A DNA stretch of 64,000 nucleotides from Desulfovibrio ferrophilus (GTDB taxonomy: Bacteria > Desulfobacterota > Desulfovibrionia > Desulfovibrionales > Desulfovibrionaceae). This document shows positions 1-64,000 of the stretch, one piece after another. The notes beneath the pieces are model-generated. The model saw only the letters and a list, made by a program, of their open reading frames with translations. It made no database searches and had not been told where the DNA came from. Within the stretch, counting starts at the first letter, position 1. The number at the start of each line of letters is the position of its first letter. The position numbers and the translations under genes are program-made. The DNA lies in NCBI RefSeq assembly GCF_003966735.1, contig NZ_AP017378.1:2934905-2998904 (forward strand), written 5' to 3'.

Positions 1-1
1 A

Positions 2-1036
2 CATTCAAAATCCATCGATTTCCCCTTTGGTCACCAGTTCACCTTCGATGCCTTCATCACCAACAAGAAAAATTTCTTTCCGCTGACCACGGCCAAGGAA
101 GTGGCCAAGCAGAACGATATCATATTCAACCCGTTCATCGTTAGTGGTGAGGCGGGTTCGGGCAAGACACACCTCTTGAAGGCTGTGGCCAATGAAGTCT
201 GCAAGAAGTTCAACCCCGAGATGGTCTTTTTCGGCAATATGGAGGACCTCTACAACCTCTATCACGGCCATTTCGGTGGTGATGTCTTTGCAGCGCGCAA
301 GCACATCTGCAAATTCCGTTTCCTGTTTGTTGATGAATTTCAGCAGATCAGAAAATACAATAATTTCCAGTCCGAGCTGATTACCCTGTTCAACTACTTC
401 TATGATCACAAGCAGCAGATGATCTTCTGCTGTTCGGATAAATTGCCATCTTATGAATTCCTTGATCCCAAACTCAAGTCGCGCCTGGAGTGGGGACTTA
501 TCGTTAATCTGAAGCGTCCGGACCTGGATATCCGTGTGCGGACCATTGAGCAGTACTGCCGAGTCAAGAGTATTTCCCTGACCCGCGAGCAGGTCCTCAC
601 CCTGGCCCAGCGCTTTACGGACCTGCGTTTTCTACAGGGAATTCTCCTTAAATTTTACGCATATAAGGAGTTTGTGAACAAAACGTTCACTGACCGTGAC
701 TTCGAACAGATCCTGGCGCAGACCGCAGGAACAGCCAAAAAGCACATTAGGCCCGACGTTATTCTGGACACCGTATCCGAACATTTCGAGGTTGATCGCA
801 AAGACCTGGTCGGCAGCAGGCGGCACCACCAAGTGGTTCAGGCCCGACAGGTTGCCATGTATCTATGCCGCGAATTGATTGGAAGTTCCTATCCGGCACT
901 GGGCCGCATGTTCGGAAACCGTGACCATTCGACAGCGTTGTATGCCGTTAAAAAAGTTAATAAATTACAGGTATCTAATTCGGAAATGAAAAATCTGCTG
1001 TCCGTACTGAAGAAAAAATGTCTCGCAAAAGCCTAG
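2..1036 (+). CDS. dnaA: Chromosomal replication initiator DnaA (5' end cut by window)
   Basis: The reading frame is open from the left edge, so the N-terminus lies outside the window. The visible part starts in the lead-in to the AAA+ domain (FTFDAF). Walker A GEAGSGKTHLL follows, then a Walker B-like FLFVDEFQQI in which the usual second Asp is Glu. The C-terminal domain IV carries the DnaA-box-binding signature (GNRDHSTALYAVKKV). DnaA binds DnaA boxes and opens the origin. It is followed by dnaN, gyrB and gyrA on the same strand, the classic origin-proximal order. No clear TTATNCACA boxes were seen in the 168 bp before dnaN, so any origin is probably upstream of the window. An in-frame GTG at 101 is only an internal codon. 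Confidence 0.93.
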   Translation, partial: HSKSIDFPFGHQFTFDAFITNKKNFFPLTTAKEVAKQNDIIFNPFIVSGEAGSGKTHLLKAVANEVCKKFNPEMVFFGNMEDLYNLYHGHFGGDVFAARKHICKFRFLFVDEFQQIRKYNNFQSELITLFNYFYDHKQQMIFCCSDKLPSYEFLDPKLKSRLEWGLIVNLKRPDLDIRVRTIEQYCRVKSISLTREQVLTLAQRFTDLRFLQGILLKFYAYKEFVNKTFTDRDFEQILAQTAGTAKKHIRPDVILDTVSEHFEVDRKDLVGSRRHHQVVQARQVAMYLCRELIGSSYPALGRMFGNRDHSTALYAVKKVNKLQVSNSEMKNLLSVLKKKCLAKA

Positions 1037-1204
1037 CCAGAATGAGGGATGTTCCAAACAGCCAGGTTAGCAAAAACGAAACCGACAGCCGTAATCATAA
1101 ATATTACAGTAAAAACAGAAGGTTGAGCCTGTTACGAACAGAAGTAACGAGCTTACTATTACTACAAACTCTTTATATTTCTTAGTAAGAAGAAGGAGTT
1201 GACG

Positions 1205-4773
<3,569 letters not shown>

Positions 4774-4879
4774 AGCGGACGGGAACGCCTGTAGCGGGCC
4801 GGAAACGAGTGTTTGTCCGGCTGTCCCTCCAATAGTGCGGAAATCTGCAAAGAGTTCCTCAAAAAAACGAGGTTAGAGA

Positions 4880-7330
4880 GTGGAATCCACGATCAGCATC
4901 GAAAAGGAAATTCAAAAATCCTACCTTGAGTATTCGCTGTCGGTCATCATCGGACGAGCAATCCCCGATGTGCGCGATGGCTTGAAGCCCGTTCACCGTA
5001 GGATTATGTTCGCGCAGCACGAGTTGGGTAACTCCTATACTCGGCCCTACAAGAAATCCGCCCGTGTGGTCGGTGATGTCATCGGTAAATATCACCCCCA
5101 CGGTGACTCGGCTGTCTACGACGCCTTGGTCCGCATGGCGCAGAGTTTCTCCATGCGCGATCCCCTTGTGGATGGCCAGGGTAACTTTGGTTCCATTGAC
5201 GGCGACGCCGCGGCAGCCATGCGTTACACCGAAGCCCGCATGTCGCGTCTGGCCGGTGAATTCCTCTCGGATATCGAGAAGAAGACCGTTGATTTCAGGC
5301 CCAACTACGACAACTCCATGCAGGAGCCCACGGTCCTGCCCACCAAGGTCCCCAACCTGCTCTTGAACGGCTCCACGGGTATCGCGGTCGGTATGGCCAC
5401 CAATATCCCGCCCCATAATCTGGGCGAGTTGATTGATGCGCTGCTGGTGATTCTGGAGAACAGGCAGTGCTCGGTGGATGAGCTGCTGGCCCACGTCAAG
5501 GGGCCGGACTTCCCCACCGGCGGGTTTGTCTATGCTGGCGACAGCATGATTGACGCCTACAAGACCGGTCGCGGCTCCGTGAAGATTCGCGGCAAGCTGT
5601 CCGTGGAGGACCGCAAGAAGGATCTCCAGTCCATCGTCATCACCGAGATTCCCTATGCCCTGAACAAATCCACCCTGGTGGAGAAGATTGCTCAACTGGT
5701 GCACGAAAAACGCATCGACGGCGTCTCGGACCTGCGTGACGAGTCGGACCGCAAGGGTATCCGCATTGTCATTGATCTGAAGAGAGGCGTGATCCCGGAT
5801 ATCGTGATCAACACTCTCTACAAGTTCACGGCCCTGGAGACCTCGTTCGGTTTCAACATGATGGCGGTGGTCAACAACCGTCCACAGCTGTTGAATCTGA
5901 AGGAAATCCTGACCCACTTCCTGGATCATCGCAGCGAGGTCATCACCCGCCGCACCATGTTCGATCTGGAGAAGTCAGAGGCCCGTGCGCATATCCTGGA
6001 AGGCCTGCGTATCGCCCTGGATAACATCGATGAAGTGGTCAAGATCATCCGTGCGTCGTCGACGCCGCAGGATGCCAAGCTTGCACTGAACGAGCGCTTC
6101 GGTCTCTCCGACAAACAGTCCCAGGCCATTCTGGACATGCGCCTGCAGCGTTTGACCAACATGGAATATGACAAGCTGGTGGAAGAATACACCGAGCTGT
6201 TGAAGACCATCGAATACCTGAAGAGCATCCTCGAAAAGCCCGAAATCCTGCGTGGTGTGATCAAGGAAGAGCTGGACAAGCTGAAGACCACCTTCGCTAC
6301 TCCCCGCAAATCCGAGATTATCACCGACGACCTGTGTGGCATCGACATTGAGGATCTTATTCCCGACAGCCCGGTGGTCATCACCCTGTCGCGTCGCGGC
6401 TACATCAAACGCACGGATCTGGCCAACTACTCGGCCCAGAAGCGCGGCGGCAAGGGCATCTTCGGTGTGCATACCTCTGATGGTGACTTTATCCTGAACT
6501 TCCTGGTGACCTCCAATCACCAGCATCTCATGCTGTTCACAAACAATGGACGCATGTACCGGATGAAGGTCCATCAGATTCCCGAAGGCAGTCGGACGGC
6601 CAAGGGTGCGCATATCAACAACCTGCTGCCCCTGGGCAAGGACGAGTCCGTGGTCTACGCGCTTACGGTGCGTGACTTCGAACCCGAGCGTTATTTCCTG
6701 TTCATCACCAAGAAGGGCATGATCAAGCGCACGGCAACCGAGCAGTATGCCAACTGTCGCACCACGGGCATCATTGCCGTGAATGTGAAGGATGGCGACG
6801 AACTGCTGCAGGTTACCGAGATCGGCAATGACGACGAGGCCGTGCTGGTCACCAGCAATGGTTTCGCCATCCGCTTCAAGTGCCAGGATGCCCGTCCCAT
6901 GGGCCGTGGTACTGCCGGAGTGAAGGGTATTGCCCTGCGCGGCAATGACGAGGTCGTTGCCGGAGTGGTGGCCAAGGAAGACGAAACCCGCGATATCCTG
7001 ACCATCTCCGAAAACGGGTATGGAAAGCGCACCAGCTATGACCTCTACCGCATCCAGACCCGCGGTGGTAAGGGCATCATCACCATGAAGACCACACCCA
7101 AGACCGGTGGCCTGATTGGCGCGATCATGGTGGACCTGTCCAACGAGATCATCCTGCTGACCAGCCAGAACAAGGTCATCCGCATGGCGGCTGGCGATGT
7201 TCGTAAGGTTGGCAGGGCCACTCAGGGCGTACGACTGGTGACCATGAATGAAGGCGGCAGCGTGGCTGGATTCGACCTGGTTCGCGACGACGAAATCGAT
7301 GAAGTGAAGAATAGCAAGGACGATGCGTAG
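4880..7330 (+). CDS. gyrA: DNA gyrase subunit A
   Basis: The 816-residue product is the cleavage-rejoining subunit of gyrase. The catalytic tyrosine is Y116 in [12 protein letters not shown]. The quinolone-resistance region [10 protein letters not shown] keeps Ser77 and Asp81, the wild-type residues at the positions of E. coli S83 and D87. The GyrA box QKRGGKG marks the C-terminal DNA-wrapping beta-pinwheel. The start is GTG 4880 with a weak GAGG upstream. The gene lies 106 bp after gyrB and overlaps the next gene by 8 bp, which suggests translational coupling. Confidence 0.97.
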
Positions 7331-8087
7331 ATTCATCTGTCTGCTTTTCGCCCTTGCCCTGATGGGTTGTTCCCAGGCCTCCGAGGACGGCATGCTCAGG
7401 CAGGCCAACCAGGAATACGCCGGAGGCAACTATCTGCGGGCCGAAAGTCTGTATGAGCGTTACCTGGAGGCCAATCCTCAGGGTGATGGGCGATGGCAGG
7501 CCTGGCAGCGCTTGGCCGAGATCTCGTTGACCGTTGTTGGCGATCAGCGCAAAGGCTCGGCCCTGCTGGAATCTGCATATCTGGAATATACCGAAAACAC
7601 CGAACGGGCCGCCGGAATTCTCTGGCGGCTCGCTCGCGTGTATACGGATCTGCGCGATTGGGACAAGGCCTCCGAGACCTGGATCAAACTCATTGACCAG
7701 GAACATGTCCTCAAGGAAAAGGCCTGGGAAGTGCACTGGAATTTGGGCAAGATTTATCAGTTCCAGGGGCGCTATGCCATGGCCAAGGATTCCATGTTGT
7801 CCTGCATGGAAGTTGCCCCGGACGATGCCTCGCGCGCTCAGTGCATGTACGAATTGGCCCAGGCCTACAGTTTTCTGAAGAACAAGGAACAGTCCCATGC
7901 CTGGTTGGAAAAGCTGCTGGCCCTGGAAAACGCCGACCCTGAATTGAAAGCCCTGTCCGCTTATTTGCTGGCCGAACTGGCCGAAGCCGATGGCGACATT
8001 CCTCGCGCCCGGGAACTGCTGGAATCCATTCGCGAGACCTATCCCAATCCCAAGGTTATACAGGCCCGCCTCAAACATCTTCAGTAA
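7323..8087 (+). CDS. TPR-repeat lipoprotein
   Basis: The 254-residue product has a short signal peptide ending in a lipobox (LMGC, Cys16), so it should be a membrane-anchored lipoprotein. The rest is helical tetratricopeptide-like repeats ([43 protein letters not shown]). Such proteins scaffold envelope complexes; the specific partner is not visible. Its ATG lies inside the 3' end of gyrA with an 8-bp overlap, so it is probably the last gene of the replication operon. Confidence 0.85.
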
Positions 8088-8404
8088 AAATGGCTGAAAA
8101 GTACGCATTGCTGCGTTAGGTGAAGAATGAGTGAGTCATCGAGCTTACTCTTCACTTGCAACTCAGATGTGATCCATATAAGGCAAAATCTCGCGCATTG
8201 GTTATGCGCTTTGATTCTGCCTTTTCCTTACGCCTTGTATTCGTATGCATTGAAGTTGCTTTTTGATTGTGTCTGCTTTCTTCATTTGCCATTGAAACTT
8301 GCATTGGGAGTATTCTTTAGATTATCATCGAACATTCGATTTTGATTCACTGCGCGAAGTCGCTCAATAAACGCGTTTGTGATGTGTCTATTTGGGGGGG
8401 ACTC
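8088..8404. other. AT-rich intergenic stretch with a REP-like fragment
   Basis: These 317 bases are clearly richer in A and T than the flanking genes. The first 35 resemble the left end of repeat family B (GGCTGAAAA...TTGCTGCG). A 72-codon frame at 8127-8345 has AGGTG five bases upstream and would encode a hydrophobic peptide, but it shows no recognisable motif and may be chance. Confidence 0.5.
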
Positions 8405-9046
8405 ATGGATTCGAGCCAAGAGCCAGACTATCTGGAGATCAAGGACTATAATAATTTGGCGTGCGCCATTTTTGGTGGCTATGTCTTTGCCCTGCTGCTT
8501 CTTGTCCTTGTCATTCTGTGGTCAGTGGGGATGTCTGCTCATGGGGTGTGGACGTTGCTCATCGCCTCTGTTTTCATTGCATTTTGCGTGTGGTTTTGCC
8601 TGCGTGATCTTGTGCAAAAAAAACCTCGTATCCTCAGGTTTAGCAAGACAAGTGACATCGTGTGTGGGGAGAGTTCTTATGAAATTTGTTCGATTCAGGA
8701 ATTAAGTCATTTCATCGATGGACATGGTTCATGCATCCCTTCCCCGGGAGGATGTCTGGGGCAATGGAAGGGGGAAGTGGATTTCGACATTGCTTTCTTT
8801 GAGCGTCAGATTCAAAAGCGTTGCAGATTCGGGAAATGGATCAAGAAAGGGGTGAATGCCACCATGAAACTCTTGGTGCAGGCAGATTCATTCAATTACT
8901 GCGGGATTATTCTGAATGGAAAATGTGTCGTCAATTTGCTGATTCTGAACGGAAATGATTACGAAGAGCTGAAACATTTGATGCTCGATAAGGGTGTCCC
9001 CACCTACCGGGTGGATGACTCCAGGCAAGTCGTCAGGTGCAACTGA
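8405..9046 (+). CDS. Hypothetical two-pass membrane protein
   Basis: I do not recognise this 213-residue protein. Two hydrophobic segments near the N-terminus (about residues 20-42 and 47-66) are followed by a soluble domain of about 145 residues with several cysteines. ATG 8405 is preferred because the G-run at 8395-8400 acts as a ribosome binding site; an upstream TTG at 8342 has none. Its base composition is AT-richer than its neighbours, suggesting recent transfer. It stands alone between the gyrase operon and the photolyase operon. Confidence 0.6.
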   Translation: MDSSQEPDYLEIKDYNNLACAIFGGYVFALLLLVLVILWSVGMSAHGVWTLLIASVFIAFCVWFCLRDLVQKKPRILRFSKTSDIVCGESSYEICSIQELSHFIDGHGSCIPSPGGCLGQWKGEVDFDIAFFERQIQKRCRFGKWIKKGVNATMKLLVQADSFNYCGIILNGKCVVNLLILNGNDYEELKHLMLDKGVPTYRVDDSRQVVRCN

Positions 9047-9065
9047 TTAAGTCCAAGAACTCCCC

Positions 9066-9142
9066 CTCACAATATTTGATCCCGCTAACAGCGGACACCC
9101 ACCTGGATTCAATCGCACCGTCGCTCATCCGCGCAGTCGGCC
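9066..9142 (-). repeat. Repeat family A copy (degenerate)
   Basis: On the minus strand it begins GGCCGACTGCGCGGATG and continues through GATTGAATCCAGGTG and GTCCGCTGTTAGCGGGA. These blocks match the copies at 17791, 23382 and 31404. The CCAGAGGAGG end is lost. Confidence 0.55.
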
Positions 9143-9214
9143 TCCAATAAGCGTGCTCAGCACATTTTTCCCACCCCATTGCTCCTGCCCCTGTATATGG
9201 GGTATGCTTTAGGT

Positions 9215-10162
9215 ATGGAAAAAATACGAATTGGCATTGCCATGTGTCTACTCGGCAAGGATGTGCGTTGGAACGGGGGCCATAAGCTGGACCGTTTCCT
9301 GCGCGATGAATTGGGCCAGTATGTTCAGTGGGTGCCCGTCTGCCCCGAGGTGGAATGCGGCATGTCCATCCCGCGTGAAACCGTACGCCTGGTAGGTGAG
9401 GAGAAATCGCCTCGGCTTGTGGGTACCAAGAGCGCCAAGGACTGGACGAAGATCATGCACGACTGGGGCAAAAAGCGCCTTGCTCAGCTGGAATCCGAAG
9501 ACCTCTGCGGCTATGTGTTCAAGCACGGCTCGCCCTCCAACGGCATGCGCGGGATCAAGGTTTGGCAGGAAACGGGCCAACCTCTGTATACGGGCACGGG
9601 CATCTGGGCTCGGATGGTCATGGATCATTTCCCGAGTCTGCCCTTCGAGGATGATGGACGCCTGCATGACGCCGGTATTCGCGAGAATTTCATCGTGCGC
9701 ATATTCACCCTCAAGCGCTGGCGAGACATGCTCGCTGCCGGGGCTTCACGCGGAGCACTGGTTGACTTCCACACCCGGCATAAGCTTCTGTTACGCGTAC
9801 ACAATGAGCAGCTGTACCGGGAGATGGGGCGGCTGGTGGCCCACGCCGCTGAGCGGGAATTGGGCGATGTGCTGAATGACTATTTTGAGCTGCTGACCAA
9901 GGGCCTGACCTACCGCTCTACGGTCAAGAAAAACGTCAATGCCCTGACCCATTGTGTTGGTCATTTCAAGAAGCAGCTCAGCGCCGATGAAAAGCAGGAA
10001 CTGCTGGAAGTCATCGGGCATTATCACAAGGGACTGACTCCACTCATCGTGCCCATGACCCTGCTTAACCACTATGTACGCAAGTACAACAATCCATATC
10101 TGCGTGAGCAGTGGTATCTGAACCTGCACCCCATGGAACTCAAGCTGAGGAATCATGTCTGA
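9215..10162 (+). CDS. DUF523/DUF1722 (YbgA-like) protein
   Basis: The 315-residue product joins two domains of unknown function. The N-terminal DUF523 part (IGIAMCLLGKDVRWNGGHK; CPEVECGM) covers about residues 1-155 and has conserved cysteines. The C-terminal DUF1722/YbgA part covers about 190-306 (FHTRHKLLLRVHN). ATG 9215 matches where DUF523 proteins normally begin; an earlier GTG-type frame extension lacks homology. YbgA lies beside photolyase phr in E. coli, and here a photolyase is two genes downstream, which supports a link to light or DNA repair. It overlaps the next gene by 8 bp. Confidence 0.85.
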   Translation: MEKIRIGIAMCLLGKDVRWNGGHKLDRFLRDELGQYVQWVPVCPEVECGMSIPRETVRLVGEEKSPRLVGTKSAKDWTKIMHDWGKKRLAQLESEDLCGYVFKHGSPSNGMRGIKVWQETGQPLYTGTGIWARMVMDHFPSLPFEDDGRLHDAGIRENFIVRIFTLKRWRDMLAAGASRGALVDFHTRHKLLLRVHNEQLYREMGRLVAHAAERELGDVLNDYFELLTKGLTYRSTVKKNVNALTHCVGHFKKQLSADEKQELLEVIGHYHKGLTPLIVPMTLLNHYVRKYNNPYLREQWYLNLHPMELKLRNHV

Positions 10163-11780
10163 TTCGGTCTCCACGACGCGAAGCGATGCACAGGCCCATA
10201 CACGGGTCGATCCCGACAGGGAGGTCCAATCAGGTCCGGCCTGCGAGAAGGGACTCGTGGCCGTGCTTGGGGCTACCGGTTACGTTGGCGGCCGACTGGT
10301 GCCCACGCTGCTGGAAAAGGGCTGGAACGTGCGTGCCGTGGGGCGCAGTGCCACCAAGCTTCACTGCCGCTCCTGGGGTCACCATGAAAATCTGGAAATC
10401 ACCAAGGCCGACGTTATGGACAAGGCCTCGTTGGTGGCTGCGCTCAAGGGCTGCAAATCCGCGTATTATCTGATTCACTCCATGGTTTCCAAGAACAGCG
10501 ATTATGCGGAGCAGGACCGCCAGGCTGCCAGCAATATGGTCGAGGCCGCCACAGAGGCCGGAGTGGAGCGGATTATCTACCTGGGGGGCATAACCCCCAA
10601 AGACCCCAACCTCTCCGAGCATCTCCGGTCGCGAGCCGAAGTGGCAGATATTCTCCATGACGGCCCTGTACCCGTGACCGTGCTGCGCGCCGCCGTAATC
10701 CTGGGTTCGGGCAGCGCTTCCTTCGAGCTGCTGCGCTATCTGGTGGACCGCCTGCCCGTAATGCTGACCCCCAAATGGGTACGCACCGAGTCGCAGCCCA
10801 TCAGCATCCGCGATGTGCTGGGCTATCTTGCAGGTTGTCTGGATCATCCGGCAACCATCGGACAGGACTATGATATTGGCGGACCCTTCATCGAGACCTA
10901 CGAGAAGCTGTTCCAGATGTATGCCGAGGAAGCCGGGCTGCGCAAAAGGCTGATCATTCCCGTGCCAATCCTGACCCCTTGGCTAAGTTCGCACTGGCTG
11001 GGGCTGGTCTCGCCCATTCCCGTGTCGTTGGCCAAGCCGCTGATCATGGGCCTGCGCAACCGCGCCGTGTGCCGCGATTATCGCATCCGTGAGATCATGC
11101 CTCGGGAGTTGGTGGACTGTCGGACAGCCATTCGCCGGGCCCTGGAAAAGGTGGAGCAGCATGTGGTGGACACGTCCTGGTCTGACGCTGGCGCTCTGAC
11201 CCCGCCCGAATGGGCTGTGCAGGGTGATGCCTCCTATGCCGGAGGCACGGTGCTTTCGGATTCCTACCGGGTGCGGCTGGAGGGCTGTCCCGAGGAATTG
11301 TGGGATCGCGTGTCCTCCATTGGTGGTGATACGGGCTGGTATTATGGCAACAGACTCTGGAAGCTGCGCGGCTGGCTGGATTCCATCGTTGGTGGGGTAG
11401 GCCTGCGCCGGGGCAGGCGCGACCCCAAGACCATTGCCGTGGGTGATGCATTGGACTTCTGGCGCGTGCTGGATGTGGAACCGCCGGATCGTTTGTTGCT
11501 ACTGGCAGAGATGAAGCTGCCCGGCGAGGCATTGCTGGAATTTGCCCTGGCCCAATTGGGTACCGGACATACAGAGCTCACGGTCACTGCCAAGTTCCTG
11601 CCGCGAGGCGTGGCTGGACTGCTGTATTGGTGGGCCGTCTATCCCCTGCATGGTCTGGTTTTCAGGGGCATGATCGCCAATATAGCCAGCAAGACCCATT
11701 GCACCATCCTTGAAGGCCCCAAGCCCGTGCCTCCACAGGCCGTGAAATGCCGTCTGGAGCCTCCGGAGAACGGATCGTGA
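10155..11780 (+). CDS. NAD(P)-binding SDR-like protein with C-terminal DUF2867
   Basis: The 541-residue product starts with an atypical-SDR/NmrA-like Rossmann fold. The dinucleotide motif GATGYVGGRL is at about residues 39-48, and YLIHSM and IIYLGG follow. The last 150 residues resemble DUF2867 (START-like fold), with the region GNRLWKLRGWLDS. The substrate is unknown. It overlaps both neighbours (8 bp upstream, 4 bp downstream), so it belongs to one translationally coupled operon with the YbgA-like and photolyase genes. Confidence 0.8.
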   Translation: MSDSVSTTRSDAQAHTRVDPDREVQSGPACEKGLVAVLGATGYVGGRLVPTLLEKGWNVRAVGRSATKLHCRSWGHHENLEITKADVMDKASLVAALKGCKSAYYLIHSMVSKNSDYAEQDRQAASNMVEAATEAGVERIIYLGGITPKDPNLSEHLRSRAEVADILHDGPVPVTVLRAAVILGSGSASFELLRYLVDRLPVMLTPKWVRTESQPISIRDVLGYLAGCLDHPATIGQDYDIGGPFIETYEKLFQMYAEEAGLRKRLIIPVPILTPWLSSHWLGLVSPIPVSLAKPLIMGLRNRAVCRDYRIREIMPRELVDCRTAIRRALEKVEQHVVDTSWSDAGALTPPEWAVQGDASYAGGTVLSDSYRVRLEGCPEELWDRVSSIGGDTGWYYGNRLWKLRGWLDSIVGGVGLRRGRRDPKTIAVGDALDFWRVLDVEPPDRLLLLAEMKLPGEALLEFALAQLGTGHTELTVTAKFLPRGVAGLLYWWAVYPLHGLVFRGMIANIASKTHCTILEGPKPVPPQAVKCRLEPPENGS

Positions 11781-13108
11781 CCATGAACCCGTCCCGGGCG
11801 CGCATCGTGGCTCAGGGGGAAGATTCCGGTGGACCGGTGGTCTACTGGATGAGTCGTGACCAACGAAGCCGAGACAACTGGGCGCTGATCCATGCTCGTG
11901 AACTGGCGGGCAGCAATCGTGCGCTGGTGGTGGCCTTCTGTCTGGTGCCGTCCTATCCGGGTGCGACCCTGCGCCATTATGACTTCATGCTCAAGGGGTT
12001 GGAACAGACCGCCCACGACCTGCGTGAGATGAATATTCCCTTTGCATTACTCATGGGCGACCCAGCGCAGGAGCTTCCGGCCTTGTGCGAACAGATCGGC
12101 GCGGGGCTGCTGGTTACGGACTTCGACCCCTTGCGTATCAAGGGCCAGTGGCTGAAGGCCGTGGCTTCACGCGTTGATATTCCGTTGTTGCAGGTGGACG
12201 CACACAATGTGGTGCCCGCCTGGGTGACTTCGGACAAGCAGGAATACGCCGCGCGCACCATCCGTCCCAAGATCCATCGCCTGCTGCCCGAGTATCTGGA
12301 GGATTTCCCGGAGCTTGAACCCTGCGCAAAGTCGCTGGAGCTACCGGGTCCGGACTGGACCACGGCGAGGGCTCTATTGCGTGTGGACGAAGGGGTTGGA
12401 CCTGTGGCTTTACCTTCGGGCGAAAGCCACGGCCTGCATGGTCTGGTAACCTTTTTGGATGAAAGGTTGTTGCGCTATGCCGAGGCCAGCAACGACCCCA
12501 ACGCCGATGCCGTGTCCAAGCTATCGGCCTATCTTCATTTCGGGCAACTTTCGGCCCAGCGCGTGGCGTTGGAGACGGCGCGCCGGGCTCGGGATGAGAA
12601 CGCCGAGAATTTTCTGGAACAGCTGGTAGTGCGCCGCGAGTTGAGTGACAACTTCTGCTTGTATAATCCGCAGTACGAAACCCTTGCCGCAGCGCCCGAA
12701 TGGGCCATCAAGACCTTGGACGATCATCGCGACGACCCGCGACCGTACCTCTACACCCTTGAGCAATTCGAACGGGCCGAGACCCACTCCGACCTTTGGA
12801 ACGCGGCGCAGATGCAGATGGTGAGTACGGGCTTCATGCACGGGTACATGCGCATGTTCTGGGCCAAGAAGATTCTGGAATGGTCGATCAGCCCGGAACA
12901 GGCTTTCATGACCGCCCTGACCTTGAACGACCGCTATCAACTGGATGGACGCGACCCCAATGGCTATGTGGGCGTGCTCTGGTCCATGGCGGGTATCCAT
13001 GACCGACCGTGGAAGGAACGCCCCGTGTACGGAAAGGTGCGCTACATGAACGAGAATGGGTGTCGGCGGAAGTTTGATGTGGGGGCATATATCGCCAAGT
13101 ATGGCTAG
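11777..13108 (+). CDS. phr: Class II CPD photolyase
   Basis: The 443-residue product uses FAD and light to split cyclobutane pyrimidine dimers. Class II hallmarks are the N-terminal VVYWMSRDQRSRDNWAL and the FAD-domain blocks MHGYMRMFWAKKILEW and DRYQLDGRDPNGYVG. GTG 11777 is preferred over ATG 11783. GGAG at 11765-11768 is correctly spaced for it, and it forms a GTGA overlap with the stop of the upstream gene. A light-repair enzyme in an anaerobic sulfate-reducer-like genome fits an environment with some surface exposure. Confidence 0.93.
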   Translation: MTMNPSRARIVAQGEDSGGPVVYWMSRDQRSRDNWALIHARELAGSNRALVVAFCLVPSYPGATLRHYDFMLKGLEQTAHDLREMNIPFALLMGDPAQELPALCEQIGAGLLVTDFDPLRIKGQWLKAVASRVDIPLLQVDAHNVVPAWVTSDKQEYAARTIRPKIHRLLPEYLEDFPELEPCAKSLELPGPDWTTARALLRVDEGVGPVALPSGESHGLHGLVTFLDERLLRYAEASNDPNADAVSKLSAYLHFGQLSAQRVALETARRARDENAENFLEQLVVRRELSDNFCLYNPQYETLAAAPEWAIKTLDDHRDDPRPYLYTLEQFERAETHSDLWNAAQMQMVSTGFMHGYMRMFWAKKILEWSISPEQAFMTALTLNDRYQLDGRDPNGYVGVLWSMAGIHDRPWKERPVYGKVRYMNENGCRRKFDVGAYIAKYG

Positions 13109-13339
13109 GCGGTTGATTATCGGCTGTCCGGGAACGCACGTAGGCTTTGTTGCTGCAAGGGCGGTCAGACTCTCGCGTATGAGCAATACAACTCTAGCCT
13201 GCCGCCCTTTCGCGCCTTGTCTTCGCCCATCCCAAAACACCCTCCGAAAGGCAAAAGGCAGGCTCGTTATTTTGCTTCTCAATCCAATCGTGCCATTTAA
13301 ATTAATCGGGGCATCTGTCGCGAAGCGACCCCCCCCATA

Positions 13340-13406
13340 TCTCCTCTGGTCAGGCGAAGCAGGACACCTGGGGGAGTTCCACAATATTTGTTCCGCGCAG
13401 GCGGTC
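13340..13406 (-). repeat. Repeat family A copy in the 13109-13625 gap
   Basis: The 517-bp gap after the photolyase gene holds this element and a terminator, and no convincing gene. CCTCTGGTCAGGCGAAGCAG with GACACCTG is nearly identical to the reverse complement of 17933-17963. The GCGCAGGCGGTC end matches the GGCCGCCTGCGC end of other copies. Confidence 0.75.
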
Positions 13407-13497
13407 TCCCGCAAAGTCGCCAACAGAAAAACCGTCCGTGTATTTCGCGCAGAAGACCGCAATTCCTCCAATATAATTCATCTCTCCTTTCCAAATC

Positions 13498-13529
13498 AAA
13501 AAAGCCCCGCAGTCCATGACTGACGGGGC
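13498..13529 (-). terminator. Rho-independent terminator for the 13626 gene
   Basis: On the minus strand a GCCCCG/CGGGGC stem with an inner AGTC/GACT stem and CAT loop is followed by six T. It lies 97 bp past the stop of the minus-strand gene and is almost identical to 14411-14441. Confidence 0.85.
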
Positions 13530-13625
13530 CTGATAAACGATAAACGTGATGAATAATGGAGGATCATCTTGGGGCATGTCCTTCAGTGTCCTCTAGCCCG
13601 CTGAAGCTTGCCAAAGGAGAACAAA

Positions 13626-14204
13626 TTATACTTCAGCCTGCTCCTCATCCTCACCAAAGATCATGCTGAAAGACTCTGATTCCATATTATTGAACAAGTG
13701 GCTGTATTGCGCCACTGCCGCATAGGCGTCTTTGGCATAGGCTTCGGCAAATTCCAGATATTCTTTCCCGGCCTCCACAAGGCTGGAGAGTCCACTCACC
13801 TTTCTGAAATCATTGGCCAGCTCCGGTCTATTCGCAAACAGTTGCTCGATTTGATCCTTCTGGGGATGGTCGCCCTTGACGCGGATTTTACCCTCACCAT
13901 CCGAGGTCAGTTCCACGGGGGGAGTCGTGGAAATCCCGTATTGAATAAACAGGGCACCAATGTCGGATTTTAGCTTGTCCTGCGACTTGTTGAGACCAGC
14001 TTCAAGGGCGTCCAACGAAACGCCTTCGCCGGGAGTGTACTCAACACCCAGATCTGCAAAGAAGCTTGAAATGAGATGGGCAGAATCGGAAAGATTGACC
14101 GAGTCACCATGCTGTATAGCCTGCTGAGGTGATTGCCTGTTCTGGACAGCATAGTCTGTGCCTATGGATTGCGGTGCATATCCGGACTGGATGGGTTGGA
14201 TCAT
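13626..14204 (-). CDS. Hypothetical acidic protein
   Basis: I do not recognise this 192-residue product (from ATG 14204). It is soluble, with no signal peptide or membrane segment. It has a Gln-rich N-terminus, Asp/Glu/Ser-rich helices, and an acidic end (FGEDEEQAEV). ATG 14204 follows a G-run (14208-14215 on the complement). An alternative ATG at 14216 adds four residues, and a longer upstream frame has no ribosome binding site. It is monocistronic, with its own terminator, between rlmB and the photolyase operon. The Q/S-rich start recalls flagellar or surface accessory proteins, but this is not enough for a function. Confidence 0.65.
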   Translation of the reverse strand: MIQPIQSGYAPQSIGTDYAVQNRQSPQQAIQHGDSVNLSDSAHLISSFFADLGVEYTPGEGVSLDALEAGLNKSQDKLKSDIGALFIQYGISTTPPVELTSDGEGKIRVKGDHPQKDQIEQLFANRPELANDFRKVSGLSSLVEAGKEYLEFAEAYAKDAYAAVAQYSHLFNNMESESFSMIFGEDEEQAEV

Positions 14205-14410
14205 GGTTGCCCCCATTTTCTTGTGGGAATTAATTGCCTGACTGAATGAAACTGCACAAATAATACCGAAATCTATTATCGGATTATGGGTGTCTTTGTC
14301 GTGATGACGGGCAGGTAGGAGCAGCACAGCATCAGCCTGTTCCAATTCTCATAAGGGGACTATTTCGGTAGCCTTTGGGGTTGAGCCAGCCTCGATCAAA
14401 GATCCAAAAC

Positions 14411-14441
14411 AAAAAGCCCCGCAGTCCATGACTGGCGGGGC
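14411..14441 (-). terminator. Terminator for rlmB
   Basis: On the minus strand a GCCCCGC/GCGGGGC stem with an inner AGTC/GACT hairpin is followed by five T, 34 bp past the rlmB stop. Confidence 0.85.
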
Positions 14442-14474
14442 CTGATAATCTTTTCTGAAGAACTGATTCGAGTC

Positions 14475-15236
14475 TTAATCCCGTTGCCTTCTGGCGTATT
14501 CGGCAAGCACGATGGCTCCGGCCTGGGCAACATTCAATGAATCAAAGGGTCTGGCCAGGGGGATGGTCAGTTCTTGCGTGGCGCGCTTCAAGACATTGGG
14601 GCGTACGCCCTTTTCCTCGTTGCCCAGGACCAACACGGTCGGAGTTGACAACCGGGCCTCATACATGTTGGTTGCTTTGGGGCCAAGGGTTGTGGCGACG
14701 ACGTCAAAACCCCGGTCCAGGCATTGATCCAGAGCCCGTGCCAGGTTCACGACCTTGGACACCGGCAGCTTGGCCAGAGCCCCGGCACTGGCTTTCTGTG
14801 CGGCTCCGCCAAGGTAGGCGGTGCGGTCTTTGGGAACGATGAGCCCGGCCCCGCCAAGGGCATACAGGGTTCGCGCCAGGGTCCCGACATTGCCGGGGTC
14901 CTGCACTTGGTCCAGCGCCACCAGCACAGGCAGGGGCGCGTCCACGGTCTGGTCCAGCAGGGTTTCGAGGTCCATGAAGCCCTGGGAAGCCAGACGCGCC
15001 ACAACGCCCTGGGTGTTGCCCGGATAGATTTTGTCCAGCTCGTGGCGCGGCATGTTGCGGAACCGGATGTGTCCGGCCTTGCAGCGCTCGACAATGGCAG
15101 CGATTTCCTTGCCATGGGCACCCTGTTGCAGGAAAACCGTATCGATCTTCTCGGGAGAGGCATCGATCAACTCCAAAACGGGCTTGCGCCCGGGCACAAT
15201 GGCCTGATCGTCTGTTTTTTTATCGCGATTTGTCAC
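14475..15236 (-). CDS. rlmB: 23S rRNA 2'-O-ribose methyltransferase, RlmB/SpoU family
   Basis: The 253-residue product has an N-terminal substrate-binding domain and a SPOUT domain with the three knot motifs: DQVQDPGNVGTLART, LVLGNEEKGVRPNVL and IPLARPFDSLNVAQA. RlmB methylates a guanosine of the 23S rRNA peptidyl loop. The exact target cannot be told from TrmH-like relatives, but length and domain layout favour RlmB. The start is GTG 15236, with AAGGA about 13 bases upstream. It is divergent from mltD and has its own terminator. Confidence 0.88.
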   Translation of the reverse strand: MTNRDKKTDDQAIVPGRKPVLELIDASPEKIDTVFLQQGAHGKEIAAIVERCKAGHIRFRNMPRHELDKIYPGNTQGVVARLASQGFMDLETLLDQTVDAPLPVLVALDQVQDPGNVGTLARTLYALGGAGLIVPKDRTAYLGGAAQKASAGALAKLPVSKVVNLARALDQCLDRGFDVVATTLGPKATNMYEARLSTPTVLVLGNEEKGVRPNVLKRATQELTIPLARPFDSLNVAQAGAIVLAEYARRQRD

Positions 15237-15260
15237 AATATATTGACATCCTTGTTTTTT

Positions 15261-15298
15261 CGGTTCCAGATCAAGGGCTAAAACCCACCCTGGAACCG
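15261..15298. promoter_or_regulatory. Inverted repeat in the rlmB leader
   Basis: CGGTTCCAG and CTGGAACCG are perfect 9-bp arms separated by 20 bases in the rlmB/mltD divergent region, 25 bp upstream of the rlmB start. There is no T-run on either strand, so a leader hairpin or operator is likelier than a terminator. Confidence 0.4.
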
Positions 15299-15317
15299 TT
15301 GATACAGTAAGATTTTC

Positions 15318-15345
15318 TTGACGGAAGCTAGATATTCTTTAGATA
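15318..15345 (+). promoter_or_regulatory. Candidate sigma-70 promoter of mltD
   Basis: TTGACG (15318-15323) and TAGATA (15340-15345) are separated by 16 bases, 73 bp before the mltD start. It is a motif match only. Confidence 0.4.
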
Positions 15346-15418
15346 GAACCTAGAGTTACAGTGCGACAATGGGGTGTTTTGTCACCCTGTTCGCCACACA
15401 CATACACATGGAACGAGC

Positions 15419-17332
15419 ATGAATCCAGAGAGTTTCAAACGACTGGCACCGATGATTTTGGTGCTCTTTATGCTGCTTGCCCCGGCAGGCTGCGTGAAAA
15501 AGCCCGTTGATAAGCAGAACCAGGCCCTGTCCGAACAGCCTGCGGATGCCCCTGAAGTTGCCATTGCCCCGGAAGACGCTTCCGGACTGGACGCCGTGGA
15601 GCAGGAAGCAGCCGAAGCCCTGGCCCTGGCCGAGGACGGCACACCCCTGACCCCACAGGAAGAAGAGGCCTTGGAATCCGAGCCCGAGATCAGCTTTGAT
15701 CTGGGCCAGCACGATACCAAGGAAGTCCGCTCGTTCTTCAAGTATTTTACTCACCACAAGAAAGGCCGCAAGAACTTTGAGCGTTGGCTGGAACGTTCGG
15801 CCAAGTATCTGCCTTACGTGCGCCGGGTGTTTGCCGAGCGCGGGCTGCCGCATGATCTGGTCTATTTGCCTTTTGTGGAGAGCGGTTATAACCCGCGTGC
15901 CGGCTCCCGCGCCGGGGCCAAGGGCATGTGGCAGTTCATGCCCTATACGGGTCGCAAATTTGGTCTGGAAGTGGGTTGGTGGGTCGATGAGCGCTATGAT
16001 CCCTATAAAGCCACCCATGCCGCAGCGGATTACCTGACCGTGCTGCACGAGGAGTTCGGGGACTGGTATCTGGCCCTGGCCGCCTACAATGCTGGCGAAG
16101 GCCGAGTGGGCCGCGCCATCAAGAAGAGCGGTTGCGAGGATTTCTTCGAACTGTCCCAGATGAAGACCAACCGCTGGCGCCGGGGGCGCAGGCTGTATTA
16201 CCTGCCCAAGGAAACCCGTCTGTACGTGCCCAAGCTGCTGGCGGTGATCAAGATCGTGCAGAATCTGGAATCTCTGGGCTTCAAGCCCTTGGACTGGAGC
16301 GCACCCGACACCGTGGCCCAGGTCAATGTGCCGCCGCGCACGGATCTGCGCGAGGTTGCCAAGGTCAGCGGTCTCTCCTGGCAGCAGTTCAAGGATTTCA
16401 ATCCGGCCTATGCCGAGCCGGGTAGCCATCCCAATGAAAAGAGCACTGTCTATGTGCCCACGGACAAGGCCGAGGCCGCCCAGGCGTATCTGGCCAGTGC
16501 CGAGCGCAAGGAATACAAGGCCTATTACAGTTTTTATAAAGTGCGCAAGGGTGACTCCTGGTACCGCATTTCCCGTCGCTTCGGTGTGCCCATCGCAGTG
16601 CTCAAGGGCTATAATAATAAGCGCTCCAATCTGCTGCGCCCTGGTCAGTCTTTGAAGATTCCCGGTAAGGGTGAGACCAGGCTGACCGCAGCGCAGATCA
16701 AGAGCCAGCGCAAAGCCCGCTCCAAGAATGCGACGAATGTGCTGGCGGGCAAGGTCAACACCAAAGGCCAGTACGTGGTGGGCAGCGGAGATTCCCTGTG
16801 GTCCATCGCCAAGGCCCACAAGACCACAGTCAGCAAGCTGGCAGCGGCCAATGGTCTGTCCAGCAAGGCCCGCCTGCGCATGGGCCAGACCTTGACCATC
16901 CCCGGTGGAAAGACCCTGGCCATTCAGACTGTGGCCAAGGCCACCCAGCCTGTGACTGCGGACTCCAACGTTCGCCAACTGGCTCAGTCGCGCTCCAACT
17001 ATGTTGTTCACAGTGGCGACTCACTGTGGTCCGTGGCCAAGCATTACGGCACCACCGTGGGCACTCTGGCCAAGGCCAATGGCCTGTCCAGTCGCTCTTC
17101 GCTGAAGATCGGCCAGCGTCTTTATATTCCGGATCAATCGTCCACGGCTACGCTCCGCACTGCCGAGCAGGCCGAGCAGGCCAAGCAGGTGATCACCTAC
17201 AAGGTCCGTCGCGGTGATACTTTGTATGCCATTGCCAAACGCTTTCGGGTCTCGGAGCAGAGCATCCGCCAGTGGAACGGCATGGATTCGTCGCGCATCT
17301 ACCCCGGTGACAAGCTGAAGCTGTACCAATAG
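15419..17332 (+). CDS. mltD: Membrane-bound lytic transglycosylase D with four LysM domains
   Basis: The 637-residue product has a lipoprotein signal (APAGC, Cys25). An SLT domain at about 130-240 has the catalytic Glu154 in YLPFVESGYNPRAGS and the later block YLALAAYNAGEGRVGRA. Four LysM peptidoglycan-binding repeats begin at about residues 375, 455, 530 and 595 (KGDSWYRIS, SGDSLWSIA, SGDSLWSVA, RGDTLYAIA). MltD cleaves glycan strands during wall remodelling. Four LysM is more than the two of E. coli MltD. ATG 15419 places the signal peptide at the N-terminus; an earlier GTG would prepend an unrelated tail. Confidence 0.93.
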   Translation: MNPESFKRLAPMILVLFMLLAPAGCVKKPVDKQNQALSEQPADAPEVAIAPEDASGLDAVEQEAAEALALAEDGTPLTPQEEEALESEPEISFDLGQHDTKEVRSFFKYFTHHKKGRKNFERWLERSAKYLPYVRRVFAERGLPHDLVYLPFVESGYNPRAGSRAGAKGMWQFMPYTGRKFGLEVGWWVDERYDPYKATHAAADYLTVLHEEFGDWYLALAAYNAGEGRVGRAIKKSGCEDFFELSQMKTNRWRRGRRLYYLPKETRLYVPKLLAVIKIVQNLESLGFKPLDWSAPDTVAQVNVPPRTDLREVAKVSGLSWQQFKDFNPAYAEPGSHPNEKSTVYVPTDKAEAAQAYLASAERKEYKAYYSFYKVRKGDSWYRISRRFGVPIAVLKGYNNKRSNLLRPGQSLKIPGKGETRLTAAQIKSQRKARSKNATNVLAGKVNTKGQYVVGSGDSLWSIAKAHKTTVSKLAAANGLSSKARLRMGQTLTIPGGKTLAIQTVAKATQPVTADSNVRQLAQSRSNYVVHSGDSLWSVAKHYGTTVGTLAKANGLSSRSSLKIGQRLYIPDQSSTATLRTAEQAEQAKQVITYKVRRGDTLYAIAKRFRVSEQSIRQWNGMDSSRIYPGDKLKLYQ

Positions 17333-17362
17333 GCACAGTCTGCGGCTGAAAGAAAAGACACG

Positions 17363-17393
17363 GCGGGGCTGCACGAGCGGCCCTGCTTTTTTT
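17363..17393 (+). terminator. Terminator of mltD
   Basis: A GCGGGGC stem pairs with GCCCTGC (one G-U), with a 10-base loop and then seven T, 30 bp past the mltD stop. Confidence 0.85.
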
Positions 17394-17481
17394 CGGCCTT
17401 TGGGGCTGGGTGAAAATATTGAAATGATGTCGGGGAATTGTTAGCTTGCGCGCATCACCCCACGGACGATCAGGAGGAACC

Positions 17482-17673
17482 ATGCGTCTGATTCTTGCGA
17501 TCTTTCTGCCCTGGCTGCAGTTTTTTACCATTGGTAAGCCCTTGCAGGGCATCATCTGTCTGCTGTTGCAGCTGACGCTCATTGGTTGGCTTCCTGCCGC
17601 CTTGTGGTCGGTCTACGCCCTCTCGCAGTACAGGACTGATCAGAAGATTGATGAGATGAGGCGGGGTATGTAA
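17482..17673 (+). CDS. Small YqaE/Pmp3-like membrane peptide
   Basis: The 63-residue product has two hydrophobic segments (LILAIFLPWLQFFTIG and LLLQLTLIGWLPAALWSVYA), matching the two-helix layout and the LP...L.GW.P spacing of the Pmp3/YqaE (UPF0057) family of stress-related membrane peptides. AGGAGG four bases upstream fixes ATG 17482. It has its own downstream terminator. Family assignment is by pattern only; the charged tail YRTDQKIDEMRRG is longer than usual. Confidence 0.65.
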   Translation: MRLILAIFLPWLQFFTIGKPLQGIICLLLQLTLIGWLPAALWSVYALSQYRTDQKIDEMRRGM

Positions 17674-17727
17674 TTAAAGGGCGCCCATGGGGGCGCGATT
17701 GTGGTGTTGCCACACGATTTTGAAGGG

Positions 17728-17756
17728 CGGAGTGCAGTGAATGCGCTCCGTTTTTT
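17728..17756 (+). terminator. Terminator downstream of the YqaE-like gene
   Basis: A nine-pair stem CGGAGTGCA/TGCGCTCCG (one G-U) with loop GTGAA is followed by six T. Confidence 0.85.
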
Positions 17757-17790
17757 ATTTGTCGAAAGAGGAAACAGTGGAGAAAGTCGG

Positions 17791-18070
17791 GGCCGCCTAT
17801 GCGGATGTACGCTGGAGGTGCTGAATCCATAAGGCCGCTTTCAGCGGGAACAGAGAGGGTGTGCTTCGCGAATGAACTCCGTTTGGTATTTTGATGGCCG
17901 CCTGCGCGGATGAGGTCCGGTGATATTTATTTCAGGTGTCCTGCTTCGCGTGACCAGAGGAGGTGTGGGTGGCGGTCGCTGGCGCGACCTTTCCCCCCGG
18001 AACCTCCTCTGGACTCCACCCTCCCCCCAGCAGTTTATGCAGAGAGGTTATCAGGCCATACAGGGCAATG
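17791..18070 (+). repeat. Two tandem family A repeats in the 17674-18380 gap
   Basis: The 707-bp gap holds two copies, at 17791-17860 and 17896-17964. Each begins GGCCGCCT-n-GCGGATG and ends GAGAGGGT or GAGGAGGT. The second forms a perfect inverted repeat CCAGAGGAGGT (17954-17964)/ACCTCCTCTGG (18002-18012). GGTTATCAGGCCATACAGG at about 18047-18065 is also found at the 23.5-kb copy. No gene is supported here. Confidence 0.8.
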
Positions 18071-18380
18071 GTTTTGCAATGGTTTCTCTAGGGCGCTGCA
18101 GGTCTTGTTGCCGGGCCTCGTCACTTGCTTCAGGCGGCCAAGGTCCGCCTTCGCCGTGGCTCATGGCCCGATGAAGTGGGGCGATGATGTGGTCGTTGAG
18201 GGTGGGGTGAAGGAGGAAGGGAGAGCAGGGTGTAGAAATTTTTTTAAACAAGTGGGGCGGTAGCTGAGCAGAGCGGGGAGAAATCGTATTGGGAAGGCGC
18301 AAGAATGAATCAAGGACCGACGCATAGTAAGCCTATGCGAGGTTCTTGAGTTCGTTCGCAGCAACGCCGCCAGTACGAGA

Positions 18381-19091
18381 TTATCGCCGTTCTGCCAAAG
18401 GCAGTTTTCTGACCAGGCCAATGCCTTGTTCCGTCACCTCGGCCAGATACGGCCAGATCTCCACGCCCGCCTCTTTGGCCTCCCAGAACAGCCGTGCAAA
18501 TTCCGGGTCCACCATATCCGCCATGCCGAAGCAGGAGCAGTCGTCGCGTTGAATGAGATAGAACGAAGCCACGCGGATTCCCTGTCCAGCTAGTTCGATG
18601 AGTTCACGCAAATGCTTTTGCCCGCGTGTAGTGACGGCATCGGGGAAAATGGCGATGTCGTCCTCCACCAACGTCACGTTCTTGGCCTCCACATAGAGCG
18701 TGCCTTCGGGGCCTTCCAGACGGGCGTCCAGCCTTGAGTCGCCGATCTTGGCCTCGGCCCTGAACTCGGTGTAGCCGCGTGTCTCGGGCAGCGCCCCGGC
18801 CAGATGCGCTGCCTTCAGCAGCCGGTTGGGAGTCAGCGTGTTTACGCCCACGGTCACGTCGTCCAGAGTCAGTGTTTCCAGTGTCCATTTCAGCTTGCGT
18901 TTGGGATTGGGGGCCGGAGACAGAAAGGCCCCGGACCCGGGCCGAAGCAGTCCCAGCATGGAGCCGGAATTGTTTGTATGTGCCCATACGGACTCACCAT
19001 TCACGTCGGTTTCCACGCTAAAACGTTTGACACGGCGGATGAAGCGGCCTGTGACGCAGCCGTCCGGAAAGGGCAGCAGAATATCGGTCAT
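18381..19091 (-). CDS. sfsA: Sugar fermentation stimulation protein homologue SfsA
   Basis: The 236-residue product matches the SfsA family (usual length about 230-240). It has the N-terminal [18 protein letters not shown] (OB-like), then [17 protein letters not shown] and the nuclease-like [17 protein letters not shown] with [14 protein letters not shown]. SfsA has been linked to sugar metabolism gene expression and may bind or cut nucleic acid. ATG 19091 fits the family N-terminus; longer extensions to 19331 would overlap the divergent aminotransferase start. It is monocistronic. Confidence 0.92.
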
Positions 19092-19263
19092 ATTGGTCAG
19101 AACCTGTTTTGGTGTGAGGGGCGGAAACAGGCAGGTTGGACGCGAGGCCTGCAACCATTTACCTTCGTGGGAATTTACCCTAAGAACGAACGAATTGGAA
19201 CGTGGGGTTTCCAAGGTTTCGGATCGAGTATCGACAGAAATTTTTATGCTATCAGGTGGGGAC

Positions 19264-20436
19264 ATGAGGATTTCCAACAAACTTTCCAGGATCAAACCGT
19301 CGGCGACCTTGACCATCAGTGCCAAGGCCATGGACCTGCGTGCTCAGGGGCGCGAGATCATCAGCCTGTCCGTGGGCGAGCCGGACTTCGGTACACCTCA
19401 GCATATCTGTGATGCGGCCAAAGCAGCGCTGGACGAGGGTTTCACGCGCTATACGCAGGTTCCTGGCATCCCCGAGCTGCGCACTGCCGTGGCTGAATAT
19501 TTCAATTCGTATTACGGAACGAAAGCCACCCTTGAAGCGACCATGGTCACCAACGGCGGCAAGCAGGCCCTGTATAATATCATGCAGGCGCTTCTCAATC
19601 CCGGCGACAAGGTGCTCATTCCCGGTCCGTATTGGGTCAGCTATCCGGCCATGGTCAAACTGGCCGACGCCGAGCCTGTCATCGTGCCTGCCGGCGCGGA
19701 CAAGGGCTTCAAGATCACGCCCGAGGACCTGGACGCGGCCTACACGGCCGATGTGAAGATGCTGCTACTCAACTCGCCGTCCAACCCCACGGGTGTGCAA
19801 TACACCGAGGCCGAGCTCTATGCCCTGGCCCAGTGGGCCGTGGACCATGACGTGTTTGTGATTTCCGATGAGATCTACGACCGCCTGATCTACGCCCCGG
19901 CCGAACCGGTCTCTCTGGCTCCGCTGTGGGAAAAGCATCCCGAGCATGTGGCGGTGGTTAACGGCCTGTCCAAGAGCTTTGCCATGACTGGTTGGCGACT
20001 GGGTTTTGTGCTGGCGCATCCAGACCTGATCAAGGCCATGAGCAAGATACAGGGCCAGAGCACCTCCAACGTCAACTCCATCACTCAGAAGGCAGCCCTG
20101 GCGGCTCTCAATGGCCCCCGGGACTTCATGGCAACCATGAACGAAGCCTTTATGCGTCGCCGCGATAAGGCCATGGAGATTGTCGCGACCTGGCCCGGTG
20201 TGGTCTGCCCCCGGCCCGACGGTGCGTTCTACATCTTCCCGGACGTCAGCGCCCTGTACAATGAGAAGATGCCCGACTCCACGACCATGTGTACCGTGCT
20301 TCTGGAAGAGGCAGGTGTAGCCTCGGTGCCCGGTGCGGCCTTTGGCGACGACCGCTGCGTGCGGTTCTCCTACGCCCTGGACGACGAAACCCTGATCACA
20401 GCCCTGAACAAGGTGGGCGAGGTCATCCTGCCCTAG
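19264..20436 (+). CDS. Class I aspartate aminotransferase
   Basis: The 390-residue PLP enzyme of fold type I has SVGEPDF near the N-terminus, [16 protein letters not shown], and the Schiff-base Lys237 in [16 protein letters not shown]. It is closest to the bacterial AspB/AspC Igamma group that makes aspartate from oxaloacetate. ATG 19264 follows AGGTGGGG; longer frames upstream lack a site and run over the sfsA promoter region. A histidine kinase gene starts 22 bp downstream, so the three genes to 23284 may form an operon. Confidence 0.92.
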
Positions 20437-20458
20437 GCGGACGACCCAAGCGAGGCAT

Positions 20459-21898
20459 GTGTTGAAGAAAACAGTATCGCCATTCTCCGATCCGGCCCGG
20501 CCATTCCAGCTGGTGAAGTTCCTTTCATGGAGTTCGCTGGTGCTGATTCTGGGCACGACCCTGATGATGTCGGTACTGATCGCCAACACGGCCCGCGAAT
20601 CGCTGCTGGCCAAGCAGCGCGAGTTTGCCCAGCTCCTGGCCGAGAACCTGAATCACCAGATCTTCCAGCGGTTCACGGTGCCCACGGTGCTGCGCTATGG
20701 CTACATCGGTCTGAAGAACGAAGAACAGTACCGCCAGATGGATACGGTGGTCACTGATACCATCCATGGGCAGCACGTGCTGGAGCTTCGGGTCTATGAC
20801 ATCAACAAGGTGGTGTCCTATTCCACCAACGAGGAATTGGTGGGGCGCGAGGATCTGGCCGGCAGCGCCGTGACCAACGCCCTGAAGACCGAACAGCACA
20901 GCTTCGAGATCATTTCCAAGGTCTCGCCCTTTTGGTCCATGTTCCGCCTGGACATGGAACCCGAAAGCGTGATCATGCGCATGACCTATCCCCTGAAGAC
21001 GGAGCGCAGCCTGTTCCAGGGCGGTCCGGGCGTGCAGATCATGGGCATTCTGGAGTTCACTCAGGACATCACCGGAGACTTCAAGGCCGCAGTAAACTTC
21101 CAGTGGGTCATCACTGCCATCTCTTCGGGCACCGCACTTGTGCTGTTTTTCATGCTGGTGCTCTTCATCCGCCGGGCCGACGCCATCAATGCCCAGCGCG
21201 TGACCAAAGTGCAGGGGCTGGAGCGCGAGCTGCTCCAATCCGAGAAGCTAGCCAGCATGGGCCGCGTGGTGGCGGGCATCGCCCATGAGATCAGGAATCC
21301 GCTGGGCATCATCCAGTCCAGCGCCGAACTGCTGCTCAAGAAGGCCAAGGTTGAGAACGCCTCACGGGTTCAGATCATTCAGGTTATGTTCGATGAGATC
21401 AAACGTCTGTCCCAGACCGTGAACGATTTTCTGGACTATGCCCGGCCCAAAACCCCTCGCCGGGACCCGGTGGACTTGTCGCAGGTTCTGGAGCAGGCTC
21501 GGGTTTTCCTGGATCAGAAAGCCCAGGAAGCCCGTGTGGACTTTGTGTGCGAGTATCCGGCGAACATGATGGTCAAGGGCGACAAGGATTTGTTGTACCG
21601 GGCGGTGTACAACATTGTGGTCAATGCCATGCAGGCCATGAAAGACGGCGGCGAATTGCGCATCGAAGGTGAGGTCACCCGGCGCGAGGTCTGCCTGAAG
21701 TTCACGGACCAGGGCACGGGCTTTGCCCCCGAGGTCATGGAAAAGCTGGCCGACCCGTTCTTTACCACCAAGGACAGCGGCACCGGGCTGGGCCTGGCCA
21801 TTGTGGTCAATATTCTGGATAGCCATGGGGCCGAGATCGATTTTGCCAATGCAAGCCAGGGCGGCGCACAAGTGACCGTCCGCTTTGAAAAAGGATAG
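20459..21898 (+). CDS. Sensor histidine kinase with periplasmic sensor domain
   Basis: The 479-residue product has a first membrane helix at about 22-42, an extracytoplasmic sensor of about 170 residues (probably Cache-like), and a second helix at about 216-237. HisKA follows, with His276 in GIAHEIRNPLGIIQ, then a HATPase domain (GTGFAPEVMEKL, TTKDSGTGLGLAIV). It is paired with the sigma-54 regulator 12 bp downstream, which should be its phosphorylation partner. GTG 20459 or TTG 20462 may be the start; GCGAGG at 20450-20455 serves either. The ligand is unknown. Confidence 0.9.
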   Translation: MLKKTVSPFSDPARPFQLVKFLSWSSLVLILGTTLMMSVLIANTARESLLAKQREFAQLLAENLNHQIFQRFTVPTVLRYGYIGLKNEEQYRQMDTVVTDTIHGQHVLELRVYDINKVVSYSTNEELVGREDLAGSAVTNALKTEQHSFEIISKVSPFWSMFRLDMEPESVIMRMTYPLKTERSLFQGGPGVQIMGILEFTQDITGDFKAAVNFQWVITAISSGTALVLFFMLVLFIRRADAINAQRVTKVQGLERELLQSEKLASMGRVVAGIAHEIRNPLGIIQSSAELLLKKAKVENASRVQIIQVMFDEIKRLSQTVNDFLDYARPKTPRRDPVDLSQVLEQARVFLDQKAQEARVDFVCEYPANMMVKGDKDLLYRAVYNIVVNAMQAMKDGGELRIEGEVTRREVCLKFTDQGTGFAPEVMEKLADPFFTTKDSGTGLGLAIVVNILDSHGAEIDFANASQGGAQVTVRFEKG

Positions 21899-21910
21899 GG
21901 AGCACTAGAA

Positions 21911-23284
21911 ATGTCGAGCAATGTCCTCGTGCTGGACGACGAAAAGAACTACCTGCTCATCCTGGATGCGCTGCTTTCCGATGCGGGATACAACGTCACG
22001 GCGTTGCACGATCCCGAGTTGGGGCTGGCCTATCTGGAAGAGTCCGAGGTGGATATCGTGGTCACGGACATGAAGATGCCGGGCTTAACGGGCCAGGAAG
22101 TGCTGGAACACGTGCATCGGAACTATCCGCACATCCCGGTGATGATCATGACCGCCTTTGGCAGCATCGAATCTGCTGTGGAGGCCATGCGTCTGGGAGC
22201 CTTTGATTACATTACCAAGCCTTTTTCCAACGAGGAGCTGCTCCTGTCGTTGGACAAGGCCGCCAAGATGGCCAGGATGCAGCAGCAGAACAGGTTGCTG
22301 CGCGAGAACCTGGAAGAGCGCTACGGCCTGCACAACATCATTGGCCGTTCCAAGGCCATGCGTGGCGTCCTGACCATGGTCGACAAGGCCGCCCCCAGCC
22401 GAAGCACTGTGCTGATTCAAGGTGAATCCGGCACTGGTAAGGAGTTGGTGGCCCGGGCCATTCATTTTGCCTCGCCGCGCAAGGATGAGCCCTTTGTTTC
22501 CGTGAACTGCATGGCGCTCAACCCCGGCGTGCTGGAGAGCGAGCTGTTCGGCCATGAAAAGGGCTCGTTTACCGGAGCCGTGGCCAGCCGCCGCGGGCGA
22601 TTCGAGCTGGCCAATGGCGGGACCCTGTTCCTGGACGAGATCGGCGAGTTGTCGGCCGAGTTGCAGGTCAAGCTGTTGCGAGTATTGCAGGAGCGACGTT
22701 TCGAGCGCGTGGGTGGAGCCAAGGAGATCGAGGTCGATATCAGGATTGTGGCTGCCACCAACGCGGATCTGACCAAGGCCGTGGAAAACGGCACTTTCCG
22801 TGAGGACCTGTTCTATCGTCTGAACGTGGTTCAGGTTCAGATGCCGCCGCTGCGTGAACGGCGCGAGGACATCCCCATGCTGGCTACACATTTTCTGGAC
22901 AAGTACGCCAAGGAAAACGATAGCCGCATCACGGGTTTTTCTGCTGAGGCTCTGGATTATCTGGCGACCTACGAGTGGCCGGGCAACGTGCGCCAGTTGC
23001 AGAACGTGGTGGAGCGCTGCGTGGTGTTGGCCGGTGGCGAGACCGTGAGTGTGGATGATCTGCCCGCCGAGGTGCGTGACGAGGAATCCCAGTTCAAGAG
23101 CGCGGTGGATATGATGCCTGCAAAACTGAATCTGGCCGATACCCTGGAGAAGATTGAGGCGGCGCTGGTGCGCCGGGCCTTGGCAAAAAGCGATTTCGTC
23201 AAGGTCAAAGCTGCGGACTCATTGGGAATATCCAAGTCGCTGTTGCAGTATAAGCTGAAGAAGTACAATTTGACGGGGCAGTAG
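21911..23284 (+). CDS. Sigma-54-dependent response regulator, NtrC/AtoC type
   Basis: The 457-residue product has a receiver domain with phospho-acceptor Asp53 (VVTDMKMPG). The AAA+ domain has Walker A GESGTGKE at 171-178 and the sigma-54 contact loop written GSFTGA (218-223) instead of GAFTGA. A Fis-type helix-turn-helix lies at the C-terminus (ADSLGISKSLLQYKLKKY). It activates sigma-54 promoters when phosphorylated by the adjacent kinase. AGGGAG precedes ATG 21911. Targets cannot be read from the window. Confidence 0.93.
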   Translation: MSSNVLVLDDEKNYLLILDALLSDAGYNVTALHDPELGLAYLEESEVDIVVTDMKMPGLTGQEVLEHVHRNYPHIPVMIMTAFGSIESAVEAMRLGAFDYITKPFSNEELLLSLDKAAKMARMQQQNRLLRENLEERYGLHNIIGRSKAMRGVLTMVDKAAPSRSTVLIQGESGTGKELVARAIHFASPRKDEPFVSVNCMALNPGVLESELFGHEKGSFTGAVASRRGRFELANGGTLFLDEIGELSAELQVKLLRVLQERRFERVGGAKEIEVDIRIVAATNADLTKAVENGTFREDLFYRLNVVQVQMPPLRERREDIPMLATHFLDKYAKENDSRITGFSAEALDYLATYEWPGNVRQLQNVVERCVVLAGGETVSVDDLPAEVRDEESQFKSAVDMMPAKLNLADTLEKIEAALVRRALAKSDFVKVKAADSLGISKSLLQYKLKKYNLTGQ

Positions 23285-23381
23285 CCCCGAGCGCCGTCGG
23301 CGTGATGGAATACGGGTTTGGCTGAAGTTTCGGGCCGCCTGCGCAGAAAGCGTGGGCGGTTTTTCTTTTGCTTGAGGAGGA

Positions 23382-23545
23382 GGCCGCCTTCGCGGATGTA
23401 CGGCTTGGGCGTTGATTCCATAGGGTCGCCTTCAGCGGGACCAAAGGAGGTGGGGGGGCAAGCCCCCGAAACATCCTCTGGGCTCCTCCTCTCCCCTGGA
23501 GTGTGAAGAAATGGTTATCAGGCCATACAGGCCGTTGGTTAAGCA
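23382..23545 (+). repeat. Repeat family A element in the 23285-23735 gap
   Basis: The 451-bp gap is filled by this element. 23382-23451 aligns base for base in length (70) with 17791-17860. It continues with a short GGGGGGGC/GCCCCC hairpin, an inverted CCTCTGG arm near 23475, and GGTTATCAGGCCATACAGG shared with 18047. No gene is supported in the gap. Confidence 0.8.
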
Positions 23546-23735
23546 GGGTTTGTATTTCTTGGGCTTCGGCACTTGTTGCCGGGGCTGGTTCGTTCATTTC
23601 GGGCGGCCTTGGTCCGCCCGATTCACGTCCTGATGCCTCGATGGGCTGGGGCGCAAGCACGAAGGAAGAGGCTGTCCTGAACTGACAGAGGGCGAGCGGG
23701 GAGAGATGGTCTGACGCCTCGGATGGCTGTGGCGG

Positions 23736-24524
23736 CTATTTGATCGCCTGTGCACTGTTGTAGAGGCTTTCGAGATTGGCGACGTGTTTGTTGAGCTGTT
23801 CATGGATTTTGAGAACGGTTTTCTTTTCGGCGTCTGCGCGTTGTGCCAGTTCGCTTCCGGGCTTGATCCGTCTGTCCGCGTAGGTTTTGTTCCATTTGGC
23901 TGCCAGGGTTTCATATCGCTTGGCTGAATTAATGATGTTCCGCCGAAGACCATCGAAGCGGTAGACCGCCTCGGGCGTGGCAAAAAAGACCCCTCCGGTA
24001 TAATAGAGGTCGTTTTCCTTGCGCTCCACAATGCTTCCGTTGGTGCATTCCAGAGCCAGCCAGCCCTTCTCCGGGGTCTTGGCCATGACCCAGGCGTGAT
24101 TGGCCAGGGAGGCGTATAGGGCAAAGCCCAGGCCCGTGATCCTTCGGCCGACGTTGCCCGCAGCAAGGCGCACATCGATGCCCTTGACCCGCAGTCGATA
24201 CCAAATGGCCTCGCTCATCTGCTTGCACTGGGTTTCCGTCAGTTCCGAATACTTGTTGTTGGCGGAGTACTTGGCCAGCACTTCTTCGATGATCTTGATG
24301 GTGGTCTGTTGATCCAGAGGTGCAGCATTGGCCGTGCCCGTGCTTTGCTGGGGGCTTCCTGTTGCTTTGGGCGCGGAAGATGGGGGCTTGGGTTTCGTAT
24401 TACGAATTGTAATTTTGACTGGGCCGTCACCTTTTTCAATGACCACGTCATCGCCAAGTGCAGGGCACGCAAGGCACCCTGCAATCAGTGAAATAATTAC
24501 ATAATTGAGTAGATATTTGAGCAT
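23736..24524 (-). CDS. Transglutaminase-like lipoprotein (paralogue 1)
   Basis: The 262-residue product has a signal peptide with a lipobox-like IAGC (Cys17) and a Pro/Ser/Gln-rich linker. The domain that follows is laid out like the transglutaminase/cysteine-peptidase superfamily: C100 at a helix start, KGIDVRLAAGN, H143 in NHAWVMA, and E159 in WLALECTNG where Asp is usual. ATG 24524 follows AAGGGGGG; the longer frame to 24632 overlaps the methyltransferase gene. A clear paralogue lies at 31482-32273. It should be exported; the substrate (cell wall or protein) is unknown. Confidence 0.7.
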   Translation of the reverse strand: MLKYLLNYVIISLIAGCLACPALGDDVVIEKGDGPVKITIRNTKPKPPSSAPKATGSPQQSTGTANAAPLDQQTTIKIIEEVLAKYSANNKYSELTETQCKQMSEAIWYRLRVKGIDVRLAAGNVGRRITGLGFALYASLANHAWVMAKTPEKGWLALECTNGSIVERKENDLYYTGGVFFATPEAVYRFDGLRRNIINSAKRYETLAAKWNKTYADRRIKPGSELAQRADAEKKTVLKIHEQLNKHVANLESLYNSAQAIK

Positions 24525-24585
24525 GATAGTCCCCCCTTGCGGGCGGACTGTAGCCCATGTTTTGTGGTGAGGCAAACAGCCCTGT

Positions 24586-25779
24586 TTATTGACTGTCCGG
24601 ATTCGGTTCTTTCTGTTTGCGCGTCCCTGCATACAGTTCGAACAGCAGCAGGCGGCAGTCGATAGGGCCGTTCATGAGCGGCACGCGTTTGGCGGTGCGC
24701 AGGCCGATGCGCTTGGCCAGCTTCATGTTGCCGGTGAAGATACCGCCCATGTAGCCTTGGCAATGCTGTTTCAGGAAGTCGCCCAGCGCCTTGTAGGTTT
24801 CCTCAAGCTTGGCCTCGTCGCCCATGCGCTTGCCGTACTCGGGGTTGCAGATCAAGAGGTTCAGGGCGCGTTTGGCGGGTTCCGGTACCGATGATTCACG
24901 GAAGTCGCAGATATCGAATTCGATGCATTCGGCCATGCCCGCCTCGGCAGCGTTGTCTCGTGCTGCGGCGATGGCAGCGGGGTCGTTGTCCGTGGCGATG
25001 ATGCGCTGGGCCGTGGTCGGGCGCATCTTGCTGCGGGCTTCGGTGCGCAGGGCTTCCCAACTTCCCTCATCGTGCCCGAGTACGTGCTGGAAGCCGAAGT
25101 TCGATCGGAACAGGCCCGGAGCCGTGCCCGTGGCGATCAGGGCGCCCTCGATGGCCAGGGTCCCGGAGCCGCACATGGGATTCAGGAGCATGCCCTTGCC
25201 GTTGTAGTTTGCAGCCAGCAGGCAGGCGGCGGCCAAGGTCTCGCGCATGGGGGCCTTGTGCGGCTGCAAACGATAGCCGCGCATGGACAGGGGCGTGCCC
25301 GAGGTGTCCAGGTACAGGGTCGCGTCGCGGTGTTTCCAATGCAGGAACAGCACAACCCCGGTCTTGTCCGGCCCGGAGTCCGGGCGGCGGCCCTTGACCT
25401 CTGCGATGCGGTCCACCACCGCGTCCTTGACGCGAACGTTGGCAAAGCGCGAGTCACGCACGGATTTGTTGTCCACGCTGGATTCCACGGACAGATAGCC
25501 GTCCTCGGCGATGATGTCTTCCCAGTGCAGGGGCAGCAGTTGGTTGAACAGCTCGTCGGGATTGGTGGCCTGGAAGCGGTGCAGCTGGAACAACACGCGG
25601 TGCGCGGTGCGCAGCCAGAGATTCAGGCGCATGCAGTCGGCAAGGGTCCCGTTGGCCAGCAGACCACCCGGTTGCTCGGCCTCGGGTTTGACGCCAAGGG
25701 CGCGCATTTCATCGGCCAGAAAGGGTTGCAGCCCTCGGGCGCAGGTGACGAAAATCTTGCCTTTATTATGGATATCCAT
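24586..25779 (-). CDS. THUMP-domain rRNA (guanine-N2) methyltransferase, RlmL-like
   Basis: The 397-residue product has an N-terminal ferredoxin-like/THUMP region (VTCARGLQPFLADEM) and a class I SAM-methyltransferase domain. Motif I is NPMCGSGTL (200-208). Motif IV is written NPEYG (312-316) instead of NPPYG. The family makes m2G in 23S rRNA; this lacks the RlmK domain of E. coli RlmL and matches the shorter YpsC/RlmL type. It is followed at a 61-bp distance by the lipoprotein gene and preceded by a YciI gene 26 bp upstream, all minus strand. Confidence 0.87.
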   Translation of the reverse strand: MDIHNKGKIFVTCARGLQPFLADEMRALGVKPEAEQPGGLLANGTLADCMRLNLWLRTAHRVLFQLHRFQATNPDELFNQLLPLHWEDIIAEDGYLSVESSVDNKSVRDSRFANVRVKDAVVDRIAEVKGRRPDSGPDKTGVVLFLHWKHRDATLYLDTSGTPLSMRGYRLQPHKAPMRETLAAACLLAANYNGKGMLLNPMCGSGTLAIEGALIATGTAPGLFRSNFGFQHVLGHDEGSWEALRTEARSKMRPTTAQRIIATDNDPAAIAAARDNAAEAGMAECIEFDICDFRESSVPEPAKRALNLLICNPEYGKRMGDEAKLEETYKALGDFLKQHCQGYMGGIFTGNMKLAKRIGLRTAKRVPLMNGPIDCRLLLFELYAGTRKQKEPNPDSQ

Positions 25780-25805
25780 GGTCTTTTAGCCTCTTTTTGG
25801 CTGCT

Positions 25806-26096
25806 CTAGCTGGTGGCTAGAAACGTCAGTTCAGGGCAGGTCATGCCGGGGATGAATTCGATGATGTCATACTCTGCCAGATCATGCCTGGAAAACGGGT
25901 CCAGTGCCAACTGTTCCAGCAGGGCTTCTTTACTTTCGGCCTGGGCCAGGATGACTCCGCCGGTGCGCGGTACGCGGCGGCCCGAGGCCATGAACGTACC
26001 CAGTTCGTATTGCTGCTTCAGATATTCAATGTGCGCTGGTAGATGTTGATCGATGGTTTCCAGCGGAACCTTGTAGTTCAGGAGTACGATGAACAT
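25806..26096 (-). CDS. YciI-family protein
   Basis: The 96-residue product has the YciI/YCII dimeric alpha-beta fold pattern: an N-terminal FIVLLNYKVPLETID, central GTFMASGRRVP-GGVILA, and a YDIIEFIPG end. Some members act as hydrolases or dehalogenase-like enzymes, and the conserved His/Asp pair (H18, D77) may be functional. ATG 26096 gives the family length; the upstream frame extension to 26264 is composition-biased and lacks homology. It is probably cotranscribed with the RlmL-like gene. Confidence 0.8.
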   Translation of the reverse strand: MFIVLLNYKVPLETIDQHLPAHIEYLKQQYELGTFMASGRRVPRTGGVILAQAESKEALLEQLALDPFSRHDLAEYDIIEFIPGMTCPELTFLATS

Positions 26097-26316
26097 GGCG
26101 GCTTCTCTTGGTTGCGATGATTCTTGGAAAGCAGGGACACTAGGGCATCTCCCCGGCCGAGGCAACCCGATGGGAGTGTCTCCGGTTGACCTGTGCGGGC
26201 TTTTCGGTTGAACTGAGTCAAGGACCTCGGTACGTCCCTGCTGCCCTGTCCAAGGATAGGCCAAGGAAGAGGTTCATCGTCCCATTCGGACCATTATCAA
26301 ACTCAAAGGAACAACC

Positions 26317-27264
26317 ATGATCGGTACCATGCGGCGACTGGGTCGCCTGTTTCATCCGCAGAGCGCAAAATCCGTCATTCTGGCGTTGGACCACGGCGTG
26401 AGCGAAGGCATGATTCCCGGACTGACCGAGATTCCACTACTCATCGAGGGCATGAAGCATCTGCCCGTGCAGGGTGTGGTGCTGAACAAGGGACTGGCGC
26501 GGGCTTCCGTGGGCAGCCTGAGCCTGGACAAGAATGTGTTCGTGCATCTGTCCGCTGGCACCAAGCATGGTTTGCCCACCTATAATCAGAGCCTTGTCTG
26601 CTCCGTGAACGAGGCCCTGCGCCTGGGGGCGGATGCGGTGTCCATGCACGTGAACATCGGCAACGACCTGGAAGACCGCATGTTGCAGGACTTCGGCATG
26701 GTCACCGACGAGGCCCATGCCATGGGCATCCCGGTCATGGCCGTGATCTATGCACGCGGCGGGCAGATCGTGAACGAGCTGGACCCCAGCTTGATCACGC
26801 ATTGCATCCGTCTGGGCGGCGAGTTGGGCGCGGATGTGGTCTGTGTGCCCTATTCCGGGGACAAGCAAAGCTTTGCCATGGGCGTGGCCACCTGCCCTGT
26901 GCCTGTGTTCATTACCGGAGGCCCTGCCCAGCCCAATTGGAAGGCCGCCAAAAAGATGATTGCCGAGGCCATGGAGGCCGGAGCCTCGGGCGTGACCATG
27001 GGCCGCCCCATCTTCCAGCACAAGGACCCGCTTAAGGCCCTGGCGGAGGTCTGCCAGCTGGTGCACGGCTCCACCGAAGGCGTGGAGGTGCAGATCACCA
27101 GTCCGGCCAAGGATGCGGCACCTTCCAAGGCAGAGTCCGAAGCCCCGCCCAAGCCCAAGAAAGCGACAGCCAAAACCGCACCGCGCAAAAGCACGGTCAA
27201 GTCCGCCAAGCGCAGGACAGCCACCAAATCGGCCAAGTCCAGCCCCAAGGCCAAGAAGAAGTAG
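26317..27264 (+). CDS. DhnA-type class I aldolase family protein lacking the Schiff-base lysine
   Basis: The 315-residue product is a TIM barrel of the DhnA/FbaB and 2-amino-3,7-dideoxy-hept-6-ulosonate synthase family (ILALDHGVSEG; VSMHVNIGND; MAVIYARGG; FITGGPA). In active members a lysine follows the strand written (A)D(I/V)VK; here the strand reads GADVVCVPYSGD with Cys176. The last 55 residues are a Lys/Ala/Pro-rich tail absent from the enzymes. AAAGGA precedes ATG 26317. It overlaps no gene and is 8 bp from the OsmC gene, so probably an operon. Function is uncertain. Confidence 0.8.
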   Translation: MIGTMRRLGRLFHPQSAKSVILALDHGVSEGMIPGLTEIPLLIEGMKHLPVQGVVLNKGLARASVGSLSLDKNVFVHLSAGTKHGLPTYNQSLVCSVNEALRLGADAVSMHVNIGNDLEDRMLQDFGMVTDEAHAMGIPVMAVIYARGGQIVNELDPSLITHCIRLGGELGADVVCVPYSGDKQSFAMGVATCPVPVFITGGPAQPNWKAAKKMIAEAMEAGASGVTMGRPIFQHKDPLKALAEVCQLVHGSTEGVEVQITSPAKDAAPSKAESEAPPKPKKATAKTAPRKSTVKSAKRRTATKSAKSSPKAKKK

Positions 27265-27272
27265 GGAGTACC

Positions 27273-27686
27273 ATGTCCGGCACAAGCACAAAGACCTTTG
27301 ATGTGAGCTTTGCAGGTGGCGTGGCCATCGAAGCCAAGATTGGCGACCATGTCATCCGCACCGACCAGTCCAGGGACGAAGGTGGGCAGGATAGCGGCCC
27401 CACGCCCTTTGGTCTGCTCATGGCCTCGGTGGCAACCTGTTCGGCTGTCTATGCCGTGCGCTTCTGCGAGAACCGCGAGATTCCCATCGAGGGCATGAAG
27501 CTGCGCGCGGTGTGCGAGTTCACGGACAAGCCCTTTCACATGGACAAGATGACCCTGGAACTGACCCTGCCCGAGGGGTTCCCCGAGAAGTACAAGGGCG
27601 CGATTTTGAAGGCGATGAATTTGTGTGCGGTCAAGAAGAACATCATCGATGCGCCGGAGTTCGAGACTGTTATTGCAGAGCGTTAA
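27273..27686 (+). CDS. OsmC-family protein
   Basis: The 137-residue product fits the OsmC/Ohr fold. Two cysteines lie in the expected places: Cys in SVATCSAVYAVRFC on the long central helix and Cys in AMNLCAVKKNI. OsmC/Ohr proteins reduce organic hydroperoxides; this subgroup is closer to YhfA-type members of unknown substrate. AGGGAG precedes ATG 27273, 8 bp after the DhnA-like gene, so they are likely cotranscribed. Confidence 0.88.
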   Translation: MSGTSTKTFDVSFAGGVAIEAKIGDHVIRTDQSRDEGGQDSGPTPFGLLMASVATCSAVYAVRFCENREIPIEGMKLRAVCEFTDKPFHMDKMTLELTLPEGFPEKYKGAILKAMNLCAVKKNIIDAPEFETVIAER

Positions 27687-27687
27687 G

Positions 27688-27750
27688 GTGGGGCGCTGAA
27701 ATTCCTTCGCTTGCGGTCTTGCAAGCAAAGTTTTTGAGCGCCCCGTGAAG
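27688..27750. repeat. Short family B repeat
   Basis: GGGGCGCTGAAA at the left and TTTTTGAGCGCCCCGTG at the right bound a short core with a small CTTGC/GCAAG hairpin. The ends match the copies at 39775 and 50773. It starts just after the OsmC stop. Together with the hairpin at 27916 it accounts for most of the 315-bp gap. Confidence 0.7.
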
Positions 27751-27915
27751 AGGAGATTCGCTTAAGCTTTTAGTGGCATGATCCTCGTTGCAGCTTGCGC
27801 CAGGGTGGCAGGAAGAAGATGATATGAAAAGCTACCTCGAATCGGCTATCAGCCCTCACCAGATAACGGTTTGAGTAGTATTGATTGAAATAGAGAAAGG
27901 TTTTGGGGATGGGGT

Positions 27916-27956
27916 CCGGGGAAGGGGCCTTTTCCTCAAAAAGGCCCCTTCCCCGG
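27916..27956. promoter_or_regulatory. Perfect 18-bp-arm hairpin before the helicase gene
   Basis: The left arm CCGGGGAAGGGGCCTTTT (27916-27933) and its exact complement (27939-27956) flank a five-base loop CCTCA. It lies 45 bp upstream of the helicase ATG. It could end upstream transcription, form an attenuator, or be a mobile palindromic element. Confidence 0.65.
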
Positions 27957-28001
27957 CAATATTCAAAACTCACCCTTTTCCCTTCCCTCCCGAAAGGTTT
28001 C

Positions 28002-31000
28002 ATGGCCGACATCCGCGAATACATCGAGGCGCTCAAGGCGTCGGAACGCATGGGGCATCTGGTGGCGCACCACGAGATTATGCCTGCGCGCGAGGCCGAG
28101 TACGGCCAGTGCCGCCGCGCTTGGCCCGTGACCGTGGAGCGCGTGCTGCACGAGCGCGGCATCGAGCAGTTGTATTCGCATCAGGCCCGGTCCATGGACG
28201 TGCTCAGAAGCGGGCGTAGCGTGGTGGCGGCCACACCCACGGCCAGTGGCAAGACTCTGATCTACAATCTGCCCGTCATCGAGCAGGTCCTGGCAAACCC
28301 GGACAGCCGCGCCCTGTATCTGTTTCCCTTGAAGGCCCTGGCCCAGGACCAGTTGAAGGGCTTCGAGGAGCTGGTGGCAGCCTGGCCCAAGGACACTCGG
28401 CCCACGGCGGCCATCTACGACGGCGATACAACGGCATGGTTCCGCAAGAAGATCCGAGAGACCCCACCCAATGTGCTCTTGACCAACCCGGAGATGCTGC
28501 ACCTGGCGCTCATGCCCTATCATGAGAACTGGGCGGCGTTCTTTGCGGGACTGACGCACATCGTGGTGGACGAGGTGCACACCTATCGCGGGGTGCTTGG
28601 CTCGCACATGGCCCAGGTCTTTCGCAGGCTGAAACGTGTCTGTCGCCGTTACGGCGCGGACCCGGCCTTTGCGTTTTTATCGGCCACAGTGGGCAACCCC
28701 CGCGAGCTGGCGGCCCAATTGACTGGGGTCGAGGTCGAAGGCGTCACCGAGAGTGGTGCTCCTCAGGGGGCACGCCATTTTTTGTTCCTGAATCCGGCCC
28801 AGACCATGGCTGACAGTCCGTCGCAGGTGGCGATTCTGATGCTCAAGGCCGCGTTGTCGCGTGGGATGCGAACCATTGTTTACACGGGCTCGCGCAAGAT
28901 GACGGAGCTCATCGCCATGTGGGCCTCGGAGCGGGCGGGCAAGTACAAGGGCAAGATCAGCGCCTATCGCGCCGGATTCCTGCCCGAGGAACGCCGCGAC
29001 ATCGAGGAACGCATGGCCAGCGGCGATCTGCTGGCAGTGATCTCCACCAGCGCGCTGGAATTGGGCATCGACATCGGCAGCCTGGATTTGTGTATTCTGG
29101 TGGGCTACCCCGGCACCATCATGCAGACCCTGCAACGTGGCGGACGCGTGGGTCGGGCGCAGCAGGAATCCGCTGTGGCGCTCATCGCGGGCGAAGATCA
29201 GCTGGACCAGTATTTCATGCGCAATCCGCAGGACTTTTTTGCCCGCCCCCCCGAGCAGGCGGTGCTCAATCCGTACAACCCCAAGATCGTTGAGAAACAC
29301 CTTGTCTGCGCAGCGGCTGAACTGGCTATGAGGCCAGATGAGCCGTGGCTTGCCGAGGACGGGATAGTGCCCATCGTGCGCGACCTGGAGTTGCGGGGCA
29401 AGTTGCTGTTCTCCGCGGATGGCGACACCATTCACTCCCACCGCAAGCGTCCCCATTACGAGGTGGATCTGCGCGGTTCGGGCGGACAGTTCCAGATTAC
29501 GACCCGCATCGGGCAGGACAACGGGGGTGCCGACCCGGCCAAGGAAGTCAGCGTGGGCCAGATCGACGAGCAGCGGGCCTACAAGGAGACGCATCCCGGG
29601 GCCGTGTACCTGCACCGGGGCAAGACCTATGTGGTGGATGATCTGGACATTGGCGGGCGCACGGTGCGTGTGGTCCCGGCCAAGGTGGACTACTACACGC
29701 GGGTGCGCACGGAAAAGACCACGGAGATTCTGTCCATTGACGGTGTGCGCTCGGCCTGGGGCATGCGTGTGTTCAAGGGCCGGCTCAAGGTCACCGAGCA
29801 CGTCACGGGCTATGACAAGCGCCGTACACGCGGTGGCAGGCTGCTGACGCTGGTGCCGCTGGACCTGCCACCCCTGACCTTCGAGACCGAGGGCCTGTGG
29901 ATGGAGATTCCGCGTGGGGTGCAGCGCCGCGCCGAGGACGAATACATGCATTTCATGGGTGGCATCCATGCCCTGGAGCACGCGGCCATAGGCATCCTGC
30001 CGCTGCTTGTCATGACCGATCGCAACGATCTGGGCGGTATTTCGACCCCGTTTCACCCCCAGGTGGGGGCGGCGGCGGTCTTTGTCTACGATGGCACACC
30101 CGGTGGCGTTGGCCTGTCATTCCAGGCCTTTGACCAGGCCGAGGAACTGTTGGAGCGGACCCTGGGCGTCATCGCCGGCTGCCCCTGCGAGGTGGGCTGC
30201 CCGTCGTGCGTGCATTCGCCCAAATGTGGCTCGGGCAATCGGCCCATCGACAAGGCCGCGTCGCGTTTTCTGCTGGAAGCCATCCAGAGTGAGGCTGGAC
30301 CGGACATTGATGCCCAAGCCCTGATGGAGGCCTTTGTGCCCCCTGAAGTCGTGAATGCTGAGCCTGCATCTGCTGCGAAACAGGGCAAGAATACAGTGGG
30401 TGAGGCGAGTGAAGCATCCCGGAAAGCCATGTCAGATAAGGATCTAAATCAAAGTAATACGAAAAAACATACGATACGTATTGAAGTCCAGGAGCAGACC
30501 GGTCGGAAATCTAATCCAGGCACTTCGCATGGGCAGAGGGCACAGTCACCTTCGGACGTGAAACAGTTGGATTCGGAACAGGAGGCCGTCATGAATGCCA
30601 CTGAAAATGGTCGCTACGGGGTCTTTGACCTGGAGACGCAGCGTTCCGCCGCCGAGGTGGGCGGCTGGCACAAGGCCTATAAGATGGGGGTGTCCTGCGC
30701 CTGCCTGTTCGATTCGGCCACGGGTGAGACTCGAGCCTATCTGGAAGAAGAGGTGCCTGAACTCATTGAGGATTTGCAGGCCCTGCCGTTGGTGATCGGC
30801 TTCAATATCAAGCGTTTCGATTACACGGTGCTCAAAGGGTATTCACGTTTCGACTTCAAGACCCTGCCCACACTGGACCTGTTGCAGCGCGTGCACGAGC
30901 GACTGGGCTACCGTCTGTCCCTGGATCATCTGGCGCAGACGACCCTTGGGGCCAAGAAATCAGCCGATGGTTTGCAGGCTCTGGAATGGTGGAAACAAGG

Positions 31001-31139
31001 CCGCATCGACGACATCGTGAAATACTGCAAGCAGGATGTGGCCGTGACCCGCGATCTGTATCTGTATGGGCGGGAGAATGGGTATCTGCTGTTTACCAAT
31101 AAGGCGAAGAACGTGGTCAGGCTACCTGTCAGTTGGTAA
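28002..31139 (+). CDS. DEAD/DEAH helicase (MrfA/YprA type) fused to RNase H-like exonuclease (MrfB/YprB type)
   Basis: The 1045-residue product has two parts. Residues 1-780 are a superfamily 2 helicase: Walker A TPTASGKT (78-85), DEVH (190-193), SATVGNP, motif VI QRGGRVGRA (378-386). The DUF1998-type zinc cluster GCPCEVGCPSC plus SPKCG (C727-C742) follows. Residues 783-868 are a low-complexity, AT-richer linker. Residues 870-1040 are a DEDD exonuclease: FDLET (D876, E878), KRFDY (D940), KQDVAVTRDLY (D1012). In Bacillus subtilis the two halves are separate neighbours, MrfA and MrfB, in mitomycin-damage repair. ATG 28002 follows AAAGG. An internal AGGAGG-ATG at 30591 lies exactly between linker and nuclease. 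Confidence 0.9.
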   Translation: MADIREYIEALKASERMGHLVAHHEIMPAREAEYGQCRRAWPVTVERVLHERGIEQLYSHQARSMDVLRSGRSVVAATPTASGKTLIYNLPVIEQVLANPDSRALYLFPLKALAQDQLKGFEELVAAWPKDTRPTAAIYDGDTTAWFRKKIRETPPNVLLTNPEMLHLALMPYHENWAAFFAGLTHIVVDEVHTYRGVLGSHMAQVFRRLKRVCRRYGADPAFAFLSATVGNPRELAAQLTGVEVEGVTESGAPQGARHFLFLNPAQTMADSPSQVAILMLKAALSRGMRTIVYTGSRKMTELIAMWASERAGKYKGKISAYRAGFLPEERRDIEERMASGDLLAVISTSALELGIDIGSLDLCILVGYPGTIMQTLQRGGRVGRAQQESAVALIAGEDQLDQYFMRNPQDFFARPPEQAVLNPYNPKIVEKHLVCAAAELAMRPDEPWLAEDGIVPIVRDLELRGKLLFSADGDTIHSHRKRPHYEVDLRGSGGQFQITTRIGQDNGGADPAKEVSVGQIDEQRAYKETHPGAVYLHRGKTYVVDDLDIGGRTVRVVPAKVDYYTRVRTEKTTEILSIDGVRSAWGMRVFKGRLKVTEHVTGYDKRRTRGGRLLTLVPLDLPPLTFETEGLWMEIPRGVQRRAEDEYMHFMGGIHALEHAAIGILPLLVMTDRNDLGGISTPFHPQVGAAAVFVYDGTPGGVGLSFQAFDQAEELLERTLGVIAGCPCEVGCPSCVHSPKCGSGNRPIDKAASRFLLEAIQSEAGPDIDAQALMEAFVPPEVVNAEPASAAKQGKNTVGEASEASRKAMSDKDLNQSNTKKHTIRIEVQEQTGRKSNPGTSHGQRAQSPSDVKQLDSEQEAVMNATENGRYGVFDLETQRSAAEVGGWHKAYKMGVSCACLFDSATGETRAYLEEEVPELIEDLQALPLVIGFNIKRFDYTVLKGYSRFDFKTLPTLDLLQRVHERLGYRLSLDHLAQTTLGAKKSADGLQALEWWKQGRIDDIVKYCKQDVAVTRDLYLYGRENGYLLFTNKAKNVVRLPVSW

Positions 31140-31148
31140 TGGAGACCA

Positions 31149-31267
31149 CCCATAACTCCCCGCTGACGTTGTTACAGCAAAAATCTTAAACTCTTACATA
31201 GCTAACGATGCTGAGGGCTTGAGATTTTTTTTGTGCCTAGTCAGCGAGGTTTCTGAACAGTCTGCGG
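31149..31267. repeat. Family B repeat after the helicase gene
   Basis: CGCTGACGTTGTT and AGTCAGCG flank a core in which AAAATCTTAA pairs imperfectly with TTGAGATTTT. TTCTGAACAGTCTGCGG ends it. It shares layout and the TTGTT box with 39775 and 50773. With the family A copy at 31404 it fills the 342-bp gap 31140-31481. Confidence 0.55.
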
Positions 31268-31403
31268 TAAGAAGGAAATAGAACTGTCGCTCAAGCCCTC
31301 GGATAGGTTAGGCTCTTCCTCGGCCTTGAACTTTCTTCGCGCCGGGTCAGTCCGGTTTTGGAACCCATTGCGGGGGAGAGGGAGTTTTCGACCGTCCACC
31401 CAC

Positions 31404-31472
31404 ACCTCCTCTGGTCCGGCTGAAGGCGGACACCTGGATTCAATGCTTCCGCCGTGACTCCGCGCAAACGGC
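31404..31472 (-). repeat. Repeat family A copy
   Basis: The 69-bp element reads, on the minus strand, GCCGTTTGCGCGGAG to GGACCAGAGGAGGT, and contains GATTGAATCC-type and GTCCGCCTTCAGC blocks shared with 23382-23451. Confidence 0.8.
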
Positions 31473-31481
31473 AAGGAAGAC

Positions 31482-32273
31482 TTACAGCTTCCGCTTGGTC
31501 AGAATCGCAAGCTGCAACTGCTGCGTGTAGTATTCGCAGTCCCGCTTCTTGGCGTTCATGTTGCCTTCAATGTAGCTGTACTGCTGCCCTTGGGCAGAGC
31601 CGGGCTTGTAGCGCTTCCCGGCGACGAGTTTGTTCCAGCCGGTGGCCAGTTCATTGTATTCCTGGCAGGAGTTTCTGGCGTTTTCGGTATTGGCCATGAA
31701 CGTTTTCAATTCAGCGGGATTGGAAAAGAAAATGGCACTGGAATAATAGAGCGGCTTCTCCTTTTTCGGGACAAGGAATCCCCCGGTACACTCCATGGCG
31801 ATCCAGTCCTTGGGGCTGACTTGCGCCATGACCCAGGCATGGCTCATGCCCTCAAGGTAGCTGGTGGTGCTCGCCATGATGTCACGATCGGGATTGCCAC
31901 CAGCAAGTTTGGCGTTGAAGCCTTTGGTGCGCACGATATTCCAGACATCCATGGCCATGTCCGCGCACATGTAGAGATCGTTGCCCATATAGGTGTGGTT
32001 CTTGCGGTAGTCCGTGAGAATATCTTGAAGAATCGCCAGCTTGAGCACCATTGCAGATACTTTTTTTGGTTTTTGAGGTGCCGCCGATGTTTTCTTGCTG
32101 CGATCGATGAGGGGCTTGCGCTTTTCGGGCTGAGGTTCCGGCTTGGGTTGGGGAGTGGTCGCCACCACCGGGGCTTCGGTTTGCTGCACCTGTTCCGGAG
32201 CCGAATCACAGCCCGCAAGCAGGCAGGCAGCAACAAGCAAGGCACACAACGGTGCCAGAAAACGATGCGACAT
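31482..32273 (-). CDS. Transglutaminase-like lipoprotein (paralogue 2)
   Basis: The 263-residue product has a clear lipoprotein signal (LLAGC, Cys22), a Pro/Glu/Lys-rich linker and the same C-terminal domain as the protein at 23736-24524. Cys103 (YMCADMAMDVW), H145 (SHAWVMA) and E161 (WIAMECTGG) match the paralogue, with His-Glu spacing of 16 in both. The shared downstream block YKPGS and LYYSSAIFF/LYYTGGVFF supports one family. ATG 32273 follows a G-rich site; upstream frame residues lack a signal. It is monocistronic. Exported enzyme or binding protein; substrate unknown. Confidence 0.7.
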   Translation of the reverse strand: MSHRFLAPLCALLVAACLLAGCDSAPEQVQQTEAPVVATTPQPKPEPQPEKRKPLIDRSKKTSAAPQKPKKVSAMVLKLAILQDILTDYRKNHTYMGNDLYMCADMAMDVWNIVRTKGFNAKLAGGNPDRDIMASTTSYLEGMSHAWVMAQVSPKDWIAMECTGGFLVPKKEKPLYYSSAIFFSNPAELKTFMANTENARNSCQEYNELATGWNKLVAGKRYKPGSAQGQQYSYIEGNMNAKKRDCEYYTQQLQLAILTKRKL

Positions 32274-32422
32274 GGACTTATCCCCCTCTTCCATGAATTG
32301 TTTTTGAATAGAGAATGGCCTACCAGAAAGGCCATGTCGGATCAATGATCGGTCAAGACGTTCTGGTTCCGTGAGCAGGCTCGGGGGTTGAGCCTTTGTT
32401 GAAGCTGCTTTCCGACCTGTTG

Positions 32423-33664
32423 CTAATTGCCTTTCAGCCCATGCAGGGCCTTGATCCGTGCCAGCACCGGCGGGTGCGAATAATGCACGAACACATAGGC
32501 CGGGTGTGGGGTCAGGTTGGAGAGGTTGGCCACGGAGAGGGTTTTGAGTGCACTGATCAGCGGTTCGGGATCGCCTGTTGCCTCGGCGGCAAAGGCGTCG
32601 GCCTCGAACTCATGCCTGCGCGACAGCATCTGGGCCGCAATGCCCAGCACCAGCGCGACGGGCGTGTAGAGCAGCATGAAGAAAATCAGCCCAGCATGGA
32701 TGGAGACCTGCTCCATACCAAAGGCCGCGAACAACTCTCCGTTGTCCAGAAACAGTGACATCAGAAACAGCACCAGCCCGGTCTTGGCAATGCCCATGGC
32801 CGTCATGCGCAGAATATGCCCACGCTTGTTATGCCCCACCTCGTGTGCCACCACGCCCACTATCTGCTCCGTGCTCATCTGTTCGATAAGGGTGTCGAAC
32901 AGGGCGATGCGTTTCTTCTTGCCGAAGCCCGTGAAAAAGGCATTGGACTTGGCCGAGCGCTTGGAGCCGTCCATCATGAACAGCCCGGACAGGGTGAAGC
33001 CCGTTTTGGTGGCAAGGGCCTCGATGGCATTTCTGAGTTCGCCATCGGGCAGGGGCGTGAACTTGTTGAATAACGGCAGGATCACCACGGGCGCGATGTA
33101 TTGCAGGCCGATCATGATGGTCGTCACGCCTATCCAGGCCCAGAGCCAGGCCAGAGGCCCCGTGGCCTCGAAGAACCACAGCACCATGCCAGCCAGCGGC
33201 CCGCCGATGGCCACGGTCAGCACCCAGGCCTTGAGCTTGTCCAGGGCGAAGGTCCGCGCGTTTGTGCGGTTGAAGCCGAAGCGTTCCTCCAGCACGAAGG
33301 TCCGATACAGGGACAGGGGCAGGGCCGCCAGATCATTGATCAGGAACAGCAGCCCGAAGAAAATCAGCCCTGTGCCGATGCTGTCCAGTCCGAAGGAGCG
33401 GGCCAGCATGTCCACGACATTGAAGCCGCCCAGCAGAATGAAGGCCGGTACGATGATGATGCCCAGCACCTCTTCCACCAGGTCCAGCCGCGCTCCGGCA
33501 CGGGTGTAGGCCTGGGAGCGGGCGTATTCGTCGGCCTCGAAGACATCCTTGAATTGCTCGGGCAGCGCCGGGTCCAGAGCGTGCAGGTTGAGCTGGCTCA
33601 CGGTTGTTGTCAGCACAAATCCGGCCAGCATGGACCCCAGAATGATGATCAGGTAGATATTCAT
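32423..33664 (-). CDS. M48 (Ste24-like) integral membrane zinc metalloprotease
   Basis: The 413-residue product has about seven hydrophobic segments. HEVGH lies at 274-278, and a third zinc ligand is in the EFEADAFA helix. This is the CAAX-protease/Ste24 architecture, with the N-terminal DUF-like helical half (DLAALPLSLYRTFVLEERFGFN) typical of M48 Ste24 homologues. It would degrade or process membrane proteins. ATG 33664 fits the family start; the ORF extends upstream only into the divergent promoter shared with the Mut7-C gene. Confidence 0.92.
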   Translation of the reverse strand: MNIYLIIILGSMLAGFVLTTTVSQLNLHALDPALPEQFKDVFEADEYARSQAYTRAGARLDLVEEVLGIIIVPAFILLGGFNVVDMLARSFGLDSIGTGLIFFGLLFLINDLAALPLSLYRTFVLEERFGFNRTNARTFALDKLKAWVLTVAIGGPLAGMVLWFFEATGPLAWLWAWIGVTTIMIGLQYIAPVVILPLFNKFTPLPDGELRNAIEALATKTGFTLSGLFMMDGSKRSAKSNAFFTGFGKKKRIALFDTLIEQMSTEQIVGVVAHEVGHNKRGHILRMTAMGIAKTGLVLFLMSLFLDNGELFAAFGMEQVSIHAGLIFFMLLYTPVALVLGIAAQMLSRRHEFEADAFAAEATGDPEPLISALKTLSVANLSNLTPHPAYVFVHYSHPPVLARIKALHGLKGN

Positions 33665-33717
33665 GGAGGGCAGTCTCCCGAATTCGGCATCATTTGAAAA
33701 GACCTTTGTGAAGGGCC

Positions 33718-34509
33718 ATGGAAAGCGACGCACCGGTCATCTTTCGATTCCACGGCGAGTTGAAGCCACTCATCAACCCCGGAGCCTATGCACCGAGCCC
33801 CGGGCGTGATGGCGTGCGCGAGGTTCGGCGTAGCGGATTCGTGATCTACCCCGTGACGCGTAGCGCTTCACTCAAGGATGCCATCGAGGCACTGGGCATC
33901 CCGCACACCGAGGTGGGCTGCATCACTGTGGATGGCTTGGCGATGGGCTTTGACGAGCCTTTACTGCCGGGACTGACCGTGGGGGTGTACCCCGTGAATG
34001 CGCCCACGGATGTCACCCTTGCCCACCCACTGCGCCCTAAGCCTCTGGCGGATGTGAGCTTTGCGGTGGACGCCTGTGTGGGCAAGCTGGCTACCCTGCT
34101 TCGGCTGCTGGGGCTGGACACCGCGTATGAACAGGATTGGGACGACGACGAATTGGTCGAACTGGCCAGTGAGCAAGGACGCATCGTGCTCACGCGGGAC
34201 AAGGCCCTGCTCAAGCGCTCCGCGGTCAGCCACGGGCGGCTGGTCCGTGCCCAGGAGCCCACGGAGCAATTGCTGGAAGTCCTGACCCACTTTGGCCTCA
34301 AGGGACCATTCACGCCCTTTGTGCGCTGCCTGCGTTGCAACGACCTGCTGGAGCCTGTGTCCAAGGCCGAAATTCTGCACCTGTTGGAACCCCTGACCAG
34401 GAAGCATTATCACGAGTTTCACCGTTGCCGGTCCTGCGGGCGCATCTATTGGCCCGGATCGCACCACGAGGCCATGCGTGAGTGGCTCAACAGCGTAGGG
34501 CTGGATTGA
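33718..34509 (+). CDS. Mut7-C RNase-like protein with ubiquitin-like N-terminus
   Basis: The 263-residue product has an N-terminal beta-grasp region (FRFHGELKPLINP) of about 90 residues. A PIN-like Mut7-C domain follows (FAVDACVGKLATLLRLLGLDTAY; RIVLTRDKALLKR), then a C-terminal zinc ribbon (CLRCN and CRSCG). Mut7-C domains are predicted RNases, and the acidic Asp residues of FAVDAC, DDDEL and TRDK could bind metal. It is divergent from the M48 gene with only 53 bp between starts. Confidence 0.88.
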   Translation: MESDAPVIFRFHGELKPLINPGAYAPSPGRDGVREVRRSGFVIYPVTRSASLKDAIEALGIPHTEVGCITVDGLAMGFDEPLLPGLTVGVYPVNAPTDVTLAHPLRPKPLADVSFAVDACVGKLATLLRLLGLDTAYEQDWDDDELVELASEQGRIVLTRDKALLKRSAVSHGRLVRAQEPTEQLLEVLTHFGLKGPFTPFVRCLRCNDLLEPVSKAEILHLLEPLTRKHYHEFHRCRSCGRIYWPGSHHEAMREWLNSVGLD

Positions 34510-34625
34510 GTATTGGCGAGGGCTGATAGCTTGTTTTGTGTGCCTGCTGAGGGTCGTTGCGGGCATACGCCTGACGTGAATCATGTTTCTGGCCTTCTGG
34601 CTATCTGCCATGGGGCGATGTCACG

Positions 34626-34656
34626 AAAAAGCCCGGCCTCCTTGCGGAGACCGGGC
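34626..34656 (-). terminator. Terminator of the AOR gene
   Basis: On the minus strand GCCCGG/CCGGGC plus an inner GGAG/CTCC stem is followed by five T, 27 bp past the stop. Confidence 0.85.
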
Positions 34657-34682
34657 TGTCTGATTGTATTGGCTGTGTTGCC

Positions 34683-36407
34683 TTAGACCTTGGCGCCCTG
34701 CAGCTCTTCGGTGGTGAAGTCCCAGGACACGTTATGGGGAGGCAGTTGCTCCTTGAACCAACGCGGCAGTTGGTCGTCCTTTTCGGTGAACCCGGCGCGC
34801 TCGTTGAAGTCCTGCTCGTCGCGCAGTACGGACTCGCCCAGGCCGAGGATGTCGGCCACGGTGAACTTCTGTCCGAAGCGGGCGGAGAGCATGTCGGCTA
34901 CAACGTCCAGGGCTTCGGCGCTGTCCAGCACCGCGAAGGCTACGAACAGACACAGGCCTGCGGAGTCTACGGCGGCGGTGGCGATCTGCAGAGCCTTGGA
35001 GGTCTCGATCTGGCCTTCCTTGCCGTGGGAATCGACGTCGCCGCCGACCTTGAGCACGTTCTGACAGACCGCGTATCCGGCGGTGTGGTCCGCACCCTGA
35101 GTGGTGGTGGCATAGGTCACGCCAACACCCTTGACCGCACGGGGGTCATAGGCGGGCATGGACTGATTCTTGACCACGGGCACACGGTCCACGCCGTAAG
35201 CGTCGGCAGTGAAGACTGCGCCGTTGCCGATCATGCGGCCCAGCGGATCGTTGGTTCCGACCTTCTTCAACAGGGCCAGAGAACCGGGAGCGTCGCCCCA
35301 TTCGAGCAGGCCACCTTCCATGGCCATGGCGATGGTGTTGCCCATCTCGATGGTGTCGATGCCCTTCTCGTCACAGGTGCGGTCCATCTCGGCGATGAGG
35401 TCCAGGTCATTGACCAGACAGTTGGGACCGAAGGCCCACAGGGTCTCGTACTCGAACCCGGAGGTCACGTACTCGCCCTTGGCGTTGTTGTAGCACTGGG
35501 AGCACTGGATGATGCAACCGGGGTGGCAGCCTTCCTTGGTCTTGCCGCCGCGCTTTTCGATGTTGGCAGCCATGGTCTCGCCGGACACGTCGTTGGCGTG
35601 CTCGTAGCGGCCTTCGCGGAAGTTCTTGGTGGGCAGAGCGCCAGCCTCGTTGATGATGTTCACCAGAATGGCGGTGCCGTAAGCGGGCAGGCCCTCACCG
35701 GTGACGGGGTGGCCCTTCAGGATATTCACCCACTTCTTGCTGGCTTCCTTGAAGGCGTCCTTGTCGGCGTATTCCACGCGCGGGGCGTCCTTGTCGTCCA
35801 CGATCAGGGCTTTGACCTTCTTAGAGCCCATGACGGCACCCAAGCCACCACGACCAGCGGAGCGGGCCGGACGGCCATCGGGGTCGGTGAACTGGATGGT
35901 GGAGGCTTTCAGCCCTTGGCAACCGGCAGGGCCGGCCAGTGCAACACAGGCCTTGCCACCGAATTTTTCGTCCAGAATCTTGGCGTAGGCGTAGTTGTCG
36001 GTGAGCACATCGCCTGGAGCGTCCTCGATGGTGACGCCGTCCTTGTCAATCTTGATGGTCATGAACGGGGCGTCGGCCTCGGGCTTGCCTTCAAGGACAA
36101 TGCCGCCGATGCCGAGCTTGACCAGCTTCTGGGAGACAACGCCACCGGAGTTGGACTCCTTGATGCCGCCGGTCAACGGGCTTTTGGCGCCCACGGAGAT
36201 ACGGCCGGAGTTGGCGGCCGTGGTGCCCGTCAGGATGCCCGGGGCGATGATCAGTTTGTTGTACTTGGACAGGGCATGACAGTCGGCGGGGACTTCCTTG
36301 TTGACGATGCGCGAGGTCAGAGCACGGCCGCCAAGGCCGGCGTATTCGCCCATCTCTTCAAAGGTGAAGGTCCGCTTGCGGGTGTTGATGCGAAGTAGTT
36401 TGCTCAT
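34683..36407 (-). CDS. aor: Aldehyde:ferredoxin oxidoreductase (tungsten/molybdenum enzyme)
   Basis: The 574-residue product oxidises aldehydes to carboxylates, reducing ferredoxin, with a W- or Mo-bis-pterin and one [4Fe-4S] cluster. Family features are the N-terminal GGRALTSRIV, GGVVSQKLVKLGIGG, GRGGLGAVMGSKKVKA, the cluster region CHPGCIIQCSQC, and the distal Cys in SAGLCLFVAFA. Length (about 600) and the absence of a signal peptide agree with a cytoplasmic enzyme. AGGAGGG precedes ATG 36407. Two moeA-type genes 2-6 kb away supply cofactor assembly. It is monocistronic. Confidence 0.92.
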   Translation of the reverse strand: MSKLLRINTRKRTFTFEEMGEYAGLGGRALTSRIVNKEVPADCHALSKYNKLIIAPGILTGTTAANSGRISVGAKSPLTGGIKESNSGGVVSQKLVKLGIGGIVLEGKPEADAPFMTIKIDKDGVTIEDAPGDVLTDNYAYAKILDEKFGGKACVALAGPAGCQGLKASTIQFTDPDGRPARSAGRGGLGAVMGSKKVKALIVDDKDAPRVEYADKDAFKEASKKWVNILKGHPVTGEGLPAYGTAILVNIINEAGALPTKNFREGRYEHANDVSGETMAANIEKRGGKTKEGCHPGCIIQCSQCYNNAKGEYVTSGFEYETLWAFGPNCLVNDLDLIAEMDRTCDEKGIDTIEMGNTIAMAMEGGLLEWGDAPGSLALLKKVGTNDPLGRMIGNGAVFTADAYGVDRVPVVKNQSMPAYDPRAVKGVGVTYATTTQGADHTAGYAVCQNVLKVGGDVDSHGKEGQIETSKALQIATAAVDSAGLCLFVAFAVLDSAEALDVVADMLSARFGQKFTVADILGLGESVLRDEQDFNERAGFTEKDDQLPRWFKEQLPPHNVSWDFTTEELQGAKV

Positions 36408-36496
36408 ACTGAACCCTCCTGCAAATTAAGTATCGTAAATTGGTGATTGCACGCACAGCTACAACTCATTAGCATCTATGCCCATGCATAGTGAAT

Positions 36497-36535
36497 GTCA
36501 AAGAAACCTAGATGGTTACAATGTGTTTCTTTGAC
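36497..36535. promoter_or_regulatory. Operator-like perfect inverted repeat upstream of aor
   Basis: GTCAAAGAAAC (36497-36507) and GTTTCTTTGAC (36525-36535) are exact 11-bp arms with a 17-base spacer in the divergent region, 90 bp before the AOR start. The spacing puts the arms about 2.5 helical turns apart, which suits a dimeric regulator. No known consensus was recognised. Confidence 0.55.
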
Positions 36536-36622
36536 TGATTTGAAGGCTGATATGTCACTTGGTGTTTCTGTCCCAACCAGAAGCAACCAGTGACAACCAT
36601 AACAAACTATACGAGCTGTTCA

Positions 36623-37264
36623 ATGAGCAAAAAGAAGCATAACAAGTCCGAATCCGAAGAGCGGTTGGTCCTGACCCTGAGGCCGGATGATGCCGGGGGC
36701 TTTGCCCGGGCCTGGGCCTTGGCGTTGCATGATGGGTTTCTGCTGCGCGTTCCCGGTGCCATGAGTGTCATGGATTTGCTCACGGAATTCGTTGGGCTGG
36801 ATGCCTCCTACGTGGATGATCGCATCAGGGCTATATTTCTGGATGGACATCCCGTGGACGACTTGGACGCCGCTCCCGTGGGCAATGGCAACGAATTGTC
36901 CCTGTCCAGCGCCATGCCCGGTGTGGCAGGCATTACCATGGGCCGTAACAACGCCATTGCCGTCTATCGCGAAGGCATTACCTTTCAGTGTGATGGAGAC
37001 TGCGACGAAAGAGCGGGGTTGATCCGCGTTCGGCTATTTAATTTTATTGCCCGGGAAACGGCGCCACAGTTCATGGCTCTGGGTGTGGGGCTTGATGGTC
37101 GGGGGTGGCAACGCGTTGTTCATGATGCGCCTGCCGAGTTCTGGTCCTGTGTGGTGCAGGCGAAGCTGGACGGCGTTGCTGTTTCCACTGATGTGCTGTC
37201 CACGTTGCCGCCGCCGGAAGAAGGGTGCGTTCGTTTTTTGCAGATCATCAATGGCGGGAAGTAG
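36623..37264 (+). CDS. Hypothetical protein divergent from aor
   Basis: The 213-residue product is soluble. The N-terminal third (PGAMSVMDLLTEF; IFLDGHPVDDLD; GNELSLSSAMPGVAG) recalls a MoaD/ThiS-like beta-grasp pattern, but it lacks a C-terminal GG tail. ATG 36623 starts MSKKKHNK; an upstream GTG at 36590 adds 11 residues. The divergent placement next to AOR and the shared palindrome at 36497 suggest co-regulation. I cannot assign a function. Confidence 0.6.
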   Translation: MSKKKHNKSESEERLVLTLRPDDAGGFARAWALALHDGFLLRVPGAMSVMDLLTEFVGLDASYVDDRIRAIFLDGHPVDDLDAAPVGNGNELSLSSAMPGVAGITMGRNNAIAVYREGITFQCDGDCDERAGLIRVRLFNFIARETAPQFMALGVGLDGRGWQRVVHDAPAEFWSCVVQAKLDGVAVSTDVLSTLPPPEEGCVRFLQIINGGK

Positions 37265-37313
37265 GCAGGGCCGTTTTCGTGCGTTCTGGCGTTGTGTTTC
37301 TGCCTCGCGTACG

Positions 37314-37345
37314 AAAAAGGCCCCGGAGCAAATAGCGCCGGAGCC
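37314..37345 (-). terminator. Terminator of the proX-like gene
   Basis: On the minus strand GGCTCCGG pairs with CCGGGGCC (one G-U), followed by five T, 34 bp past the stop. Confidence 0.75.
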
Positions 37346-37378
37346 TTGAATAGTCGTTCTGACGGCGTGTGGACCGTG

Positions 37379-38242
37379 CTATTTCTTGGGCAGCCAGGCG
37401 GCGACCTTGTCGGGGTTGGCGTCAACCCATTTGCGGGCGGCTTCCTCCGGCTCCATGTCGCGGGCCCAGAGCATGACCTGCTGGCAATCGTCGAGAGTCC
37501 AGTGGAAGGCATCCAGCACGGCGTAGACTTCGGGCATGTCTTCGGCCAGCCCCTTGCGGGCGTATGTGCCGATGAATTCGGCATCGCCGAAGACTTTTTT
37601 GGGGTCGTCGAGGTATTTCAGATCCCATCGGCCAAATTTCCAGTGGGGTGTCCAGCCGGTAACCACGACGGGTTCGCCCTTTTCTATGCTCTCCTTGAGG
37701 ACGGCGGTCATGGTTGCGCCGCTGCCTCCCATCAACTCGATGTCGAGATCGTATTCCTTGATGGCGAGTTCGGCCTTGCTCATAATGCCTGCTCCAGGAT
37801 CAATGCCAATCATCAACCCCTTGAACATGTCCTCCTTGCCGCGCAGATCTGCGATGGAGTTCAGTTCGACATAGGCCGGAACCACAAGGCCGATACGCGC
37901 ACCTTCAAGGTTCTTGCCCAGATAGTCGAGCTTGTCGCCGACTCGGTCCCGATAGTCGCCGTGGGTCACGGGTAGCCACGCACCCGTGAAAGCGTCGACA
38001 TTGCCCCATGCGGTGCCCTGCCACATGACGGCGGCGCTTACGGGGATGGTTTCCACCTCGTAGCCGAGGTCCTGCAAGACTGTCTGTACCACAGAGGTAC
38101 TGGCCACGGTCTCGGCCCATTCCACATAGGCGAGTTCGACCTTGTCGCCCGCCTGGGCGGAACCGGTCATGATGGCTGTTATGGCGAACAGCCCCAAAAG
38201 TATTGCTTGGACCACCTTGGCGGTAAGCGTCATGACATTCAC
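37379..38242 (-). CDS. Glycine betaine/choline-type ABC substrate-binding protein (ProX/OpuAC)
   Basis: The 287-residue product has a Sec signal peptide (to about residue 32, SAQAGD) and the OpuAC fold motifs: VELAYVEWAETVAST, NVDAFTGAWLP, IGIDPGAG and GWTPHWKFGRWDLKYL. The many Trp residues fit the aromatic cage used for quaternary amines. GTG 38242 is preferred because AGGAGA lies seven bases upstream; ATG 38233 has poor spacing. No permease or ATPase gene is adjacent, so it is an orphan binding protein. Betaine is the likely ligand class, unproven. Confidence 0.88.
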   Translation of the reverse strand: MNVMTLTAKVVQAILLGLFAITAIMTGSAQAGDKVELAYVEWAETVASTSVVQTVLQDLGYEVETIPVSAAVMWQGTAWGNVDAFTGAWLPVTHGDYRDRVGDKLDYLGKNLEGARIGLVVPAYVELNSIADLRGKEDMFKGLMIGIDPGAGIMSKAELAIKEYDLDIELMGGSGATMTAVLKESIEKGEPVVVTGWTPHWKFGRWDLKYLDDPKKVFGDAEFIGTYARKGLAEDMPEVYAVLDAFHWTLDDCQQVMLWARDMEPEEAARKWVDANPDKVAAWLPKK

Positions 38243-38279
38243 GAATATCTCTCCTGAGTTAATGTTCGGTATTGTACCG

Positions 38280-38300
38280 CCGCAGATCAATGATCTGTGG
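38280..38300. promoter_or_regulatory. Near-perfect 21-bp palindrome upstream of proX
   Basis: CCGCAGATCA-A-TGATCTGTGG matches in 9 of 10 pairs, 38 bp before the proX GTG. Another short CGTAG/CTACG pair lies at 38315-38336. They are the only structures noticed in the 301-bp divergent gap before moeA. Confidence 0.45.
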
Positions 38301-38543
38301 AAGTAATACGTTCACGTAGAGGGGGCGCACCCTACGGCACGAAATTTTATAGTGCAACCTGACATATCACGATTGGATGGTGCCAGAATACAACCACGGG
38401 ATTCAGCTTAAGACACAGAGAATTGCGGTCCGAAATCGGTGAAAGGGCGGTGCCGATTCGTGAGTCACCCCGGTCGTTGTTTGCTTTTTCCCGTTGTTGA
38501 GATAATCTTGCAGCTTCACTTCAAACGGACCTTTGGAGGCCCT

Positions 38544-39773
38544 GTGAAAGACGGATTCTTCAACGTAGTCAGCCCGGTCGAATTTGCCGCGCTGCTGGCT
38601 AATTTTCCGCACCTGGAGGCAGAGACGGTTCCTTTGGCCGAGGCCCGTGGGCGAGTGCTGGTCACGAGCGCTGTGGCGCCTCATGATCTGCCTCTGGTCA
38701 ATCGCTCATGCATGGACGGTTTTGCCCTGAGCGCCCGCGACGCTTTTGGTGCCAGCGAAGCCAATCCTGCGTATCTGGACAAGGTTGGCGATCTGGCCAT
38801 TGACGAGCCTGTGGATGTTGTTCTGGAACCGGGCCAGTGCGTGGGCATTGTTACGGGAGGAACCCTGCCCGAAAGCACGGACGCTGTGGTCATGGTCGAG
38901 CACACTGGCGATTTAGGTGCAGGCACCATTGAAATTCGTAAGTCATCGGCTCCGGGCGATAACGTGATGCGACGTGGTGAGGACGCCACGTCCGGCGAGA
39001 CGGCGCTGGGTGCCGGGACCGTGCTGAGGCCCCAGGAAATCGGGCTGTTGGCCGCACTGGGTTTTGCCGAGGTCATGGTCTATCGCCGTCCGCGTTGCGG
39101 GATCATCTCCACGGGAGACGAGCTTGTGCCCGTGACCGAAACACCGCGTCCCGGACAGGTGCGCGACGTGAACTCCCACGCCCTGGCCGCGCTCATTGCT
39201 GTGGCAGGGGGAACGCCCACCCTGTATGGGCTGGTACCCGATCAGGAACAGGCGTTGGTCCAGGCGGTTGCCCGGGCCGTGGACGAGAACGACATGGTCT
39301 TTATTTCCGGTGGTTCCTCCATGGGGGTGCGCGATCTGACCCAAGCCGTCATCGAGGTTCTGCCTGATTCCGAAATTTTGGCCCACGGAGTGGCCGTGTC
39401 GCCTGGGAAACCCACCATTTTGGCTCGTGTGGGCCGCAAGGCAGTGTGGGGCCTGCCCGGTCAAGTGACCTCGGCTCAGGTGGTCATGCTGGTTTTTGGG
39501 TGCCCATATCTGCGTCATGTCCAGGGCGAGCCCGAGGCTTTTGATGTGTCGCGCAGGCGCACCTTCCCCGCCCGCCTGGCGCGCAATATCCACTCCAAGC
39601 CTGGTCGTGAAGACTATGTGCGAGTAAGGCTGGAAGCCGGTGAAGCGCATCCCGTTCTGGGCAAGTCCGGGCTGCTGCGGACCATGATCCTGGCCGATGG
39701 GTTGGTGTGCATTCCTGCGGATAGCGAGGGGTTGGAGGCTGGAACACTTGTTGACGTCTGGCTATTGAGTTGA
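38544..39773 (+). CDS. moeA: Molybdopterin molybdenumtransferase MoeA
   Basis: The 409-residue product inserts molybdate or tungstate into adenylylated molybdopterin. It has PLVNRSCMDGFAL, VTGGTLPESTDAVVMVE, GIISTGDELVP and the MoCF domain SGGSSMGVRDLT with SPGKPTILA. GTG 38544 is chosen because GGAGG ends five bases upstream; an ATG 105 bp earlier lacks a site. It lies 315 bp from a second MoeA gene, with repeat family B between. Confidence 0.93.
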   Translation: MKDGFFNVVSPVEFAALLANFPHLEAETVPLAEARGRVLVTSAVAPHDLPLVNRSCMDGFALSARDAFGASEANPAYLDKVGDLAIDEPVDVVLEPGQCVGIVTGGTLPESTDAVVMVEHTGDLGAGTIEIRKSSAPGDNVMRRGEDATSGETALGAGTVLRPQEIGLLAALGFAEVMVYRRPRCGIISTGDELVPVTETPRPGQVRDVNSHALAALIAVAGGTPTLYGLVPDQEQALVQAVARAVDENDMVFISGGSSMGVRDLTQAVIEVLPDSEILAHGVAVSPGKPTILARVGRKAVWGLPGQVTSAQVVMLVFGCPYLRHVQGEPEAFDVSRRRTFPARLARNIHSKPGREDYVRVRLEAGEAHPVLGKSGLLRTMILADGLVCIPADSEGLEAGTLVDVWLLS

Positions 39774-39774
39774 T

Positions 39775-39900
39775 GGGGCGTTGAAAAAGGGCCGTCTGCG
39801 TTGTTGTTTCAAAAAGTTGAAAATATTGAGTATGTTAAATACTTGTCGGTCTTGAATCCCTTTTGCGTCTAGCATCCAACCCTTTTTGAACGCCCCGCGG
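39775..39900. repeat. Family B repeat between the two moeA genes
   Basis: GGGGCGTTGAAAAAGGGCC at the left and CCCTTTTTGAACGCCCCGCGG at the right form long inverted ends, with CTGCGTTGTTG and TTTTGCGTCTAGCATC boxes inside that are shared with 50773. It starts at the moeA stop and accounts for most of the 315-bp gap. Confidence 0.75.
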
Positions 39901-40088
39901 AAAGAAGTGACGGCCGGGCATTCGGCCTTTTTAAAACGGCGCTGAAGTGAACGATTTTCAGTGTACTTATGAGGCCGACCTGTTGACTGGTTTTAAGGCG
40001 ATTAATCTGCCACAGTGAGCATAACATTTCTTGTTGAAAAGGCGGGGTGTCCGACAGCCCGTGACCCTATCCCGAATCTGGAGCATCC

Positions 40089-42038
40089 ATGAAACGCAAT
40101 ATCTATCTGGACACAATCCCCATCGACGAAGCCCTGGACAGGGTGCGCTCGGCATTGGACCGCGAAGCCTTGGTGGGCGTGGAGTCCGTGCCTGTGCACG
40201 AGGCTGCGGGACGGGTTACGTCACACGCAGTGTATGCCGAATTGTCATCGCCCACGTATCACAGCGCCGCCATGGATGGCATTGCGGTCAAGGCCGAAGC
40301 CACCTTTGGGGCGCGTGACGACAAGCCTCTGGAGTTGATTCAGGGTGAGGGATACATCCCTGTGAACACGGGCAATCCTCTGCCTGCGGGGATGGATGCG
40401 GTGATCATGATCGAGAACGTGGTGCCTCGGGAAGAGGGTCGCGTGAGCATCGAGGCTCCGGCTTTCCCCTGGCAGCATGTGCGGCGTATCGGTGAGGATA
40501 TTGTGGCCACGGAGTTGCTCATCCCGCAGAATCACGTGATGTCGGCCTATGACGTGGGTGCGCTTCTGTCCGCGGGCATCTGGGATGTGGACTGCTACGA
40601 GCGCTTGAAGCTGCATATCATCCCCACTGGTGACGAGGTGCTGGACTTCGAGACCCGCCCCAAACCCGAGCCCGGGCAGGTGGTGGAGAGCAATTCGCAG
40701 ATATTCATGTCCCTGGCCAAGGCCTGGGGCATTGACGCCGTGCGCGTTCCGCCCGTGCCGGACAAGCCCGAGGCCCTTGGCGCCGCCGTGCAGCAGGCTC
40801 TTGAGTCCGACGCGCATGTGGTGGTCATCGGTGCGGGGTCCAGCGCCGGAGCCAAGGATTATTCGCGCGCCACGATGGAGCGCTTCGGGCAGGTGTTGGT
40901 GCACGGTATCAAGGCCATGCCCGGCAAGCCCTCGCTGCTTACCGTGGCCAATGCCGAGTACGGCGGGAAACTCATAGTGGGTGCGCCCGGATACCCTGTG
41001 AGTGCGGTGGTTTGCTTTGAGGAATTATTGGCCCCGCTGGCGGCCTGGATGACCCGGAAATTTGCCAAGCGCAGGCCCAAGGTCGAGGCCGAATTGACAC
41101 GGCGGGTGCCCTCCAAGCTGGGCATGGAGGAATTTCTGCGCCTGTCCATCGGCAAGGTGGGGGGCAAGTACGTGGCCACGCCTCTGGGACGCGGTGCGGG
41201 CATGATCACCACTCTGACCCGTGCTCAGGGCATGGCCCGTATCCCGGCCAATTCCGAGGGCGTGGAGGCCGGTCAGACCGTGGAGGCCGAGTTGCTGGTG
41301 CCCGGTGCGGCTCTGGATCGTATCCTGGTGGCCGTGGGCAGCCACGATAACACCTTGGATTTGCTGGCGGATGCATTGATGGGGCTGGATCATCCCATTC
41401 GCCTGGCTTCGACCCATGTGGGCAGCATGGGCGGACTCATGGCCGTGAAGAACGGCTCCTGTCACATGGCCGGGACGCATTTGTTCGAGCCCGATGCCGA
41501 GGATTACAATTTTCCGTTCACAGACAGGTATCTGCCGGGCCTGGATGTAACTCTGGTCAACCTTGCCATCCGGCATCAGGGCCTGATCGTGGCTCCGGGT
41601 AATCCCAAGGATATCAACTCGGTGCAGGCTCTGGCCCGCGAAGACGTGCGTTTTCTGAACCGCCAGCGCGGCGCGGGGACACGCATCCTGCTGGATCACC
41701 ATCTGCAGCAGGCGGGCATCCATTCCGCGGATGTCACGGGCTACGACAAGGAAGAGTTCACGCATATGGCCGTGGCCGTTAACGTGTTGACCGGTGCTGC
41801 GGATTGCGGGCTGGGCATCATGGCTGCTGCCAGGGCCCTGAAGCTGGATTTCGCACCTCTGGCTCGTGAACGCTATGACCTGCTCATTCCCACGGCGTTT
41901 CTGGACGACCCCAAGGTCCAGGCCGTGCTGGAACTGATCCGTACTGCGGAGTTCAAGGCAGGTATTATGGAACTGGGTGGGTACGAAACCACACTGACCG
42001 GGCTGGTCATGGAGCCGGGCATGGGGCTGGGCGTTTAG
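40089..42038 (+). CDS. MoeA fused to a periplasmic-binding-like (PBP) domain
   Basis: The 649-residue product has a MoeA half (about 1-400: SSPTYHSAAMDGIAVKA, GAGSSAGAKDYSRAT, GAPGYPVSA) followed by a LysR-substrate-like PBP domain (about 420-640: VAVGSHDNTLDLLADALM; ASTHVGSMGGLMAVKNG; NLAIRHQGLIVAPGNP). This fusion is known in archaea and anaerobic bacteria, where the second domain is thought to sense molybdate, tungstate or cofactor. GGAG precedes ATG 40089. The parallel moeA paralogue suggests one enzyme for Mo and one for W; which is which cannot be told. Confidence 0.9.
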   Translation: MKRNIYLDTIPIDEALDRVRSALDREALVGVESVPVHEAAGRVTSHAVYAELSSPTYHSAAMDGIAVKAEATFGARDDKPLELIQGEGYIPVNTGNPLPAGMDAVIMIENVVPREEGRVSIEAPAFPWQHVRRIGEDIVATELLIPQNHVMSAYDVGALLSAGIWDVDCYERLKLHIIPTGDEVLDFETRPKPEPGQVVESNSQIFMSLAKAWGIDAVRVPPVPDKPEALGAAVQQALESDAHVVVIGAGSSAGAKDYSRATMERFGQVLVHGIKAMPGKPSLLTVANAEYGGKLIVGAPGYPVSAVVCFEELLAPLAAWMTRKFAKRRPKVEAELTRRVPSKLGMEEFLRLSIGKVGGKYVATPLGRGAGMITTLTRAQGMARIPANSEGVEAGQTVEAELLVPGAALDRILVAVGSHDNTLDLLADALMGLDHPIRLASTHVGSMGGLMAVKNGSCHMAGTHLFEPDAEDYNFPFTDRYLPGLDVTLVNLAIRHQGLIVAPGNPKDINSVQALAREDVRFLNRQRGAGTRILLDHHLQQAGIHSADVTGYDKEEFTHMAVAVNVLTGAADCGLGIMAAARALKLDFAPLARERYDLLIPTAFLDDPKVQAVLELIRTAEFKAGIMELGGYETTLTGLVMEPGMGLGV

Positions 42039-42195
42039 AATCATTGGCAAAGCAGGCCGGTATGGACCTTGATGGGGTGCACAATCGCATGGAGCCTCGG
42101 GCCGGGTTACGTATTGACCCTTTACAAGGCCTATGGTTTATGGATATACGCCCTCTTTTGACACGAGTTATAAATTTACTTTGGAGGAAATAGAT

Positions 42196-42306
42196 ATGGC
42201 TAAGCACAAGAGACACGAACGCGCCAAGGAACTGGATCGTCGCCGCAAACGCAGAAAAGAGCGCATCAAGGAACGTATCCGCGAAGCCAAGGCTGCCAAG
42301 GCTTAA
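42196..42306 (+). CDS. Tiny highly basic protein (36 aa)
   Basis: The 36-codon frame begins MAKHKRHERAKELDRRRKRR and ends in EAKAAKA. GGAGGA nine bases before ATG 42196 is one of the best sites in the window. More than half the residues are Lys, Arg or Glu, giving a charged helix. A GC-rich hairpin-prone stretch follows. It could bind RNA, DNA or the ribosome. I do not recognise a family. Confidence 0.65.
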   Translation: MAKHKRHERAKELDRRRKRRKERIKERIREAKAAKA

Positions 42307-42470
42307 CTCCGGTTTATTGTTTGCGCCGGGGCGGCCAGGAAGGCGTCCCGTTCGTTTCGCTGTTCCGGCGCCCTGTTTATATTCACTGACGACGCTAGGT
42401 TGACACCCTTTCGCGGCGTGCTTAGCTCATGGGCTTAGAGCATATTGCCGTGGAGGTTAGGTAGAACACA

Positions 42471-42836
42471 ATGCCGATTTACGAATATTGTTGTAAGGAT
42501 TGCGAGCAGATTTTCGAAGAATGGCAGCGCAATCACGATGAAGTCGAGGCCACCTGCCCCGTTTGTGGCGGCGAGGCCCAGCGCATCATTTCCAATACAT
42601 CTTTCGTGCTCAAGGGTACGGGCTGGTACGTGACCGACTACGCCAATGGGCGCAGCACCGGGAGCGGCAGCGCCACCTCCGATGCCGCTTCTGGCGGTAA
42701 CGGTGATGGTGACAAGAGCACTGCCAAGGCAGACACTTCGTCCGCAGGCAGTGAGTCCAAATCCGAATCGAGCACCCCGCCCGCAGCCAGTGGAGGCACC
42801 GCCTCCAAGGCGGACAGTTCAGCGGCGCAGTCTTAG
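42471..42836 (+). CDS. FmdB-family zinc-ribbon protein
   Basis: The 121-residue product begins [17 protein letters not shown], with a second knuckle CPVCGG, and then [17 protein letters not shown]. This is the FmdB putative regulatory zinc ribbon. A Ser/Gly/Ala-rich acidic tail of about 60 residues follows. FmdB was named from a formamidase locus; the biochemical role is unknown. It stands 97 bp before purB. Confidence 0.9.
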
Positions 42837-42933
42837 TGGCGCCAGGCAGCTCACGCTGCCTTTTTTTTTGCAGCCACCACCGGACAGGGCTTGTTCCTGC
42901 CGGTCAACCCCGAACCACCCGACGGATTCCCCA

Positions 42934-44232
42934 ATGATCGAACGCTACACCCGCCCCGAAATGAGCGAGCTGTGGACCCTGGAAAACAAGTTCCGGGTCT
43001 GGCTGGAAGTGGAAATAGCCATCTGTGAAGCCTGGAATCGCCTGGGCGTGATCCCGGACGAGGATATGAAGAATATCCGCGACAAGGCGGATTTCGACCT
43101 GGGTCGCATCCTCGAGATCGAGGAGCAGACCAAGCACGACGTCATTGCCTTTTTGACGGCCGTGGAAGAAAAGGTCGGCCCGTCCTCGCGTTTCATCCAT
43201 CTGGGATGCACCTCTTCGGATATCGGTGACACCGCCAATGGTGTGCTCCTGTCCCGGGCCAGTGAGATTCTGGCGCGGGATATCGAGACCGTTCTGGGAA
43301 CCTTGAAGGATATGGCCTACGAGCACAAAGGGCTGCTCTGCATGGGGCGCACCCACGGCATCCATGCCGAACCCACCAGCTATGGCCTGAAACTGGCCGG
43401 GTACTTCGCCGAATTCAAGCGTCATCAGGAGCGCTTCCTGCGTGCTGCCGATGGTGTGCGTGTGGGCAAGATTTCCGGGGCCGTGGGCACTTATGCCCAC
43501 CTGAACCCCGAAGTGGAGCGCATCAGTTGCGAGATCCTGGGCCTGGAAGTGGACCCCATCTCCACCCAGATCATCCAGCGTGACCGCCACGCCGCATTCT
43601 TCACCGCCCTGGCCGGTCTGGCCGGTGGCGTGGAGCGCCTGTGCGTGGAGCTTCGCCACCTGCAACGCACCGAGGTGCGCGAGGTGGAAGAAGGCTTCTC
43701 CAAGGGCCAGAAGGGGTCCAGTGCCATGCCCCACAAGAAGAACCCCATCTCTGCCGAAAACCTGACGGGCCTGTCCCGGCTGGTGCGGACAAACTCCCTG
43801 GCCGCCATGGAGAACCAGGCCCTGTGGCACGAGCGCGACATCAGCCATTCCTCGGTAGAGCGCGTGATCATGCCCGATTCCACGGGTCTGATGAACTACA
43901 TCCTGAACCGTCTTTCCGGGCTGCTCAGGCGGATGCGCATCATCCCCGCCAATGTCGAGCGCAATCTGAAGGGTTCCTTCGGGCTGTTCTTCTCGCAGCG
44001 GGTACTGATGGAGATGCTCTCCCAGACCGATCTTGAGCGCCAGAAGGTCTACGAGATGGTTCAGCGCGTGGCTTTGCGTTGCTGGGACGAAGGGTTGCAG
44101 TTCCCGGACGAGGCCCGCAAGGATCCCGAGATTTCCGCCGTGCTCAGCCCCGAGCAGCTGGATGAAATCTTCGACTACGGCTACTACCTCGGACAAGAGG
44201 ACATGATTTTCAACAGGGTGTTCGGAGACTAG
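42934..44232 (+). CDS. purB: Adenylosuccinate lyase
   Basis: The 432-residue product of the fumarase/aspartase superfamily has the signature GSSAMPHKKNPISAENLTG and the catalytic regions GRTHGIHAEPTSYGLKLAG and HLGCTSSDIGDTANG. It cleaves SAICAR and adenylosuccinate in purine synthesis. ATG 42934 gives the family N-terminus MIERYTRPEMSELW. pyrE starts one base after the stop, so the two nucleotide genes are cotranscribed. Confidence 0.95.
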   Translation: MIERYTRPEMSELWTLENKFRVWLEVEIAICEAWNRLGVIPDEDMKNIRDKADFDLGRILEIEEQTKHDVIAFLTAVEEKVGPSSRFIHLGCTSSDIGDTANGVLLSRASEILARDIETVLGTLKDMAYEHKGLLCMGRTHGIHAEPTSYGLKLAGYFAEFKRHQERFLRAADGVRVGKISGAVGTYAHLNPEVERISCEILGLEVDPISTQIIQRDRHAAFFTALAGLAGGVERLCVELRHLQRTEVREVEEGFSKGQKGSSAMPHKKNPISAENLTGLSRLVRTNSLAAMENQALWHERDISHSSVERVIMPDSTGLMNYILNRLSGLLRRMRIIPANVERNLKGSFGLFFSQRVLMEMLSQTDLERQKVYEMVQRVALRCWDEGLQFPDEARKDPEISAVLSPEQLDEIFDYGYYLGQEDMIFNRVFGD

Positions 44233-44233
44233 A

Positions 44234-44797
44234 ATGCAGGAACTGAAAAAGAAGCTGGCCAGGATTCTCATCGAGAAATCATACAAGGAAGGGGATTTCA
44301 CCCTGACCTCCGGCAAGAAGAGCGAATATTACTTTGATTGCAAGCAGACCGCGTTGCATCCTGAAGGGTCCTATCTGCTGGGTCGCTTGTTTTTGGAAAT
44401 CCTCAAGGAATATGCTACGGTCGACGGGGTTGGAGGCATGACCCTGGGTGCAGACCCACTGGTTTCTTCGGTGACCGTGGTCTCGCACCTGGAAGGACGC
44501 CCCCTGCCCGGGTTCATCGTTCGCAAGAAGTCCAAGGGCCATGGCACCGACCAGTATCTGGAAGGTCTGGCCAACTTCGAGGCTGGCGACAAGGTCGTGA
44601 TGCTCGAGGACGTGGTCACCACCGGCGGCACCCTGATCAAGGCCTGCCAGCGGGTGAAGGACGCGGGGCTCGAGATTGCCGGTGTCATCAGTGTGCTCGA
44701 TCGGGAAGAAGGCGGACGAGAGGCCCTGGCCGAGGCCGGATACACCTTGAAGTCCATTTTCATCAGGAGCGAATTGCTCAATGCGGCTGCTCTCTAG
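44234..44797 (+). CDS. pyrE: Orotate phosphoribosyltransferase
   Basis: The 187-residue product has the PRPP-binding motif VVMLEDVVTTGGTLIKA, the N-terminal DFTLTSGKKSEYYFDCK and the flexible-loop lysines RKKSKGHGTD. It makes OMP from orotate and PRPP. It follows purB by one base. Its 3' end overlaps the next gene by 17 bp, implying coupling. Confidence 0.95.
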   Translation: MQELKKKLARILIEKSYKEGDFTLTSGKKSEYYFDCKQTALHPEGSYLLGRLFLEILKEYATVDGVGGMTLGADPLVSSVTVVSHLEGRPLPGFIVRKKSKGHGTDQYLEGLANFEAGDKVVMLEDVVTTGGTLIKACQRVKDAGLEIAGVISVLDREEGGREALAEAGYTLKSIFIRSELLNAAAL

Positions 44798-45389
44798 AAT
44801 ATTCATCCTGATTCTGGCGGGACTGGCGATGACCGCCTGCCAGTTGACGGAAAAATCGGCCCAGGACCTGCTTTGGTCGGATTTGAATGACCCGTACGTG
44901 CTGTCCACCAAGGACTGGACCCGCAGGGCCGCCGTCTATGATGGGGTCAATCTGGCCTTTGCGGCCACGGCCACGGCCAAGTCCTTGGACTGGCGCGAGG
45001 CCTTTGCCGCCCGTTACGCCGATACCTATTCCCAGACAGCCGCCGAAGCTGCCCGGGGCCTGGTCATTCAGCGGGACGCCCATGCGGCCTTCACCGAGAT
45101 TGTCCTGGCCCTTGAAAGTCCGACCCTTGAGGTGGGCAAGCTTTCCGTCAGGGATGAGCAGTGGAAGGTGTTTGCACTCCAGGGGGAAAACAAGCTATAC
45201 CCCCAGGAAATCCGGCGGTTGAAGGGCAAGGCGTGGCCAGACAGCAAGTTGGGTACGTTTTTTCCGTATTTCAATCGGTGGCAGAAATTTTACGGGTTGC
45301 GCTTTGAGCGCATGGCCCCCGGTCCCCTGAAGCTGGTCGTTTCCGGGCCCGCTGGCCGAGTGGAGCTGGGATGGGAAGAATTCAAGTAG
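44781..45389 (+). CDS. Small lipoprotein of unknown function
   Basis: The 202-residue product has a signal peptide ending MTAC (Cys20), a helical middle (QTAAEAARGLVIQ) and a beta-rich end (LKLVVSGPAGRVELGWEEF). It overlaps pyrE by 17 bp and precedes the YkuD gene by 7 bp, so it may share an operon with the wall-editing genes. I do not recognise the family. Confidence 0.75.
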   Translation: MRLLSRIFILILAGLAMTACQLTEKSAQDLLWSDLNDPYVLSTKDWTRRAAVYDGVNLAFAATATAKSLDWREAFAARYADTYSQTAAEAARGLVIQRDAHAAFTEIVLALESPTLEVGKLSVRDEQWKVFALQGENKLYPQEIRRLKGKAWPDSKLGTFFPYFNRWQKFYGLRFERMAPGPLKLVVSGPAGRVELGWEEFK

Positions 45390-45396
45390 GGGTGGC

Positions 45397-46671
45397 GTGA
45401 GGATCGTTAGACTTTTCGCCGTATTGGCTATCATGGCCATGTGTGCGACCCAGGCGCTAGCCGCCTCGGGCTGGGAGGCACAGCTTGCAGGGCATCCGCT
45501 TCTGCCGCAAAAGTTTCTTGCGGTGGACAAGGATGCCCAGACCTTTTTCATTTATGGTCACAAGTCTCCGCTGCGGGTCATCGGCAGCTACCCCTGTGCC
45601 ACGGGTCAACGCCCCGGCGACAAGCTGGAAGAAGGCGACCTGAAGACCCCCGAGGGTGTCTATTTCATCCAGGGCAAGCTGCATCGCAAGCTGGACTGGA
45701 CGCTGTATGGCGATCTGGCCTACCCCCTGAATTTCCCCAATCCCGTGGATAAGATCAAAGGCAAGACCGGATACGGCATCTGGGTCCATGGCCGGGGCAA
45801 GAAGCTCCTGCCCAGGGATACCCAGGGCTGCGTGGCCTTGAATACGCCCGACCTGCGCAATCTGGCCGATGACCTTACTCCCGGCCTGCCCGTTGTCATC
45901 TCCAAGCACCTCGACGTTGCCACTGGTCAGGATCGGGATGACGCCGCCGAATTGAACGAGGCCGTTGAGCGCGTCAAATCCTGGGCCAATGCCTGGCAGC
46001 GTCGTTCGGATGAGTTCTTCGAGTTTTACGATCCCATCAAATACGATCAGGCTCACGGCGGTTCCTACGCAGCTTTCAAGACCCGCAAGCACAGGCTGTT
46101 CCAGCGTCATAACTGGATTCGTGTCATGACCCATGACGTGCGTGTTGTCCCCGGGCCGGATTACGTGGTCACCTATTTCAGACAGTATTACCGCACTCCC
46201 GGCATGGTCAGCGAAGGCATCAAACGCCTCTACTGGCAGCGGAGTTCCGACGGCAAGCTGCGCATCGTTGGGCGTGAGTGGGTTCAGACTCCGCGAACTC
46301 TGGACGACGTCTATCTGAAGCGAGTGAGCGCCGAGGCCGGAGAGGTTGTCGAAGCCTGGCGCAAGGCCTGGGAGAATGCCGAGATGGATGCCTATCTCGG
46401 ATACTACGCCTACGGTGCCGAGCAGGGTGAGCGGCTGGGCGTGTCCTCCATCAAGGAGCACAAGGCAGCGCTCTGGCAGAACGCCAAACCCGAAAAGGTT
46501 GCCTTTGGTCAGGACAAGCGCTACTCCCTGACTTCAGAGGGTGTTGCCGTTACATTTGAACAGCAGTATCAAGCGGATAACGGCTTTGTGGACAAAGGCG
46601 TCAAGCACCTGGTCCTGAGGCCCACCGATGAGGGCTGGAAGATCATTCGCGAAGAGTGGAGGGCCATCTAG
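45397..46671 (+). CDS. YkuD-type LD-carboxypeptidase/transpeptidase with NTF2-like domains (Csd6-like)
   Basis: The 424-residue product has a Sec signal peptide (to about 22, ALAASG). The YkuD domain carries the catalytic motif HGRGKKLLPRDTQGC (His131, Cys145). Two NTF2-like segments follow (about 195-310, 325-420; YYRTPGMVSEGIKRLYWQ and FEQQYQADNGFVDKGVKHLV). The same architecture is known for Helicobacter Csd6, Campylobacter Pgp2 and Bdellovibrio Bd1075, which trim peptidoglycan tetrapeptides to give curved cells. AGGGG precedes GTG 45397. It is directly joined to the next gene. Confidence 0.85.
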   Translation: MRIVRLFAVLAIMAMCATQALAASGWEAQLAGHPLLPQKFLAVDKDAQTFFIYGHKSPLRVIGSYPCATGQRPGDKLEEGDLKTPEGVYFIQGKLHRKLDWTLYGDLAYPLNFPNPVDKIKGKTGYGIWVHGRGKKLLPRDTQGCVALNTPDLRNLADDLTPGLPVVISKHLDVATGQDRDDAAELNEAVERVKSWANAWQRRSDEFFEFYDPIKYDQAHGGSYAAFKTRKHRLFQRHNWIRVMTHDVRVVPGPDYVVTYFRQYYRTPGMVSEGIKRLYWQRSSDGKLRIVGREWVQTPRTLDDVYLKRVSAEAGEVVEAWRKAWENAEMDAYLGYYAYGAEQGERLGVSSIKEHKAALWQNAKPEKVAFGQDKRYSLTSEGVAVTFEQQYQADNGFVDKGVKHLVLRPTDEGWKIIREEWRAI

Positions 46672-47388
46672 ATGTCCAAGGCCAAGTATAATGTGCTGAT
46701 GATGCGGGACAACAGCCCGGTCAAACGGTTTCGCATGAGTCCTGCATGGCTGAAGATGGCCTTGTATGTCCTGATTCTGCTGGTGACCGTGGCTGGCCTG
46801 GGTGGGTACTTTGGCCTGACCTACTGGAAGCAGAATACAACCCTGACCGAAGAGCTGTCCGAGACCCAGCGCGAATTGCGTGAAGCCCGCATTGAGTTGG
46901 AACGCCTCCAGAACGTCGACAAGATTTTGAAATCAAACGATCCCGAAGAGCTGCAGGCTCTGTTCGGGAATGTCATTGCCGAGCCCACTACCGCGCATCC
47001 CGCAGCCAAGCCTGTACCCAAGGTGAATCTGAGTACGGTGTTCAAGCGTGTGGATACCCAGAGTGTCAAGGTGGACAACCTTCAGATCAAGCCCATCGGT
47101 TCCAAACTCAGATTGTCTTTCAACCTGAATAATCTTCAGACCGAAGAGACCGTATCGGGCCGAGCCAGTCTCGAGATTGTGACCAACGAGGGCAAGAATC
47201 GCTCCCTGGCCTTGAACAGCAACGACATGGTCTTCCAGATTCAGCGTTTCAAGCAGATCAGCACCACCTTTACCCTGCCCCAGAAGATGACCCTCCCGGA
47301 TGTGTTCGGGCTGCGCCTGGTCATCAAGGATCCTTCAGGCAAGGTTATTTTCAGTGAAACCTATCCGCTGTCTTACGTTATGTCTTAG
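46672..47388 (+). CDS. Single-pass membrane coiled-coil protein
   Basis: The 238-residue product has an N-terminal cytoplasmic tail, a membrane helix (about 29-50), and a coiled coil (about 55-85, ELSETQRELREARIELERL). A beta-rich exported domain follows (KPIGSKLRLSFNLNNLQTEE; PDVFGLRLVIKDPSG). Its ATG immediately follows the stop of the YkuD gene and it overlaps the next gene by 35 bp. Position between two wall peptidases suggests a scaffold or localiser, an inference; I do not recognise the family. Confidence 0.75.
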   Translation: MSKAKYNVLMMRDNSPVKRFRMSPAWLKMALYVLILLVTVAGLGGYFGLTYWKQNTTLTEELSETQRELREARIELERLQNVDKILKSNDPEELQALFGNVIAEPTTAHPAAKPVPKVNLSTVFKRVDTQSVKVDNLQIKPIGSKLRLSFNLNNLQTEETVSGRASLEIVTNEGKNRSLALNSNDMVFQIQRFKQISTTFTLPQKMTLPDVFGLRLVIKDPSGKVIFSETYPLSYVMS

Positions 47389-49120
47389 CCTGCTGTTGGC
47401 CGCTCTGGTGGTCAGCACGGTTGCCTTCGCCGGGGATGCTCCCCGGCGACATACGTTTTTCAGTGGCACCCAGTATCCCCTCACCGTCCACTTCATCCAG
47501 GGCACCGAACCCGGACCTACGGTCATGGTCCAGGGCGGCATCCAGGGCGATGAGGTCTCGGGCTATCTCACCGCACAGATTCTGACCCATGCCGAGGTCA
47601 TACGGGGCAACCTGATTGTCATCCCCCGGGCCAACGTGCCCACGGTTCTGGCCGGAAAGCGCGAGATCAATGTCGATCTGAACCGCCGTTTCGATCAGGA
47701 TTACAATACGTTCTATGAAGATCGCCTGGCGCGGGTGATCCGTTTCTTGCTCAAGCGCAGCGATGCCTTCGTGCACTTGCACGAGGGCAGTGGGTTCTAT
47801 CATCCCACCTATGTGGACGGATTGCGCAACCCTCGCCGTTATGGCCAGTCCATCATCATTGATACCCCGGTTTTCGAGGGGCGCATCAATTTGGCCCAGG
47901 TCGCCACGTCGGTGTTGGGCCAGTTGAATCATTCCATTGTGCCCGCCTACCAGTTCAAGCTGTTCAATACCAACACCTTTGCCAACAACACCACGCATCC
48001 CGAACAGCGCAAGTCACTGACTTTCCATGCCTTGTCCAGTGCCGGGATTCCTGCGTTGGCCATTGAGGTCAGCAAGAACATCCGCCAGTTGGGTTGGAAG
48101 GTTCTGCAACAGCTCAGGGCCACGGTCCTGACTCTGGAGCAGTATGGCGTCGAGCTGCGTCTGCCCGAGTTCACCGAACAGGAAGTGGATCGTTATGCAC
48201 GCACTGCTTCGCGTTTGCGCGTCAATGGCCTGCCCGTGATACCGGGCAAGGATCTGACGCTGCCTCTGGCCCCTGGAGGGACTGTGGCCGTGACGGTGGA
48301 AGACGCCGGGGATTCAACTTTTGACCCCGTTCCTGCCGTGTTTGCCTCGGATCGTCCTGATCTGAATATGGTCTCGGCGCCCCGGCTGGCCCTGTCGCGT
48401 TTCGGGAGACTGGATGTGCGGGCCGATGGCACCAGGGTCTCGCGTGTCAATGTGGCCTGGCAGGGTCAATGGCAGGACAAGGCTCCGACTCCCGGTACCC
48501 CTGTGGCAAAGGGGGCGGCCCCGCTGTTTGCCTGCTGGTTGAACGGCAAGCTCCGCTTCGTGCCGGCGGACGGTGTGCTGGAGGCTGTGCAGGGTGACCA
48601 GTTGGTGCTTGAAGGGGTCTGGGGCAGCCGCAAGGATCAGGAAGAAGTGCTTAATTTCAAGGGATATGTCAGCCAACCCCGCCGCAACGACGGTCAGGAT
48701 GCCGGGCAGGAGATTGTCCTGGACTCCGGTGCGTTCATTGGCCGCTATGTCAAGGCCGCCAAAGACGGTTCTTCCTGGCTGTGCCGGGTGGTGCGCGAGA
48801 CTCCGGGCGAGCCCAAGACACAATTCAAGGTGCGATTTGTGCCCCGTTCCGTGTCCGCACTGGGCCTGTTGGGCGAGGATGGCGACCGGATCATCGTGCC
48901 CTGGACCGGTGAAGGCCGATATGTTCTGCCCGCAGGGACCTATACCCTGGAAGGATTGTGGAGCAATGGCCCCAAGGACAAAGTCCTGGCCACCAACGAA
49001 AGCAGACCCCTGCCCTGGGGCGGCGGTGTGACCGTTGCTCCCGGTCTCGAGACCACCATCACCCTGCGTCAGGCCACCACGTTTCGGCCCATCGGCCGGA
49101 TGACCCTGGCGGCTCAGTAG
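47354..49120 (+). CDS. Csd4-like D,L-carboxypeptidase (M14 family, Gln zinc ligand)
   Basis: The 588-residue product has a signal peptide ending near AFAGDA. The zinc motif reads GGIQGDE (Q64, E67) where M14 enzymes usually have HxxE. It adds HLHEGSGFY (H141/H143) and the catalytic Glu238 in LAIEVSKN. Gln as a zinc ligand is a reported hallmark of Helicobacter Csd4, which trims muramyl tripeptides. About 340 further residues include beta-sandwich-like repeats (RVVRETPGEPKTQFKVRFVP). GTG 47354 gives the signal peptide and has AAGG nine bases upstream. Confidence 0.85.
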   Translation: MKPIRCLTLCLSLLLAALVVSTVAFAGDAPRRHTFFSGTQYPLTVHFIQGTEPGPTVMVQGGIQGDEVSGYLTAQILTHAEVIRGNLIVIPRANVPTVLAGKREINVDLNRRFDQDYNTFYEDRLARVIRFLLKRSDAFVHLHEGSGFYHPTYVDGLRNPRRYGQSIIIDTPVFEGRINLAQVATSVLGQLNHSIVPAYQFKLFNTNTFANNTTHPEQRKSLTFHALSSAGIPALAIEVSKNIRQLGWKVLQQLRATVLTLEQYGVELRLPEFTEQEVDRYARTASRLRVNGLPVIPGKDLTLPLAPGGTVAVTVEDAGDSTFDPVPAVFASDRPDLNMVSAPRLALSRFGRLDVRADGTRVSRVNVAWQGQWQDKAPTPGTPVAKGAAPLFACWLNGKLRFVPADGVLEAVQGDQLVLEGVWGSRKDQEEVLNFKGYVSQPRRNDGQDAGQEIVLDSGAFIGRYVKAAKDGSSWLCRVVRETPGEPKTQFKVRFVPRSVSALGLLGEDGDRIIVPWTGEGRYVLPAGTYTLEGLWSNGPKDKVLATNESRPLPWGGGVTVAPGLETTITLRQATTFRPIGRMTLAAQ

Positions 49121-49144
49121 TCGCGTTACACCACCGGAACACTC

Positions 49145-49954
49145 ATGCCTCCATCCGTTTTCGTCAATCTGCCCCTGGCCTCCATCGCCAGAGGAGCGCC
49201 GTATCTCGACCTGTTTCTGGAGCAGGGCATTAACCCGGAGCTGGGCATCAATGCCTTTGCCCTGGACGAATTGTCCGAGCGCTGGCACCAGCGCATGGCC
49301 CGCCGCCTGCGCGAGGACGGGCTGCGTTGTGCAGTGCATCTGCCATTCATGGATCTGCGCCCCGGTGCCTCCGATCCCGCGATTCTGGCTGTGACCCGCG
49401 AGCGGCTGGACAGGGCCATGGGCCTGGCTCTTGAATACGGGGCCGCGCACATGGTGGGTCACGCCTGTTTTGTGCCGGGCATGGATGGATGCAGGGAGCA
49501 GGAATGGCTGGAGACGTCGACCAGCACCTGGGCCGGGTTGCTGGAAGGCCATGAAAGCGCCCCGCTGCTGTGTCTGGAAAACACCTATGAAACAGCCTGC
49601 CAGCCCATACTGGACCTGCTTTCCCGGTTGCCGGAAGATCGTGCAGGGGCCTGTCTGGACCTGGGGCACTGGCATAGCTTTGCCCGAGGCTGTGAACGCC
49701 GTGACCTGAAGGCTTGGCTGATGGCTCTGGGGCCACGCCTGAAGCATCTGCACCTGCATGACAACGACGGTTCCGGGGATCAGCATCTGGGCCTTGGGCA
49801 GGGTTCCATTCCCTTTGACGAGTTGTTTGCGACGCTGACCCGAAGCGGGCGGACCCCGTCCATGACTTTGGAGCCGCATACCCTTGAGGACTACGAGCAC
49901 TCCAGCCGTTTCATGACCGAGCACCCCGACTGGTTCATTGGGAAAAACGCATGA
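49145..49954 (+). CDS. Xylose-isomerase-like TIM barrel protein
   Basis: The 269-residue product has the sugar phosphate isomerase/epimerase (AP endonuclease 2 superfamily) pattern: VHLPFMDLRPG, LLCLENTYE, GACLDLGHWH, HLHLHDNDGSGDQHLGLGQG. Metal ligands are probably E in LEN, D/H in DLGH, H in HLHDN and E in LEPH. The substrate is unknown. It overlaps the following DapF-like gene by 4 bp (ATGA), so they should be cotranslated. Confidence 0.85.
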   Translation: MPPSVFVNLPLASIARGAPYLDLFLEQGINPELGINAFALDELSERWHQRMARRLREDGLRCAVHLPFMDLRPGASDPAILAVTRERLDRAMGLALEYGAAHMVGHACFVPGMDGCREQEWLETSTSTWAGLLEGHESAPLLCLENTYETACQPILDLLSRLPEDRAGACLDLGHWHSFARGCERRDLKAWLMALGPRLKHLHLHDNDGSGDQHLGLGQGSIPFDELFATLTRSGRTPSMTLEPHTLEDYEHSSRFMTEHPDWFIGKNA

Positions 49955-50772
49955 GTTCACGCCCCTATCGATTTTACAAGCTCTCTCCCGGTGGCAATAC
50001 CACCATTCTGATTATGGATGCCGAGACATTGCCCGTGGCCGATCATCCGGCTCTGGCCGCACGATTCATGGACCCGCTGCATCTGCAGGCCGAGCAGGTG
50101 GGATTCGTGTCCCTGAACGGCGGAACGCCGAGGCTGGACATGATGGGTGGTGAATTCTGCGGTAATGCGGCGCGCTGCCTGACCGCTGTGCTGGCCCTGG
50201 AGGGCCACCTGGACGATGTGGGGAGCATTTCCGTGTCCGGGGTAGAGGACGATCTTGATGTGCGTGTCAGCCGCGACAACGGAGCGCTCTCCACTGCCGT
50301 GCAGATGCCCGTGCGCGAGGACGGTGCCTGCATCAGTGATCTGGCTCCCGGGATTGCCCTGGCCGAACTGGACGGCATCACTCACCTGCTTCTGGACGAG
50401 GACGAGCATTCCTGTCCGGTTGATCCCATCAACGCCGCCGCACGCCTGCGGGCTGCGCATGGCCTCGGGGAACGCGACGCCGTGGGCTGTATCTGGTATT
50501 CCGGGGGCCTTGCCTTACCCAGCATCCGCCCGGTGGTCTGGGTCCGCGAGACGAATACCACGCATCTGGAAACCGCCTGTGGCTCGGGTACCATGGCCCT
50601 GACCCAGCTGTTGGCCTGCCAGCAGGGTGGTCCTGTGTGTGTTCGGGTACTACAGCCCAGTGGTCAGAGCATTGAAGCGCGAGTGGATTATGATCAGTCC
50701 ACGGGGCGATTCAGTGATGCGTGGATTTCGGGACGGGTCGAGGTCATCGCCAAGGGCATCACATATTTATAG
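49951..50772 (+). CDS. DapF-like amino acid epimerase
   Basis: The 273-residue product keeps both catalytic cysteines of the diaminopimelate epimerase fold: Cys70 in GGEFCGNAARC and Cys210 in ETACGSGTM. But the N-terminal YKLSPGGNTTILI replaces the DapF GNDF(V/I) motif, and both catalytic blocks differ from true DapF. It may epimerise another amino acid, as DapF-like racemases in metallophore pathways do. It is coupled to the TIM-barrel gene. Confidence 0.8.
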   Translation: MSSRPYRFYKLSPGGNTTILIMDAETLPVADHPALAARFMDPLHLQAEQVGFVSLNGGTPRLDMMGGEFCGNAARCLTAVLALEGHLDDVGSISVSGVEDDLDVRVSRDNGALSTAVQMPVREDGACISDLAPGIALAELDGITHLLLDEDEHSCPVDPINAAARLRAAHGLGERDAVGCIWYSGGLALPSIRPVVWVRETNTTHLETACGSGTMALTQLLACQQGGPVCVRVLQPSGQSIEARVDYDQSTGRFSDAWISGRVEVIAKGITYL

Positions 50773-50900
50773 AAAGGCGCTGAAAAACAGCCATCTGCGG
50801 TGTTGCTGCAAACAAATCGAGACCTCACCTATATCCAGATAGGCGTCAGTCTCGATTTGTTTTTGCGCCTTGTATCTTACGAATTTTGAGCGCCCTGTGG
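50773..50900. repeat. Family B repeat
   Basis: GGCGCTGAAAAACAGCC and TTTTGAGCGCCCTGTGG are the ends. The core has a perfect 13-bp hairpin AACAAATCGAGAC (50811-50823)/GTCTCGATTTGTT (50849-50861) with an inner CCTAT/ATAGG pair. It directly follows the epimerase stop. Confidence 0.8.
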
Positions 50901-50912
50901 AAAGAGTGGGTT

Positions 50913-51671
50913 TTATTTCCAGCTATTAATGTGCTTGGCCCATGGTCCAGAGGTCATTGTTTCAACAATTTGAGTAAAATGGTGATGATGGCATGGTTGG
51001 GGGATGAGGAAATATGTTCTGACTGTTCCTCTGAAACATCGAATGGAGAGGACGGTTTCGGTGTCTAGGTGTTCTTGTATTGCCTTAATCCTTTCACCAA
51101 ATTGTGCCGGATGGGGTTTTCCCATGTGCATATGTTGATAGATAATGAGGCTTTTCCCACTGGCCCATAATTTTTTGAGTTCATCCCAGAAGATATACTT
51201 GCAATGCTTGTTGCTTTTTTTACTCGTACTTGGGACTTCAATCCCATTATCCGGATCGCAAAAAACTATGTCACAATCTTTCAGTTTGTCTTGGGCTTGT
51301 TGGAACCAGTGCTGTCGTTCCTGCATTCGTTCATTAAGCTTGGGAACTTTGATGGTGTTTTCATAATATATGGTGTTTTCGGGGAGGATTTGTATTTTTC
51401 TGATGTGGGATACGTTTCTCCGATTCGGAATGATGTTGCCCTGTTCGTCAACGAGGTGTTTCTTTAGTGCATCAAACAAAAAGGGGTCACATGACCTAAA
51501 CTCCTTGTTGTTTGATTTTTGCAAATAAGCTGTATGTTTCCCGTCGTTATTATGTGTTTCATTGTTGGCGAGACACCAGAGGATCCCGAGTCTGGAAGAG
51601 GGGGTAACGGCATTGCGGAGCATGCCGTACTTGGTGAAATCCCCGACGTCTCCGAAATATCTGTTTTGCAT
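50913..51671 (-). CDS. Hypothetical AT-rich gene, NRYFGD...DPDNGIE family
   Basis: The 252-residue product starts MQNRYFGDVGDFTKYGMLR and has the central motif VFCDPDNGIEVPS. I recall this pairing in scattered bacterial hypothetical proteins, often in accessory DNA, but I cannot name a function. Base composition is much AT-richer than the neighbours, so it was probably acquired. GAGGA precedes ATG 51671. A family B repeat lies immediately past its stop. It may be a nuclease or methyltransferase, which is a guess. Confidence 0.65.
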   Translation of the reverse strand: MQNRYFGDVGDFTKYGMLRNAVTPSSRLGILWCLANNETHNNDGKHTAYLQKSNNKEFRSCDPFLFDALKKHLVDEQGNIIPNRRNVSHIRKIQILPENTIYYENTIKVPKLNERMQERQHWFQQAQDKLKDCDIVFCDPDNGIEVPSTSKKSNKHCKYIFWDELKKLWASGKSLIIYQHMHMGKPHPAQFGERIKAIQEHLDTETVLSIRCFRGTVRTYFLIPQPCHHHHFTQIVETMTSGPWAKHINSWK

Positions 51672-51904
51672 GGAAATTCCTCAACTGCAGGGTTTTGGGA
51701 CATATGGCATGGCGTATAGACGTGTCTGTTTGATAGCTCAAGCAGAAGTCGGTGTCATTATTAAGCTTGATCGATGCGAGAGACGGGCCTTCCCCACCGC
51801 GTCGGGGCATTAGGACGCGAAGAGTGCGGACCTTGGCCGCCCGAAATGAGCGATCCAGCTCCGGCGACGAGTGCTGATTTTCAGGAAGGATGAGATCTGC
51901 GGAT

Positions 51905-52080
51905 CCTGTGGCCTGTATGGTTTGCCAACCGTTAAGCCTCACCCCAAAGGGGGAGGGCAGAGTCCAGAGGGTGTTCCGGGGGGGAAAACGAGTCTTCGAG
52001 CGTCCCTCCACATACCCTCTGGTCCAAGCGAAGCGGACACCTGTGGCAATGCCCCCTTGGTCGGTCTGCGAGAGCAGGCG
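51905..52080 (-). repeat. Repeat family A element in the 51672-52187 gap
   Basis: CCAGAGGGT (51964-51972) and ACCCTCTGG (52014-52022) form the hairpin arms. TCCAAGCGAAGCGGACACCTG follows as in other copies, and CCTGTATGG at 51909 matches the CCATACAGG block at 18057 and 23523 on the complement. The rest of the 516-bp gap shows no gene. Confidence 0.7.
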
Positions 52081-52187
52081 ATGTGCCAGACACCTGGACG
52101 CAGCACCCCCAACCTCTCTCCGCGAGAGCGGGCAACGTCGGTGTCTTCCCTCCGATAGGCAACACCCTTGCGGCGCGAAGCCGCACC

Positions 52188-52703
52188 CTACTTGCTGCGG
52201 GTCAGGGCCAGGGCCAGAGCCGTAGTCAGTTTGACCAGTTCGGAATTGTTCTTGCGCACCGTGGCCGCAAGGCGTCGTGACAGGGCGGTCAACAGGTGGC
52301 AGCCAATCTCGGGTTCGTTCTTGACCAGGGCAAAGAAGCGGTCACGATTGGTGACCAGAAATTCCGAGGGCTCCAGGGTTTCCACCGTGGCCGAGCGAGT
52401 GTCGCGGTCGATGAGCGCCATTTCCCCGAACAACGGGCACAGGCTCCCGTCCAGGGTGGCCAGCACCTTGCGGGTGTCCTGCAGTTCCTGCAAGGGCAAG
52501 GTCATGCCCTGGATGATCATGGACTTGGTGATGCGCACCCGGCCGCTGACAAGGACGAACATCTCGTCGCCGAGGTCTCCCTCATTGATGATTTTTTCGC
52601 CCCGCTCCACCTTGAGTGTTGAGAATATCTTCTGAACCTTGTCGATGTCGGCATCGGGCATGTCCGTGAAGATGGCGATGTCGTGCCAGGGAATGTTGTT
52701 CAT
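52188..52703 (-). CDS. Cyclic-nucleotide-binding domain protein
   Basis: The 171-residue product has one cNMP-binding beta-barrel (FSTLKVERGEKIINEGDLGDEMFVLVSGRVRI) and the phosphate-binding-cassette-like CPLFGEMALIDRDTRSATV. It has no helix-turn-helix, so it is not a CRP-like factor. The C-terminal helix (ALSRRLAATVRKNNSELVKL) could bind a partner. It starts 13 bp after the K+ channel gene and may be a soluble regulatory module for it. Confidence 0.87.
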   Translation of the reverse strand: MNNIPWHDIAIFTDMPDADIDKVQKIFSTLKVERGEKIINEGDLGDEMFVLVSGRVRITKSMIIQGMTLPLQELQDTRKVLATLDGSLCPLFGEMALIDRDTRSATVETLEPSEFLVTNRDRFFALVKNEPEIGCHLLTALSRRLAATVRKNNSELVKLTTALALALTRSK

Positions 52704-52716
52704 GAAGTCGTCCTCA

Positions 52717-53868
52717 TCATGATTCCGTGGCCTGGGCCTTCAGGTACAGTAGGCCGTCATAGCCTTCGAGTTGCAGGTCGTCTGCCGGGTTGATCACGAT
52801 GCTCGGGCCCTGCTGCCCCAGCGAGGTCTGCTGCCCGCTCATGGTGAACAGTTCCAGGATGAACTGATCCAGAGCCGAGCCTTCATCCAGCATGTCCTGC
52901 AGGGTCAGGTCCTTGCTCTCGTGACACAGGGCCAGTGGCAGTGAGCCGTCATGGCCGCGTGAGGTCTGTATGAGTTCGCCCCAGTCCATGTTCTGTTCAT
53001 CGCTTGTCAATCGGCGATAGTCCAGGCTGCCCGCATGATTGCGTGATCCGACGAGTCCCTGAAAGAACGGCCAGACCGAGGGGGTCTTGCCCATGCGACC
53101 CAGGAGCATGCTGGCGACTTCGCCCCGGGGCACGATCTCGTTAACCCCGGCCCGCAGCAGATGGTCGCGGTTTTCGGCCAGCACCACTTCGGAATAGATG
53201 GAAACCTTGGGGGCGAGACTGCGCAGGGTCAGGGCGGCGTAGAGGCTTTGCTGATCAGAGTCTGCGGCCGAGAGTCCGGCCTGGGAGAGGATGTAGATCA
53301 CCTGGGCTGTGGCCGGGCTGGCGCGGTGGACCACGCTTTCGTGTGCGGGGTTGCCGTAGACGAAGTGCAGCCTGTTGGCCATATCCAGATCAAAGGCCAG
53401 GGAGTCACGCTCCTCGGGAGCCAGGCTGTTGACCAGGACCAGGTCATTGTTTTTCAGGATCTCTGCATCCTGAAGTGTGCTTACGATGTTTTTTGCGAAC
53501 GAATTCCAACCGATGATGATGACGTGCCCTGAAAGTTTCACTTTGAGCAGTCCTTTTCGGCGTTTGGCCCGATTTTCGACGATAATGGAGGCCAGGTTGC
53601 CGGTTAGGGTGGAGACCATCCCGATGCCGGAGATCATGACGAGCAATCCGAGGAGCCGCCCCGGCGTTGTCGCCGGGACGAGATCCCCATAGCCGACGGT
53701 GGTCAGGGTGACCACCGCCCACCAGATTGCGGAAAGAAAATCAGCGTGTCCCTGAGGCTGAAGCTCAAGGAGGTAGAAGCCCACCGAGCTTAGGATCAGC
53801 AGGGTGGAGATGAGGACCAGCAACTTCCTGAAGGGAGTGCTAATCAGTATCTTCGCCGTAAACCTCAT
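52717..53868 (-). CDS. K+ channel with RCK/TrkA-N domain
   Basis: The 383-residue product has two membrane helices, and the pore helix with filter TVGYGD at 57-62 defines a 2TM potassium channel. A cytosolic RCK domain follows. Its first strand reads HVIIIGWNSFAKNIV, which departs from the usual GxGxxG NAD motif. ATG 53868 lies inside the 3' end of the upstream gene, a 29-bp overlap; a TTG six bases earlier is possible. It is followed by the cNMP-binding gene. Confidence 0.9.
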   Translation of the reverse strand: MRFTAKILISTPFRKLLVLISTLLILSSVGFYLLELQPQGHADFLSAIWWAVVTLTTVGYGDLVPATTPGRLLGLLVMISGIGMVSTLTGNLASIIVENRAKRRKGLLKVKLSGHVIIIGWNSFAKNIVSTLQDAEILKNNDLVLVNSLAPEERDSLAFDLDMANRLHFVYGNPAHESVVHRASPATAQVIYILSQAGLSAADSDQQSLYAALTLRSLAPKVSIYSEVVLAENRDHLLRAGVNEIVPRGEVASMLLGRMGKTPSVWPFFQGLVGSRNHAGSLDYRRLTSDEQNMDWGELIQTSRGHDGSLPLALCHESKDLTLQDMLDEGSALDQFILELFTMSGQQTSLGQQGPSIVINPADDLQLEGYDGLLYLKAQATES

Positions 53869-55666
53869 CTTCAAGGTCTTCCTGTCGCTTCAACAACTCT
53901 TCAAACCTGATGTCCGCACCCAGAATACCCTGGATGTCGAGTTCTTCATCGTCCACTGGTGTGGCCACGGTGAGGCACAGTTTACCAGTAAAATGCGACT
54001 TGTAGAAGTCCGTAACCATCATCTTGCCCGTTTGCATGGGTTTGACGAACCATTCGCGGTCGGAAAAATCCGTTTCATGGTCATAGGTCTTGTACTTGGG
54101 CGCATCCTCGGGGTGGCAGACGGAACTGGCCACAAGGCGCCCCTCCGTATTGACCAGATACATGTACTGGATGAAGGAGTACTCGGACAGGAAGTCGTCC
54201 ATGCAGCCTCCCACCTTCTCGGAACTGAGGCTGCGGATTTCGCAGTCTTGCGACAGCTTTTCCACGACCTTGGCAGCCAGCTTGTGGGCCGCTTCCTTCA
54301 GATGGTCGAATTCGGACATGAACAACTCTGGCAGGTAGCGCTTGACCACGACCTTCATCTCCTTGTTGGAGAAGGAGGTGTTCCGGCCTTTTTCATAGGC
54401 GGCCATGATGCGCTTGTAGATCTTGGTCACTGCGGGGTGGCGCTTGTCGATGACCTGATCGCCGGTCAGGTGCAAGGACTGGTTGATCCAGTAGGCCACG
54501 CCGGCCTTGCCCGACTTGTCGGTGATGATGATCGGCACCGGGCGGTTCAGGATCTTGTTGGTATCGAAGATGTTGTAGATCTCTTCGTTCTTGGCCAATC
54601 CGTCCACGTGGATTCCGGCGCTGGTGGCGTTGAAATCGCGGCCCGCAAAGGGGTAGTTGTCGGGAATCTTGTAGTCCAGCTCCTTCTCGAAGTATTCGGC
54701 GATTTCGCTGATGACCTGGGTGTGGGCCATGTCGTCTTCACCGGTCAGGGAGATGTACTCCATGACCAGGGCCTCGATGGGGGCGTTGCCGGTGCGCTCG
54801 CCAAAGCCGAACAGGGTGCCGTTGGCACCGGAGCAGCCATAGAGCCAGGCCGTGGCTGCATTGACCAGCACCTTGTGGAAGTCGTTGTGGCCATGCCACT
54901 CCAGCCATTCGCTGGGGACGCCAGCCTCATCGGTGAAGGCACGCACCACCCGTGCCACCGAGCGCGGCAGAGCCGAGCCGGGATAGGGCACGCCAAAGCC
55001 CATTGTGTCGCATAGCCGGATTTTGACGGGCAGGCCGCTGTCCTTGGACAACTCCATCAGCCGTTTGGCAAAGGGCAGGCAGAAACCCCAGATGTCGGCC
55101 CGGGTGATGTCCTCAAAGTGACAACGCGGCACGATGCCCCATTCCAGGGCTTTTTCCACCACCTCGAGGTAGTCGTGCATGGCCTCGACGCGATTCTTCT
55201 TGAGCTTCAGGTAAATATGGTAGTCGGACACCGAAGTCAGCATGCCGGTCTCGCGGATGCCCATGTCCTTGACCAGACGCAGATCGTCCTTGTTGGCGCG
55301 GATCCAGCCTGTGACCTCGGGGAATTTGTAGTCCTTGGCCATGCAGCGCTCAACGGCGCGGCGGTCCTTGTCGGAATACAGGAAGAACTCACTCTGGCGA
55401 ATCAGCCCGGAGTGGCCGCCCAGCTTGTGCAGGTAGTCGAAGATGGTTTCCATCTGCTTGACCGTATAGGGCGGGCGGGCCTGTTGGCCGTCACGGAAGG
55501 TCGTGTCGGTGATGAAAATCGGATCTGCCGGGCGTGGCATCATGAAGTTGTCATCAAAGCTGACCCGACCAACCTTGGTGTACGGAAAGTATTCGCGGAA
55601 CAGGACAGGTTCTTCGGGGTTGCGGACCTGATAGTCGAAGCTGCGATTGAAGTGCAGAAATGCCAT
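53840..55666 (-). CDS. HMGL-type (Re-citrate synthase-like) enzyme with C-terminal Cache-like domain
   Basis: The 608-residue product has an HMGL/isopropylmalate-synthase TIM barrel: ITDTTFRDGQQARPPYT, SGLIRQSEFFLYS, EWHGHNDFHKVLVNAA, ATSAGIHVDGL. The pattern resembles Re-citrate synthase of Clostridium kluyveri, also reported for Desulfovibrio. The last 120 residues add a domain with YMYLVNTEGRLVASSVC, FSDREWFVKPMQTGKM and LCLTVATPV that looks like a Cache ligand-sensing domain, though no membrane segment is present. GGAGGA precedes ATG 55666. It leads the minus-strand operon with the K+ channel. Confidence 0.8.
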   Translation of the reverse strand: MAFLHFNRSFDYQVRNPEEPVLFREYFPYTKVGRVSFDDNFMMPRPADPIFITDTTFRDGQQARPPYTVKQMETIFDYLHKLGGHSGLIRQSEFFLYSDKDRRAVERCMAKDYKFPEVTGWIRANKDDLRLVKDMGIRETGMLTSVSDYHIYLKLKKNRVEAMHDYLEVVEKALEWGIVPRCHFEDITRADIWGFCLPFAKRLMELSKDSGLPVKIRLCDTMGFGVPYPGSALPRSVARVVRAFTDEAGVPSEWLEWHGHNDFHKVLVNAATAWLYGCSGANGTLFGFGERTGNAPIEALVMEYISLTGEDDMAHTQVISEIAEYFEKELDYKIPDNYPFAGRDFNATSAGIHVDGLAKNEEIYNIFDTNKILNRPVPIIITDKSGKAGVAYWINQSLHLTGDQVIDKRHPAVTKIYKRIMAAYEKGRNTSFSNKEMKVVVKRYLPELFMSEFDHLKEAAHKLAAKVVEKLSQDCEIRSLSSEKVGGCMDDFLSEYSFIQYMYLVNTEGRLVASSVCHPEDAPKYKTYDHETDFSDREWFVKPMQTGKMMVTDFYKSHFTGKLCLTVATPVDDEELDIQGILGADIRFEELLKRQEDLEDEVYGEDTD

Positions 55667-55882
55667 GGCTTGTTATTCCTCCATCATGATCGTCTTTTGC
55701 GGGTGGGGTGGCCCCGTCCCGCAGCATGTCTATGCGTAGCAGAAACAGGATTGTGGTCAAACGATAATCGGTGAACCCTCCCCGGGAGACCACAGAACCT
55801 CAGGAATCATCCTGCGCGGAACGTGGGCTTTTCGCGGGTTGTGGGTGGAGTGCCGGCGGGCGCGGTGGTCCGCCGGGTAAAC

Positions 55883-56647
55883 TCAGGCCAGTCCGTGGCG
55901 CTGCTTTTCCTGCAGCACTTCCTGGCTCTCGGGGCTGATTCGCTCCGCTTCGGCCAGGGCGCGGGCGGCTTCTTCGGCCCAGCCGCCTCGGCGCAGGCTG
56001 CGGGCAGCCAGCAGTGACAGCCGCTCGGGGGCCTCGTCATAGACGTTGGCCACGAGTTTGGCATAGCTGTCGCCGAAAACTTCGCGCACCAGATCGTTCT
56101 GATCGAACAGGAACCGCGCCAGCAGTTCATTCTCGCGGTGCAGCGGTAGATAATCCATGAACAGTTTGCGGCAGTTGAACAGCAAAAAGCGGATGCGGTT
56201 CACTTCGCGCTGGATGCTCTCGTTGGTCTGGTCAAGGACTCCGAACAGTTCGCGGGAAAAGGCCAGGTGTTCTCCCGAGAGTTCCTTGTCCTGCAGCTGT
56301 CGGAACCAGGGGGCGTAGTTCTGCTGCTGATAGGCGTCTTCCTTGAGCTTCATGGCGTCGTGGAAGATGTAGCCGACGCTCCAGTCCAGAAATTGGCCCA
56401 GCATTCCCGAGCCGCTGGCACCGCTGGCGCTATCATTCTTGTACAGCACGTGGGCCGTGTCCTTCAGGCGCCAGAGCAGTCCCTTGTTCATTTCCTGGCC
56501 GAGCAGATTCTTCAGGGCGTTGAAGTCCACATGGCCGGTGCGGTCAAAATGGCGAAATTCGTGTTCCAGCAATCTGCTGACCAGACAGAAATCTCGTAGG
56601 ACATCGCGTACGAATTCCGGCAGTTTGCTTCTGATCCATTTTGACAT
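55883..56647 (-). CDS. Hypothetical helical protein
   Basis: The 254-residue product is all-helical and charged, with no signal peptide. Its last 50 residues look TPR-like (LLAARSLRRGGWAEEAARALAEAERISP). GAGGAGC lies 13 bases upstream of ATG 56647. It sits between the acyltransferase gene and the HMGL operon, both minus strand. I do not recognise a family. Confidence 0.65.
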   Translation of the reverse strand: MSKWIRSKLPEFVRDVLRDFCLVSRLLEHEFRHFDRTGHVDFNALKNLLGQEMNKGLLWRLKDTAHVLYKNDSASGASGSGMLGQFLDWSVGYIFHDAMKLKEDAYQQQNYAPWFRQLQDKELSGEHLAFSRELFGVLDQTNESIQREVNRIRFLLFNCRKLFMDYLPLHRENELLARFLFDQNDLVREVFGDSYAKLVANVYDEAPERLSLLAARSLRRGGWAEEAARALAEAERISPESQEVLQEKQRHGLA

Positions 56648-56753
56648 TGCTGGGGGTGCTCCTCAAGGTTTGATCGGAAGCGGACCTTAGCATATCAGGA
56701 GGCAATCGCCAAATAGAGCCATTTGAGGCAGATCGGGGGCGTAATCATCAAGA

Positions 56754-56783
56754 ATTAAGCCCTGTCCGAGAACAGGGCTTAAT
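56754..56783 (-). terminator. Perfect 12-bp-arm hairpin, probable terminator
   Basis: ATTAAGCCCTGT and ACAGGGCTTAAT flank loop CCGAGA, about 95 bp past the stop of the acyltransferase gene. The A-T-rich outer pairs resemble a bidirectional terminator, though the U-run is short. Confidence 0.6.
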
Positions 56784-56878
56784 AACCGAATCGATTTGCT
56801 GGGAATCAGGGGTGGCGGTGTCAGAATCGAGGCAGGTAATGCCATGGTGCGGCACATTCTGGGTTGCGTTTTTGCCAC

Positions 56879-58693
56879 CTATGCTGCGTGAGTTGCCATG
56901 CGCAAATGGTAGGCGCGGAACACGGAGACCTCGTCCTTGCCCATGTAGCGGGCCAGGGTTTTCTCCGAGGTCTTGGTCAGATCGACCACGATCAGCCCGT
57001 CGATGGCATCGCCGAAGTCGCGGTCCAGATTAAAGGTAAGCACCTGTCCGCCCAGCTTCAGGTACTGCCTGAGCAGGACGGGCACACCCTTGCCGTCGGA
57101 TTCGATGTCCGCCACGGCGGTCCCCAGATCCTCGATATCCGGGCAGATGGCGGCGATGCTGCCCGGTTTGAAGCCGCCGGGAACCCGAGCCTTGATCTTG
57201 GGCGGGGTCAGGGGACGCACCGTCTTGAGCAGGGCTTTGGTGCCTTCTTGATGGCCCTTCAGGAAGTGCATCATCAGGTGTCTGGACAGGGGGTTGTAGT
57301 CATTGGAGATGGAGACCGGCCCAAAGATGGTCTTGTAGCGTTTGTGGCGGTAGACGAAGCGGGCAATTCCCTTCCAGAGCAGGAGCAGAGGATTGTAGCT
57401 CTTGCGGTATTCCTTGCTGATGAAGGCCCGGCCCATTTCCAGGCAGGGGCCAAGGGCGTCCAGAAATTTGTGATCGTACTTGAACAGGGTGGAGGTGTAG
57501 AGGCCCTTGATGCCGGAGCTGTCCACAATGGAATCCACGCAGCCCACACGATAGGCGCCCACGATGCGGCGATCCTTTTTGTGCCAGAGCACAAGGTGGT
57601 GGTAGTCGTCATCAAAGCGGTCCAGATCGCGCGCCAGGCCCGTGCCCTCGCCCACATCGCGGAAGTTGAGTTCGCGTAGGCGTCCGATCTCTGGCAGTAC
57701 GGCGGGCAGTGCCCGGCCCTGGGCGCAGATGATCATCTGGTCGCCCTGCTCCAACAGCACGTTCTGGGCGGGCTGGGATTCGATCTCAGCAGCCAGCAAT
57801 GCCGGCCCGCAGGATTGAGCCACGGGCTGAGTGCCTTCCAGGTTGGTCGGCGGCGTCAGTCCCGTTGCCTGCTCGCGTTTGTGCTTGAGCAGATAGGTGC
57901 GCAGTCGCAGATAGTCCGTCAGCTTTTCGTCATTCTCGAAGTGTTGGATCTTCTGGGCCGGGATCATGCGCCCCACGTCCAGACACACCGTGCGTCGCTG
58001 TTTGTTCAGCATCTCACGGGGCAGCATCATGGTTCGTAGGCGCGGATGGATCATGCCCAGCAGATGAAACAGTGGCCCGTTGTGGCCGTCGAAGTGCACG
58101 GGGACCACCGGAGCCTTGGTGATGCGGATGATGCGTCCGATGGAGGGGCTCCATTGGGGGTCGGTCACCGTACGTTTGCGTAGTTGCAGGGAGCTGACCT
58201 CCCCGGCAGGGAACACGGCCAGCAGCCCGCCGCCGCGTGCCCAACGGATGGCTTCCTTGAGTGGGCCGATGTTGCGCTTGGATGACTTCCTGCTGCCAAA
58301 GGGGTCCACGGAAATGAGATGCTCGCGCATCTCTGGAATCATGGACAAGACATGGTTGGCCATGACTTTTACATCCGGGCGCACGCGGCGCAGGGTCTGG
58401 AGCAGGATCACGCCTTCGATGGCACCAAAGGGGTGGTTGGCTACCACCACCGCCGGTCCCGTGGCGGGGATATTGGACAGGTCGGTCTCGGGCACGTCCA
58501 CCTGGATGGAGAGCAGGTTCAGGACATCTGCCAGGAAATCGGAGTTTTTGCGTCCGCTGATTTCGGAGTAGAGGCTTTTCAGGGTGGGCAGGCAAAGGAG
58601 TTTTTCCAGCGGTGGCTGGACCATGGCCCGAAGCGGCCTGTTCAGGGGCAGATTCAGGTCAAAGGGACTCTCGAGAACGTGTGCCTGCGGCAT
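56879..58693 (-). CDS. Bifunctional acyltransferase, PlsC-like plus OlsB-like (OlsF type)
   Basis: The 604-residue product has an N-terminal lysophospholipid-acyltransferase domain (ANHPFGAIEG; AVFPAGEVSSL). The C-terminal half is GNAT/hemolysin-like (FRDVGEGTGLARDLDRFD; GAYRVGC; EMGRAFISKEYRKSYNPLLLLWKGI), as in OlsB. The same two-domain build is known for OlsF, which makes ornithine lipids. ATG 58693 follows GGGAGGT; an upstream ATG at 58747 lacks a site. It lies beside the PHP-glycosyltransferase, which could glycosylate a lipid. The product is not proven. Confidence 0.85.
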   Translation of the reverse strand: MPQAHVLESPFDLNLPLNRPLRAMVQPPLEKLLCLPTLKSLYSEISGRKNSDFLADVLNLLSIQVDVPETDLSNIPATGPAVVVANHPFGAIEGVILLQTLRRVRPDVKVMANHVLSMIPEMREHLISVDPFGSRKSSKRNIGPLKEAIRWARGGGLLAVFPAGEVSSLQLRKRTVTDPQWSPSIGRIIRITKAPVVPVHFDGHNGPLFHLLGMIHPRLRTMMLPREMLNKQRRTVCLDVGRMIPAQKIQHFENDEKLTDYLRLRTYLLKHKREQATGLTPPTNLEGTQPVAQSCGPALLAAEIESQPAQNVLLEQGDQMIICAQGRALPAVLPEIGRLRELNFRDVGEGTGLARDLDRFDDDYHHLVLWHKKDRRIVGAYRVGCVDSIVDSSGIKGLYTSTLFKYDHKFLDALGPCLEMGRAFISKEYRKSYNPLLLLWKGIARFVYRHKRYKTIFGPVSISNDYNPLSRHLMMHFLKGHQEGTKALLKTVRPLTPPKIKARVPGGFKPGSIAAICPDIEDLGTAVADIESDGKGVPVLLRQYLKLGGQVLTFNLDRDFGDAIDGLIVVDLTKTSEKTLARYMGKDEVSVFRAYHLRMATHAA

Positions 58694-59019
58694 GGAGACC
58701 TCCCGGTCTGGGCGTTGCACTCCCGCTGGCGAGGAATTCGTCGGCATGGCGGAGTGAAGTGAGTTGAGATTGAGTAGCAGCAGGGTGTGGCGGGTGAGAG
58801 GAGGGCTGGTGGCGATTGCATGACAACGTGGCCTGGCTGTTTACCTTTGGTGGCCCCGCCTGAAGGCGCTTGCGTGAATGGTTCGGGCTATTCTGTGCAA
58901 AGCGTTCAAAATCGTTGATGGGCAGGCGCAAGTCGTCCGCAAGACCGACGCCTATTTTGACATAGGTGAGGGTTTGCGGACGATACAGCAACGCACCCAT
59001 CGAGGATTTTCAAAGCTCT

Positions 59020-59051
59020 GTTCATCTTCGGTGTGACCAGAGAGGGTGTGT
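59020..59051 (+). repeat. Partial repeat family A copy in the 58694-59067 gap
   Basis: GTGACCAGAGAGGGTGTG matches the 3' end of the copies at 17860 and 17964. The rest of the 374-bp gap shows no gene or clear signal. Confidence 0.5.
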
Positions 59052-59067
59052 GGGGCTGGCTCCCGCA

Positions 59068-61524
59068 TCAGCAGGGAGAGACCTCTCTGTACAGCTCCCA
59101 GAGTTGCAGATACGAGGCTTCGAAAGACCGGCCTTCCATGTAGTTGCGGGCATTGTGGCGCATCTCGCGCACGCGGGCGGGGTTGTCGACCAGTGTTTCC
59201 ATGGCTCGTTCGAAGTGGCGCTCGTCGCCGTCGGGTACGATCAGTCCCGTCTGTCCGGGGATCAGATTTTCCTGGGGGCCGCCCTGGTCCGTGACAATGA
59301 CCGGCAGGCCCGAGGCCTGAGCCTCCAGCACCACGTTGCCGAAGGTGTCTGTGGTGGAGGGGAAGACAAAGATACTGGCCGAGGCATAGGCTGCTGCCAG
59401 ATCGTCTCCCGTCAACGGGCCGGTGAAGGTCACGGGATAACCGGACAGCTCGTCCTGCATCTGTTCCAGGTACGGGCCGTTGCCCACCACCACCAGCCGG
59501 ACTCCGGTCCGGCGCGCGGCCAGGCGTTTGAAGGCCCCGGTCAGCACATGCAGATTCTTTTCCTGTGAGACGCGCCCCACGTACAGCAGCTTGGTCTCGC
59601 CTTCGTCCAGGCCGTAGCCGGACTTGAAGAACCCGTTGCGCTTTGCGGGATTGAATCGCTCCACGTCCACTCCGCGGGGGTAGAGCCGCACCCGCTTGGC
59701 ATCCACACCCTTTCCTGTCAGTTCGTTGGCCATGGACAGGGACGGAGCATAGACCACATCGGACTGATTGGAGAACCAGACCATGTAGCGCCACATGCCC
59801 TCGGCCATGGAAGCGTCACCGGTCAGAGCACTGGCGTATTGCGGAAAGGCCGTGTGGTAGGTGCTGTGCAGGGGCAGGCCCAGAATCTTGGCGCAGGCCA
59901 GACCTGCCATGCCCACCGGTCCGGGAGTGGCGGCATGGATGTGGGTCACGCCGGTTTCGTAGCACCACTCCAGCATCTTCAGTAGCGGTGGGTAGTGCAG
60001 CACCAGTTCCGGGTACTCGGGAATCTCGAAGGAGCCGATGGGTGCGAAATTGCGCACGCCTTCCGGCTTTTTTCCGGTCTCTGCTTCATCCTCGGGATAG
60101 CAGGTCACGATGGACAGGCCTTTGCCGTTGCTGCGTGCCGCTTCGATCTGCATGCGCAGGGTCATGGCCACGCCGTTCATTTCGCGAAAGGTGTCCGTGA
60201 AATGCGCCAGACGCATGGGACGGCGCGAGGTTTTTCTGCCCTTGCGCTGGAACATCCGGTCCAGGCAATGGCGCGAAAAGGTACGATCCTGAGCATAGAG
60301 GTTGTAGGCCACCATGTAGGGCGCGAGCATGATGTAGGACGACCCGGCCGAGCCAATGGCCTTGAACAGGTCGAAGACGTCCGCTCCGCCCAGGCTTTCC
60401 AGGATGGTGTCCGCAAAGTGTTTCAGGACCTTTTCAGAGGCCCGGTCCACGAAGGTGAACCAGTCGCGTTCGGCCTTCCAGGGTTCGTCGTTGCGCCCGG
60501 AGAGCCCTTTGATCATGGTCTTGTCGTCCCAGACGATGGACAGGGCCTCCTTTTGCAGGATGCTTTTGAGTGCCGTGGGCTGGGAGCGGCGCACCGAAGC
60601 TGCACGCAGACTGGTGACCATGTCATGAAAGCGGGCCTTCAACCGGTTACCCCGCTCGGGCTCGCGCAAGGTCAGCGCCCGGTCCATGAACCGCAGTAGC
60701 AGGTCCTTACTGACCATGGGGGCCAGCCCCAGCTTGTCGGCGTAGAATTGGTAGGCGATGGAGTAGAGATTATGGGCCATGGTGGCCGGTGTTGCGGGCA
60801 CCTGCACGGGTTGTGAATGACCCTCGCGGAGACCATTCAAAAAGCTGCGGATGCCCGTGGCATCTGCGACGCTGGTGTGACTGCGGGCAATGTTCAGGGA
60901 CGAATGATCGTCGGACCCGCTGACCAGACTCTTTTTCCAGGGGGTTGCCAGAGGTGACAGGAAGCCGTGGCGCTCGGCCAGTTCCAGAGTGTCGGCCTCG
61001 GTCAGTTGCTCCACGATGAGCCGGATGGCCTCGTTGGGCGAATGGTCGCGGGAGCCGTTGAGTTCCAGCACCTCGAATAGCAACAGCAGCTTTTCGAAAT
61101 GACCGGGGGTGAGCGTGCTGTTCATGTCGAACATGGGGTGCGCCACGGCGTGTACGATATTCTGGCTGCGCAGGTACTGGGCCAGATCAAAGATGTTCTC
61201 GCGGGCCTTGCTGATGTCCGTGTGCTGGGCCTCGGTAATGTCCCAGGCCAGAACATGCACCTTGCATTGGTCCTCGGGGAAGTAGGTAGTGATTTCTTCG
61301 CTGACAAAGGTTCCGGGCAGATGCGCAATTTCCAGACTGCCCTCGAGGACGTTGTGGTCGGTGATGGTCACCAGATCCATGCCTCTGCGACGCGCGATGT
61401 CATAGATGCTTTTGGGGTCAGTGTAGGATTCGGCACAGCCGATCTTCTGGAGAATCCATTCCGAGGGGCGACGGGAATACCGGGAATGAACGTGCAGGTC
61501 GCAACACAGCGCAGGATGCTTCAT
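59068..61524 (-). CDS. PHP phosphoesterase fused to GT4 glycosyltransferase
   Basis: The 818-residue product has a PHP domain (about 1-280: CDLHVHSRYSRRP, TITDHNVLEG, AVAHPMFD, SGSDDHSSLNIA). A helical middle follows (about 280-410), then a GT4 domain (about 420-818: ETGVTHIHAATPGPVG, LYPRGVDVERFNP, LYVGRVSQEKNL, FPSTTDTFGNVVLEAQASG). It probably transfers a sugar to a lipid or glycan, with the PHP part removing a phosphate. GGAGGA precedes ATG 61524. It faces the same way as the acyltransferase gene 374 bp downstream. Confidence 0.9.
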   Translation of the reverse strand: MKHPALCCDLHVHSRYSRRPSEWILQKIGCAESYTDPKSIYDIARRRGMDLVTITDHNVLEGSLEIAHLPGTFVSEEITTYFPEDQCKVHVLAWDITEAQHTDISKARENIFDLAQYLRSQNIVHAVAHPMFDMNSTLTPGHFEKLLLLFEVLELNGSRDHSPNEAIRLIVEQLTEADTLELAERHGFLSPLATPWKKSLVSGSDDHSSLNIARSHTSVADATGIRSFLNGLREGHSQPVQVPATPATMAHNLYSIAYQFYADKLGLAPMVSKDLLLRFMDRALTLREPERGNRLKARFHDMVTSLRAASVRRSQPTALKSILQKEALSIVWDDKTMIKGLSGRNDEPWKAERDWFTFVDRASEKVLKHFADTILESLGGADVFDLFKAIGSAGSSYIMLAPYMVAYNLYAQDRTFSRHCLDRMFQRKGRKTSRRPMRLAHFTDTFREMNGVAMTLRMQIEAARSNGKGLSIVTCYPEDEAETGKKPEGVRNFAPIGSFEIPEYPELVLHYPPLLKMLEWCYETGVTHIHAATPGPVGMAGLACAKILGLPLHSTYHTAFPQYASALTGDASMAEGMWRYMVWFSNQSDVVYAPSLSMANELTGKGVDAKRVRLYPRGVDVERFNPAKRNGFFKSGYGLDEGETKLLYVGRVSQEKNLHVLTGAFKRLAARRTGVRLVVVGNGPYLEQMQDELSGYPVTFTGPLTGDDLAAAYASASIFVFPSTTDTFGNVVLEAQASGLPVIVTDQGGPQENLIPGQTGLIVPDGDERHFERAMETLVDNPARVREMRHNARNYMEGRSFEASYLQLWELYREVSPC

Positions 61525-61802
61525 CTGATTTCCTCCGAAAAGGGGACCGCCGGAGTGATGGCCTCTGACTGGGGTGCGGGCCATCGCATGGATGGGCGGG
61601 GTACTGCTACGCTGCCTATCCCGGCTCTGTTGCCAATGGGTGACGAACCCGTGCCGGAAGGCGACGTTCGGGTGGTTTTTTCGCTACGCGCTGCCTGGGT
61701 CACCGATTCGGCCCTCTGGCGCGGCGTCTTGTGCCGTGGTATGCATTGGCGCATTCCCTTGCTGGCCACAGGGGCCGGAGACCATTGAGAAAGGATGAAT
61801 CC

Positions 61803-63098
61803 ATGAGAAGTACTCGCATTCCCGCCTCCATCAGGGAAAAGTGGCAGCGTTGGACCGATCTGCTGGCGTCGATCACAAAGGCATCTGCCGTGCGCGTTGC
61901 ACTGGCGGACGGGGATGAGCTGTTGCTGGTGGCAGCCAGCGGCGAGAATCAGCCCTACAAGACCGGGGAGCGCCTCGCCCTGTCTGATTCGGGGGGCTAC
62001 TGCGAATCCGTCCTCCGCTCGGCAGATCGCCTGAGTGTGCACGACCCCGAGGGGGATCTGACCTGGCATATGCTGAGTCCGAACTGGAAGCGCAATCCGG
62101 ATATGGAGCGCGGCATGGTTGCCTATCTCGGTTTGCCCATTGTCCAGCCCGATGGAAGCGCCTGCGGGACTGTCAGCCTGCTGGGCCGTGAGCGTACCTC
62201 CTTCGGAGCACAGGCCGAGGCCCTGTTGGCCGAGTTCCGTACCGTGGCCGAACAGGATTTGAAGATGCTGAGTTCCGAGGCCATGTGCCACGCTTTCAGC
62301 CAGGGCACCTCCGAGGGGGTGCTGCTGGTGGACGAACGGCCCGCAGTGCGCGAATGCAACCAGCGCTTCTTGGACCTCTGGCAGTTGGGCGGCGGTGAGA
62401 TTGATCCTGATCATTTCACGGGTACGATCCGCACCATGGCGGCCAAGACCACCGATCCCGAAGTCGTGGAACAGCATTTTCGCAGTCAGCTTTCCAGTGC
62501 GGACGAAGGCGGTCTGAGTATCGAACTCTGCGATGGTCGCACCCTGCGTGCCCGGTCGCGGCCCGCACGTGACGAATCCGGCAACGTCTGGGGGCGGGTC
62601 TGGCTGTTCAGTGACGAGACCATGGACAAGGGCCTTGATGCTCTGACCACGGTGGATGCGGCCACCGGACTGACCACGCGTACTCATTTCCTGAATGTCG
62701 GCCATCAGGAAGTCAGCCGGGCCAAGCGGTATGGCAAGGAGCTGTCCCTGATTCTGATGCGTCTGGATGGATTTTCAAGGGCCGTGCAGGATCATGGTCG
62801 CGAGGCTGGCGATGTGCTCCTGGCCAAGATCGCCGAGTCCGGCCAGCAGGTGGTGCGCAACCTCGATATCTTCGGGCGGTTGGAAAACGAACTGCTCGGA
62901 GTGCTGCTGCCCGAGACCGGTCAGGAAGGCGCTTCGGCCATGGCCCAGCGCCTGCAAGCAGTGGTCAACGATGGCGAGCATCTTGCCGGGGCAGAGCCCG
63001 TGCACATCAAGGTGCAGGTGGGCATTGCCACCTTCAGTCGCGAGATGTCGACGTTTGAGTCGTTGCTGAGTCTGGCTGAGACAGCCACGACCTTGTAG
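61803..63098 (+). CDS. GAF-PAS protein with degenerate GGDEF domain
   Basis: The 431-residue product has a GAF-like N-terminus (about 15-155), a PAS-like middle (about 160-270) and a GGDEF fold. At the catalytic loop the sequence reads GRLENELL (359-366) instead of GR(L/Y)GGDEF, so it should not make cyclic di-GMP. AAGGA lies eight bases before ATG 61803. It has no membrane segment. It may bind a ligand or nucleotide or regulate a partner. Confidence 0.85.
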   Translation: MRSTRIPASIREKWQRWTDLLASITKASAVRVALADGDELLLVAASGENQPYKTGERLALSDSGGYCESVLRSADRLSVHDPEGDLTWHMLSPNWKRNPDMERGMVAYLGLPIVQPDGSACGTVSLLGRERTSFGAQAEALLAEFRTVAEQDLKMLSSEAMCHAFSQGTSEGVLLVDERPAVRECNQRFLDLWQLGGGEIDPDHFTGTIRTMAAKTTDPEVVEQHFRSQLSSADEGGLSIELCDGRTLRARSRPARDESGNVWGRVWLFSDETMDKGLDALTTVDAATGLTTRTHFLNVGHQEVSRAKRYGKELSLILMRLDGFSRAVQDHGREAGDVLLAKIAESGQQVVRNLDIFGRLENELLGVLLPETGQEGASAMAQRLQAVVNDGEHLAGAEPVHIKVQVGIATFSREMSTFESLLSLAETATTL

Positions 63099-63099
63099 G

Positions 63100-63176
63100 G
63101 GGAGGGCGTTGAAAATTAAGTGAATTGTTAGCGATACTTTGAGCTTTACAAGTCACTTGTTTTTGACCGCCCCGTA
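63100..63176. repeat. Family B repeat in the 63099-63479 gap
   Basis: GGGCGTTGAAAATTAAGTG and CACTTGTTTTTGACCGCCCC form imperfect inverted ends like those at 39775. The remaining 300 bp up to the protease gene hold no convincing gene; a 71-codon frame at 63281 runs into the protease start and lacks motifs. Confidence 0.65.
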
Positions 63177-63479
63177 TGAGGGCCAACGGCAGCAACAGCC
63201 CGACAAGAGGGGCAGTCCCCCGCAAAGGGAACCAATTCCTCCGAGTGGCAGCCAATGCAGACAGGACAAGCCTGTAAACGGTGTTGCTGAGCGTCCCCAG
63301 AAAAGGAGCGGGTGCGTATGTTCGACAGAATCAGTCAGTGAACGGAGCTGCCTCAATCGTCTCTATGAAGAAGAGCCTGAAGGCGCATGGCCTGTTTTCT
63401 CCGCTTTTTCCAGCCCCGGCAGATGACAAACCCCAACCCAGGCCTTACACTCGGGCCATCCACACAATTGAGGAGTTGT

Positions 63480-64000
63480 ATGCCCAAGCCTAAAGCCCTG
63501 CCCGCGAAGCGTTTGCGTGCCACACTGGCCCCCGAGCGAATCCCCTATGCCGATAGTAACGCCATTTCCGAAAAGACCCGCCTCATTCCGTCGCAACCCC
63601 GGGCCTTGATGGCTCTGGAAACCGGATTGTCCATTGATGATCCGGGGTTCAACGTCTTTGTGGCGGGCGAAGCCAATCTGGGCCGGACCTATCTGGTGAC
63701 CACGTTCCTGGAGCCTCGCGCCGCGCGCATGCCCGTGCCCGATGACCTGCTCTACGTGCATAACTTCATGGACCAGGACAAGCCCCAGTTGCTGTCTGTG
63801 CCCGCAGGTCGGGGCAAGCGTCTCAAAAAGCAGTTGGCCGATGCCCTGGCAGCCATTCGCAAGGAATTGCCCAAGCGCATGGACGAGGACTCCTTCGTCA
63901 AGAAGCGCGACAAGCTGGCACGCAGTTTTGCGGATCGGCGCGAGGATTTGCTGCGTGACATGGAAGCCCTGGCCAGCAAGCAGGGTTTTGAGCTGGATAT
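63480..64000 (+). CDS. Lon-family ATP-dependent protease, LonB/LonC-like (3' end beyond window)
   Basis: The visible 173 residues start MPKPKALPAKRLRATLAPER and show the family lead-in IPYADSNAISEKTRLIPSQPRALMAL, the P-loop GEANLGRTYLV and YVHNFMDQDKPQLLSVPAGRG. The P-loop ends GRT instead of GKT, as is usual in this group. The AAA-core and serine-lysine protease domain are outside the window. GGAG precedes ATG 63480. Confidence 0.85.
   Translation, partial: MPKPKALPAKRLRATLAPERIPYADSNAISEKTRLIPSQPRALMALETGLSIDDPGFNVFVAGEANLGRTYLVTTFLEPRAARMPVPDDLLYVHNFMDQDKPQLLSVPAGRGKRLKKQLADALAAIRKELPKRMDEDSFVKKRDKLARSFADRREDLLRDMEALASKQGFELD

Follow-up and report, generated by a model that had tools for sequence, protein, structure and literature searches.

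The gene at positions 28002 to 31139 (forward strand, stop codon included) of the window, meaning the whole 64,000-nucleotide stretch of Desulfovibrio ferrophilus DNA analysed here, probably encodes an MrfA/YprA-family helicase that serves in DNA repair as a chromosomal housekeeping enzyme and carries a DEDDy 3'-5' exonuclease on a flexible C-terminal tether. This exonuclease most likely represents its own branch of the RNase_H_2 group, standing in for the MrfB of B. subtilis without being MrfB itself. The join of the two enzymes is real and common in Desulfovibrionales.

The fusion gene is an intact frame running from the ATG at 28002 to the stop at 31139; it encodes 1045 amino acids and contains no internal stops. 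Pfam found both a helicase and a nuclease in this single frame, as the preliminary description of this DNA had claimed, and every motif quoted in that description was present. All features lie on the forward strand. The RecA1 DEAD/DEAH helicase domain (residues 59-233, 28176 to 28700; PF00270, E 2.2e-27) holds the Walker A motif TPTASGKT (residues 78-85, 28233 to 28256) and the Walker B motif DEVH (residues 190-193, 28569 to 28580). The RecA2 Helicase_C domain (residues 284-386, 28851 to 29159; PF00271, E 2.6e-13) ends with motif VI, QRGGRVGR (residues 378-385; QRGGRVGRA, 378-386, in the longer form quoted before). These domains are followed by a WHD_HRQ1 winged-helix domain (residues 423-492, 29268 to 29477; PF22982, E 6.4e-7), a beta-rich OB/connector region assigned by homology to MrfA (residues approximately 495-635, 29484 to 29906, limits approximate) and an MZB/DUF1998 zinc-binding domain (residues 658-737, 29973 to 30212; PF09369, E 9.1e-22). 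Strands were seen in the OB/connector region of the predicted model, and the region aligned along the MrfA structure 6znp; the domain names are those used in PMC12458937. In an alignment of 33 full-length proteins, picked from the loci in hand, K84 and T85 of Walker A, D190, E191 and H193 of Walker B, R379, R382 and R385 of motif VI, and the zinc cysteines 727, 729, 733 and 736 (GCPCEVGCPSC, 726-736) were all invariant. The SF2 DExH motifs are intact in the fusion protein.

The helicase half is a clear relative of MrfA/YprA. A phmmer search matched residues 6-739 to Bacillus subtilis MrfA (6znp) at E 7.1e-148, and the predicted model was matched to the same entry by VIA (Z 38.9, rmsd 6.2, 727 aligned, 35% identity), the best non-MrfA entry reaching Z 26.4. 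The identification of this half as MrfA-type was thus borne out by sequence search and structure comparison alike. The likeness covers the whole helicase half (RecA1/2, winged helix, OB/connector and four-cysteine MZB); unlike MrfA, the fusion protein has an additional tail of about 280 residues, comprising linker and exonuclease.

Within this tail, a linker of 72 residues (783-854, 30348 to 30563) is predicted to be disordered, with pLDDT below 50 in the full-length model. The DEDDy 3'-5' exonuclease domain occupies residues 872-1045 (30615 to 31136) and was modelled with a mean pLDDT of 96.0. Residues 870-1040 match RNase H-like/DEDD families, the domain alone giving RNase_H_2 at E 1e-9. Searches with the whole protein gave RNase_H_2 at 3.2e-8 and DNA_pol_A_exo1 at 3.2e-5; all whole-protein Pfam matches were above the curated cut-offs. 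RNase_H_2 (PF13482) also matched 29 of 30 Desulfovibrionales homologues, the fusion protein counted. The nuclease motifs are Exo I DLET (residues 876-879, 30627 to 30638, within FDLET at 875-879) with D876 and E878, Exo II F939-D940 (30816 to 30821, within KRFDY at 937-941) and Exo III YCKQD (31023 to 31037, containing KQD at 1010-1012) with Y1008 and D1012. These residues, the five catalytic ones of the exonuclease among them, were invariant in the 33 proteins. PF10108 was considered as the exonuclease family and rejected; it gave partial, weak matches only, seen in 4 of 12 genomes and each time at the fusion gene.

The exonuclease was found in 172 of 199 Desulfovibrionales genomes, with a single match in 168. 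By hand count, 146 of the 150 listed exonuclease matches in the order lie in frames of at least 954 residues, and helicase sequence was present in frame at 77 of 80 named-genome loci, these being the best exonuclease matches. The fusion is therefore not due to chance. Counts of fused loci were taken from profile searches, motif-based counts having missed variants. In a sample of the phylum, 73 of 247 genomes gave an exonuclease match (a few being weak matches to YprB-type genes), so the exonuclease is not universal there; most of the matching frames keep the helicase linkage. Distances of the helicase and exonuclease halves co-vary (r 0.646, none of 2000 permutations as high), for which shared species history could suffice.

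In the proposed mechanism, the MrfA-like motor would unwind DNA where a lesion or another structure occurs, with a polarity taken by analogy from B. subtilis MrfA. The tether would hold the exonuclease at high local concentration, and the exonuclease may then remove nucleotides from the exposed 3' end, its activity, substrate and role in repair being putative. Measured at 52 of the 80 loci, the distance between the zinc motif and the exonuclease ranges from 58 to 132 residues. This variable spacing and the predicted disorder argue for a flexible tether and not a fixed complex. The earlier suggestion of a fixed one-to-one complex is accordingly retained for its stoichiometry, which follows from covalent linkage, while "fixed" is unsupported.

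The main alternative treats the exonuclease as a true MrfB, an orthologue that has diverged, lost its TPR and become fused to MrfA, so that the B. subtilis mitomycin pathway would be contained in one chain. We consider this unlikely. Like MrfB/YprB (COG3359; 8un9), the fused domain is a DEDD 3'-5' exonuclease of the RNase_H_2 family. By hhalign, the stand-alone YprB family was distant but the nearest among the profiles compared (96.8%, E 2e-10), against 6.4% for PolA-type exonucleases, 4.1% for a third exonuclease group, 0.2% for RNase D and 2.3% for the single MrfB sequence; because of this nearest profile, a diverged MrfB is possible. The two families also detect each other weakly, fused rows scoring 12.0-31.1 bits with the YprB profile and stand-alone rows 6.3-32.4 bits with the fused profile.

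Against this alternative, MrfB (8un9) was unmatched at E ≤1 by the single exonuclease sequence and by the order profile, and at E ≤10 by a broader exonuclease profile, yet a separate gene of the same genome matched it at E 9e-8. A stand-alone YprB profile built without MrfB scored B. subtilis MrfB at 44.2 bits and Geobacillus MrfB at 37.6 bits, whereas the fused-domain profile gave 3.8 and 0.5 bits; another stand-alone profile, A3, includes an MrfB row, and its match to 8un9 is no test. The fused exonuclease has no C-terminal TPR: the protein ends with the exonuclease domain, with 0-9 residues past the domain in the 80 loci. It also differs from MrfB in not being a separate gene and in having Tyr for His258. 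This Exo III Tyr was present in all 80 named-genome loci, while MrfB is DEDDh; it was also present in all 30 stand-alone YprB-type loci of the order that were read, some of them near-identical, so Tyr versus His does not separate the fused and stand-alone families. The closer MrfB relative is another gene of the genome. Describing the protein as an MrfA-MrfB fusion is thus correct in part: it holds for the broad RNase_H_2/DEDD group and the weak mutual detection with YprB, and fails on the direct match to 8un9, the TPR and the closer relative elsewhere.

Trees favoured two branches. In a maximum-likelihood tree, in which long branches were flagged, MrfB grouped with 13 stand-alone rows in one clade (99/99), apart from a second clade (100/100) made up of the fused rows. 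FastTree gave a support of 0.939 for stand-alone rows, MrfB and Ace together. Locus L166, which had the role of outgroup only in the FastTree and maximum-likelihood trees, grouped with another exonuclease in the latter. An AU test did not reject fused rows and MrfB as one clade (p 0.334). The FastTree support by itself looked decisive, but the AU test on the careful tree was not, and the claim of a separate branch is weakened accordingly.

In fold comparisons, T7 polymerase was the top Foldseek match of the exonuclease model (E 9.8e-7). By VIA, the B-family polymerase 5mdn (Z 15.2, rmsd 3.8, 161 aligned) was tied with T7 polymerase 6p7e (Z 14.8, rmsd 2.7, 150 aligned). These best matches are to polymerase proofreading domains; MrfB 8un9 was not among the best 50 Foldseek or VIA matches and may stand at a lower rank. 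The nearly invariant Ser882 sits, by count and with the loop alignment unsure, where the Leu113 wedge of MrfB would, four residues past the catalytic Glu. A tentative extension of the preferred reading, more doubtful than that reading, is that helicase and exonuclease here form a self-contained second route, separate from MrfAB. In it, an exonuclease with its own RNase_H_2 branch, a proofreading-like fold and Ser for the duplex-melting Leu wedge of MrfB would be fed single-stranded 3' ends by its tethered MrfA-type motor, a true MrfB-family enzyme working elsewhere in the same cell.

It is improbable that the helicase and exonuclease share a chain but act independently, or act in RNA or replication-fork processing and not in lesion removal. 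The long, predicted disordered linker would allow this, and the exonuclease occurs without a helicase in frame at no fewer than four loci (at least L135, L228 in G103, L233 in G186 and L238 in G298), so it need not work with a helicase; against it, most of the matching frames from the phylum, and 77 of the 80 named-genome loci, retain the linkage.

The seven neighbours of the fusion gene (24.6-34.5 kb) belong to RlmL-type methyltransferase, YCII, DeoC aldolase, OsmC, no family, M48 and Mut7-C. No defence gene set was found among these seven, their families being ordinary or absent. Neighbours were also clustered over 42 loci spanning 9 kb or more, a family requiring at least 6 loci. No conserved repair neighbour was found among the 13 clusters listed. 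The fusion gene was the one forward family in that list; reverse-strand frames made up the remaining 12, and manual placement put two of these within the fusion gene. That the protein is an anti-phage defence enzyme built on a YprA helicase, like DISARM, Druantia or ARMADA, is the least probable reading: such helicases do stand at the core of several defence systems according to PMC12458937, and defence helicase models of 58 families match the helicase core at E ≤0.01, but the best stretches of the best 25 of these 58 all lie within residues 42-436, the only PADLOC match among the seven neighbours was a weak one to mad2 (7.1e-6, on the RlmL-type methyltransferase), the exonuclease, common and mostly single-copy in Desulfovibrionales, gave no matches on plasmids, and none of 116 viral-contig matches to the two patterns scanned was a relative.

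Helicase-exonuclease joins of this kind are already in print: a 2025 preprint (PMC12458937) mentions in passing YprA helicases fused to MrfB/YprB homologs, the same architecture as described here. The fusion protein presumably belongs with them, although "desulfo" does not occur in the main text of that preprint. Literature searches for mitomycin and helicase in Desulfovibrio returned nothing on the subject, judged by title, and none was found for DUF1998 helicases in Desulfo- organisms. Because it is a single-chain version found in nature, and stand-alone exonucleases offer natural controls, the fusion makes coupling testable by cutting or altering one linker; it also cautions that not every exonuclease joined to MrfA is "MrfB". 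Human WRN likewise carries a helicase, of another family, and a DEDD 3'-5' exonuclease in one chain. The T7-like fold match of the exonuclease fits cluster F.14 of the RNase H-like superfamily (PMC3985635), of which the fused family is a candidate member; the cluster may hold genuine RecQ proteins. Staphylococcus aureus exonuclease-DinG (PMC12345164) also joins a helicase and a DEDD 3'-5' exonuclease in one chain, but its helicase is of another family and unwinds 5'-3', and its exonuclease is N-terminal.

The open frame at window positions 28002-31139 (+) encodes 1045 residues, in which DEAD, Helicase_C, WHD_HRQ1, MZB and RNase_H_2 all scored above their curated Pfam cut-offs and all motifs named in the preliminary description were found. 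The top NCBIfam model was TIGR03817 at 695.6 bits, below its cut-off of 874.1. Residues 6-739 matched B. subtilis YprA/MrfA (PDB 6znp) with E 7.1e-148 (phmmer against PDB). An alignment of 33 fusions was used to build a full-length AlphaFold2 model (mean pLDDT 83.9, pTM 0.83), and its comparison with 6znp gave Z 38.9 and rmsd 6.2 over 727 residues at 35% identity; the best non-MrfA entry gave Z 26.4. Key residues in Walker A/B and motif VI were invariant in 33/33 aligned fusions, as were the four zinc cysteines. On sequence and model comparison, the helicase half belongs to the MrfA/YprA family, as previously proposed.

Residues 872-1045 matched RNase_H_2 at 1e-9 and, more weakly, DNA_pol_A_exo1 and DNA_pol_B_exo2, in agreement with the RNase H-like/DEDD identity earlier put forward for this half. 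Among 30 homologues from Desulfovibrionales, these three families were matched by 29, 19 and 25, respectively. The model of the exonuclease domain (pLDDT 96.0, pTM 0.90) returned T7 DNA polymerase as its top Foldseek rows (best E 9.8e-7), and VIA gave a tie at the top: 161 residues aligned to a B-family polymerase with Z 15.2 and rmsd 3.8, and 150 to T7 polymerase with Z 14.8 and rmsd 2.7. Fold alone cannot distinguish the fused exonuclease from MrfB, since sections of PMC11194089 report MrfB to be most like archaeal B-family polymerase exonucleases.

MrfB (PDB 8un9) was not found from the fused exonuclease domain by single-sequence or profile searches. A stand-alone YprB profile built without MrfB scored B. 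subtilis and Geobacillus MrfB at 44.2 and 37.6 bits; the fused profile scored them at 3.8 and 0.5 bits. In profile-profile comparison of the groups, the nearest profile to the fused family was the stand-alone YprB family (96.8%, E 2e-10), followed by PolA (6.4%), a third exonuclease group (4.1%) and RNase D (0.2%); the stand-alone family was close to MrfB (98.0%). Mutual detection was weak, with fused rows (n=26) scoring 12.0-31.1 bits against the YprB profile and stand-alone rows (n=33) 6.3-32.4 bits against the fused profile. A tree of 43 rows, including 13/26 fused and 18/33 stand-alone rows, was made with only two MrfB sequences and one Acetoanaerobium sequence. Fused rows formed a single clade (100/100), and MrfB grouped with 13 stand-alone rows and the Acetoanaerobium row (99/99; long branches flagged by the program). 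The AU test, subject to the same flag, rejected neither fused plus MrfB (p 0.334) nor stand-alone plus MrfB and Acetoanaerobium (p 0.402). On these results, the fused exonuclease is considered a distant relative of MrfB, probably on a separate branch. The label 'MrfB-type' holds as a distant relationship to the stand-alone YprB family, fails as a direct match to MrfB, and should be softened.

The Exo III residue was Tyr (DEDDy) in the fused domains of 80/80 loci; His258 is given for B. subtilis MrfB in part of PMC11194089. Tyr/His does not mark a boundary between the families, because Tyr was also present in 30/30 stand-alone YprB-type loci read (some near-identical) and His was read by eye at this place in Geobacillus and Acetoanaerobium proteins.

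Another RNase_H_2 gene of the same genome, at C1:1682988-1683437 (-), lies at a great distance from the fusion (2962906-2966040) and has a much stronger family score, 133.4 bits versus 38.4 bits for the fusion. Its 295-residue protein (locus L062:1369-2256 (-), C1 ~1.683 Mb, outside the window) matched 8un9 at 9e-8. The gene has a MarR-type gene on one side and, on the other, a divergent gene for SRAP (SOS response associated peptidase); no helicase gene was found within this locus. An N-terminal FCHIPRIG segment was observed in the protein, with a similar form across the stand-alone loci read from the order. Counting by hand the rows with E no higher than 7.5e-29 gave a separate YprB-type gene in 68/199 order genomes (3 of these rows had E between 1e-28 and 1e-36 and longer frames); the raw tally of 94 included weak matches to the fused domain itself. 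As 65 of the 68 were also in the exonuclease-domain match list (hand count), fusion and stand-alone gene often coexist.

The full fusion protein matched 184/199 order genomes, some by weak generic helicase matches (e.g. G141, E 3.7e-7). The 15 genomes lacking a match were all ≤ 3.2 Mb, 7 being < 2 Mb and some incomplete; loss may go with small genomes. The exonuclease domain matched 172/199, with one match in 168. The proposed survey of the fusion across Desulfovibrionales placed the exonuclease in frames at least 954 residues long in 146 of the 150 genomes listed by place (hand count), the shorter frames being in G048 (585), G055 (199), G020 (653) and G092 (520). Re-examination of 13 of the other 22 matching genomes gave shorter-frame or broken cases in G149, G033, G043 and G051, besides stand-alone ones. 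The best 30 order loci were all fused, an expected outcome given how these loci had been selected. An odd or low-scoring set of 25 hand-picked genomes gave 30 matches, of which the first 27 loci were examined: 19 were fused with the N part past the locus end, 2 were cut and 6 had no helicase in frame. Within these 6, the sole exonuclease of G103 (L228) and G186 (L233) was a stand-alone frame of 193-200 residues with no helicase part in the locus; catalytic residues were present by eye. G298 had a stand-alone exonuclease in addition to a fused copy. Helicase and exonuclease lay on one contig in different frames in G092 (L221), either a split gene or a frameshift. G051, which supplied two of the 6 loci, was broken.

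In the phylum sample (Desulfobacterota), 73/247 genomes had an exonuclease match, mostly in frames of 940-1210 residues; 9 of these were from the window's own family, including its own genome, and at least 3 were weak matches (E > 1e-6) to stand-alone frames. The best 80 of at least 542 named-genome relatives were kept and were named as Desulfo- taxa, 'Deltaproteobacteria' and, once, 'Proteobacteria'. A full helicase was detected by profile in the same frame in 68/80; the others comprised 6 contig-end cuts, 3 whose frame is missing some of the N-terminus, 2 in which the cut precedes the helicase, and a single stand-alone exonuclease (L135).

Helicase and nuclease had been described as a fixed one-to-one complex. 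The linker between zinc domain and exonuclease was predicted to be disordered in the full-length model, and the zinc motif and the exonuclease were 58-132 residues apart in 52 measured loci. Both findings fit a flexible tether better than a rigid assembly, and 'fixed' is not supported. Sections of PMC12458937 and PMC11194089 describe B. subtilis MrfA as a 3'-5' helicase and MrfB as a 3'-5' exonuclease, thought to act jointly on mitomycin monoadducts or intrastrand links, and the model of the pair in PMC11194089 places the free 3' end near the MrfB active site. A tether would give the same helicase-exonuclease proximity without the N-terminal docking segment of MrfB. According to PMC11194089, MrfB requires Leu113 as a wedge, whereas the exonucleases of B-family polymerases reportedly have no need of one because they are fed single strand only. 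Ser882 occupies the counted position of Leu113 in the fused domain, and the fused exonuclease would depend on the helicase for single-stranded ends.

The fusion is a real, conserved gene product and probably a chromosomal-repair enzyme. Helicase-exonuclease fusion is already known as an architecture; judging by titles and the starts of abstracts, no study of this fusion itself was found in the library searched. Part of PMC3985635 describes cluster F.14, some PF13482 members with DEAD/DEAH-type helicases and T7 polymerases, as apart from COG3359, which agrees with the result for the fused exonuclease provided that F.14 is the fused family.

Seven neighbours at 24.6-34.5 kb (RlmL-type methyltransferase, YCII, DeoC/LacD aldolase, OsmC, one with no match, M48 peptidase and Mut7-C) gave no sign of an operon or defence set. 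A perfect 18-bp inverted repeat with a 5-base loop lies at 27916-27956, in the gap separating the fusion gene from the OsmC gene upstream of it, and could be a terminator or attenuator. The 81-base stretch containing it matched a single genomic site, plus its own reverse arm.
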